From a virus: DNA of 34,216 bases. The translations under genes and the position numbers were made by a program. The stretch covers positions 1 to 34,216 of IMG/VR virus record IMGVR_UViG_3300044637_000174. One strand, given 5' to 3'. Below are positions 1-34,216 of this stretch, piece after piece. Position 1 is the stretch's first letter. Each line of letters begins with the position of its first letter. The notes under the pieces were generated by a model. That model did no database searches and had not been told where the DNA came from. It was given only the letters and a program-made list of their open reading frames with translations.

Positions 1-113
1 AAAAAGGAATTAAGCCTAAACCTTTTGTAGAGCAAGGTTCTAATCCTCAGGATTTAAAAGATTTATTAACTAACATATCTAAATTAATAGGTAAAGAAGT
101 AACAGTAGTATAA
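1..113 (+). CDS. Head-tail or tail-completion protein, C-terminal part (continues from 34000)
   Basis: The frame is open from base 3 and ends at TAA 111-113, giving 36 residues rich in Lys and Leu (includes KPKPFVEQ). It has no start here. The right end of the window leaves one unpaired codon base, and adding bases 1-2 gives GAA, so the two partial frames join without a shift into a 109-residue protein (330 bases). The joined junction reads YYIENEKGIKPKPFVEQ, similar to the YxxYVExG...PFlxxA pattern I associate with HK97 gp10-like head-tail joining or tail-completion proteins. Its stop overlaps the next ATG as TAATG. The family call is from pattern only. Confidence 0.6.
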   Translation, partial: KGIKPKPFVEQGSNPQDLKDLLTNISKLIGKEVTVV

Positions 114-1324
114 TGGCAATAACAATACAATCAAGCCCAACGTCACCAACACCTGCCTATAATGAGAATTGGGTAGTTGCAACGTCAAATCAAACAATAC
201 AGCCTAACTTTTATTATACAATCGTTTTAACCGATGTAACAGGCTCTTATACATTTGATACTATCAAAGTAAAACCAGACCCTAACAATAGATTAGTAAT
301 GGATTTACAAGCGTATGTTCAACTATTAATGGTTAACTATATTCCCGTTAATTTGTACGGTTGGCAAAAATGCACTAATGCAACTAGAAAGTTTCGTTTT
401 AATGTTGGTGAAACTTATGACGTTGCAACCGTACCAACTTACTTTGCAGGAGTTGATAAAGATTATATTACTTGGAATGCAGGAGTTGACAAACAATATA
501 TCGCCCCTTATTCACCTAACTACTTTTGTTATGATAGTTCAATACCTAATTTAGTTTACTTAACTTTACTTCCTAGTAAAACATACAAAGACCGCTCGCA
601 ATATCTTTATGTTTTATGTCAAGAAAATATAGGTGAGTTAAATAAGATTGATATATTTACTTACGATGCAGCCGGCTCTTTATTAGGTAACTATTCAATA
701 AACAGACCAGATGCCGGAACGGGTTTATTCTCTGATAATTACGTTGCCATTGACGTTGGTTATAAAGGCTTGTTAGGAATAACAGCCCCATTTGTTACCG
801 TTAATAGTGGCACATATCCTATCATTACTTCTAACGTTGCATCTTATGTTATTAAGAATGGTGACACAAATGATGTTATCAAAAATATAACAATAGAATG
901 TAATCCTAAATTTGAGGTTTACACTTTACATTATTTAAAAGCTAATGGCTCTTATGAAACTTTACATTGCAATTTAGCTGCTACTTTATCGAGTAGTAAA
1001 ACTACAACATCATTTAGAAAGAGTGGATGGTCATTAATATCTAACGTTATGACTTTAGATCCTGCTTTGAATAGCGAAAAGATACAATCAGTAACCATTC
1101 AAGATAAGCTACAATTAAATAGCGATTGGTTAACAGATGCTGAATTTGCCTTGCATAAAGATTTGTTTACTTCTACCGATGTACGCTTAGATATTGGCAA
1201 CACAACAACTTACAAAGGGGTTAAGGTAACACAAACAAGTTACACTACTAAGAATACAGATAGACTAAGAAACTATCAAATTGATTTAGATTATACTCAC
1301 CAAAACTTTAGACAGCGTGGCTAA
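113..1324 (+). CDS. Tail structural protein, distal-tail-like (403 aa)
   Basis: A 403-residue protein, rich in Tyr, Thr and Asn and without signal peptide or membrane segments. It looks like beta-rich phage tail proteins. It follows the tail-completion gene with a TAATG overlap and overlaps the 933-residue tail protein by 8 bases, so the two are translationally coupled. Its place between the tail chaperone and the fibre genes suggests a distal tail or baseplate component. I recognise no catalytic motif. The specific role is inferred from position; that it is a virion protein is fairly safe. Confidence 0.55.
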   Translation: MAITIQSSPTSPTPAYNENWVVATSNQTIQPNFYYTIVLTDVTGSYTFDTIKVKPDPNNRLVMDLQAYVQLLMVNYIPVNLYGWQKCTNATRKFRFNVGETYDVATVPTYFAGVDKDYITWNAGVDKQYIAPYSPNYFCYDSSIPNLVYLTLLPSKTYKDRSQYLYVLCQENIGELNKIDIFTYDAAGSLLGNYSINRPDAGTGLFSDNYVAIDVGYKGLLGITAPFVTVNSGTYPIITSNVASYVIKNGDTNDVIKNITIECNPKFEVYTLHYLKANGSYETLHCNLAATLSSSKTTTSFRKSGWSLISNVMTLDPALNSEKIQSVTIQDKLQLNSDWLTDAEFALHKDLFTSTDVRLDIGNTTTYKGVKVTQTSYTTKNTDRLRNYQIDLDYTHQNFRQRG

Positions 1325-4118
1325 CATAAAAGTATTATTATATGACCAAGCTGGTGTTGAATACGACGTAAGTTATATTCAGGAAATACCTTTATCGTTA
1401 AGCTATTTAATAGCAGACGTTAAAGACCCTAGTAAAAGAAATACAACCTTTTCTAAAACAATAAACTTTAATTCTAAAGACGTAGATTTATTCTTTAGAG
1501 TTATTTGGAAACTAAACAGTACACTAACTACTTTTGACCCTCGATTAAAATGTAAGATAAAGTATTACGTTAATGAGGTATTGCAGTTAGATGGTGATTT
1601 GCAATTAATAAAAGTAATTGTTGACCCTGATAGTAAAACGGTAAACTACCAAACCACAGCAACGGGAACTATTGGCAATTTGTTTTTAGCCATTGGCGAT
1701 GCTTACTTAACTGATTTAGATTTTAGTGCTTATAATCATTCGTTAACTAAAGCTAATGTAACAAATAGTTGGATTCCTGCAACAAGTGTAACGGGTGTTA
1801 TTGGCTCTGGTTACTATTACGGATTAATTAATTGGGGCGAAAACCAAATACTAACTGATGTTGAATATCATGTTAAACACATGAGACCTCAACTATACAA
1901 GCGTGAGTACATGGCTAAGATATTCGCAGCCGCAGGTTATACATGGACTTCTACTTACTTAGATAGTGCATATTATAAAAGTCAATTAATACCACCAACA
2001 AAAGAATATCTAACGTTAGGAACGACGGGAATAGCTAATAGTCAATTCTATGCAAGGCGTAATTCAACACAAACAGGAGCTTTAATTAATACTGGTTATA
2101 GTACTTTTAGTAGTCAATGGGTTTCTTCAAGTTTTGCAAGTCCTGACGTTGTTTTATTTAATGAAGACAACGTAGCCCCTTATAACGATGCAGGCGGTAA
2201 CTATGCAACGGGTACGGGTATATTTTCGCCAACAACAACAAATACTTTTATAATTGAAACGTTAATAGATTTTGAAATAGTTTTAACTAATAGTTTAGGA
2301 ACGGCAACAAATGCTTACTTAAACGCAAATTCTTTTGTTACTATTCAAATAACACAATTTAACGGGTTCGCATGGAATCCAATAGCAACCTCTGCTTACA
2401 CTGTAGGTAATACAGCTATGCCAACTTTAACTTCAAATACTTATCAATTATATGTTCAGTTACCATCTTGGGCGGCTTTAGCAACCGAGAATTATAGAGT
2501 TGAAGTATATGGAATTTTAAACTATGATTTATATACTGCCGCAGCCGTACCTGTAACAACGGGAATTACAACTGCAAAAATAAACATAAAAACAAACAGT
2601 ACTTATGCCGCAAGGTTATTAAATAACAATATTACAGAGGGAGCAACATTAGAAGTTAACCAATGTATTCCTACCGAGGTTAAACAGATTGATTGGTTAA
2701 TGACTGAAATAAAAGCGGCTAACCTTTACATGGTTCCTAATCCCGACAAGGCAAAAGATTATATTATTGAGCCACGTGATGACGGATTTTATACAGGTGA
2801 AGATAACTGGTCTGAGTTATTAGACTTTAGCAAAGATTATGAAGTATTGCCTGTTAGTGAACTTGACACAAAGCGTTATGAGTTTTGGAATAAACAAGAT
2901 AGCGACCAATATAACGATGCCTACTTTAAACAATATAAACAAACTTATGGTTTTGGATATACCGATTGTGTTAGTGAATTTGTTAAGCCCGTTAAAAAGA
3001 CTGAATTAATTTATGCACCTACTCCAATCGTAGATAATCAAGTTAATGGCTTAATACTACCTAAGATTTTTAAAAACGACAACGGAACTATTAAACCAAT
3101 GAAGTCAGTAATACGCCAACTTTATAGAGGTGGTAATATTAATATGTCTTATGGCGGTTGGAAACTAAGAAGTTCTATTGCCGGTGATACGGTTTACAAT
3201 TACTATCCATTCGTTGGTGAAGTTGATAATCCTTACACACCTACACTTAGTATAAATTGGGATACGCCACAAAAGGTTTATTACAATTATATTAATGCTA
3301 CTTACACCAATAACAACTTAAAGAATAAATACTATTCTAAAATGATTAATCAGTTGAGCGATAAACGTTCGGCAGTTGTTAAGGCTTATTTTAATCTTAA
3401 TGAATTAAAGGTTAAAGATTTTAGTTTTAGAAAAGTAGTTTGGGTAGATCATTTTAACTGTTACTTCTACATTCAAAACTTTGAGTACATAATGAACACT
3501 CAACAAAGTACTTTAGTTACGATGTTGAAGTTACAGGAATATGACACATGGCAGTCAAACACAATAGAATTACCAAACGAAGACCCTAGCGAATTAAACA
3601 GAATAGTTAACGGTAATTACTCTAATGGAATAAATAACACAAACAACGGTAACGCATCTCATATAGTTAATGGCAGGGGTAATTTTATAGCAAGTGGCGC
3701 AACGGATATTCAGTTAGATAATTGTACTAATGTAGTTGTTAACGGTGATGTAAGTGCTTTTAGAGGTATTGGATTAAGTAATGTTGTTATAACTAACGCA
3801 AGTAATAATTCAACAATAACAGCGCCATCACCATTTGTAATTGTACAAAACGATATTTATTTAGATGTTACTTATCATGGTAAAAAATTATTTATTGATG
3901 CTTCATCAAATGATATTACAATTTATTGGGATAACGCAAACATGGCAAATTGCGAAGTAACTATTGTAAGAGCCGATGCAAGTGCTTTCAATGTTTATAT
4001 GAGTGATGTTGATGTTTCAACTAGCGTGATGGGGGTTGGCATTCCTGTTAATTTAGGAATGGTTGTTTATGATTCGTTTAAGTTTACAAGTTTAGGTTTA
4101 GAAATTTACGCAATATAA
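1317..4118 (+). CDS. Large tail tip / baseplate protein (933 aa)
   Basis: It starts with GTG, 8 bases inside the preceding gene. The N-terminal 110 residues (with DPSKRNTTFSKTI around 36-48, then a Tyr-rich segment and a second strand block) match a family common in tail modules of Bacteroidetes phages. The middle is a long Tyr/Asn/Thr-rich beta region. Residues about 760-830 carry short Asn/Val repeats of the kind that form beta-helices, followed by a small beta domain at the C-terminus. This suggests a tail-tip hub with its own receptor-facing end. No peptidase or glycosidase motif was seen. Confidence 0.6.
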   Translation: MANIKVLLYDQAGVEYDVSYIQEIPLSLSYLIADVKDPSKRNTTFSKTINFNSKDVDLFFRVIWKLNSTLTTFDPRLKCKIKYYVNEVLQLDGDLQLIKVIVDPDSKTVNYQTTATGTIGNLFLAIGDAYLTDLDFSAYNHSLTKANVTNSWIPATSVTGVIGSGYYYGLINWGENQILTDVEYHVKHMRPQLYKREYMAKIFAAAGYTWTSTYLDSAYYKSQLIPPTKEYLTLGTTGIANSQFYARRNSTQTGALINTGYSTFSSQWVSSSFASPDVVLFNEDNVAPYNDAGGNYATGTGIFSPTTTNTFIIETLIDFEIVLTNSLGTATNAYLNANSFVTIQITQFNGFAWNPIATSAYTVGNTAMPTLTSNTYQLYVQLPSWAALATENYRVEVYGILNYDLYTAAAVPVTTGITTAKINIKTNSTYAARLLNNNITEGATLEVNQCIPTEVKQIDWLMTEIKAANLYMVPNPDKAKDYIIEPRDDGFYTGEDNWSELLDFSKDYEVLPVSELDTKRYEFWNKQDSDQYNDAYFKQYKQTYGFGYTDCVSEFVKPVKKTELIYAPTPIVDNQVNGLILPKIFKNDNGTIKPMKSVIRQLYRGGNINMSYGGWKLRSSIAGDTVYNYYPFVGEVDNPYTPTLSINWDTPQKVYYNYINATYTNNNLKNKYYSKMINQLSDKRSAVVKAYFNLNELKVKDFSFRKVVWVDHFNCYFYIQNFEYIMNTQQSTLVTMLKLQEYDTWQSNTIELPNEDPSELNRIVNGNYSNGINNTNNGNASHIVNGRGNFIASGATDIQLDNCTNVVVNGDVSAFRGIGLSNVVITNASNNSTITAPSPFVIVQNDIYLDVTYHGKKLFIDASSNDITIYWDNANMANCEVTIVRADASAFNVYMSDVDVSTSVMGVGIPVNLGMVVYDSFKFTSLGLEIYAI

Positions 4119-4119
4119 A

Positions 4120-4506
4120 ATGGGATTTGTAAGAACAATAATAAGAAAAGCAGGAACTCTAATAGGCGTTAGACGTACTTTAAATTTAATAGAGGGGACT
4201 AACGTAACATTAACTATTGCGGATGATTCCGTTAATGATAGGGTTAATGTAACAATAGCGGCAAGTGGTGGCGGTAGTTTACCAACTCAAACAGGAAACA
4301 ACAGTAAATACTTAACAACAGACGGCGTAAGTGCAAGTTGGGCAACGGTGTCAGCTTCTTTACCCGACTTAATAATAACTAAACAAGCCCCTGCATTAAA
4401 CCAAACAATTACAGATGGTTATTGTGCATACTACTCTGGTTATTATGAAATAGCAAATACTAAATTTTTAGAAATAGGCATAAATTCAACTTTAGAAATA
4501 GGATAA
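4120..4506 (+). CDS. Small tail-fibre-like protein (128 aa)
   Basis: It starts one base after the stop of the 933-residue protein. Residues about 18-48 (RRTLNLIEGTNVTLTIADD) are a motif repeatedly found near the N-terminus of Bacteroidetes phage fibre proteins. Next come a Gly/Ser hinge, a KYLTTDGVSASWA segment typical of fibre shafts, and a C-terminal beta segment ending in LEIG. Probably a tail-tip adhesin subunit or short fibre working with its neighbours. The call is by motif and position. Confidence 0.5.
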   Translation: MGFVRTIIRKAGTLIGVRRTLNLIEGTNVTLTIADDSVNDRVNVTIAASGGGSLPTQTGNNSKYLTTDGVSASWATVSASLPDLIITKQAPALNQTITDGYCAYYSGYYEIANTKFLEIGINSTLEIG

Positions 4507-4522
4507 TTAAAAACATAAAACA

Positions 4523-5761
4523 ATGGGATTAAAAATGACAAAAGGGGAAGCCCCCTCAACACCGGTAAGTAACAAAGTAGAAATTTTTATAGACAATAAC
4601 AATAAAACTTGTAGTATAGATGACAAAGGCGTGATATCCGTTTTTAATCACAACGGATTAGATGAACGCAATATACTTGTTAACGGTGGGTTTAGTGTTC
4701 AACAAAAAGTTGCAGTAGCATCAACGGCTATTGCAGGAGTATCAACAACAACACGTGGTGGTGTAGTTTCAGATGCTTGGAGTGTTACAACCTCAGTAGC
4801 ATCAAACTTAAACTGGCAGCAAGTTGATACTGGCTCTGCTCCTGAAACAGGTGTAAATGCACGTTATTATGGCTCTATAATTTCTGCTACTGCTGGTAAA
4901 AAAGTAATGCTGAGCCAATGGATATTAAATGAAGATATGCGTCACTTAGTTGGTAGAAAAGTAAGGGTATCAATTAAACATAATAAGAAAGTTGGAACAG
5001 ACCAAACCTTTAAACTAGGATTAATTCAGTTAACAAGTGCAGGAACTATTGATACATCACCCGCTTTTTTAAGTGGCGCATGGTCTGTTACAACGGGTGT
5101 TGACCCTGCTTTTAATACTAACTTAACAGCTATCACACCAGATGCAAGTCCAACGGGAGAAAATGGAACTATAACAGGAAACTTTTTAAATGTAAACGTA
5201 GCCGCTGGTGTATGGACTAAATCAAGTTGTGTTTTTACCGTTCCAACTAATGCAAAAAACTTAGTAATGGTTTTCTTTAGTGATGCAACAGGCGGAACTA
5301 CCGATAACGTATCAATAGCAGAAGCTCAGATAACTTTAGGAACTGAACTTGTCGATTATTTAGAACCACTTTTTTCAGAAAATATTAATAGATGTTTAAG
5401 ACGTTACTGTAAATCATTTCCTTTAACAACTGTCCCTGCTGCATCAATAGCGGTTGCAACGGCTGGTAATGGTGTAACTGGAATAATAGGTAAAGCAGGA
5501 GCAACAGCATTAGCTTCTTTTATTAATATTCAATTCCCTGTTAGAATGTTTAAAGTCCCTGCCGTTACTTTATACACACCTGTTGGTGCTGGTGCAGTAC
5601 CTTATAGAATAACCGGAACAACCCCTGCCGTTCAAACAACAGTTGCTCAAACAGGTGTTATGGATTATGGCTTAGTAGTATCTGCAACAGGCGATGCTAA
5701 CGGAGCGATTGGTGATTTAGTAGGTGTTCATTATGCAGCAAGTGCTGAAATAGTAAATTAA
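4523..5761 (+). CDS. Tail fibre protein with jelly-roll-like domain (412 aa)
   Basis: After about 45 residues comes NILVNGGFSVQQ, then VSDAW, a long stretch of alternating Thr/Val/Ser strands and the ending LFSENINRCLRRYCKSF around residues 285-302. This succession (ILxNGxF ... DxW ... W ... RxYxKSF) is typical of carbohydrate-binding jelly-roll domains in phage fibres. The last 100 residues form a separate Ala/Gly/Thr-rich tip. It likely contacts host surface glycans. It lies between the small fibre gene and the tape measure gene. Confidence 0.6.
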   Translation: MGLKMTKGEAPSTPVSNKVEIFIDNNNKTCSIDDKGVISVFNHNGLDERNILVNGGFSVQQKVAVASTAIAGVSTTTRGGVVSDAWSVTTSVASNLNWQQVDTGSAPETGVNARYYGSIISATAGKKVMLSQWILNEDMRHLVGRKVRVSIKHNKKVGTDQTFKLGLIQLTSAGTIDTSPAFLSGAWSVTTGVDPAFNTNLTAITPDASPTGENGTITGNFLNVNVAAGVWTKSSCVFTVPTNAKNLVMVFFSDATGGTTDNVSIAEAQITLGTELVDYLEPLFSENINRCLRRYCKSFPLTTVPAASIAVATAGNGVTGIIGKAGATALASFINIQFPVRMFKVPAVTLYTPVGAGAVPYRITGTTPAVQTTVAQTGVMDYGLVVSATGDANGAIGDLVGVHYAASAEIVN

Positions 5762-5763
5762 TC

Positions 5764-7401
5764 ATGGCAGAAAAAACAGTAATAAGTATTGAGGTTGAGG
5801 GAACGGGCAAAGCCATTAACTCAATTAAAGAATTAAAAGCCGAATTAAAAGCGGCTCAATCCGCTGCCTTAAATGGTGATGGTAAAGCTGCTAAAAGAGT
5901 AGCTGAGTTAAAAGATAAAATGGATGACTTAACCGATTCCACAAAGTCTTTACAAGGTTCGGGAGTTGAAAGAATAACATCTGGATTTGATTTATTAGGA
6001 CAAGGTTTTAAAGACTTTGACTTTGATAAAATTAAAACAGGTTTTAAAGGCTTAGGTTCTGCAATGTCTGCTATTCCTATCTTCTTACTTATAGAGGGTA
6101 TAATGTTATTAGTTCAGAATTTTGAAGAAGTAGTTAAATTCTTTGGAATTGGTGTAACTGAAAGTGATAGGTTAACGGCTGCGTTAGAGAGACAAAAGAA
6201 AGTTAATGAGGGTTTATTTTCTGTTCAAGAAAACGCTATCGCTATAATGAAAGCAGAGGGTGCTAGCATGAAGGATGTGTTAGAAGCTACCGAAAAACTA
6301 AACTCAGCTAAAATTAAAGCGGCTAAGGATGACATTGAATTACAAAAGTTAAAAATTAAAGAGGTTTTTTTAAATGATAGTGTTACAGAAAGTTTACAAA
6401 GAACTGCGATAAGTGTTTTAAGAGCGCAAGGCAATGCTAGGGATGCTGACTTATTAGAAGCTAAAATTCAACAGGATAAACTTAAAAGAGCATCTGAGTT
6501 TGGGGATCAAATAAGAACGGATTTAATTACAATATCTAAGTTAGAAACTGAAACAAAGTTACAAACTATTGATGCAGAGAAAAAACAAAATGAAAGTTTA
6601 AAAAAATTACAAGGTGATAGATTAAAAGACAAAGCCGAAGCGGCTAAATTAGAGCGTGAACAATCTATTATAGATGCTGAGGAGTTATTTAAACAACTTT
6701 CTTTACACCAAGATACCGAATTAGCCTTAAGAAATAAAGCTCGTAAGGATGAGTTAGATGCCGAAAAAGCAGCACAAGAACAACAATTCCAAGATGGTTT
6801 ATTTATTGAACAGTTTATAAAAGATCAAGCGGCTAAAGAAATTGAAATAGAAAAAACAAAACAAGCTCACAAACAACAAATTCAAATGCAAGCACTAAAC
6901 ACTGCTAGTCAATTAGTAGGTTTAGCAAATCAGCTAGCAGGCTCAAATAAGAATGTACAAAAAGCGGCATTAATAGCAGAAAGCGCAATAGGAATAGCTA
7001 AAATAATTATATCAACTAGAGCGGCTAATGCCGCTGCTAACCTTACACCACAAGCTATTGCAACAAGTGGGGCAGCTGCTATTCCTGTAATTGCTTTTAA
7101 TAATATATCGGCAGCTTTAGGTATTGCAGCATCAATAGCAGCAACTACTAAAGCATTAGGTGCATTAGGTGGTGGCTCTGCTGGGGCTGCACCATCATTA
7201 GGAGCTACACCGTCCGCACCATCTATGCCAAGTGGCAATGGCACACCATCAATAGCAGCACCGCAACAAAACACTACAACCTTTACAGGAAACAATAACA
7301 ACAACTTTAACCAACCGCCAATTAAAACATACGTAGTTGAAACAGATTTAAGAAATTCAACAAACACAATAGATAAGATTAAAGACCAAGCTACATTCTA
7401 A
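5764..7401 (+). CDS. Tail tape measure protein (545 aa)
   Basis: A long helical protein: N-terminal Lys/Glu/Ala coiled coil (residues 1-60), hydrophobic segment around 100-120 (IPIFLLIEGIMLLVQNF), a second coiled coil about 140-380, a hydrophobic Ala/Ile-rich block about 395-470, and a low-complexity Pro/Ser/Asn tail. This is the classic tape-measure layout. At 545 residues it is short, so a short tail is expected at the usual ~1.5 Angstrom per residue. Unusually, the next gene is the prohead protease, so tail genes precede the head module here. Confidence 0.75.
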   Translation: MAEKTVISIEVEGTGKAINSIKELKAELKAAQSAALNGDGKAAKRVAELKDKMDDLTDSTKSLQGSGVERITSGFDLLGQGFKDFDFDKIKTGFKGLGSAMSAIPIFLLIEGIMLLVQNFEEVVKFFGIGVTESDRLTAALERQKKVNEGLFSVQENAIAIMKAEGASMKDVLEATEKLNSAKIKAAKDDIELQKLKIKEVFLNDSVTESLQRTAISVLRAQGNARDADLLEAKIQQDKLKRASEFGDQIRTDLITISKLETETKLQTIDAEKKQNESLKKLQGDRLKDKAEAAKLEREQSIIDAEELFKQLSLHQDTELALRNKARKDELDAEKAAQEQQFQDGLFIEQFIKDQAAKEIEIEKTKQAHKQQIQMQALNTASQLVGLANQLAGSNKNVQKAALIAESAIGIAKIIISTRAANAAANLTPQAIATSGAAAIPVIAFNNISAALGIAASIAATTKALGALGGGSAGAAPSLGATPSAPSMPSGNGTPSIAAPQQNTTTFTGNNNNNFNQPPIKTYVVETDLRNSTNTIDKIKDQATF

Positions 7402-7422
7402 AGTAAACAAACTAAACAATTT

Positions 7423-7436
7423 AGTATTTAATAATT
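7423..7436 (+). promoter_or_regulatory. Late-gene motif, copy 1 (before protease)
   Basis: AGTATTTAATAATT directly precedes the ATG of the protease gene. It matches copies at 8074, 10320 and 33201, all abutting the start codons of late structural genes. No ordinary -33/-7 pair is obvious here. It could be a phage-specific late promoter giving an almost leaderless transcript, or a translation signal. Confidence 0.5.
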
Positions 7437-8057
7437 ATGGAACTAATAGATTTAACAATCGAAGACGATGTAAAAGATGCAAGCGGTGTAACTGCCATTG
7501 CAACCGTAGATAGTCCTGCCATTGAACAAGGCTACTTTGCCTTTGGTTCTAACAAAGAATTAAAAACAATCCGTATTACTTGCGGCTCTCAAAAAGGAAA
7601 CTTTGCAGCTCCTACAGGCGATAGACAAATACTTGCAGGTGCTTTAATGATCCCCGACATGGCTATTCCTAGAATAGACGAGAAAACTAAAAAGGAATAT
7701 AACGTTAAATTCTCATCTAAAACTATTGAGCAAATAGTTAAGAAACACGCTAAGTTAAGTTATGCCAATAACGTTAATCAAATGCACGATAACACACGCA
7801 TGATTAACGATAGCTACTTATATCAATCGTTTATTATTAATCGTGCTATGGGTGTTAATCCGCCTTTAGGACAAGAACATTTAGTTGACGGTACTTGGTT
7901 TGGTTTTATTTACATAGGTGATAAGAATGTTTGGGACGAATATATTAAGACTGGTATTTATACCGGCTTTAGTGTTGAGGGTAATTTTTATGAAAGTGTG
8001 GCTACTGAATTAAGTGATGAATTTTGCGCCCACTTGCTAAGTGTAATTTTAGAGTAA
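7437..8057 (+). CDS. Prohead maturation protease, XkdF-like serine peptidase
   Basis: A 206-residue protein just upstream of scaffold and major capsid genes, where prohead proteases normally sit. It has the pattern of the XkdF / peptidase S78-2 type: GALMIPDMAIPR around residues 62-73, a short linker with YNVKFSS, a His in QMHDN (about residue 117) and the candidate nucleophile Ser in YTGFSVEGNFYE near the C-terminus. It would cleave the scaffold and possibly capsid N-termini during maturation. An AGTATTTAATAATT motif abuts its start. Confidence 0.7.
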   Translation: MELIDLTIEDDVKDASGVTAIATVDSPAIEQGYFAFGSNKELKTIRITCGSQKGNFAAPTGDRQILAGALMIPDMAIPRIDEKTKKEYNVKFSSKTIEQIVKKHAKLSYANNVNQMHDNTRMINDSYLYQSFIINRAMGVNPPLGQEHLVDGTWFGFIYIGDKNVWDEYIKTGIYTGFSVEGNFYESVATELSDEFCAHLLSVILE

Positions 8058-8073
8058 ACAAAAATAAATCTTA

Positions 8074-8087
8074 AGTATTTAATAAGT
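8074..8087 (+). promoter_or_regulatory. Late-gene motif, copy 2 (before scaffold)
   Basis: AGTATTTAATAAGT is followed directly by the ATG at 8088, in the 30-base gap after the protease gene. It is the same element as at 7423, 10320 and 33201. Having a copy before both protease and scaffold may raise the amount of scaffold relative to protease. Confidence 0.5.
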
Positions 8088-8711
8088 ATGAACGATAAAA
8101 AAACATTTAAAGATTTGGTAAACTCAATTTTATCACCTGAACAAAAGGAAACTTTTGCAAAGGCTTTTAAATTTGAAACACCAATTCCAGTTGTTGAGCC
8201 AGTTAATAACGCTGAGCCTGAGACTGTTCCGCCTGTAGCAGGTGAGATAAAAACAAAAGATGGTACGGTTGTTAAATACTCAACACCAATGCCAATCCCT
8301 AACGAAACAATCGTAACTGTTGTAACTCCTGATGGTGAGCTTCCTGCTCCTGCTGGTGACCATGAATTAGAAAATGGTGATAAAATTACAGTTGGCGAAG
8401 CTGGTCTTTTATTAGAATACGAACCTACTGAAGTTGTTGAGCCGGTTGCACCTGTAACTCAAGAAGCTATGGACGCTGCGGTTAATGACGTTAACGCTAA
8501 ATTAGATTTGGCTAACAAAACTATCTCGGCTTTAGTATCTCGTTTTGATGCTGTAGAGAAAGACAATACAGAGTTAAAAGCAACTTTAGCAACATTCTCA
8601 AAAACATTTACTGACTTACTAAGTACGCCAATGGCTAACCCTATTGTTACACCTGAGCGTTCTTTTTCAAAGCAAGATAAAATGTTTAGCAAATTAGGAT
8701 TAAACAAATAA
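8088..8711 (+). CDS. Capsid scaffold protein (207 aa)
   Basis: It lies between protease and major capsid genes. Acidic (many Glu/Asp), with a Pro/Val/Glu-rich first half (residues 30-125) and a coiled-coil-prone segment (about 128-180: repeated Ala/Leu heptads, LDLANKTISALVSRFDAVEKD), ending in a basic Lys-rich tip. This fits a scaffolding protein that organises the prohead and is removed by the protease. I saw no enzymatic motif. Function rests on position and composition. Confidence 0.65.
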   Translation: MNDKKTFKDLVNSILSPEQKETFAKAFKFETPIPVVEPVNNAEPETVPPVAGEIKTKDGTVVKYSTPMPIPNETIVTVVTPDGELPAPAGDHELENGDKITVGEAGLLLEYEPTEVVEPVAPVTQEAMDAAVNDVNAKLDLANKTISALVSRFDAVEKDNTELKATLATFSKTFTDLLSTPMANPIVTPERSFSKQDKMFSKLGLNK

Positions 8712-8740
8712 ATATAAACAAATAAAAAAAACAAAATAAA

Positions 8741-9652
8741 ATGGGATATTCAATAACAGCTCCATCGTATGTAGAGCAACCAGAACAACTGATTTATCAA
8801 AAACTTTTCTCAGGTTCACCAACAATGGACTTAGTGAAAAACAAACAGACTGGCATTAAGTCGTCTGAAACTATTAACGTGGTTAACACTCGTGGTGTAT
8901 TTCAAGCTCAATCATGTGCTTTTAACGCATCTGGTTCAACTACAATTACTCAACGTACTATCACAGTAGGTAAAACTAAAATTGATATGCTTTGGTGTGA
9001 GCGTGACTTAGAGCCGTATTTCACTCAAAAGAAATTAGCTGCAGGTGGTGATTATGATTCTTTAGCTTATAGCAAAGAAATTATCGACGACACTATGCAA
9101 CAAGCTAAAGAAGATATCGAAATTGCTTTATGGCAAGGTGACACAACTTCAACAAACGCTTACTTAAATCGTTTTGATGGATTTGTAAAAATTATCGGAG
9201 CTGCTACAATCGGTGGTACTTATTCAGGAACTGCATGGTCTGAAGCTAATAGCCGTACTGTTATCAAAGGTTTAGCTACTTTAGTTATTGCTAACAATGA
9301 CGTTTACCAAGGTAACCCAACTGTCAAAATGTTAATGTCACCTCAAATGGCTGCAACATACCGTTTCAAATTACGTACTGATAACTTGTTTAATACAACA
9401 GGTGAAGAAAGTAAATTGTATGCTGAAGGTGCAAACATTGAAATCGTTGAAGTTGCTGGTTTATCTGGTTTAAATTACATCTACGCTATCGAGCCTGAGA
9501 ATATGTATATTGGAACTGACATGGCAAACGAAGAAGAGAAATTCAAAGTTTGGAAATCAGATGACGATCAAAACTTAAAGTTCCATGCTGAGTGGAAACT
9601 AGGAGTACAAGTTGCATTCCCTTCAAGAGTTTACAAGTATTTAGGAGTTTAA
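8741..9652 (+). CDS. Major capsid protein (303 aa)
   Basis: A 303-residue protein after protease and scaffold, a usual length for an HK97-fold capsid subunit. It has an alternating beta N-arm, a long acidic helix region (DDTMQQAKEDIEIALWQGD, about 112-130, resembling the spine helix), and a C-terminal beta region. Codon use is richer in preferred codons (CGT, ATC, GGT, GCT) than its neighbours, as expected for the most abundant virion protein. It is followed by a strong stem-loop (9660-9683). Confidence 0.75.
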   Translation: MGYSITAPSYVEQPEQLIYQKLFSGSPTMDLVKNKQTGIKSSETINVVNTRGVFQAQSCAFNASGSTTITQRTITVGKTKIDMLWCERDLEPYFTQKKLAAGGDYDSLAYSKEIIDDTMQQAKEDIEIALWQGDTTSTNAYLNRFDGFVKIIGAATIGGTYSGTAWSEANSRTVIKGLATLVIANNDVYQGNPTVKMLMSPQMAATYRFKLRTDNLFNTTGEESKLYAEGANIEIVEVAGLSGLNYIYAIEPENMYIGTDMANEEEKFKVWKSDDDQNLKFHAEWKLGVQVAFPSRVYKYLGV

Positions 9653-9659
9653 ATAAATT

Positions 9660-9683
9660 GAGGGGTAATTAAGTTTACCCCTC
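9660..9683 (+). terminator. Stem-loop after major capsid gene
   Basis: A perfect 9-bp inverted repeat, GAGGGGTAA and TTACCCCTC, with a 6-base loop, lies 7 bases after the capsid stop. The bases after it (TTAATTAAAA) are not a clean T-tract, so it may be a partial terminator or an mRNA 3'-end stabiliser that sets capsid above downstream genes. Confidence 0.5.
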
Positions 9684-9706
9684 TTAATTAAAAAAAATAT
9701 AAAAAC

Positions 9707-10243
9707 ATGGCATTATCAAGTTGCCCGATAACATCGGGAATAGCAAGAGATTGTAGAGATGGCTCACCCGGACTTACAAACGTTTATGCCGTAGAATTTT
9801 CTAACTATACACAAGGAACTATTACCGCTGCAAGTGGTAGTATTACTAACGTAGCTTCTTTTTTACAAACAGGTAAAAAGATGTGGGGTTTTGAATTTGA
9901 CTATGGTAAAGCGAATGAGACTGAGGTTTTAACCGCTAATACAAACGGAACATTAATGAATGCAATTACTTTAAATTTATACATTCCAAAGAAACAAGCT
10001 GCAGTTGCTCAACAAATTTTATTGTTAGCAAAGCAAGATACTATTTGGATGGTTAAAGATAAGAACGGTGCATTCAGATTATTAGGTCAAGAGTTCGGAA
10101 TGAGAATTACAACTGCAACTGCTGCAAGTGGTGCAATGGGTAATGATGATTCTGGATATACAATAGTGTTAACAGGTGAAGAGAGAACGTTTGCAAACGT
10201 TGTGCCAAACGCTTTAGCTGCTTTACTATTGATACCTGCTTAA
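9707..10243 (+). CDS. Major tail tube-like protein (178 aa)
   Basis: A beta-rich protein of 178 residues. The arrangement GLTNVYAVEFSN..., GKKMWGFEFDYGKA, ANTNGTLMNAITLNLYIPKK, DKNGAFRLLGQEFGM, DDSGYTIVLTGEE is one I know from small structural proteins of Bacteroidetes phages proposed to form the tail tube. It sits between capsid and portal-side genes, in its own unit bounded by the capsid stem-loop and a strong terminator, consistent with an abundant protein. The exact role is inferred. Confidence 0.55.
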   Translation: MALSSCPITSGIARDCRDGSPGLTNVYAVEFSNYTQGTITAASGSITNVASFLQTGKKMWGFEFDYGKANETEVLTANTNGTLMNAITLNLYIPKKQAAVAQQILLLAKQDTIWMVKDKNGAFRLLGQEFGMRITTATAASGAMGNDDSGYTIVLTGEERTFANVVPNALAALLLIPA

Positions 10244-10270
10244 TTAACTTCTTAAAATATAAATGTAAGA

Positions 10271-10296
10271 CCCACCCTGTAAGGTGGGCTTTTTTA
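10271..10296 (+). terminator. Rho-independent terminator after tail tube gene
   Basis: The stem CCCACC (10271-10276) pairs with GGTGGG (10283-10288) around a 6-base loop, followed by CTTTTTTATT. It lies 25 bases after the tail tube stop. Transcription of the portal unit beyond it must therefore restart or read through. Confidence 0.85.
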
Positions 10297-10319
10297 TTTA
10301 GTAACATTTGTAACTTTTT

Positions 10320-10335
10320 AGTATTTAATAAGTAT
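10320..10335 (+). promoter_or_regulatory. Late-gene motif, copy 3 (before 136-aa gene and portal)
   Basis: AGTATTTAATAAGTAT abuts the ATG at 10336 and follows a strong terminator by about 24 bases. Since the terminator should end upstream transcription, a promoter is expected here, which favours a promoter role for the motif. The flank AACTTTTT is shared with the copy at 33201. Confidence 0.55.
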
Positions 10336-10746
10336 ATGATGCAATTAATAACAGGGGCTAATACTATTGATATTTCGGTAACGGAAAATTCAACTATTGC
10401 AAATCCTCAATTTGTCTTTGTATTCATTAATGATAATACAGGTCGCAAAGTAGCGTGTACAAGTACTTACACTAACTTAGATAATAACAAGCAACGTTTT
10501 GTTATAACCGTTGGAGCTTCTGTTCCGTTAACTGGCAGCGTTTTATTTGATGACTATGGTAGTTATTCATTCTACGTTTATCAATCGGCTAATGCAGCCT
10601 TATTCAATTATGCAAATATAAATACAACAGATATTAGAACGTTAACAGGTGAAGTTGGAAATGGCAAGGCGTGGTGGAAAGCACCCTCAGTAACTAATAT
10701 TTATTATAAAGATGTAAGAACATCAATCGTAACAAATGGGCAATAA
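10336..10746 (+). CDS. Conserved small virion protein upstream of portal (136 aa)
   Basis: A beta-rich protein without signal or membrane segments. It starts ATGATG, so initiation at 10336 or 10339 cannot be told apart. The C-terminal part (GEVGNGKAWWKAPSVTN) resembles small proteins found next to portals in Bacteroidetes phages. It overlaps the portal gene by 11 bases, so the two are probably coupled. It may be a connector-associated or minor head protein. I do not recognise a defined family. Confidence 0.45.
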   Translation: MMQLITGANTIDISVTENSTIANPQFVFVFINDNTGRKVACTSTYTNLDNNKQRFVITVGASVPLTGSVLFDDYGSYSFYVYQSANAALFNYANINTTDIRTLTGEVGNGKAWWKAPSVTNIYYKDVRTSIVTNGQ

Positions 10747-12844
10747 TATAACACAGGTCGGTAACCTTTTACAAATTGAATTTGATAGCTCGTTTCAACC
10801 TGCTATCAGAAAAATGTCGGGTGGCAAATATCTACAATGGGGTGAGCATAACTCACATCCTAATTACTTATTAGAACTATACAATAGAGATGCCGTTCAC
10901 GGTGCTATTATAAAGGCTAAGGCTGACCATGTTTATGGACGTGGCTTATGTTATGACGAAAGCAAATTAACTTTAGCACAACAAGCGCAATACGATAAAT
11001 TCTTATCACACGCTAATCGCTTTGAAGATTGGAACTCTTTATTTAGAAAGAACGTAACACCATTTGAGATATTTGATGGTATTGCTTTACAAATAGTTTA
11101 CGATTTTAACGGTAAAATAGCAGAAGTTTATAACCAAGAATTTAGCAAATTTAGACGTTCACCCGACGGTAAAACTCTTTTCTATTGTGAGCAATGGGTT
11201 GACGATAATGGATGTGTAAATGACCAAGCACATAAGCATAAATCATTTATTGAATATCCTATTTTTAATCCTAACATTAGAACAGGAACTCAAATACTTT
11301 ACTACAAAACAGAAGTAATGAGTGCAATGGAATTTGGCAATATTTATCCAGCACCAAACTACCAACAAGGTTTACAAGACATTGAAACAAATATTGAGAT
11401 AACTAACTTTAACTATTCACATTTAAAGAATGGAATGTTTGCAAGTGCTATGTTATCTTTATTCAATGGCGAGCCAACTCAGGAAGAGCAAAGAAAATAC
11501 GCTAAATTCTTTGACCGTAAATTCAAAGGTAGTTCTAACACCGGTAAAATGATGTTTAACTTTGTTGACAAAGGCGGTCAAAAAGCTGAGTTAACAACGT
11601 TTTCACAAAGTGATTTAGATAAAATGTTTGAGCAGGTTGCTAAACGTTCACAACAAAATATCTTTACAGCCCATAGAACAGATCCTGCTTTAGCAGCTAT
11701 TTTTGATGGCTCGGTTAACATTGGCGATAACACTATTTATTTACAAAAGTTTGAAAGATGGTTGTTTAGTTATATTGAACATAGACAAGAGATACACTTA
11801 AATATTATTAAAGATTTAGCAGCCGTTAACGGTGTTGATTTATCTTTATTAGAAATAAAACAGAAACAACCTGCTAATGTTGATTTACCTTTTGATACTG
11901 CTTTATTACAATCACTATTTGATTTAGATACTTTACGTGAACATTACGCTAAAAAGTTAGGTATTGATATTAAAGATAAAGTAACGGTTGATGGTGATAT
12001 GGCAGACATTCCAGAAAACCAAGTTAATAATCATATTCAAAAAATGCCAGCTAAACAATGGCGAGATTTAAAAAACTTATTAAAATCAGTAAGGGACGGT
12101 AAAACAGAAAAAAGTATAGCTATATGGAAGCTTAAAACTTCATATAATTTAACAGACCAAGATATTAATGTTTTATTTGCAACACCAGAAGCACAGTTTA
12201 GTAAGTTTGATAAGTTGGTTGATATGACTGATTTTGTTTTAGAATTATTTGAAAAAAATAGTTTAGAAGATAATGACGATGAAATTATAAGCGAAGAGTT
12301 TGTTTCATTTGAAAATAATACGGAAGCTTTTAAGTTTGAGTTTGAAAAACATAAATTTGTAACGGATACAGAAAAACAAGTATTAGATTTATTAAAAGGC
12401 GCACCCGAAACAACACCTGAAAAGACTGCAAAGATTTTAGGATTAGATGTTGAAACGGTTAAGAATATAATTAACAGTTTAGTTGTTGCAGGTTTAATAT
12501 CTACAATAAACAATACAATAACTATCACGCCTAAAGGTTTAGAAACTAACACACCAACTATTGAAACGGAACTATACACCGTTTACAAATATGTAAAAAG
12601 ACCAGATGCTCCCGATTTAGTACCCGGCGGAAAGTCAAGGGTTTTTTGTCAAAAAATGCTTTTGTTAAGTAAAATTAGAAGTTGGACTAGTAATCAAATA
12701 GATGATATAAGCAATGCCTTTGGAGACGATGCTTGGTCGTTTAGGGGGGGTTGGTATTCCGAGCCTAAAAAAGATGGCGGTAAAACTACTAAATACTGCC
12801 GTCACATTTGGAAAGCAATAACTAAATCAAGAACTAAGAAATAA
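10736..12844 (+). CDS. Portal protein with C-terminal extension (702 aa)
   Basis: Residues 1 to about 420 read as a phage portal: early KMSGGKYLQWGEHNSHPNYL, YNRDAVHGAIIKAKADHVYG, later helical stem and wing segments. The protein is some 200-250 residues longer than common portals. The extension has an acidic stretch (about 510-535), a winged-helix-like segment about 543-600 (TEKQVLDLLKG...VVAGLIS...ITITPKG), and an 88-residue end (615-702) with SRVFC, RGGW and CRHIW. That end resembles the C-terminus of minor head or head-morphogenesis proteins, so a portal fused to such domains is likely. It forms the DNA entry channel at one capsid vertex. Confidence 0.75.
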   Translation: MGNNITQVGNLLQIEFDSSFQPAIRKMSGGKYLQWGEHNSHPNYLLELYNRDAVHGAIIKAKADHVYGRGLCYDESKLTLAQQAQYDKFLSHANRFEDWNSLFRKNVTPFEIFDGIALQIVYDFNGKIAEVYNQEFSKFRRSPDGKTLFYCEQWVDDNGCVNDQAHKHKSFIEYPIFNPNIRTGTQILYYKTEVMSAMEFGNIYPAPNYQQGLQDIETNIEITNFNYSHLKNGMFASAMLSLFNGEPTQEEQRKYAKFFDRKFKGSSNTGKMMFNFVDKGGQKAELTTFSQSDLDKMFEQVAKRSQQNIFTAHRTDPALAAIFDGSVNIGDNTIYLQKFERWLFSYIEHRQEIHLNIIKDLAAVNGVDLSLLEIKQKQPANVDLPFDTALLQSLFDLDTLREHYAKKLGIDIKDKVTVDGDMADIPENQVNNHIQKMPAKQWRDLKNLLKSVRDGKTEKSIAIWKLKTSYNLTDQDINVLFATPEAQFSKFDKLVDMTDFVLELFEKNSLEDNDDEIISEEFVSFENNTEAFKFEFEKHKFVTDTEKQVLDLLKGAPETTPEKTAKILGLDVETVKNIINSLVVAGLISTINNTITITPKGLETNTPTIETELYTVYKYVKRPDAPDLVPGGKSRVFCQKMLLLSKIRSWTSNQIDDISNAFGDDAWSFRGGWYSEPKKDGGKTTKYCRHIWKAITKSRTKK

Positions 12845-13383
12845 TGGCAAGTTTATTAATATCAGAAAACTATCTAAAGGAATATACCAACATAAATAAA
12901 AATGTTGATATGACCATCTTAACACCAATTTTACAAGAGGTGCAAGACTTTTATATTATTCCTTTACTTGGAACTAATTTATATAACGAAGTATTAAACC
13001 AAGTTACCACATCAACGGTAACCGTTTTAAACCAAACGTTATTAGATTTAGTTGTGCCTTGTATGTTACACTATGCTAAAATGGAGGCTATGCCGGACAT
13101 GAAGTATAGGCTAATGAATAAAGGCGTAATGATTAAGAATAGCGAAAATTCTAGTGCAGCCGATTTAGCCGAGATTCAATTCTTAATGGATAGGTCTAAA
13201 AATAAAGCAGAGATTTACGCACAAAGAGTAACTAACTATTTAAACAGATATGTTAGTAGCTATCCTTTATACATTAGCAATGTAGAGCGTGATGAAATAA
13301 TGCCTAATAGAAACAACTTTACAAGCGGCATTATGATTGACGATAATGACTGCGATGATTGTTATAAATATTTATATAAATAA
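12844..13383 (+). CDS. Head-tail connector / adaptor protein (179 aa)
   Basis: A mostly helical protein directly after the portal (TAATG overlap). The pattern LISENYLKEYTNINKNVDMTIL, FYIIPLLGTNLYNEVL and the long central helices match the DUF6712-type head completion proteins of Bacteroidetes phages, which act like gp6-type adaptors. It would attach below the portal after packaging. The end is acidic and Cys-containing (DDNDCDDC). Confidence 0.6.
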   Translation: MASLLISENYLKEYTNINKNVDMTILTPILQEVQDFYIIPLLGTNLYNEVLNQVTTSTVTVLNQTLLDLVVPCMLHYAKMEAMPDMKYRLMNKGVMIKNSENSSAADLAEIQFLMDRSKNKAEIYAQRVTNYLNRYVSSYPLYISNVERDEIMPNRNNFTSGIMIDDNDCDDCYKYLYK

Positions 13384-13503
13384 ATGGGAATCAAAAAAGA
13401 ACATATTAAGAAATTAGAACAATTCGAGAAAGCAAATGTTAAGCCAAAACCAACTAAAACAGTTATTCAAAGACAAACAAACAAACCACAACCAACTAAG
13501 TAG
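13384..13503 (+). CDS. Small basic protein (39 aa)
   Basis: ATG follows the preceding stop directly, ending at TAG 13501-13503. The product begins MGIKKEHIKKLEQFEKANV and ends with a Lys/Pro/Thr-rich tail. It overlaps the next gene by 68 bases in another frame. Its good start context and Lys-rich helix-plus-tail form suggest it may be real, perhaps a small head or neck component. Nothing more can be said, and chance is possible. Confidence 0.35.
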   Translation: MGIKKEHIKKLEQFEKANVKPKPTKTVIQRQTNKPQPTK

Positions 13504-14029
13504 TGGTACTTTTTTGTTTGATAGAGTGCCTGAGTTTGGGGCTGCTAATGAAATAACATACCCTTTAATGGGTGTTACTGTTAATCCTGTTACATTAGAC
13601 ATTAACATACATTCGTCATCTTTTGCTTTTGTATTTTTAGATTTAGTACACCAAGATAACAGAAATATGGATGTGCTAATGAGTGAAATGCAAAAGGTAG
13701 CTTTGGAAGTATTCTCGCAAATTAGATCGGATTTACAAACTATTTATAATTGTACAGTAAATGAAAGTATAACCTTAGAACCTTTACAATCGGTTTACGA
13801 TGACGACGTAAGCGGGTGGGGCTTTGAATTAAATGTAGTTCAACATTATGACCATTCAACTTGCACAACACCTAATAATAACACCGCTGGTTTAGTTTCA
13901 ATCTTAGACCAAAACGGAAACGTAATAGCAACACTTAATCCTAATAGTACTTACACGGTTGAGGTATTGCAAGAAATAATACAAACATTAACAGACCCTG
14001 CACCTGCAACAATTATTCAAACTTTATAA
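13436..14029 (+). CDS. Neck / tail-terminator-like protein (197 aa)
   Basis: The pattern NHNQLSSGTFLFDRVPEF, YPLMGVTVNP, FAFVFLDLVHQDNRNMDVLMSEMQKVALEVFSQI and DDDVSGWGFELNVV follows a family I know from Bacteroidetes phage neck regions, where it likely serves as tail terminator. It lies between the connector and the fibre gene. The ATG at 13436 lies inside the 39-residue frame; a later start is possible but would remove the conserved NHNQL segment only if beyond residue 17. The last 50 residues look like a separate small beta tail. Confidence 0.55.
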   Translation: MLSQNQLKQLFKDKQTNHNQLSSGTFLFDRVPEFGAANEITYPLMGVTVNPVTLDINIHSSSFAFVFLDLVHQDNRNMDVLMSEMQKVALEVFSQIRSDLQTIYNCTVNESITLEPLQSVYDDDVSGWGFELNVVQHYDHSTCTTPNNNTAGLVSILDQNGNVIATLNPNSTYTVEVLQEIIQTLTDPAPATIIQTL

Positions 14030-15565
14030 ATGGCAACAGTAGAATTTAGATACGACCCAAAGAACACAGCATGGTTTACCGCTAACGCTGCAATGGTATT
14101 AAAAGCGGGTGAGCCTGCCTATCATGATACGACTGGCTTATTTAAGTTAGGCGATGGTGTAACGGCTTTAAGTGCCTTGTCTTTTTTACCAACGGTAAGT
14201 GCGTCAACTCCAACTATTCAACAAGTATTAACGGCTGGTCAAGTTGCAACAACAACAATAGAAACAACAGGCTTTGTAAAAACGGGCGGTTTATCAACTC
14301 AGTTTTTAAAAGCGGATGGTACTGTTGATAGTAATGTTTACGGTGTTGGTAATGCTTTAACATCAAATCCTTTAAGTCAATTCGCAGCAACAACAAGCTC
14401 ACAATTAGCAGGTGTAATAAGTGATGAAACAGGAAGCGGTGCTTTAGTTTTTGGAACAAGCCCGACTTTTACAACAAATATAACTACGCCTTTGATTGTT
14501 GGAGGTTCGGCTGTTGGTTCGGTAATACAATATAAAGGAACAAGTGGAGTTGGAACATCAACAGTAGCTGCTCATCAATTTTTAGTAGGTAATAATGGGG
14601 CAACTACTGCTATGAATATTCAGAACAATGGCAATGTATATATACCAACTGGTGGTTTAGCTGTTGGTGGTGGGTTTAGTGTAGTTCCAACGGGAGCTGG
14701 TTTTGAATTAGAATATAGCGCACCAACTGCATTTGTAACCGCATACAATAGAACTGGCGGTGCTTGGATTCCGATGACTATAAGAGGTGCTGCATTAACT
14801 TTTCAAAGTTCTAACAATACAATAATATCTTCAACCGCAACAGGTACGGCTTTAACTTTTAGTGGCGCAACGTCTGCTGCAACTGCAATAACAAATTTCA
14901 CATTTAACGCAACCGCAAACACAAATCAAACATTAGGCACTAACATCCCCAACTTTAAAATAACAGGAGCTAACAAACAATGGGCTACGGGTGCTTTAGC
15001 AACACAATACTTCAATTATTTTACAGCCAATACGGTTAGTTTTGTTGGTGCAAGTACTGCTACAAATGTGTATAATTTGTTTTGTGAAAGCCCCATAGCA
15101 GGAGTTAATGCGAGTATAACTAATAGATATGCTGCTGGGTTTGATGGGGATATTAGAATAGTAGGTAATGGGGTAGGAACAACAAATCCGTTTAGGATAC
15201 AAGGTTATGTTTCAGCTCCTGCTAGTTTAACTGCATTTTATACTGCCGCCACTCCATCGGCTATAAATTATAATATAGTTTTTGATCCTACTTACACAAT
15301 CGTAGGTGGCACAGTCGGTTCTTATTTTAGAGTAAATAATGTTACTAATATGCAAGTATTAAATACAGGAATAACAGTAGGATTAACAACTTCTCAAAAA
15401 ATATCTTTTTGGAACGCTACACCAATAGTACAACCTACAACGGCTGTGGCTGCTGCTACCGTTGTAAGCGGAACAGGCGGAAACGTTAAGCACGATGATA
15501 CTTTTGATGGGTACACACTTGAAAAAATAGTAAGGGCTTTAAGAACAATCGGATTGCTAGCATAA
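14030..15565 (+). CDS. Tail fibre / host-recognition protein (511 aa)
   Basis: The N-terminus has WFTANAAMVLKAGEPAYHDTTGLFKLGDGVTALSAL (about 15-50), the segment typical of the N-terminal attachment domain of Mtd-like and other fibre proteins. The long middle is Thr/Ala/Asn-rich with shaft motifs such as TQFLKADGT and GVISDETGSGALVFGTSPTF. The last residues, DDTFDGYTLEKIVRALRTIGLLA, match a conserved fibre C-terminus. It starts directly after the neck gene and ends the structural block. No variable-repeat or reverse transcriptase was seen nearby. Confidence 0.65.
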   Translation: MATVEFRYDPKNTAWFTANAAMVLKAGEPAYHDTTGLFKLGDGVTALSALSFLPTVSASTPTIQQVLTAGQVATTTIETTGFVKTGGLSTQFLKADGTVDSNVYGVGNALTSNPLSQFAATTSSQLAGVISDETGSGALVFGTSPTFTTNITTPLIVGGSAVGSVIQYKGTSGVGTSTVAAHQFLVGNNGATTAMNIQNNGNVYIPTGGLAVGGGFSVVPTGAGFELEYSAPTAFVTAYNRTGGAWIPMTIRGAALTFQSSNNTIISSTATGTALTFSGATSAATAITNFTFNATANTNQTLGTNIPNFKITGANKQWATGALATQYFNYFTANTVSFVGASTATNVYNLFCESPIAGVNASITNRYAAGFDGDIRIVGNGVGTTNPFRIQGYVSAPASLTAFYTAATPSAINYNIVFDPTYTIVGGTVGSYFRVNNVTNMQVLNTGITVGLTTSQKISFWNATPIVQPTTAVAAATVVSGTGGNVKHDDTFDGYTLEKIVRALRTIGLLA

Positions 15566-15579
15566 TTTTATTATATTTA
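15554..15579 (+). promoter_or_regulatory. Putative promoter for lysis genes
   Basis: TATATTTA at 15572-15579 resembles the Bacteroidetes -7 box TAnnTTTG and ends 5 bases before ATG 15584. A TTG lies at 15554-15556, only 15 bases upstream, so the -33 match is poor. A transcript would start at or next to the ATG. Confidence 0.4.
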
Positions 15580-15583
15580 CAGC

Positions 15584-15763
15584 ATGAAAACAGATAAAAT
15601 AGAAGTAGTTGAGGAAGTTGCAGCAACCGACCCAACACAAAAGAAAATTGAAGACTATTCTACAACTGAATTAAAAGCATTAGTTTATGATTCACTTGCT
15701 ACTATTGAAGCCCAACAAGCTAACATTAAATTCATAAATGAGGAATTAAAAAAACGTGGGTAA
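15584..15763 (+). CDS. Small acidic coiled-coil protein (59 aa)
   Basis: It begins MKTDKIEVVEEVAATDPTQ and continues as a helix with Glu/Lys/Ala pattern ending NEELKKRG. No signal peptide or membrane segment. It sits between the fibre and lysis genes, overlaps the next frame by 8 bases, and has a near-consensus -7 box 5 bases before its ATG. Possibly a fibre chaperone or an early lysis-operon gene. I do not recognise the family. Confidence 0.5.
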   Translation: MKTDKIEVVEEVAATDPTQKKIEDYSTTELKALVYDSLATIEAQQANIKFINEELKKRG

Positions 15764-16106
15764 ATTATTAATCATATTTTTGTTATCGTCTATTTGTGTT
15801 AAGTCGCAGATAGACGATAAAACAAAACATTTTTACGCTGGTTTTGGAATTACAGTACTAACAGCCGAAGTTACTAATCAAATGATTGACAAACCGTTTC
15901 TAAGTGCTTTAACGGGCTTTGTAGCCGGTACAACGGCAGGAATATTAAAAGAGGTTGTTTGGGATAGAAAGATGGATAATGGCGTTTATTCTAATAAAGA
16001 TATGGGCATGACTATTTGGGGCGCAGCTTGCGGTGCTTTAGTTATTAGAGTAAGATTTGATTTACAAGATAAAAAGAAAAATAAAGCACTATATTATTAT
16101 GAATGA
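15756..16106 (+). CDS. YfiM-like (DUF2279-type) membrane-associated protein (116 aa)
   Basis: Starts at GTG. The first 17 residues (GKLLIIFLLSSICVKSQ) look like a signal peptide. The body DDKTKHFYAGFGITVL..., GFVAGTTAGILKEVVWD..., YSNKDMGMTIWGAACGAL matches YfiM/DUF2279-type proteins with two small Gly/Ala-rich hydrophobic segments. Phage copies lie in lysis cassettes, as here just upstream of endolysin and holin. A role in envelope disruption is inferred. The C-terminus is basic. Confidence 0.5.
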   Translation: MGKLLIIFLLSSICVKSQIDDKTKHFYAGFGITVLTAEVTNQMIDKPFLSALTGFVAGTTAGILKEVVWDRKMDNGVYSNKDMGMTIWGAACGALVIRVRFDLQDKKKNKALYYYE

Positions 16107-16350
16107 GGTTTCTAAATTAAGGTTTGAATTTAAAGAAGTTGCTTATATTGTTGCGGCTGCAATAGCTTATTTCACTCAACTATCTATTTTGTCTAATAAG
16201 ATTGAAATCTATAAAAGCAAAAGCGATCTAACTTTTCAAGCGCATGACTTTAGAATTTCAGCTTTAGAATTAAGCTTAAAAATTAACAGTTTTCCTAAGC
16301 AAGTTGCAACATTGCCAACAAGTCCAACAATAAAAGGAGAAGATGAATAA
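16099..16350 (+). CDS. Small single-span membrane protein, possible lysis accessory (83 aa)
   Basis: The ATG at 16099 gives MNEVSKLRFEFKEVAYIVAAAIAYF; an in-frame upstream start (16057) would add a Lys/Ile-rich 14-residue leader overlapping the previous gene and seems less likely. There is one membrane segment around residues 13-32, followed by a helix. It overlaps the previous gene by 8 bases, and its stop overlaps the endolysin ATG as TAATG. Likely a holin-like or spanin-like accessory. Confidence 0.5.
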   Translation: MNEVSKLRFEFKEVAYIVAAAIAYFTQLSILSNKIEIYKSKSDLTFQAHDFRISALELSLKINSFPKQVATLPTSPTIKGEDE

Positions 16351-16757
16351 TGAATATTAGTGAACACATAACATTAGAGGAGGCAATATTAAGCCCAACA
16401 GCTTTAAGATTAGGCATAGATAACAAACCTAATAATGCTCAACTTAATAACATGGAAAAGGTAGCAGACTTTTGTTTTGAGCCTTTACGTAAATGGTATG
16501 GCAAGCCTATTAAAATTAATAGTTTCTTTAGAAGTGAAAAACTAAATAAGGCAGTTAAAGGTTCTAAAACTTCGCAACATTGTACCGGTGAGGCAATGGA
16601 TATTAGCGCAGGAAGTAAAGAAGAAAATAAAAAGTTATTTGATTGGTGTAAAGCTAATTTATATTTCGATCAATTAATTAATGAATACGATTATAGCTGG
16701 GTGCATATCAGTTATAAAATGAGTGGAAATAGAAACATGGTTTTAATAATTACATAA
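16350..16757 (+). CDS. Endolysin, M15 family D-Ala-D-Ala-type peptidase
   Basis: A 135-residue zinc peptidase of the peptidase M15_3 type: SEHITLEEAILSPTALRLGIDN at the N-terminus, FRSEKLNKAVKGSKTSQH, then the metal site His77-x6-Asp84 (SQHCTGEAMDI) and His119 (WVHIS). These are the expected zinc ligands. It would cut peptidoglycan cross-links or stems at lysis. No signal peptide, so it needs a holin for release; a holin gene follows two bases later. Confidence 0.85.
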   Translation: MNISEHITLEEAILSPTALRLGIDNKPNNAQLNNMEKVADFCFEPLRKWYGKPIKINSFFRSEKLNKAVKGSKTSQHCTGEAMDISAGSKEENKKLFDWCKANLYFDQLINEYDYSWVHISYKMSGNRNMVLIIT

Positions 16758-16758
16758 T

Positions 16759-17241
16759 ATGCCTTTACCAAAATTCATAACAAACATATTAGCAGGAGGT
16801 GGCTCTAAGTTAATAGAAACAATTAGCAATACAGTTGACGAATTTACTTTATCTAAAGAAGAAAAGGAAGCTATTAAATTAAAACTAATTGAGGAAGCTA
16901 ATAAACACACTCAGTTAATGGAAGTTGAATTAACTAAGCAAATGGATATTGAGCAGAAAGAAATGGACTCAGCTCGTAAGCGTGAAATTGATATTGCGAC
17001 AAGTGATAAAGCACCTTTATTAAATAAAATCATTACACCTATATTAGCCTTGTTAGTTTTAGGCAGTACCTTTATATTTTGGTACATTATTATATTTAAA
17101 GATTTAGAGCCACACAAAGAAGTATTAGTAAGCGGTATAATTGGCAGCTTAACAACTATTTCAATGGGAGTGATAGGTTATTACTTTGGAAGTTCAATAG
17201 GCTCTAAAGACAAACAAACGTTATTAGACAAACTAAAATAA
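16759..17241 (+). CDS. Holin of the 3-TM type (160 aa)
   Basis: A charged helical N-terminal half (Lys/Glu-rich, residues 30-85) precedes two hydrophobic segments, about 92-112 (ITPILALLVLGSTFIFWYIIIF) and 122-144, and the ending YYFGSSIGSKDKQ. This matches the Holin_3TMs family. With the upstream endolysin it forms the lysis pair. It is the last gene of the rightward late operon and is followed by a stem-loop terminator. Confidence 0.7.
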   Translation: MPLPKFITNILAGGGSKLIETISNTVDEFTLSKEEKEAIKLKLIEEANKHTQLMEVELTKQMDIEQKEMDSARKREIDIATSDKAPLLNKIITPILALLVLGSTFIFWYIIIFKDLEPHKEVLVSGIIGSLTTISMGVIGYYFGSSIGSKDKQTLLDKLK

Positions 17242-17246
17242 AAAAA

Positions 17247-17271
17247 CCTAGCTTTCTTAGGGCTAGGCGTT
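17247..17271. terminator. Bidirectional terminator between convergent operons
   Basis: CCTAGC (17247-17252) pairs with GCTAGG (17262-17267). A run of seven A on the left gives a U-tract for leftward transcripts and CGTTTT on the right gives a short one for rightward transcripts. It lies just after the holin stop (17241) and before the end of the leftward lipoprotein gene (17301). Confidence 0.65.
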
Positions 17272-17300
17272 TTAGGTGGGATGCTTTTAGTTAAGTAGTT

Positions 17301-17483
17301 TTACTCAGCACAATAAATGCATTTACTTTTAATTTCTATTAATTGTGTATTAGCCTTTAAATATTGCGTACGGTAATATAGTATATCTTTATTAGCACGA
17401 TCTAATTTAGCCTGTAATATAACAGTTTCTTTTGAATTGCCAGAGCAACTTGTTAACGCTAGTATTAGTATTAAGTATTTCAT
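17301..17483 (-). CDS. Small lipoprotein (60 aa)
   Basis: The start at 17483 gives MKYLILILALTSCSG, a signal peptide with lipobox LTSC, so Cys13 would be lipidated. An in-frame ATG 15 bases upstream is also possible but overlaps the previous gene. The mature part is a 45-residue Lys/Leu/Gln helix ending CIYCAE. It forms a leftward pair with the 95-residue gene. Options are a superinfection-exclusion lipoprotein made outside the late programme, or an o-spanin-like lysis protein. Sequence alone does not decide. Confidence 0.55.
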   Translation of the reverse strand: MKYLILILALTSCSGNSKETVILQAKLDRANKDILYYRTQYLKANTQLIEIKSKCIYCAE

Positions 17484-17487
17484 AACA

Positions 17488-17775
17488 CTATCCCTCAATT
17501 AGTCTTAATTCGTTGTAAATCTCACTATACAAAAAGTAAATAGTTTTGTACAATTCTGCAACGTCTAAACCGTGACGGCTAAACTTCTTAGTAATAGGCT
17601 CTAAACCTTTCTCAACAGAATAGCAAGTAATTACTATCTCATCTGTTTTAAAATCTATCTCTACTCTAACCTCTTCGCATAAAGTTGATAGTGAATAATC
17701 GCCCTGATCTTCATTATAGAATATAGCATGAACAGCTCCTGTTATGTATTCCGTGTTATTGTGTAGTGTTATCAT
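17488..17775 (-). CDS. Hypothetical protein (95 aa), partner of the lipoprotein
   Basis: An acidic, soluble protein without signal peptide (MITLHNNTEYITGAVHAIF...). Strand-rich first half, helical second half (ELYKTIYFLYSEIYNEL). It is first in the leftward pair, with a good leftward -7 box 26 bases before its start, and the lipoprotein ATG lies 4 bases after its stop. I do not recognise the family. Confidence 0.55.
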   Translation of the reverse strand: MITLHNNTEYITGAVHAIFYNEDQGDYSLSTLCEEVRVEIDFKTDEIVITCYSVEKGLEPITKKFSRHGLDVAELYKTIYFLYSEIYNELRLIEG

Positions 17776-17800
17776 ATTTGTTTGGTTTTTAATTATACGT

Positions 17801-17808
17801 CAAAGATA
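17801..17808 (-). promoter_or_regulatory. Leftward promoter -7 box
   Basis: On the minus strand this reads TATCTTTG, an exact match to the Bacteroidetes -7 box TAnnTTTG. It would start leftward transcription around 17796, giving a leader of about 20 bases before the 95-residue gene. A clear -33 TTG is not seen. Confidence 0.55.
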
Positions 17809-17849
17809 TAGTATTAATTTGATATAATAATACATTATTTTTACTTTTA

Positions 17850-17881
17850 ACAAATTAATTTGTAACTGTTTGATAATCAAA
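17850..17881. promoter_or_regulatory. Candidate operators: two palindromes in the divergent control region
   Basis: ACAAATTAATTTGT (17850-17863) is a perfect 14-bp palindrome, and TTTGATAATCAAA (17869-17881) is a perfect 6+1+6 palindrome. A wider inverted pair, TTTTAACAAA at 17845 and TTTGTTAAAA at 17895, brackets them. They sit between the two divergent promoters, as expected for operators of a switch protein, perhaps the HTH protein encoded at 17954. AT-richness makes chance palindromes more likely. Confidence 0.35.
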
Positions 17882-17918
17882 GCAACTAATTTATTTTGTT
17901 AAAAATGTAATTATTTAT

Positions 17919-17949
17919 TTGTTTATTGTAAAAATAGTATTTATATTTG
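17919..17949 (+). promoter_or_regulatory. Early rightward promoter, leaderless layout
   Basis: TTG at 17919-17921, a 20-base spacer and TATATTTG at 17942-17949 match the flavobacterial consensus exactly. The box ends 5 bases before the ATG at 17954, so the usual start point falls on the first base of the start codon, giving a leaderless mRNA for the HTH gene. Confidence 0.7.
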
Positions 17950-17953
17950 TGCC

Positions 17954-18118
17954 ATGCTAATAACATTAAACGAATTTGCAAAAATTCACGAAGTAAGTGT
18001 TCAAGCCATTAGATGGCAAGTGAAACACAATAAAATTAAAACTACCACTAAGTATGGTAAAGTTTTAATTAACCATAATATCAATTATACACCAATTAGA
18101 GGGAGGGGCAGAAAATGA
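17954..18118 (+). CDS. Small HTH DNA-binding protein, excisionase/AlpA-like (54 aa)
   Basis: MLITLNEFAKIHEVSVQAIR followed by WQVKHNKIKTTTKYGKVLI forms a compact helix-turn-helix with a beta wing, as in excisionase/MerR-type DNA-binding domains; the tail is basic. It is the first gene of the early rightward operon, next to palindromes in the divergent promoter region, so it may be the early regulator. Its stop overlaps the next start (ATGA). Confidence 0.65.
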   Translation: MLITLNEFAKIHEVSVQAIRWQVKHNKIKTTTKYGKVLINHNINYTPIRGRGRK

Positions 18119-18249
18119 TACAACTATTAATCTTTATGGCTTTATTTAGCTTTGGGTTATTAATCCTTACCATGTGCTACCCTCACATTGGAATAGTTAT
18201 TCACGATGCCATTGCTCACTACTGGCATAAATACATTATGAGAAAATGA
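18115..18249 (+). CDS. Small membrane protein (44 aa)
   Basis: It starts inside the previous stop (ATGATA). Residues 2-21 (IQLLIFMALFSFGLLILTMC) form one membrane segment, with a short His-rich tail (HIGIVIHDAIAHYWHKY). It is joined by ATGA overlaps on both sides, which supports a real gene. Function unknown; early phage genes of this size often affect the host envelope. Confidence 0.5.
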   Translation: MIQLLIFMALFSFGLLILTMCYPHIGIVIHDAIAHYWHKYIMRK

Positions 18250-18347
18250 TATGGATTGCAGGAGTAAGCATAGTAACGCTAGGCGTTATTAGTTACATGA
18301 TTAAAGATAATGAATATGATGAATGGACTAAAAATAAAAACAAATGA
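18246..18347 (+). CDS. Very small membrane protein (33 aa)
   Basis: MIWIAGVSIVTLGVISYMI forms one membrane segment and the tail is charged (KDNEYDEWTKNKNK). Start and stop both overlap neighbours as ATGA, the same coupling as the genes around it. Unknown function. Confidence 0.45.
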   Translation: MIWIAGVSIVTLGVISYMIKDNEYDEWTKNKNK

Positions 18348-18754
18348 GACTATACACTAAATACAACTTTGATAAATTAGAACTTAATAGGGCTACATTT
18401 ATACGTGGCGTTTGCCAAAACATTAGAGTAAGCTCAAACCATTACTCGGAAAAATACAACGTTAAATTTAAGATTAAGAAAGTAGGCGATGGTGCTATGG
18501 TTACTTTAATTGAGGGTGTACAGCCTTTAATTAAAGAACGTCAAACTAGGGAGATTGAAAAGGATAACTTTATGACTAAAAGTGATATGGTTATTAAATT
18601 AGATCGTAGTCAAATTGAAACTTTAATAGCACATAGAAATAACCTAGACTACCGGGTAATTAATAACATTGACTTATACACAGATAAATGTGTGTTCTTT
18701 GAAAAGTCAAGGGAAATAACTAAATTTATAAATTCAAATCAAAACATAAAATAA
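18344..18754 (+). CDS. Hypothetical early protein (136 aa)
   Basis: A basic, soluble protein starting MRLYTKYNFDKLELNRATFIR; strand-rich first 60 residues, then mixed charged segments. It is coupled to the 33-residue gene by ATGA and precedes the SSB-like gene by 7 bases. A DNA- or RNA-related early function fits the position; the family is unknown to me. Confidence 0.5.
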   Translation: MRLYTKYNFDKLELNRATFIRGVCQNIRVSSNHYSEKYNVKFKIKKVGDGAMVTLIEGVQPLIKERQTREIEKDNFMTKSDMVIKLDRSQIETLIAHRNNLDYRVINNIDLYTDKCVFFEKSREITKFINSNQNIK

Positions 18755-18761
18755 AACAAAC

Positions 18762-19133
18762 ATGGACATCCAAGGAACAATCAAAGAGGTATTCGCAACC
18801 CAAACAATTAGCGAAAAGTTTAAAAAGCGTGAATTTGTACTAACGACAGACGGAAGTACACCGTACCCAAACCATCTATTAATTCAAGTTACTAATGCAA
18901 AATGTGACTTATTAAATAGCTATTCAAGTGGGGACGAAGTAACAGTTAGCATAAACTTGCGAGGGCGTTTATACGAAAACCCAACTAAAGGAACTCAGTA
19001 TTTTAATAGTATTGAAGCATGGGCTATAAAAGGTGTTAGTCAATTTACTAAACCAGCTACAAACGTACAGGCTGAAAATCATGCTTTTGTTAATAACTCT
19101 AATAAAAATGATAATGATGATTTGCCGTTCTAA
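18762..19133 (+). CDS. SSB-like protein, DUF3127 type (123 aa)
   Basis: Residues 1-95 fit the OB-fold-like DUF3127 family (MDIQGTIKEVFATQTISEKFKKREFVLTTD, then GDEVTVSINLRGR and YFNSIEAWAIKGV). The end is Asn-rich and closes with DDLPF, like the acidic C-terminal tip of bacterial SSB, which recruits partner proteins. It likely binds single-stranded DNA with the ERF annealing protein encoded next. The downstream promoter's -33 element lies in its last codons. Confidence 0.65.
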   Translation: MDIQGTIKEVFATQTISEKFKKREFVLTTDGSTPYPNHLLIQVTNAKCDLLNSYSSGDEVTVSINLRGRLYENPTKGTQYFNSIEAWAIKGVSQFTKPATNVQAENHAFVNNSNKNDNDDLPF

Positions 19134-19151
19134 ATATTATTAGTATATTTG
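19121..19151 (+). promoter_or_regulatory. Promoter of leader RNA A and ERF gene
   Basis: TTTG at 19121-19124, a 19-base spacer and TATATTTG at 19144-19151 match the flavobacterial consensus. Unlike the leaderless promoters, it is 116 bases before the ATG and directly precedes the structured RNA A. Confidence 0.75.
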
Positions 19152-19155
19152 CAGT

Positions 19156-19254
19156 AAGTTAAACAAGAGTAGAGACTTGTTATTCATAACTAAACTATTT
19201 AAAACCTAAGCGGGTGCGGTTTCTCTACGCCAATCCTGCTTAGGTTTCTTTTTT
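19156..19254 (+). ncRNA. Structured RNA A: two hairpins with complementary loops, terminator-like end
   Basis: Hairpin 1: AACAAG (19162-19167) with CTTGTT (19176-19181), 8-base loop AGTAGAGA. Hairpin 2: 10-bp stem at 19202-19211 with 19238-19247 (core CCTAAGC/GCTTAGG), followed by TTTCTTTTTT, so it reads as an intrinsic terminator. Loop 1 GTAGAGA (19169-19175) is exactly complementary to TCTCTAC (19222-19228) in the hairpin 2 interior. A kissing-loop fold is predicted. It is either a terminated small RNA of about 95 bases or an attenuator in the leader of the ERF gene, whose ATG follows 14 bases later. Its design matches RNA B at 25024, with different sequence. Confidence 0.6.
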
Positions 19255-19267
19255 AAAACAAAACAAA

Positions 19268-19798
19268 ATGAAAGACTTAGTAAAAATTCAAACAGAATTA
19301 AAAGTTCCTAAAGGTAACTTTAACAGCTTTGGTAAATACAAATACAGAAGTTGTGAAGATATTTTAGAAGCTGTAAAACCAATCTTAAACAAGTATAACG
19401 CTACATTTAGCTTAACTGATGAAGTTATATTAGTTGGCACTAAACTATTTGTTAAAGCAACTGCATCTATTCATATTGGACAAGATCATAATTGGACTTG
19501 TGGCTTTGCAGAATTAGCAGAACATAAAGGAATGTCACCAGAACAAGCAACTGGAACTGCATCAAGCTATGCTAGAAAATATGCCTTAAATGGTTTATTT
19601 TTAATTGATGAAACAGAGGCGGATGCTGATAGTCAAAAACCTGCACCAGTTAAACCAACTTTAAACGCTCAACAATTTGAAGCTATAATTAACACTATTA
19701 CAAGTGGCAATAAAGACAAGGTAATTGAAGCGTTACCAAAATATACAATCTCAAAAGAATTTCAAACCGCTATTGACTTAGCATTAAAAAATAATTAA
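19268..19798 (+). CDS. ERF family single-strand annealing recombinase (176 aa)
   Basis: The pattern YKYRSCEDILEAVKPILNKY (about 24-43), a beta segment, then MSPEQATGTASSYARKYALNGLFLIDETEADAD (about 97-129) is the hallmark of the ERF family. Such proteins anneal complementary single strands in phage recombination and circularisation. A Pro/Lys linker and a small C-terminal helical domain follow. It lies next to the SSB-like gene and directly after the terminator-like RNA A, so its expression may depend on antitermination or readthrough. Confidence 0.8.
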   Translation: MKDLVKIQTELKVPKGNFNSFGKYKYRSCEDILEAVKPILNKYNATFSLTDEVILVGTKLFVKATASIHIGQDHNWTCGFAELAEHKGMSPEQATGTASSYARKYALNGLFLIDETEADADSQKPAPVKPTLNAQQFEAIINTITSGNKDKVIEALPKYTISKEFQTAIDLALKNN

Positions 19799-19799
19799 G

Positions 19800-19970
19800 A
19801 TGGAAGCTAAAACTAAAAAACAATTAACATTATTAACTAAAGAAATAGATGCTGCCTTATTAGCGATAGATAAATATGGAGATAATATGTTTGCTTTAGG
19901 CTATGCTATCGGAACAATAAAATCTATTCAACAAGATATTGAAACACTAATAAATCTAAAAAATAATTAA
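19800..19970 (+). CDS. Small helical protein (56 aa)
   Basis: ATG starts one base after the ERF stop and TAA ends two bases before the next gene. MEAKTKKQLTLLTKEIDAAL and the following segments form two amphipathic helices; no membrane segment. Tight spacing supports a real gene. Possibly an accessory of the recombination module; function unknown. Confidence 0.5.
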   Translation: MEAKTKKQLTLLTKEIDAALLAIDKYGDNMFALGYAIGTIKSIQQDIETLINLKNN

Positions 19971-19972
19971 TT

Positions 19973-20467
19973 ATGAAAGTAGCATTATACCAAATAGAAC
20001 AGGAATATTTAAACATTGTACAATCTATAATAGATGCAGGTGGCGAAATAACAGAGGAGCAGGAAACTGCCCTCTCTATTTCTAAAGAACAATTACAAAA
20101 TAAAGGCGTTTGTTATGGCTTTATTGTAAAAGAATTAGAGGGCAATATAGATCTAATTGATTTAGAAATAAAGCGATTACAGGCATTAAAAAAACCTTTA
20201 GTTAATAGTATCGATAGACTTAAAAATAACCTATCACAAGCCATGCAAATGTTTGATGTAACGGAATTAAAAACACCGCTATTAAAGATTAACTTTAGAA
20301 AATCAGAATCTATTGAAGTTACAGATATTGACTTGCTAGATGCAGATTTTGTTAAAACAACTATAACTAAAGCAGCCGATAAAATAGCGATTAAAGAAGC
20401 TATTAAAAGTGGTGAAAATGTGCAGGGGGCTATTTTACAAACTAATTTAAACCTACAAATTAAGTAA
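19973..20467 (+). CDS. Gp157-like protein (164 aa)
   Basis: The layout fits the siphovirus Gp157 family: N-terminal helix with YQIEQEYLNIVQSI, EITEEQETALSISKEQLQNK, the coiled coil IVKELEGNIDLIDLEIKRLQALKKPLVNSIDRLKNNLSQAM (about 51-91), then the strand region TPLLKINFRKSESIEV. Members lie beside SSB and recombinase genes, as here; the biochemical role is not settled. Its last codons are part of a 28-bp direct repeat that brackets the next gene, and its stop overlaps the next ATG as TAATG. Confidence 0.65.
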   Translation: MKVALYQIEQEYLNIVQSIIDAGGEITEEQETALSISKEQLQNKGVCYGFIVKELEGNIDLIDLEIKRLQALKKPLVNSIDRLKNNLSQAMQMFDVTELKTPLLKINFRKSESIEVTDIDLLDADFVKTTITKAADKIAIKEAIKSGENVQGAILQTNLNLQIK

Positions 20468-20479
20468 TGGAAAAACCAA
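20452..20479 (+). repeat. 28-bp direct repeat, left copy
   Basis: It covers the last Gp157-like codons and the start of the 277-residue gene. It matches 21301-21328 at 27 of 28 bases (C versus T at the fifth base). Both copies include the ATGGAAAAACCAA start, so the proteins on both sides begin MEKP. The copies are 849 bases apart and bracket one gene exactly. Confidence 0.85.
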
Positions 20480-21300
20480 ATTTATTAGTTACATTTAGCG
20501 GAGGGGAGACCTCCGCTTTTATGGCGCAATGGCTTTTTAAACATAAAAATAATGAATATAACATGGTTTTTGTTTTCGCTAATACAGGACAGGAAAGTGA
20601 ACCTACATTAGAGTTTATAAACAATTGTGAGAATGAATTTGGTTTTAAAATTAATTGGATTGAATGTGTTGTAAATAAAGAAAAAGGTAAAGGCACTAGA
20701 CATAAAATAATAGATTTTAAATCAGCAAGTAGAAATGGCGAACCATTTGAAGATGTCATTAAAAAATACGGATTACCCACAACTAATTTTTTACATTGTA
20801 CAAGGGAGTTAAAATTATCCCCTGTTAAATCTTTCGCTAAAGAGTATTTTAACGGTCAAAAATACTTACTCGCATTAGGTATAAGGAGTGATGAATTTGA
20901 TAGAATGAATCCCAATTATAAAAAATTAGGTATTATTTACCCATTAATCCAAAAAGATTTTATTCCTGTTACAAAAAAACATATAAATTTTTATTGGAAA
21001 CAAATGCCGTTTAGATTAAACTTAAAAGGTTATCAAGGGAATTGTATAACCTGCTATAAAAAAAGCGATAAAAAGCTATTTCAAATAGCTAAAGAAACAC
21101 CATCGGCATTTGATTTTTTTAAAAGAATGGAGTTGTTATATAGCAAAGGTTATTCTATATTTAGAGGTTCTAGAAATGTTGAAGATATTTTAAGACAATC
21201 TAAAGAGTATAACGGAAAAGTTAACAACGACAACGAAGATTCAAATATACAATTAGACTTGTTAAATGACTCATGCGAGATATTTACGGAATGCAAATAA
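20467..21300 (+). CDS. PAPS-reductase-like N-type ATP pyrophosphatase, paralog 1 (277 aa)
   Basis: The ATP-binding P-loop SGGETS is at residues 11-16 (N-type PPi-synthetase / PAPS reductase fold). Further signature points: FANTGQE (37-43), CTREL at Cys111, LGIRSDEFDRM (137-147) and the pair NC-IT-C at Cys193/Cys196. It shares this motif order with the 235-residue protein at 21691. Family members activate a substrate with ATP for sulfur or other nucleophile chemistry; in phages they are suspected in DNA or RNA base modification. It is bracketed by 28-bp direct repeats, suggesting acquisition as a single-gene cassette. Confidence 0.7.
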   Translation: MEKPNLLVTFSGGETSAFMAQWLFKHKNNEYNMVFVFANTGQESEPTLEFINNCENEFGFKINWIECVVNKEKGKGTRHKIIDFKSASRNGEPFEDVIKKYGLPTTNFLHCTRELKLSPVKSFAKEYFNGQKYLLALGIRSDEFDRMNPNYKKLGIIYPLIQKDFIPVTKKHINFYWKQMPFRLNLKGYQGNCITCYKKSDKKLFQIAKETPSAFDFFKRMELLYSKGYSIFRGSRNVEDILRQSKEYNGKVNNDNEDSNIQLDLLNDSCEIFTECK

Positions 21301-21328
21301 CCTATAAATTAAGTAATGGAAAAACCAA
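21301..21328 (+). repeat. 28-bp direct repeat, right copy
   Basis: The right copy of the repeat at 20452, directly after the stop of the 277-residue gene and covering the start of the 42-residue gene. Removing one copy plus the intervening gene would restore a Gp157-like stop overlapping the 42-residue gene start, with no other scar. Confidence 0.85.
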
Positions 21329-21444
21329 TCCTGCCAAACATGATCGTGCTAAATGATAGCACGGTCATTTATAAAGGCAAAAAATTAAAGCCAATATGTT
21401 TAACCATATCTCTAATAAGGGATAGTAAAAAAGTGAAGGAATAG
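21316..21444 (+). CDS. Small basic protein (42 aa)
   Basis: Starts MEKPILPNMIVLNDSTVIYK and ends with a Lys-rich tail (RDSKKVKE). Its stop lies one base before the next ATG. Because its start lies in the right direct repeat, it was probably the gene directly following the Gp157-like gene before the cassette arrived. No family recognised. Confidence 0.45.
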   Translation: MEKPILPNMIVLNDSTVIYKGKKLKPICLTISLIRDSKKVKE

Positions 21445-21445
21445 T

Positions 21446-21694
21446 ATGGAAATGATATACTTAATACTTAGCCAGTTTACATTTAGTTTTAGTAGAACTT
21501 TAAATGTAAGATATACGGCAAAAGAAAACGTATTAATGGGTATTATAACATCTACATTAATAAAATTAACATGGCTTGTTAGTAGCTCAATAGGTGTAAA
21601 ATCTGTTATTGATGGCGATGTAAAAATGTGTATTGCTTATGTAATAAGCGGATTAATTGGTGATTATTTATCTTATAAAATAAAAATAAAATGA
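21446..21694 (+). CDS. Small two-span membrane protein (82 aa)
   Basis: MEMIYLILSQFTFSFSRTLNVRY, then a hydrophobic stretch (VLMGIITSTLIKLTWLVSSSIGV, about 29-51) and a second (MCIAYVISGLIGDYLSY, about 61-77), ending in KIKIK. It overlaps the following PAPS-reductase-like gene by ATGA, so the two are likely translated together. It may anchor or regulate the modification enzymes, or be unrelated to them. Family unknown to me. Confidence 0.5.
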   Translation: MEMIYLILSQFTFSFSRTLNVRYTAKENVLMGIITSTLIKLTWLVSSSIGVKSVIDGDVKMCIAYVISGLIGDYLSYKIKIK

Positions 21695-22398
21695 AAGAAA
21701 CAATAGCAGTTTGGTTTAGTTGCGGAGTTGCAAGTGCAGTAGCAGCTAAAAAAACTATTGAAAAGTATGGTGAAACTCATAATATTTTAATAGTAAACAA
21801 CCCAGTTAAAAACGAGCATCCTGATAATTTAAGATTTTTAGCTGATGTTGAAACTTGGTTAGGACAAAAGATTATTAAAGCCACTAATGATAAATACCCA
21901 AATGCTGATATTATAGAGGTATTTGATAAGGTTAAATATATTAGTGGTGTTGCAGGTGCGCCTTGCACAAGGGAATTAAAAAAGGAAGCGAGATACCAAT
22001 TTGAAAAGAAAAATAAAATTGACTGGCACGTTTTAGGGTTTACCATTGATGAATGGGAAAGGCAAAAAAGATTTAATACAGGCGAAAGAGGAAATACAAT
22101 ACCTGTGCTAATTGCTGAATTATTAACTAAACAAGATTGCTTTAAAATAGTTGAAAAGGCTGGGATTAAATTGCCTTTAATTTATTCGCTTGGTTATCCA
22201 AATGCTAATTGTATCGGGTGTGTAAAATCGCAAAGTCCTACTTATTGGAATTTAGTTAGAAAAACTTTTCCAGATGTGTTTGAAGAGCGTGCAATACAGA
22301 GCAGAAGAATAGGTTGTAAACTTGTTAAATTAAAAGGTAAAAGAATTTACTTAGATGAATTATTAGAAACTGATAAAGGCGGTAAAATTAAAAGCTAG
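21691..22398 (+). CDS. PAPS-reductase-like N-type ATP pyrophosphatase, paralog 2 (235 aa)
   Basis: The P-loop is SCGVAS (10-15), with Cys in place of the second Gly of SGGxxS. CTRELK follows at Cys92, LGFTIDEWERQKRF at about 115-128 and ANCIGCVKSQ with Cys174/Cys177, the same motif order as paralog 1 at 20467. The C-terminus is Lys/Gly-rich. Co-occurrence of two diverged copies suggests two steps or two substrates in one pathway. It is joined to the membrane protein gene by ATGA. Substrate cannot be read from sequence. Confidence 0.65.
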   Translation: MKETIAVWFSCGVASAVAAKKTIEKYGETHNILIVNNPVKNEHPDNLRFLADVETWLGQKIIKATNDKYPNADIIEVFDKVKYISGVAGAPCTRELKKEARYQFEKKNKIDWHVLGFTIDEWERQKRFNTGERGNTIPVLIAELLTKQDCFKIVEKAGIKLPLIYSLGYPNANCIGCVKSQSPTYWNLVRKTFPDVFEERAIQSRRIGCKLVKLKGKRIYLDELLETDKGGKIKS

Positions 22399-22438
22399 GA
22401 ATGCGGAATTTTTTGCGATACTAAATAACAAATAACCT

Positions 22439-22732
22439 ATGACCACAGACGAGATAAACAAACTAATCGCTAAGGAATATCAAAGCCTTAGCGATTTAGC
22501 TATTCAAAAGAATAACAGCTATAATGGCTCAATCTTTAATCCTGACTGGATAATTAAGCCATCAATGGAACTAACTAAAAAAGATATGATTGAATTTGGA
22601 ATAGCAGCCAGAGCAAACGATAAAATTAATCGTATCAAAAGCGCAGGTTTAAAAGGCTTTGATGAGGATAATCTAAAAGACTTAATAGGCTATCTTATAC
22701 TGTTTCGTATCGCTCAAAGTCTAAAGGAATAG
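22439..22732 (+). CDS. Nmad1-like (DUF1599-type) nucleotide-modification-associated protein (97 aa)
   Basis: The pattern SDLAIQKNNSYNGSIFNP, FGIAARANDKINRIKSAG and EDNLKDLIGYLILFRIAQS matches the small helical family once called DUF1599 and renamed nucleotide modification associated domain 1. In Aravind-group analyses it occurs near phage DNA-modification enzymes. Its place after two PAPS-reductase-like genes supports a base-modification module. It is the last rightward gene before a convergent leftward operon. Confidence 0.5.
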   Translation: MTTDEINKLIAKEYQSLSDLAIQKNNSYNGSIFNPDWIIKPSMELTKKDMIEFGIAARANDKINRIKSAGLKGFDEDNLKDLIGYLILFRIAQSLKE

Positions 22733-22743
22733 TTGTTTATTAT

Positions 22744-22766
22744 CCACAATAACCCTATATTTGTGG
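22744..22766. terminator. Weak stem-loop between convergent genes
   Basis: CCACAA (22744-22749) pairs with TTGTGG (22761-22766) around an 11-base loop. It straddles the end of the leftward 117-residue gene and lies 12 bases after the rightward gene stop. No T-tract on the right; a weak terminator at best. Confidence 0.3.
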
Positions 22767-23108
22767 TTCATTATCAACATCGGGAATAGGCAGACTTTCA
22801 TAATATTCATTTAACTTTGAATAAATAACTTCTGGTCTGCCGGGTGAATAAACCAAATCGCCATTCTCAAATACTATCTCGGTGTAATATTTCTTATTAG
22901 TTTTACCTTTAGGAATAAACACCTTTGGGTTTAATTGCGTAATTGTATTTCGAGATAAACAAAAGTAACCAATAGTTGTTTCGTAGTCATCTAATAAACC
23001 TTCGTTTAAAAGCCTTATTTTATCAAGTTCATCTATTTCCTCATCCGTATTAAAAGCTGAGTTTATAGGGTGAATTATTGATATTGAGAACCATTGTAGA
23101 CTATCCAT
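22755..23108 (-). CDS. Hypothetical protein (117 aa), leftward operon
   Basis: Starts MDSLQWFSISIIHPINSAFN, then an acidic segment, and a beta-like second half with NPKVFIPKGKTNKKYYTEIVF and YSPGRPEVI. No membrane segments. Its ATG is 4 bases beyond the leftover phosphoesterase stop codon (23113), the same spacing as in the phosphoesterase-endonuclease pair, so it probably followed the phosphoesterase directly before the endonuclease arrived. Family unknown. Confidence 0.5.
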   Translation of the reverse strand: MDSLQWFSISIIHPINSAFNTDEEIDELDKIRLLNEGLLDDYETTIGYFCLSRNTITQLNPKVFIPKGKTNKKYYTEIVFENGDLVYSPGRPEVIYSKLNEYYESLPIPDVDNEPQI

Positions 23109-23112
23109 TGTA

Positions 23113-23139
23113 TTAAAATTTATGTGTTAATCTCATTAT
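23113..23139 (-). repeat. Presumed native 3' end of the phosphoesterase gene, left behind by the insertion
   Basis: On the minus strand this 27-base stretch encodes IMRLTHKF-stop using the AT-rich codons AGA, TTA, ACA and TTT. It repeats the end of the phosphoesterase gene (23544-23570) with 6 differences, all synonymous. It lies partly inside the endonuclease 3' end in another frame; the last codons of the endonuclease (NEINT-stop) are made from it. Confidence 0.8.
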
Positions 23140-23539
23140 TTTTTAAGTATTCAATTGCACTACTTAGTATTTTTACGTCGTCGTTAAGTAGCCCTATTCC
23201 CCTATTACATTTATCACATAACAAACCCCTTATTTTTTTTGTTTCGTGGCAATGGTCAACACATAAACTCTTTTTATGTTTATTATTTAATTGAGAAATA
23301 TGTTTATTACAGATTTTACAACAACCTTTTTGTTCTAAAAACATTTCTTCATATTGTTTTAAATCAATACCATAAGCTCTTTTTAAATCATAATCCTTCA
23401 TTACTTTAGAATCATATTTATTTCTCATTTTTTTATTATGGCAATCTTTACAATATGGTTGAGTTCCTGAAGTTCTATTACTTCTTTTAACAAATTCAAT
23501 AATTTGTTTTTCTTTATTACATAAATTACAAGTTTTCAT
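23120..23539 (-). CDS. Endonuclease VII-type HNH homing nuclease (139 aa)
   Basis: The N-terminal zinc site is Cys4-Cys7 with Cys30-Cys33. The catalytic part has KGCCKIC (73-77), CVDHCHET (93-100; Asp95, His96, His98) and LLCDKCNRGIGLLNDD (107-121; Cys108, Cys111, Asn112), the recombination endonuclease VII / His-Me finger pattern. In phages such genes are often free-standing mobile elements. This one lies between the phosphoesterase and the 117-residue gene, duplicates the phosphoesterase 3' end, and takes its own stop from the displaced native tail. Confidence 0.8.
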   Translation of the reverse strand: MKTCNLCNKEKQIIEFVKRSNRTSGTQPYCKDCHNKKMRNKYDSKVMKDYDLKRAYGIDLKQYEEMFLEQKGCCKICNKHISQLNNKHKKSLCVDHCHETKKIRGLLCDKCNRGIGLLNDDVKILSSAIEYLKNNEINT

Positions 23540-23543
23540 AGCC

Positions 23544-23570
23544 TTAGAATTTATGGGTGAGCCGCATTAT
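23544..23570 (-). repeat. Recoded 3' end of the phosphoesterase gene
   Basis: It encodes residues 346-353 (IMRLTHKF) and stop. Compared with 23113-23139, CGG replaces AGA, CTC replaces TTA, ACC replaces ACA and TTC replaces TTT. Every difference is a C or G here against A or T there, and none changes the protein. Confidence 0.8.
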
Positions 23571-24605
23571 CTGACCATATACTGGGTGGTGAAGGTATGC
23601 TTCTATTGCTTTTGATGAGTGTTGATACCCTTGTTTGTGATGCCAACTATCCGTTCCCGATGGGCTACGTGAGCTTTCAACTGTTATTCCGATATAATCT
23701 TTTGATGTTTTATGGTGTACGTGGTGAGTATAAATATAACGGTGTTTTGTATTAGCCCATTCTTTTTTAAACTCCTGAGCCATCAATAATGGCAAATCTT
23801 GATTCTTAGCACCATCACCATGAGTTGAGCCAATTAGGTTATCTCCATAAACAAACGCTTTACGGTGGCTTATTGATGTATCAAAAGTTATATTTTTACT
23901 TAGTTTAAACCACGCTTGTATAGTTTGGGCTAAATACCACCCAGCCATATAATCATGATTTGATGGATTGTGTATTATGTGAACGTCTGCAATACCAACA
24001 AGTTTTTCAATAATTTGAACATATAACTTTTGAGCAACTAAAAAGTTTTCAAACCACATTCCATCCGTATCTTGTGGAGTTCCGCTTGTTGTACTTCGTT
24101 TTGTATTATCGGTGTGTAAAATATCGTTACCAATAATCAAAACTATCTTATCAATATTGAATGATTCAAGTCTTTGAATTATTTTATCTATTCCTTCATG
24201 TACTCTTTTAACTGCTATATTTGAATTGTAATTATCGCCTGATTCATATTCGGTTGCTAGTTTACCTATGTGTATATCTGCCGGATCTATAACTAAACAA
24301 TGGCAGTCTTTTAATTTAGTTCTTTTAATTACAGGATATTTAGGTGAATGTTTATCCATATCCTTAATAATATTTGCTTTTAAATCTTCTAAACTTTTTT
24401 CTTTAGGCTTTGCAAATATTGAGAATAACTCACTTTTGTACCAATAATGTTTTACTTCGTTGGGGTCTATTCCTGCTGCATGACATTCTTCGTCAAGTTT
24501 AGATTTTTGGGTCCTATATTTCATTAGCAAACTTTCTTCGTCGTCGGTAAGTCTGTATCTAACATTATTGTTTAGTTCCGCTTTACCTACATTAGATTTT
24601 GCCAT
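23544..24605 (-). CDS. Calcineurin-like metallophosphoesterase (353 aa)
   Basis: Metal-site motifs in order: DPADIHIG (Asp110, His112), IIGNDIL (Asn160, Asp161), PSNHDY (Asn216, His217), GSTHGD (His262) and THHVHH (His295, His297). This fits the metallo-dependent phosphatase fold, as in phage DNA-repair phosphoesterases. Residues 1-60 form an HTH-like helical extension (DDEESLLMKYRTQKS...). The last eight residues, IMRLTHKF, use GC-rich codons (CGG, CTC, ACC, TTC) unlike the rest and unlike the copy at 23113. It heads the leftward operon, behind a -7 box overlapping the RusA promoter. Confidence 0.75.
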   Translation of the reverse strand: MAKSNVGKAELNNNVRYRLTDDEESLLMKYRTQKSKLDEECHAAGIDPNEVKHYWYKSELFSIFAKPKEKSLEDLKANIIKDMDKHSPKYPVIKRTKLKDCHCLVIDPADIHIGKLATEYESGDNYNSNIAVKRVHEGIDKIIQRLESFNIDKIVLIIGNDILHTDNTKRSTTSGTPQDTDGMWFENFLVAQKLYVQIIEKLVGIADVHIIHNPSNHDYMAGWYLAQTIQAWFKLSKNITFDTSISHRKAFVYGDNLIGSTHGDGAKNQDLPLLMAQEFKKEWANTKHRYIYTHHVHHKTSKDYIGITVESSRSPSGTDSWHHKQGYQHSSKAIEAYLHHPVYGQIMRLTHKF

Positions 24606-24616
24606 AAGTTGGTTTT

Positions 24617-24649
24617 TTGTGTAAATATAACTAAAATTTATTAACTTTG
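24617..24649 (+). promoter_or_regulatory. Rightward promoter of RusA, leaderless layout
   Basis: TTG at 24617-24619, a 22-base spacer and TAACTTTG at 24642-24649. The box ends 5 bases before ATG 24654, so the transcript should begin at the start codon. It overlaps a divergent promoter on the other strand, so the two should exclude each other. Confidence 0.6.
24622..24629 (-). promoter_or_regulatory. Leftward promoter -7 box of the phosphoesterase operon
   Basis: On the minus strand this reads TATATTTA, with a TTG 22 bases upstream on that strand (near the RusA start codon). It gives a leader of about 15 bases before ATG 24605. It shares sequence space with the RusA promoter. Confidence 0.5.
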
Positions 24650-24653
24650 CACA

Positions 24654-24986
24654 ATGATTAAGATTTTAATAAAACCGTTATCGATCAATGAGGCTTACAA
24701 AGGTAGGAAATTTAGAACAGTTAAGTATCAATGGTATAAAGAGAATGTTGCTAAACTGTTACCATCTAATTACGTTTTACCTTTACCACCTTATTTCATT
24801 CACTTTGTATTTGGTTTTAGTTCTGTAAGTTCAGATTGGGATAATTGCATAAAAACAACCCAAGATTGTATAGCTGAAAAATATAATTTTAATGATAAAT
24901 TAATCCGTAGAGGGCTTGTAGATATTGAGATTGTGCCAAAAGGTAAAGAATTTTTTACATTTAAAATTGAACATTTAACAAAATAA
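24654..24986 (+). CDS. rusA: RusA-like Holliday junction resolvase (110 aa)
   Basis: It has the small RusA layout: basic first half (KPLSINEAYKGRKFRTVKYQWY), a strand with HFVFGF, then SSDWDNCIKTTQDCIAEKYNFNDKLI (about 58-83), where the Asp residues of DxDN..K..xD..x..NDK are the metal ligands, and a final strand pair (VDIEIVP, FTFKIE). It resolves recombination or replication junctions before packaging. First gene of the replication operon. Confidence 0.75.
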   Translation: MIKILIKPLSINEAYKGRKFRTVKYQWYKENVAKLLPSNYVLPLPPYFIHFVFGFSSVSSDWDNCIKTTQDCIAEKYNFNDKLIRRGLVDIEIVPKGKEFFTFKIEHLTK

Positions 24987-24987
24987 A

Positions 24988-25019
24988 TTTGCAAAATCAA
25001 AAATAATTTTTTATATTTG
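24988..25019 (+). promoter_or_regulatory. Promoter of leader RNA B
   Basis: TTTG at 24988-24991, a 20-base spacer and TATATTTG at 25012-25019. It lies directly after the RusA stop and 125 bases before the next ATG, with structured RNA B between them. Confidence 0.75.
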
Positions 25020-25023
25020 CCAA

Positions 25024-25105
25024 ACCTAACTGCAAGTAGGATGTAAAATAATTACTCGAAAAGCCCTTTATTAAACGTCTTGCAGCGTTTTTTAGAGGGT
25101 TTTTT
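25024..25105 (+). ncRNA. Structured RNA B: two hairpins with complementary loops, terminator-like end
   Basis: Hairpin 1: CCTA (25025-25028) with TAGG (25037-25040), 8-base loop ACTGCAAG. Hairpin 2: CCCTTTA (25064-25070) with TAGAGGG (25093-25099, one G-U pair), a 2x2 UU mismatch, AAACG (25073-25077) with CGTTT (25086-25090), 8-base loop TCTTGCAG, then six T (25100-25105). Loop 1 CTGCAAG (25030-25036) is exactly complementary to loop 2 CTTGCAG (25079-25085). The order and 8-base loop 1 are as in RNA A, but the pairing bases are wholly different, i.e. covariation. It is a small RNA or an attenuator leader before the replication genes. Confidence 0.65.
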
Positions 25106-25144
25106 ATTAACGGTCAATTTGCAACCATATAGCAAATACAAATT

Positions 25145-25372
25145 ATGAATGTAAAAACAATTTATTGTTGTGATGACGTAAGTCATAAAACAGAACTATT
25201 AGCTTATGCTAATGAATCAAACCAAATTTATATTGAAGTATATTTACCAGATGATGATTCTGGTTACTATTCTCAAAGTATTGTTTTGGATAAAAAAACT
25301 GCCATAAGATTGGTTAAAGATCTTAAAAGACAAATAGCTTACATTAATGAAAGTGAGGTTGGAAATGTCTAA
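25145..25372 (+). CDS. Hypothetical protein (75 aa) ahead of the initiator
   Basis: An acidic first half (YCCDDVSHKTELLAYANESNQIYIEVYLPDDDSG) and a helical end (LDKKTAIRLVKDLKRQIAYI). The strand-helix arrangement resembles small proteins I have seen beside flavobacterial phage replication genes, without known function. It follows RNA B by 40 bases and overlaps the initiator gene by 8 bases. Confidence 0.5.
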   Translation: MNVKTIYCCDDVSHKTELLAYANESNQIYIEVYLPDDDSGYYSQSIVLDKKTAIRLVKDLKRQIAYINESEVGNV

Positions 25373-26120
25373 ATTAGGTTATACTTGGTATCCTAAAGAT
25401 TGGGGTAATTCTGAAAGCGTGTTTGAATTAAATTTAACAGAACGTGGTTTATATAGAGAATTTATAGACCTTGCTATGTTAAATGATAATACTACTGAAA
25501 TTAAAAAAGATGTTTGGATTCGTAAATTTTGTGTATCAAAAGAAGACTTAGACTTTATTTTATGTAAATTAATTACCCTAAATTTAGTAGAAATTATAGA
25601 TAATATTTTATTTATACCAAGCTGCGAAAGCCGTTTAAAATTGGTACGTGGAGGTAGTAATGGGGGTAAGAAAAGTAAGCCTACCCCGAAGCCTTATAGT
25701 AAGCCTACCCCGAAGCCTTTTGGAAGCCTTGACGAAAAAAACACGAAGCCTACCCCGAAGCAAATAGAAAAGAAAGAGAAAGGAAAAGAAATAGAAAGTA
25801 AAATAAAATTAATAGATATTTATTTTGAAGATTTTAAAAATTCATCCTACCTTGAAGATATTTGCAATAGGCAAAAAGTAACCAAAGAACAAGTGTTAAA
25901 TAAGTTAGAAGATTTTAAATTAAAAATGAATTTAGAATATCCTGACTACATATCTTTTTGCACTCATTTTAAAAATTGGTTTTCTAAACTTGGAATAGTT
26001 GGCGAAAAGAAAGAATATTTACTAACTTCGCCACAAGGTAAACATAAGTTTTTATTTACAGAAGACGAACTAAAGGCTAAAAAGCTAACTGGTTACTGGA
26101 AGGAGCAACATGAATTATGA
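25365..26120 (+). CDS. Replication initiator / replisome organiser-like protein (251 aa)
   Basis: The ATG at 25365 is chosen because MSKLGYTWYPKDWGNSESVFEL begins the conserved N-terminal winged-helix domain; an ATG 18 bases upstream is in frame but looks less natural. Domain 1 (about 1-100) is DNA-binding, followed by a Lys/Pro linker with three KPTPK units, and a C-terminal helical domain (about 150-230, DICNRQKVTKEQVLNKLEDFKLKM, YISFCTHFKNWF) typical of helicase-loader ends. It overlaps the primase-helicase gene by 4 bases. The linker DNA carries iteron-like repeats. Confidence 0.65.
   Translation: MSKLGYTWYPKDWGNSESVFELNLTERGLYREFIDLAMLNDNTTEIKKDVWIRKFCVSKEDLDFILCKLITLNLVEIIDNILFIPSCESRLKLVRGGSNGGKKSKPTPKPYSKPTPKPFGSLDEKNTKPTPKQIEKKEKGKEIESKIKLIDIYFEDFKNSSYLEDICNRQKVTKEQVLNKLEDFKLKMNLEYPDYISFCTHFKNWFSKLGIVGEKKEYLLTSPQGKHKFLFTEDELKAKKLTGYWKEQHEL
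25677..25761 (+). repeat. Iteron-like repeats inside the initiator gene: candidate replication origin
   Basis: AAGCCTACCCCGAAGC occurs exactly at 25677, 25701 and 25746; a degenerate copy (AAGCCT...CGAA) begins at 25724. Unit spacing is thus 24, 23 and 22 bases, about two helical turns. Directly after comes a long A-rich purine stretch (25762-25830), a possible unwinding element. This mirrors the lambda origin inside gene O. The units use ACC, CCG and AAG codons that are rare elsewhere in this genome, which suggests selection on the DNA. A repeated protein linker is the alternative. Confidence 0.5.
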
Positions 26121-27904
26121 TAGTAATTAACCCAATAGACAAAAAAGAATACGACATCGAGGTAAGCAAGAATGGTGAAAACCAAATGACCTGCCCTGAA
26201 TGTTCACCTAACCGTAAAAAGAAAACGTTAAAATGTTTTAGCTTTAACCTTAATAAAAATGCTGGCAGGTGTAACCATTGCGGAGTGGTATTGGTAGCCA
26301 AAGAAGATAAGCCTGTTTTTGTAGAACCTGCTAAAGTTTACAGTAAACCAATTTGGAACAATAAAACAGAATTATCAAATAATGCCGTTAAATGGTTTGA
26401 AAGTAGAAAGATAACACAAAGTATATTAAATGAATTTAAAGTTACTGAGGGGGCTGAATGGATGCCACAGACGCAAAATTCAGTTAACACCATACAGTTT
26501 AATTACTTTAAGTTTGGTGAGCTCGTAAATGTTAAATACCGGGATGGTGCTAAAAACTTTAAACTATTCAAAGATGGCGAAATGATTTTTTACAACCTAG
26601 ATGCCACAATTAACAACAATGTTATAATAATTGTTGAGGGCGAAATGGATGTTTTAGCAATGGCTCAAAGTGGTTTTAAAAACGTTATATCAGTTCCAAA
26701 CGGCTGCAACGATAAAGGCAAAATTAACATGGACTACCTAGATAATTGTATTGATTATTTTGTAGAGGATTGTAAATTCTTATTGGCACTTGACAATGAC
26801 AAGGTAGGTAACCGATTAAAGGATGAATTAGCCAGACGTTTAGGTTACGAAAATTGCAGTACCATTACCTTTAAAGATTGTAAAGATGCCAACGACTGCC
26901 TAATTAAATACGGAATTATTGGGGTAACTGAATCTATTGAAGCTGCAAAAGAATACCCAATCGAGGGGGTTTTTAATGCTATTGATATTCAAGATTCAAT
27001 ATGGGACTATTACAATAATGGTTTACCAAGTGGCTTTGGTATTGGGATGCATGAGTTTGATATGTTTTTAAAGTTTCAGCCGGGTTACTTAACAGTAATT
27101 ACAGGAATACCCGGTCATGGTAAAAGTGAGTTTTTAGACTTTTTGATGTGCCGTTTAAACATTTCACACGATTGGAAGTTTGCTTTATACTCACCAGAAA
27201 ACCACCCATTACAATTACACTTTAGTAAGTTAGCTGAAAAGATTATAGGCAAACCATTTGACGGGCAAAATAGAATGTCACCTTTAGATCTTACAACTAC
27301 AATAGAATATTTAAAAGACGTTTTTTACTTTGTTAATCCTGCAGAAAACTTTACACTTGACAATATTTTAACAGCCGTTAAAAGTCTAGTCCGTAAAAAA
27401 GGAGTTAAGGCTTTTGTGATTGACGCTTGGAATAAGTTAGAACACAATTACAGTACAAACGAAACTAAATATATTTCTGAACAATTAGATAAAATAGTTA
27501 CATTTTGTGAAAAGAATAGCGTACATTGCTTTTTAGTTGCTCACCCAACTAAGATACAAAAAGACAAAGCAACTGGAAAATTTGAGATACCAAACCTTTA
27601 TTCCATAAGTGGCTCTGCTAACTTTTACAATAAGGCTGCAAATGGAATAACAGTTTACAGGGATTATGAAAACTTTACTACTGAGGTTTATATCCAAAAG
27701 GTAAAGTTTAAACATTGGGGACAAACTGGATGCTGCCAATTAGCTTGGGATAAAACAAACGGTAGATATTACAAAGGAATGCCAAATAATGATAGTTGGA
27801 TTCAATCTAATAAACCAAAAGAACTTCAACAAAATGATAACTTTTTAACAAGCCCACTTGATATAATTACAAACAACGGTAAAAACGAAATAGATCCATT
27901 TTAG
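26117..27904 (+). CDS. Primase-helicase, T7 gp4/Twinkle-like (595 aa)
   Basis: An N-terminal zinc ribbon with Cys26-Cys29 and Cys52-Cys55 (CPEC, CNHC), a Toprim domain with VEGEMDVLA (Glu174, Asp178) and LALDNDKVG, then a RecA-like DnaB helicase domain with Walker A GIPGHGKS (330-337), Walker B-like AFVIDAWN (about 433-440) and VAHPTK. It should both prime and unwind at the phage fork. It follows the initiator with a 4-base overlap, forming the replication core. Confidence 0.85.
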   Translation: MIVINPIDKKEYDIEVSKNGENQMTCPECSPNRKKKTLKCFSFNLNKNAGRCNHCGVVLVAKEDKPVFVEPAKVYSKPIWNNKTELSNNAVKWFESRKITQSILNEFKVTEGAEWMPQTQNSVNTIQFNYFKFGELVNVKYRDGAKNFKLFKDGEMIFYNLDATINNNVIIIVEGEMDVLAMAQSGFKNVISVPNGCNDKGKINMDYLDNCIDYFVEDCKFLLALDNDKVGNRLKDELARRLGYENCSTITFKDCKDANDCLIKYGIIGVTESIEAAKEYPIEGVFNAIDIQDSIWDYYNNGLPSGFGIGMHEFDMFLKFQPGYLTVITGIPGHGKSEFLDFLMCRLNISHDWKFALYSPENHPLQLHFSKLAEKIIGKPFDGQNRMSPLDLTTTIEYLKDVFYFVNPAENFTLDNILTAVKSLVRKKGVKAFVIDAWNKLEHNYSTNETKYISEQLDKIVTFCEKNSVHCFLVAHPTKIQKDKATGKFEIPNLYSISGSANFYNKAANGITVYRDYENFTTEVYIQKVKFKHWGQTGCCQLAWDKTNGRYYKGMPNNDSWIQSNKPKELQQNDNFLTSPLDIITNNGKNEIDPF

Positions 27905-27906
27905 AT

Positions 27907-28047
27907 ATGACCCCACAATTAGCCTACCAAATAATTAAAAACTACCTTAAAACACATTCACTGCCTACTAAGGATGTGGATGTTTGGGTAGGGGATGTTA
28001 AATATACTTGGAATTATTTATTAAAACTTTGTTACAATATAAAATAA
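27907..28047 (+). CDS. Small basic protein (46 aa)
   Basis: Begins MTPQLAYQIIKNYLKTHSLP and ends YLLKLCYNIK. ATG lies two bases after the helicase stop; no membrane segment. The close spacing supports it. Unknown function. The -33 element of the next promoter lies in its last codons. Confidence 0.45.
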   Translation: MTPQLAYQIIKNYLKTHSLPTKDVDVWVGDVKYTWNYLLKLCYNIK

Positions 28048-28060
28048 ATTATTATATTTA
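28028..28060 (+). promoter_or_regulatory. Promoter of the sigma-like gene
   Basis: TTTG at 28028-28031, a 21-base spacer and TATATTTA at 28053-28060. The box ends 7 bases before ATG 28067, so the leader would be about 0-2 bases. Confidence 0.55.
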
Positions 28061-28066
28061 CATCCG

Positions 28067-28675
28067 ATGACGCATAAGCAAGTAATCGAGGTTATAATAT
28101 CAAACGACAGTTTTTTGAAATACTGCCATAAATTAGCGTCACCACGTACACACATAGCAGAAGACTTATACCAAGAAACTATCTTAGCTATCTGTGAAAC
28201 TAAAGATGATCGTTTTGTTAAGGCATACAATGATGGTTACCTAAGCCCTTTTGTAATTAAAACAATTAGGAATATTTGGTTAAAGCGAAATACATTTAAA
28301 CAACATACAGATGGCTCAACTTCTAACTTAATGGAATACGCTAACACCTTACAAAACATAGATGCTTTTGATTTTGATAGGACTTACATAAATCAAATAT
28401 CTAAAGACTACGACCCGACAGCCGATATAGTTTTTGAAGCTGCAAAGAAAATAATAGCTAAAGATAGTGATAGCGATAGAATGGAAATAAGATACCGAGC
28501 GAGGGTTTATAACCATTCAAATAATAACATTGCAGGCTTTGAAGCTATTAAATCATTTAAAAACGCTGGTCGTTTTTCGCAATACATTGGAATAAAAAGA
28601 TGTGCCATTTATAAAAGTTGTAGGGAATACCAAGAGATTTTAAAAAGTAAACTAAAATATATTATCAATGGTTAA
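28067..28675 (+). CDS. Sigma-70-like phage transcription factor (202 aa)
   Basis: The N-terminal part has a region-2-like helix set, FLKYCHKLASPRTHIAEDLYQETILAICE (about 17-45), with the AEDLxQE segment typical of sigma region 2. The C-terminal part, RFSQYIGIKRCAIYKSCREYQEILKSKL, reads like an HTH of region 4. The middle is acidic. Such proteins in Bacteroidetes phages are annotated as sigma factors. It is a good candidate to drive the four late genes carrying the AGTATTTAATAAGTAT motif; that link is inference. Confidence 0.6.
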   Translation: MTHKQVIEVIISNDSFLKYCHKLASPRTHIAEDLYQETILAICETKDDRFVKAYNDGYLSPFVIKTIRNIWLKRNTFKQHTDGSTSNLMEYANTLQNIDAFDFDRTYINQISKDYDPTADIVFEAAKKIIAKDSDSDRMEIRYRARVYNHSNNNIAGFEAIKSFKNAGRFSQYIGIKRCAIYKSCREYQEILKSKLKYIING

Positions 28676-28907
28676 TTATTTATACATCGCTTTATTTGCC
28701 TTTTGGTTTGCTGAACTTTCAACAATACCACAACGTATTTTAATAGCAACGGGCTTTAAACATTTATACCCATTCAGTTGCGTAAAGTGTTTATCCTTTT
28801 GGATGGCTCTTATTTACTCTTATAACGAACCGTTTTGTATAATTATAGCAGGAGTTACCTCTTTACTATCAATGACTATTTGTTTAATATTTAATAGATT
28901 AAGATGA
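28668..28907 (+). CDS. Small membrane protein (79 aa)
   Basis: Three hydrophobic stretches: YLYIALFAFWFAEL (4-17), FSCVKCLSFWMALIYSY (about 36-52) and CIIIAGVTSLLSMTICLIF (about 57-75). The CxKCLSFW segment resembles small DUF1360-type membrane proteins of phages. It overlaps both neighbours. Function unknown. Confidence 0.5.
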   Translation: MVNYLYIALFAFWFAELSTIPQRILIATGFKHLYPFSCVKCLSFWMALIYSYNEPFCIIIAGVTSLLSMTICLIFNRLR

Positions 28908-29170
28908 CCAGAGACGAAGCAATGGATGTGTTAGTTAAACACTCTCAGTTTTTTGAGATTTATAGTAAAGAACTATTTATCCCTAGAGGATGCGAGGGCA
29001 TTATGGCAGAAATAATAGCAGCTTACAAAGTAATTAATAACGGTTACGTTTGCTCATCATGTGGTAACGAATTGATAATTGATGCTAATAGATACCGTTT
29101 ACACAGAATGAAAGAACTTAATTTAAAACACCATACGTTTGATGAAAATACTCCTAATACACAGCTTTAA
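28904..29170 (+). CDS. Small CxxC protein (88 aa)
   Basis: Helical first half (MTRDEAMDVLVKHSQFF), then YVCSSCGNELII with a single CxxC and a His-containing basic tail (RYRLHRMKELNLKHHTF), perhaps a zinc knuckle. ATGA overlap with the previous gene and overlap with the glycosyltransferase start. Unknown function. Confidence 0.5.
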   Translation: MTRDEAMDVLVKHSQFFEIYSKELFIPRGCEGIMAEIIAAYKVINNGYVCSSCGNELIIDANRYRLHRMKELNLKHHTFDENTPNTQL

Positions 29171-30266
29171 CATTAAAGATAACAAGCCAGAGTTCAACGC
29201 TGTGTCTTATTATCGCATGAATAAACCGCATGAAGTTTTAGCACGTTTAAACCCAGACTTTGAAATTGTGCATTCTAAACCTAATGACATTTATCCTGAT
29301 GACTTTTTAAAAACTATTGACTTAGTTTTATTTTGTCGTGAAATAGATAATAGCAACGGAATTATAGAAGCCCTTAATAAGTTAGGCATTCGTTTTGGTT
29401 TAGATCTTGATGACTATTGGATTTTGCCTGAAGACCATTTGTTATACGAACATTATAAAGAAACTAATAAACCACAATTAATAATAGATTCAATTAAAGC
29501 GGCTCACTTTGTTATTTGCACAACTGAAATATTAGCCGGTAAGATTAAAGAACACAATAAAGAAGTTTATGTTATTGAAAATGGTATTGATACGGATGAT
29601 AGCGTGTGGCAAAACAACCACGTAAACTCTAAACGGATTAGATACGGATTTACGCAAGGCACAACTCACATACCCGACGTTATGTCTATTCATAAAGACG
29701 TGCAAACTGCTTTATACGATGCAGACTTTAACCGTAATTGCCAAGTTATCTTAACAGGTTGGAACGCTATTAAAAGCGAAGAGTCGGTTTATATTGGATA
29801 TGAACGAATGCTAACCGATAACCTTAAAACACTTTTACCTGTTGAGCGTGAGTATTGTTTGCGATTGGTTAAATATAAGTTCCCTAGTGGTATTAGTAAA
29901 CCATACCGTAGAGTGGGTGCTTTGCCGGTATATGAATTTGCAAAGGTTTACGATGAAATGGATATTTTAGTTGCGCCTTTAATAGACAATGATTTTAATA
30001 ATTGCAAATCAGAGTTAAAAATGATTGAAGCAGGGCATAAAGGATGTGCATTTATGGGTCACAATGTTAACCCTTATAGTTCTTTAATGACTAAAAAGAA
30101 TAGCTTTGATTTGACTTGGGGAAACTTTTACGAATGGTCAAAATACATTCTAAGTAATCCTAACTTAGTAAAAGATACGGCTGCACAATTAACTTTAGAT
30201 ACTAAAAAATATTCATTAAATTTGCTAACTGATAAACGTAAAGAACTTTATGAGCGATTCAAATAA
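29142..30266 (+). CDS. Glycosyltransferase 1, GT-B-like (374 aa)
   Basis: The ATG at 29142 gives MKILLIHSFNIKDNKPEFNAVSYYRMNKP, a standard GT-B opening; the TTG one codon upstream is less likely. The second half has LPVYEFAKVYDEMDILVAPLIDNDFNNCKSELKMIEAGHKGCAFMG, the acceptor-release pattern (PxxxxxFnxxKSxxKxxE) of GT4-type enzymes, with the donor-site Glu in it. It transfers a sugar to an unknown acceptor: phage DNA, a virion protein or host glycan. First of three adjacent transferase genes. Confidence 0.7.
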   Translation: MKILLIHSFNIKDNKPEFNAVSYYRMNKPHEVLARLNPDFEIVHSKPNDIYPDDFLKTIDLVLFCREIDNSNGIIEALNKLGIRFGLDLDDYWILPEDHLLYEHYKETNKPQLIIDSIKAAHFVICTTEILAGKIKEHNKEVYVIENGIDTDDSVWQNNHVNSKRIRYGFTQGTTHIPDVMSIHKDVQTALYDADFNRNCQVILTGWNAIKSEESVYIGYERMLTDNLKTLLPVEREYCLRLVKYKFPSGISKPYRRVGALPVYEFAKVYDEMDILVAPLIDNDFNNCKSELKMIEAGHKGCAFMGHNVNPYSSLMTKKNSFDLTWGNFYEWSKYILSNPNLVKDTAAQLTLDTKKYSLNLLTDKRKELYERFK

Positions 30267-30930
30267 ACTCTACCACTATTACCACATATACGCAGACGGT
30301 CAATGGTTAGAACCAGTTAGCGAACATATTAAAGCCCTACGTAAATGGGGGCTTATTGATAACCTTGCAGCGTTCCGTATTGGAATAGTTGGGGCAGACC
30401 ATAACCGTACAGCCGTTATTCAATACCTAATTAACGAACGTATTAATTTTGATGTGATAGCAACATCCGATACAGGTTGGGAGCAGGTTACTCAAATACC
30501 TATGTATGAATTTGCCCAAGATAATGACGGATATGTTTTATATGCTCACTCTAAAGGCTCATCACGTCCTGAACAACCTAATCAATCATGGCGAAGATCA
30601 ATGACTTATTACAACGTTGGTCAATGGCAAATAGCAGTACAAAAACTAAATGAGGGCTTTGATGCAGTTGGTCAACATTGGATGCGACCATCACATCATT
30701 CAGTTGAACACAGAGGTAGTCCTTTTTTTGGCGGTACATTCTGGTGGACTTCATTATCTCACGTTCGTAAAATGTTAGCACCCCCTGTGTTTAATAGGCA
30801 TGATGCTGAAGGTTGGATAGGTTATGTTAATGGCGAAGATATGAAGTGCTTTGACTTTACAGGTCATATTTCTGCTCACCCATGTTATTCGATGTGGACA
30901 ATAGAAACTCAACAATGGATATACGAATGA
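30250..30930 (+). CDS. Glycosyltransferase-like protein 2 (226 aa)
   Basis: HIYADGQWLEPVSEHIKALRKWG at the N-terminus, a Rossmann-like strand (FRIGIVG), GYVLYAHSKGSS at about 96-107 (the YxHxKG signature of rhamnan-synthesis-like transferases) and FFGGTFWWTSLSH (about 158-170). It overlaps the first transferase by 17 bases and the third by 4. Substrate unknown. Confidence 0.55.
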   Translation: MSDSNKLYHYYHIYADGQWLEPVSEHIKALRKWGLIDNLAAFRIGIVGADHNRTAVIQYLINERINFDVIATSDTGWEQVTQIPMYEFAQDNDGYVLYAHSKGSSRPEQPNQSWRRSMTYYNVGQWQIAVQKLNEGFDAVGQHWMRPSHHSVEHRGSPFFGGTFWWTSLSHVRKMLAPPVFNRHDAEGWIGYVNGEDMKCFDFTGHISAHPCYSMWTIETQQWIYE

Positions 30931-31481
30931 AACTAAATATATTTACACCTTTATTCCGGAGTGGAATGATTAAGAAAGTAGCCGACTCAATACCCGACTA
31001 TGAAGATATTAATTGGATTGTTGTAATTGCCAAACACAGAGAGATACTTATTAAAGAATGCCAAGCATATAATATTCCTTACTTAACAGTTGATTGTATT
31101 GATGACTTAAGCGGAGTAGGTAAAAAAGTTAACAAAGCCTTAGATAATTTAGAAGATGGTTTCTTTTTTGGTTTAGATGACGATACTACATTCAATCACA
31201 ATACCTACGATATATTTAAAAAGTATCAAAATGATTATGATATGATTGTTGGGCAACAAAGATTGTTAGACGGTAGTATTAGAATAGCACAAAAGCCAGC
31301 GCATTGTTATACAGATGGAGCGCAAGGATTAATAAGAACTACCTTAATAGATGGTTTACGCTTTGGATGCTTTACGACTGATCCCGTAGCAGACTGCAAC
31401 TTTTTATTAAATTGTTGGGATAAGTCAAATAAAAACCTTATCTTAGATGAAGTAATTAGTAACTATAACTTTTTAAGATGA
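30927..31481 (+). CDS. Glycosyltransferase 3, GT-A-like (184 aa)
   Basis: The ATG at 30927 (ATGA overlap) gives MKLNIFTPLFRSGMIKKVAD, a natural start; an upstream in-frame start at 30882 would overlap the previous gene by 49 bases. FFFGLDDDTTF at about 78-88 contains the DxD metal/sugar-nucleotide motif; GQQRLLDGSIRIAQ, YTDGAQGLI and TTDPVADCNFL follow. Short for a GT-A enzyme but with the key motif. It probably acts with the two preceding transferases. Confidence 0.6.
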   Translation: MKLNIFTPLFRSGMIKKVADSIPDYEDINWIVVIAKHREILIKECQAYNIPYLTVDCIDDLSGVGKKVNKALDNLEDGFFFGLDDDTTFNHNTYDIFKKYQNDYDMIVGQQRLLDGSIRIAQKPAHCYTDGAQGLIRTTLIDGLRFGCFTTDPVADCNFLLNCWDKSNKNLILDEVISNYNFLR

Positions 31482-31561
31482 TAGACTTTAGTAAAATGAC
31501 GCTACCTTGTGATGTAGCAAACTCACATATTTTAGGTGAGATAATTGTATGTTTAAACTAA
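31478..31561 (+). CDS. Tiny ORF (27 aa), uncertain
   Basis: MIDFSKMTLPCDVANSHILG plus seven residues, with an ATGA overlap to the third transferase. It fills most of the gap before the small terminase gene. No recognisable feature. It may be a real coupled micro-gene or chance. Confidence 0.25.
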   Translation: MIDFSKMTLPCDVANSHILGEIIVCLN

Positions 31562-31589
31562 TGCAGGATATTTACGAATACCAAACAGA

Positions 31590-32042
31590 ATGGCAAAAAG
31601 TGAAGAATTTATAACAAGCCTACCAGAATACGCTCAAAAATATGTTGAGGTATGTTTAAACCATTCTAAAGAAGTGGCAACAGGTAGCGGAAAGATAGTT
31701 AACCAAAAGGAAAGGCATATACCTACAATAGCGTTCTTTTTGAATATATGGCTTCCAATGAACTTGGGTGATACAATTGCTAGGAAGACTTATTACGAGT
31801 GGTTAAAAGGCGATTGTGAGCAAAAAAGTAACACTATAAAAAAGATAGACGATTTATTTTGTTCTTTAGCTGTTGATATTGTAGCTAATGAGGGCAAAGG
31901 AATATTCTATGCAAAGAATAAATTAGGCATGACTGATAAGGTCGAAGCTAAGAATGAGAATACAAACCTCAATACAACAGTTGAGATTATTAAAAGCGAT
32001 TCGCCACTTAGTAGTAATGAAAAGGATATTAGTTTAGATTAA
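31590..32042 (+). CDS. terS: Terminase small subunit (150 aa)
   Basis: Just upstream of the large terminase gene (1-base gap). The N-terminal half includes IPTIAFFLNIWLPMNLGDTIARKTYYEWLKGD (about 45-75), an HTH-like DNA-recognition region, followed by a helical oligomerisation part and a Lys/Glu-rich tail. Length fits small terminases that bind the pac/cos site. Identity rests largely on position and helix pattern. Confidence 0.6.
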   Translation: MAKSEEFITSLPEYAQKYVEVCLNHSKEVATGSGKIVNQKERHIPTIAFFLNIWLPMNLGDTIARKTYYEWLKGDCEQKSNTIKKIDDLFCSLAVDIVANEGKGIFYAKNKLGMTDKVEAKNENTNLNTTVEIIKSDSPLSSNEKDISLD

Positions 32043-32043
32043 T

Positions 32044-33183
32044 GTGTTTAAAACCTCATGCCTATATGAAGCTAATTACTTTGCTACCGAAGATGTACTC
32101 GTAAACCAAGGAGGATCTTCGTCTGGGAAAACATATTCAATACTTCAAGTCCTATTCACTAAAGCCATTCAATCGCCAATAGTTATCACAGTTGTTGGTG
32201 AATCAATCCCTAACTTAAAAGCCGGGGCGTTACGTGATGCCTTAGATATCTACAACAATAGCGAACAACTTAGGCATAAGATAGCAGACTACAATAGAAC
32301 AGACCGTATCTTTCAATTTGCTAATGGCTCTGTAATGGAGTTTAAAAGCTATGAGACCGCTCAAGGTGCGAAGTCTGGTAAAAGGGATTATCTATTCATA
32401 AACGAAGCGCAGGGTATAACATACGATATATTTAACGAATTGTATATGCGTACCCGTAAACAAGTTTATATCGACTACAATCCAAACGCTGAGTTCTGGG
32501 TGCATGAAAATCTAATAGGTACGGATGGCGTTAAACTATTCATATCCGACCACCGGCACAATCCTTTTGTTGCTCAAAAGATACGAGATAAAATAGAGGG
32601 CTTAAGGTTTAAAGACATGGAACTATTCAAGGTTTATGCTCGTGGCATGACTGGTAAAATAGAGGGCTTAGTCTTTAGAAACTTTGATATTGTAGATAAC
32701 ATTCCTTTGGGTGCTGAGTTACTTGGAATAGGTATGGACTTTGGCTTTACTAATGACCCTACAACGGTTATAAAAGTATTTAGATACAATAGTGAGATAT
32801 ACATAGACGAGCTGTTATATCGCACAGGATTAACAAATAGCGATATTGCAAACGAATTAACAAGGTTAGGTGTAACAAGAGCCATGCCAATAGTTGCTGA
32901 TAGTGCTGAGCCTAAAAGTATTGAAGACTTAACAAGGGCAGGTTTTAATATTCAAGGGGCTAACAAAGGAGCAGACTCAATCCGTAATTCAATAGACACT
33001 TTAAAGCAATTTAAGATTAACATAACCCGAACGTCAACTTATACCATAAAAGAGTTTAGGTCCTATAAATGGATAGATGGTAAAAATATACCCGTTGATT
33101 TTAACAATCACACTATTGATGCTATTCGTTATGTAGCTCTTAATAAGATAAATAAAGGTTCAGGTCGTTATTCATTTGCCTAA
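32044..33183 (+). CDS. terL: Terminase large subunit (379 aa)
   Basis: GTG start. ATPase: Walker A GGSSSGKT (23-30), Walker B LFINEAQ (117-123, catalytic Glu121). RNase-H-like nuclease: GMDFGFTNDPT (Asp232), VADSAEP (Asp286) and DAIRY (Asp359). All core motifs are present though the protein is at the short end for large terminases. It powers DNA packaging into the prohead and cuts concatemers. The absence of visible cos ends, with ends that join in a gene, fits headful packaging or a circular assembly. Confidence 0.85.
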   Translation: MFKTSCLYEANYFATEDVLVNQGGSSSGKTYSILQVLFTKAIQSPIVITVVGESIPNLKAGALRDALDIYNNSEQLRHKIADYNRTDRIFQFANGSVMEFKSYETAQGAKSGKRDYLFINEAQGITYDIFNELYMRTRKQVYIDYNPNAEFWVHENLIGTDGVKLFISDHRHNPFVAQKIRDKIEGLRFKDMELFKVYARGMTGKIEGLVFRNFDIVDNIPLGAELLGIGMDFGFTNDPTTVIKVFRYNSEIYIDELLYRTGLTNSDIANELTRLGVTRAMPIVADSAEPKSIEDLTRAGFNIQGANKGADSIRNSIDTLKQFKINITRTSTYTIKEFRSYKWIDGKNIPVDFNNHTIDAIRYVALNKINKGSGRYSFA

Positions 33184-33200
33184 AACAAATCAACTTTTTT

Positions 33201-33216
33201 AGTATTTAATAGGTAT
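33201..33216 (+). promoter_or_regulatory. Late-gene motif, copy 4 (before tail chaperone)
   Basis: AGTATTTAATAGGTAT abuts ATG 33217 in the gap after the large terminase. It shares the flank AACTTTTT with copy 3 at 10320. It would mark the start of the tail unit that continues past the window end to base 113 and beyond. Confidence 0.5.
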
Positions 33217-33879
33217 ATGACAATACCTTTTAATTGGAATAAAGTAACCATTGAACAATACCAAACCATCTATCCCCACCTACAGGGCGAAGTAGATTGG
33301 TCACGTATCATTTCATTCTTTACCGGCAAAACCTATGACGAAGTTGAAAACTTAGATTTAAAGCATTACAAGTACTTAGTTAAAAGCCTTTCATTCCTTA
33401 CCAAACCCATCCAACCTAAAGTATCATTTAAGTCTTTTACTTGCGGCTTATTAAAATCTGTTAAGTATAAACCACAACCTAAGTTAATTACATGGCAAGG
33501 TGGTAACTTTTACAAGGCATCACGCTCGGTAAACGATATAAACGTGGCTCGTTACATTACGATTAAAACGTTAATGGAGCAGCCCGACTACTTTCCTAAT
33601 AAACTACACGAACTTTGTGCCTTAACTTATGAGCCTGCTCAATACCTATCATTCAAATACGATGGTAACAAACACGCTGAGGTAGCAGATAAGTTTCTAA
33701 ACGCACCAATGTCGATAGCACAACCAAGTGTTTTTTTTTGCTTAGAAGTATTGGCGAATTGGAATCTAAATACCTTGGATTATTTGGAGGGGGTAGAAGC
33801 GATGAAGACGATCAACAAAGAGATCGAAACCGAACTGAGAGAGAAAGGTTTGTCGATTTTTGGGGATGGATTCACATAA
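33217..33879 (+). CDS. Tail assembly chaperone, G-type product (220 aa)
   Basis: W-x4-TIEQYQTIY at the N-terminus, FFTGKTYDEVENL, LSFLTKPIQPK, VARYITIKTLMEQPDYFPNKLHELCALTYEP and the end LDYLEGVEAMKTINKEIETE match a Bacteroidetes-phage family that serves as tail chaperone upstream of a frameshift. It contains a run of nine T at 33731-33739, after which the -1 frame is open to 34025. From about 33780 to the stop its own codons (ATC, ACG, CTG, GAG) differ from the rest of the gene, as expected where two frames code. Confidence 0.65.
   Translation: MTIPFNWNKVTIEQYQTIYPHLQGEVDWSRIISFFTGKTYDEVENLDLKHYKYLVKSLSFLTKPIQPKVSFKSFTCGLLKSVKYKPQPKLITWQGGNFYKASRSVNDINVARYITIKTLMEQPDYFPNKLHELCALTYEPAQYLSFKYDGNKHAEVADKFLNAPMSIAQPSVFFCLEVLANWNLNTLDYLEGVEAMKTINKEIETELREKGLSIFGDGFT
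33732..33738 (+). other. Predicted -1 ribosomal frameshift site, T TTT TTT
   Basis: Within GTTTTTTTTTG the zero-frame codons are GTT TTT TTT TGC, giving the classic X XXY YYZ heptamer T TTT TTT. Slippage by -1 keeps both tRNAs paired and continues at TTG 33738. The -1 frame then stays open for 95 codons. I did not work out a downstream pseudoknot. Confidence 0.6.
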
Positions 33880-34025
33880 TTAAAGAGGTATCCCAAGCTA
33901 ATAGAATAACAGAAGACGATGTGCATGAGTGGGGTGTAATAAGATTATTAAATGAACTATCTTATCTTAAGGATAAGAATAAAATGGAGGCTGAAGAAAT
34001 TGAACGTCAACGAAGAAATAGATAA
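33738..34025 (+). CDS. T-type extension of the tail chaperone (G-T fusion by frameshift)
   Basis: This frame overlaps the chaperone gene by 142 bases without a stop. The T domain proper is FVDFWGWIHIIKEVSQANRITEDDVHEWGVIRLLNELSYLKDKNK, resembling the gpT-like part in related phages, after a charged Asp/Arg-rich linker. The predicted fusion is 174 residues of the chaperone plus 95 residues, 269 in all. As in lambda G/GT, a minor fusion would recruit the tail tube protein to the tape measure. Confidence 0.6.
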   Translation: MLRSIGELESKYLGLFGGGRSDEDDQQRDRNRTERERFVDFWGWIHIIKEVSQANRITEDDVHEWGVIRLLNELSYLKDKNKMEAEEIERQRRNR

Positions 34026-34216
34026 ATTACTAAATGACTTTACTGAAAAGTGGGCAAAGGATTTAGAGGTATCTTTATTTGACGCTCTTAAAAAAGGCGG
34101 TAGAGGTAACCCAAGTGCAGTAGATATAAGGTTTAAAGGTGGGGTTAGTTATGGAGTTGGCAAGGTAACGCTTGGTGTATATGCCGATAAAGACTATTGG
34201 TACTATATTGAAAATG
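34000..34216 (+). CDS. Head-tail or tail-completion protein, N-terminal part (continues at base 1)
   Basis: TTG at 34000 lies 9 bases after GGAGG, one of the few clear Shine-Dalgarno sequences here; an in-frame ATG at 33952 is the alternative (adds 16 residues). The frame overlaps the chaperone extension by 26 bases and runs off the window with 72 residues (NVNEEIDKLLNDFTEKWAKD ... YADKDYWYYIEN). It continues in frame at base 1 to the stop at 111-113, 109 residues in all. The helix followed by a YWYYIEN strand fits HK97 gp10-like completion proteins. Confidence 0.6.
   Translation, partial: MNVNEEIDKLLNDFTEKWAKDLEVSLFDALKKGGRGNPSAVDIRFKGGVSYGVGKVTLGVYADKDYWYYIEN

What the first reader, a model, noticed from the sequence alone, without database searches (positions are those of the whole stretch)
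23113..23570. Endonuclease VII insertion with a synonymously recoded target gene end
The phosphoesterase gene ends in IMRLTHKF-stop at 23544. The same octapeptide-stop is encoded again just beyond the endonuclease gene at 23113. The two 27-base stretches differ at 6 positions, all synonymous, and all C/G in the expressed copy versus A/T in the leftover one (CGG/AGA, CTC/TTA, ACC/ACA, TTC/TTT). The leftover copy has the codon style of the genome and is followed by a 4-base gap and the next ATG, so it looks native. The element thus seems to carry a recoded replacement end that keeps the target protein whole while altering the presumed cleavage site. The endonuclease also takes its stop from the native tail.
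Basis: partly seen in the sequence, partly recalled or inferred. Interest (0 to 1): 0.85.

Follow-up and report, generated by a model that had tools for sequence, protein, structure and literature searches.

The report
Phage homing element replaces gene ends
In this phage, a selfish DNA-cutting gene has landed in the end of a DNA-repair gene and brought a spare, differently spelled end for that gene, so the gene stays whole while its old end is left as a scrap; the same trick recurs in unrelated phages, much like a natural 'home-and-rescue' gene drive.

Summary
IMRLTHKF-stop is encoded at 23570-23544 (end of the phosphoesterase gene, PE) and again at 23139-23113, just behind an intact Endonuclease VII / F-CphI-family gene. 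The copies differ at 6 bases, all synonymous. Of 123 ORF ends in the window this is the only one with a second identical copy.
Against the one relative without the endonuclease (L005), the altered end spans about 85 nt: synonymous codon difference jumps from 7% to 63%. That relative matches neither 27-base copy exactly, so the predicted empty site was not found, although the leftover shares 17 nt with a more distant relative.
Decisive support comes from another phage group. One EndoVII element sits in two different portal-gene alleles, and each has an element-free relative whose portal end matches the tail displaced behind the endonuclease. Further duplicated gene ends flank EndoVII genes in a Cas4-like exonuclease, a capsid gene and two unknown genes.
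Best explanation: a homing element carrying a foreign target-gene end plus an endonuclease that borrows its stop codon. Fungal mitochondria hold the known analogue; I found no phage report.

The parts
23629..24605 (-). PE gene (calcineurin-like DNA-repair-exonuclease family, PHROG 704), resident part
   Evidence: 97% nt identity to element-free relative L005, synonymous codon difference 7%
23544..23628 (-). Element-borne 3' end of PE, including its stop codon
   Evidence: Synonymous codon difference to L005 jumps to 63% with 27/28 residues identical; boundary lies between 23655 and 23628
23120..23539 (-). EndoVII / F-CphI-family endonuclease gene, 139 aa
   Evidence: PF02945, PHROG 2633; catalytic/binding residues D95, H96, R104, N112 and zinc cysteines invariant in alignment A1, which includes F-CphI
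23120..23139 (-). Last codons and stop of the endonuclease read from the displaced PE tail, in a different frame
   Evidence: Homologues end at YL(K) plus 0-6 residues; the window's NEINT-stop is read from ATAATGAGATTAACACATAA
23113..23139 (-). Displaced native PE end (ATAATGAGATTAACACATAAATTTTAA), untranslated as PE
   Evidence: Encodes IMRLTHKF-stop; shares ACACATAAATTTTAATA with the native PE end of relative L047
22755..23108 (-). Downstream 117-aa gene of unknown function
   Evidence: Present in element-free L005 directly after PE

Best explanation
The feature is a mobile homing element of about 490 bp (roughly 23628-23140): a foreign copy of the last ~28 codons of the target gene, followed at once by a free-standing EndoVII / F-CphI-type homing endonuclease gene that carries no stop codon of its own. 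Proposed cycle: in a mixed infection the endonuclease cuts the uninvaded PE gene near its 3' end (around the ATA ATG codons, about 27 nt before the end of the stop codon). The left end is trimmed back and repaired from the invaded copy, which brings in the foreign gene end and the endonuclease gene. The right end, starting at the cut, pairs with the displaced native tail that every invaded copy keeps behind the endonuclease. The target protein stays whole because the imported end restores the reading frame; the new end no longer matches the site. Shown: the anatomy, the endonuclease family with intact key residues, the abrupt replacement tract, shared 100%-identical blocks across contigs, and filled/empty pairs for the same architecture in portal genes. 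Inferred: cutting at the junction, resistance of the imported end, transfer during co-infection, and the role of the remnant as right-hand homology arm.
For: Duplication exact and unique in the window. EndoVII family with conserved D95/H96/R104/N112; F-CphI, a tested homing endonuclease, is a homologue (PMC6083498). L005, no endonuclease: PE body 2.8% nt difference, last 84 nt 25%. Leftover shares 17 nt with L047's native end. A 100%-identical block spans PE 3' half, endonuclease and junction in contigs whose downstream gene differs by up to 25% per bin. Independent case: the L161 and L185 portal genes carry nearly the same foreign tail (last 22 compared codons 5% synonymous difference against ~45% in the body) plus endonuclease (89% aa). 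Element-free L250 and L236/L291 end with the same protein tails that are fused behind the endonuclease in L161 and L185; L161 and L250 are ~98% identical to the left and 100% to the right of the element over the aligned stretch. Survey: 7 of 118 EndoVII loci score >=35 for a repeated gene end, against 4 of 2950 swapped controls.
Against: The only endonuclease-free close relative of the window (L005) has a third spelling of the end and a different downstream spacer shared with another gene lineage, so the empty site 23113-23139 itself was not recovered. No cleavage assay. The 28-codon tract has no identified donor. Two of the extra cases (L145, L154) rest on single contigs and small genes, and L178 also contains a group I intron.
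Confidence: 0.84

Rival explanations
1. Ordinary intronless homing into the intergenic space, followed by a local slip that duplicated the last 27 nt of PE; the two copies then drifted apart.
For: Intronless homing of free-standing endonucleases with co-conversion of flanks is well known in T4-like phages (PMC2988022).
Against: The expressed end differs from the element-free relative over ~85 nt with a sharp edge, not just 27 nt. All five other element-bearing contigs have identical copies, so no drift is seen. In the portal cases the displaced tail, not the expressed one, equals the element-free allele.
Confidence: 0.06
2. The element carries an end that was recoded by selection inside the element (synonymous escape from its own endonuclease) rather than imported from a diverged relative. 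This is a sub-variant of the best explanation about the origin of the end.
For: 27 of 28 residues kept while 63% of synonymous codons differ; WIN/L005 is the most extreme pair at >=95% amino-acid identity.
Against: Other family pairs show 55% synonymous difference at 94% identity; the portal tails also differ in amino acids (38-40 of 72 identical), so import of a diverged allele suffices.
Confidence: 0.25
3. The endonuclease lies in a self-splicing intron and the second octapeptide is a spliced 3' exon.
For: L178 has an Rfam group I intron between a capsid gene end and an EndoVII gene.
Against: No Rfam match in the window element (L001); PE is already complete with its stop before the endonuclease; only 4 nt separate the two genes.
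Confidence: 0.02
4. L005 shows that the PE end is simply a recombination hotspot at a gene-swap boundary, and the endonuclease is a bystander.
For: The locus also swaps between two unlike phosphoesterase genes, and L005 keeps a scrap of the other type before the 117-aa gene.
Against: It does not explain the repeated octapeptide or the endonuclease reading into it, nor the same anatomy at portal, exonuclease and capsid genes.
Confidence: 0.07

Closest known systems
Mobile ORF elements (mORFs) of fungal mitochondria: Allomyces atp6; Glomus atp6, atp9, cox2, nad3 (PMC3630166)
   Same: An endonuclease gene with a foreign carboxy-terminal end of the target gene is inserted; the hybrid gene stays in frame; the native end remains downstream and matches element-free relatives; protein ends 94-100% identical while DNA is 64-81% identical
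   Different: Mitochondrial, LAGLIDADG or GIY-YIG endonucleases; here phage DNA and the EndoVII fold, and the endonuclease takes its stop from the native tail
F-CphI of cyanophage S-PM2, the EndoVII-type homing endonuclease next to psbA (PMC6083498)
   Same: Same protein family and catalytic motif; free-standing gene next to its target gene
   Different: F-CphI relies on a group I intron in psbA to protect the resident copy ('collaborative homing'); here a substituted gene end would play that part, without an intron
Intronless homing in T4-like phages (SegF, SegG, MobE and others; PMC2988022)
   Same: Free-standing endonuclease beside a conserved gene, co-conversion of flanking DNA, overlap with the upstream gene
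   Different: The word duplication does not occur in that review; here the element keeps a displaced native end and a portable replacement end
Engineered home-and-rescue drive HomeR (PMC7968924)
   Same: Design logic: target the 3' coding end of an essential gene and carry a re-coded 3' end plus the drive
   Different: Synthetic Cas9/gRNA in Drosophila; only an analogy of logic

Membership tests
EndoVII / F-CphI homing endonuclease family | Endonuclease_7 domain with catalytic Asp-His, Arg and Asn and zinc cysteines | tested here: met
   PF02945 E=8.7e-20; D95, H96, R104, N112, C74, C77, C108, C111 invariant with F-CphI
EndoVII / F-CphI homing endonuclease family | Site-specific cleavage of an element-free allele | not testable with these tools
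   Needs purified protein
Free-standing (intronless) homing endonuclease | Optional gene beside a conserved gene, absent from a related genome | tested here: met
   L005 has PE and the 117-aa gene without it
Free-standing (intronless) homing endonuclease | No intron or intein around it | tested here: met
   No Rfam intron in L001; PE intact before it
C-terminus-replacing mobile ORF (mORF) architecture | Target gene ends in a foreign copy of its end | tested here: met
   85-nt tract of 63% synonymous difference against 7% in the body; portal pairs
C-terminus-replacing mobile ORF (mORF) architecture | Displaced end downstream matches element-free relatives | tested here: inconclusive
   Window: only 17 nt shared with L047, and L005 differs at 4 of 24 bases. 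Portal relatives: met
C-terminus-replacing mobile ORF (mORF) architecture | Hybrid gene transcribed | not testable with these tools
   Needs RNA data
Fungal mitochondrial mORFs (as a lineage) | LAGLIDADG or GIY-YIG endonuclease in mitochondrial DNA | tested here: not met
   EndoVII fold in a viral record

The most novel reading that the evidence does not exclude
EndoVII-type homing endonucleases form a recurring class of phage gene drives that carry portable, cut-resistant 3' ends of core genes (replication exonucleases, portal, major capsid), have no stop codon of their own, and so keep swapping protein C-termini between phages: a natural home-and-rescue drive.
Probability: 0.6. Interest if true: 0.8.

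Novelty: new variant of a known kind. Interest (0 to 1): 0.68.

Why it matters
It explains how an endonuclease without an intron or intein can settle inside the coding end of a core phage gene without harming it: it brings the end along. It moves an architecture known from fungal mitochondria into phages, with another nuclease fold and several unrelated target genes. It gives directly testable cut sites (the junctions), explains some odd C-terminal variation in portal and other phage proteins as element-borne, and is a natural counterpart of recoded-rescue gene drives. Practically, annotators will meet endonuclease ORFs fused to displaced portal or other tails.

Tried and rejected
Group I intron around the window element: no Rfam match. 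Chance repeat: 1 of 123 ORF ends, and it lies exactly at the endonuclease boundary. Simple tandem duplication: contradicted by the 85-nt tract and the portal filled/empty pairs. Purpose-made recoding as the only explanation: other family pairs show similar synonymous divergence. L008, a distant PE relative with an EndoVII gene 104 nt behind it, has no second PE end. L132 and L180 scored high only because up- and downstream genes are paralogues. Fifteen annotated phage loci gave no clear new case; Phab24 DNA polymerase (WYNCH*/KYQCH*) is too short to count. Megablast of 18 kb of the window found no phage record. Metagenome contigs could not be scanned; the first genome scan request failed because the alignment was too diverse, and a later one added bacterial loci but no new high-scoring case.

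Full report
What is there. On the minus strand the window reads: PE gene (24605-23544), 4 nt, EndoVII-family gene (23539-23120), displaced PE end (23139-23113), 4 nt, 117-aa gene (23108-22755). PE matches PHROG 704, DNA repair exonuclease. The endonuclease matches PF02945 and PHROG 2633, and its metal and catalytic residues are all kept. The two 27-mers encode IMRLTHKF-stop and differ at six synonymous positions; no other ORF end in the window is repeated in this way.

Close relatives. Five other IMG/VR contigs (L002, L003, L004, L006, L046) have the same arrangement with both copies. In L002 and L004 a stretch from the middle of PE through the endonuclease is 100% identical to the window, while the later part of the downstream gene falls to 75-83% per 60-nt bin; this fits recent spread of the block into another background. 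L005 has PE and the 117-aa gene but no endonuclease. Its PE differs from the window at 2.8% of bases in the body but 25% in the last 84 nt, with 27 of 28 residues unchanged. So the resident end differs over about 85 nt with an abrupt left edge. L005 matches neither 27-mer exactly (4 of 24 coding differences to each), ends one codon later and has a different spacer, so it is not a clean empty site. The leftover copy shares the 17-mer ACACATAAATTTTAATA with L047, a PE relative at 78% amino-acid identity, which supports its being native-type.

The endonuclease's own end. Homologues stop shortly after a conserved YL(K). In the window the frame runs on through NNEINT and stops inside the displaced tail.

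An independent, cleaner case. A survey of EndoVII loci led to a portal-gene element in L161 and L185. Both portals end in almost the same tail (QQVPPELQ plus one residue); its last compared stretch shows 5% synonymous difference between the two phages although their portal bodies differ at about 45% of synonymous codons, and the endonucleases are 89% identical. Behind each endonuclease the reading frame runs into a second, different portal tail. A search for portal relatives gave element-free genes: L236 and L291 end with the same protein tail as lies behind the L185 endonuclease (2 base differences in the tail), and L250 with exactly the tail behind the L161 endonuclease, each followed by matching downstream DNA. 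Base by base, L161 and L250 are about 98% identical up to roughly 250 nt before the portal stop, diverge to about 55% in the carried tail, and are identical again from the endonuclease end onward; L185 and L236 show the same with breakpoints at corresponding places. The carried tail plus stop-less endonuclease is therefore the inserted unit, and the displaced tail is native.

How general. Of 118 loci with an upstream same-strand gene, 7 scored 35 or more for a repeated gene end against 4 of 2950 controls with swapped tails; those seven include the window, L161 and L185. The others are L092 (Cas4-domain exonuclease; IRTGCPDNWLPI*/IRKGCDLWLPI*), L178 (major head protein; KILRAEAIVTARVNIA*/KILRPEAIVTARVNIA*, with a group I intron), L154 (unknown; a 30-residue end) and L150 (216 nt downstream, not examined, low-complexity). 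L145 (KTFRKISKKK*/KTFKAIAKKNKK*) scored 32 and is lysine-rich, hence weaker. Most EndoVII genes, including those of T7-like phages, show no such repeat, so this is a minority architecture.

Mechanism. The arrangement reads as a homing element: cut near the 3' end of the target, left side repaired with the foreign end and endonuclease, right side resumed at the cut. The displaced tail keeps a right-hand homology arm for the next transfer (inference). The imported end keeps the protein whole and differs at the presumed cut site. Cleavage and resistance are not shown here.

Known relatives. Fungal mitochondrial mORFs show the same architecture, including native downstream ends that match element-free relatives and mostly synonymous divergence (PMC3630166). 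F-CphI is the experimentally proven homing endonuclease of the same protein family, but it uses an intron for protection (PMC6083498). T4 intronless homing gives the co-conversion framework (PMC2988022). The engineered HomeR drive uses the same logic. Nine paper searches in the open-access library found no phage report of this architecture; subscription papers were not searchable, so novelty in the literature is provisional.

Verdict.

Noticed in passing
window 23547-24605 and L056:5016-5999: At the position upstream of the 117-aa gene, related contigs carry a different metallophosphoesterase (PF00149/phrog_221) instead of the window's PE (phrog_704); L005 has the window's PE but keeps about 25 nt of the other lineage's gene end before the 117-aa gene.
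   Followed up: partly
L178:2695-2934: Rfam group I intron (RF00028, 72 bits) between the end of a major head protein gene and an EndoVII gene, with a second copy of the capsid tail after the endonuclease.
   Followed up: partly
window 20467-21300 and 21691-22398: Two PAPS-reductase-like genes (phrog_424) on the plus strand beside the minus-strand PE cluster.
   Followed up: no
L305:2330-2960 (Acinetobacter phage Phab24): DNA polymerase ends WYNCH* and the following EndoVII ORF ends KYQCH*: a possible 4-residue displaced tail in a cultured phage, too short to prove.
   Followed up: partly
L132 and L180: Genes before and after the EndoVII gene are paralogues of each other over at least 37 residues, which may be a recombination target.
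   Followed up: no
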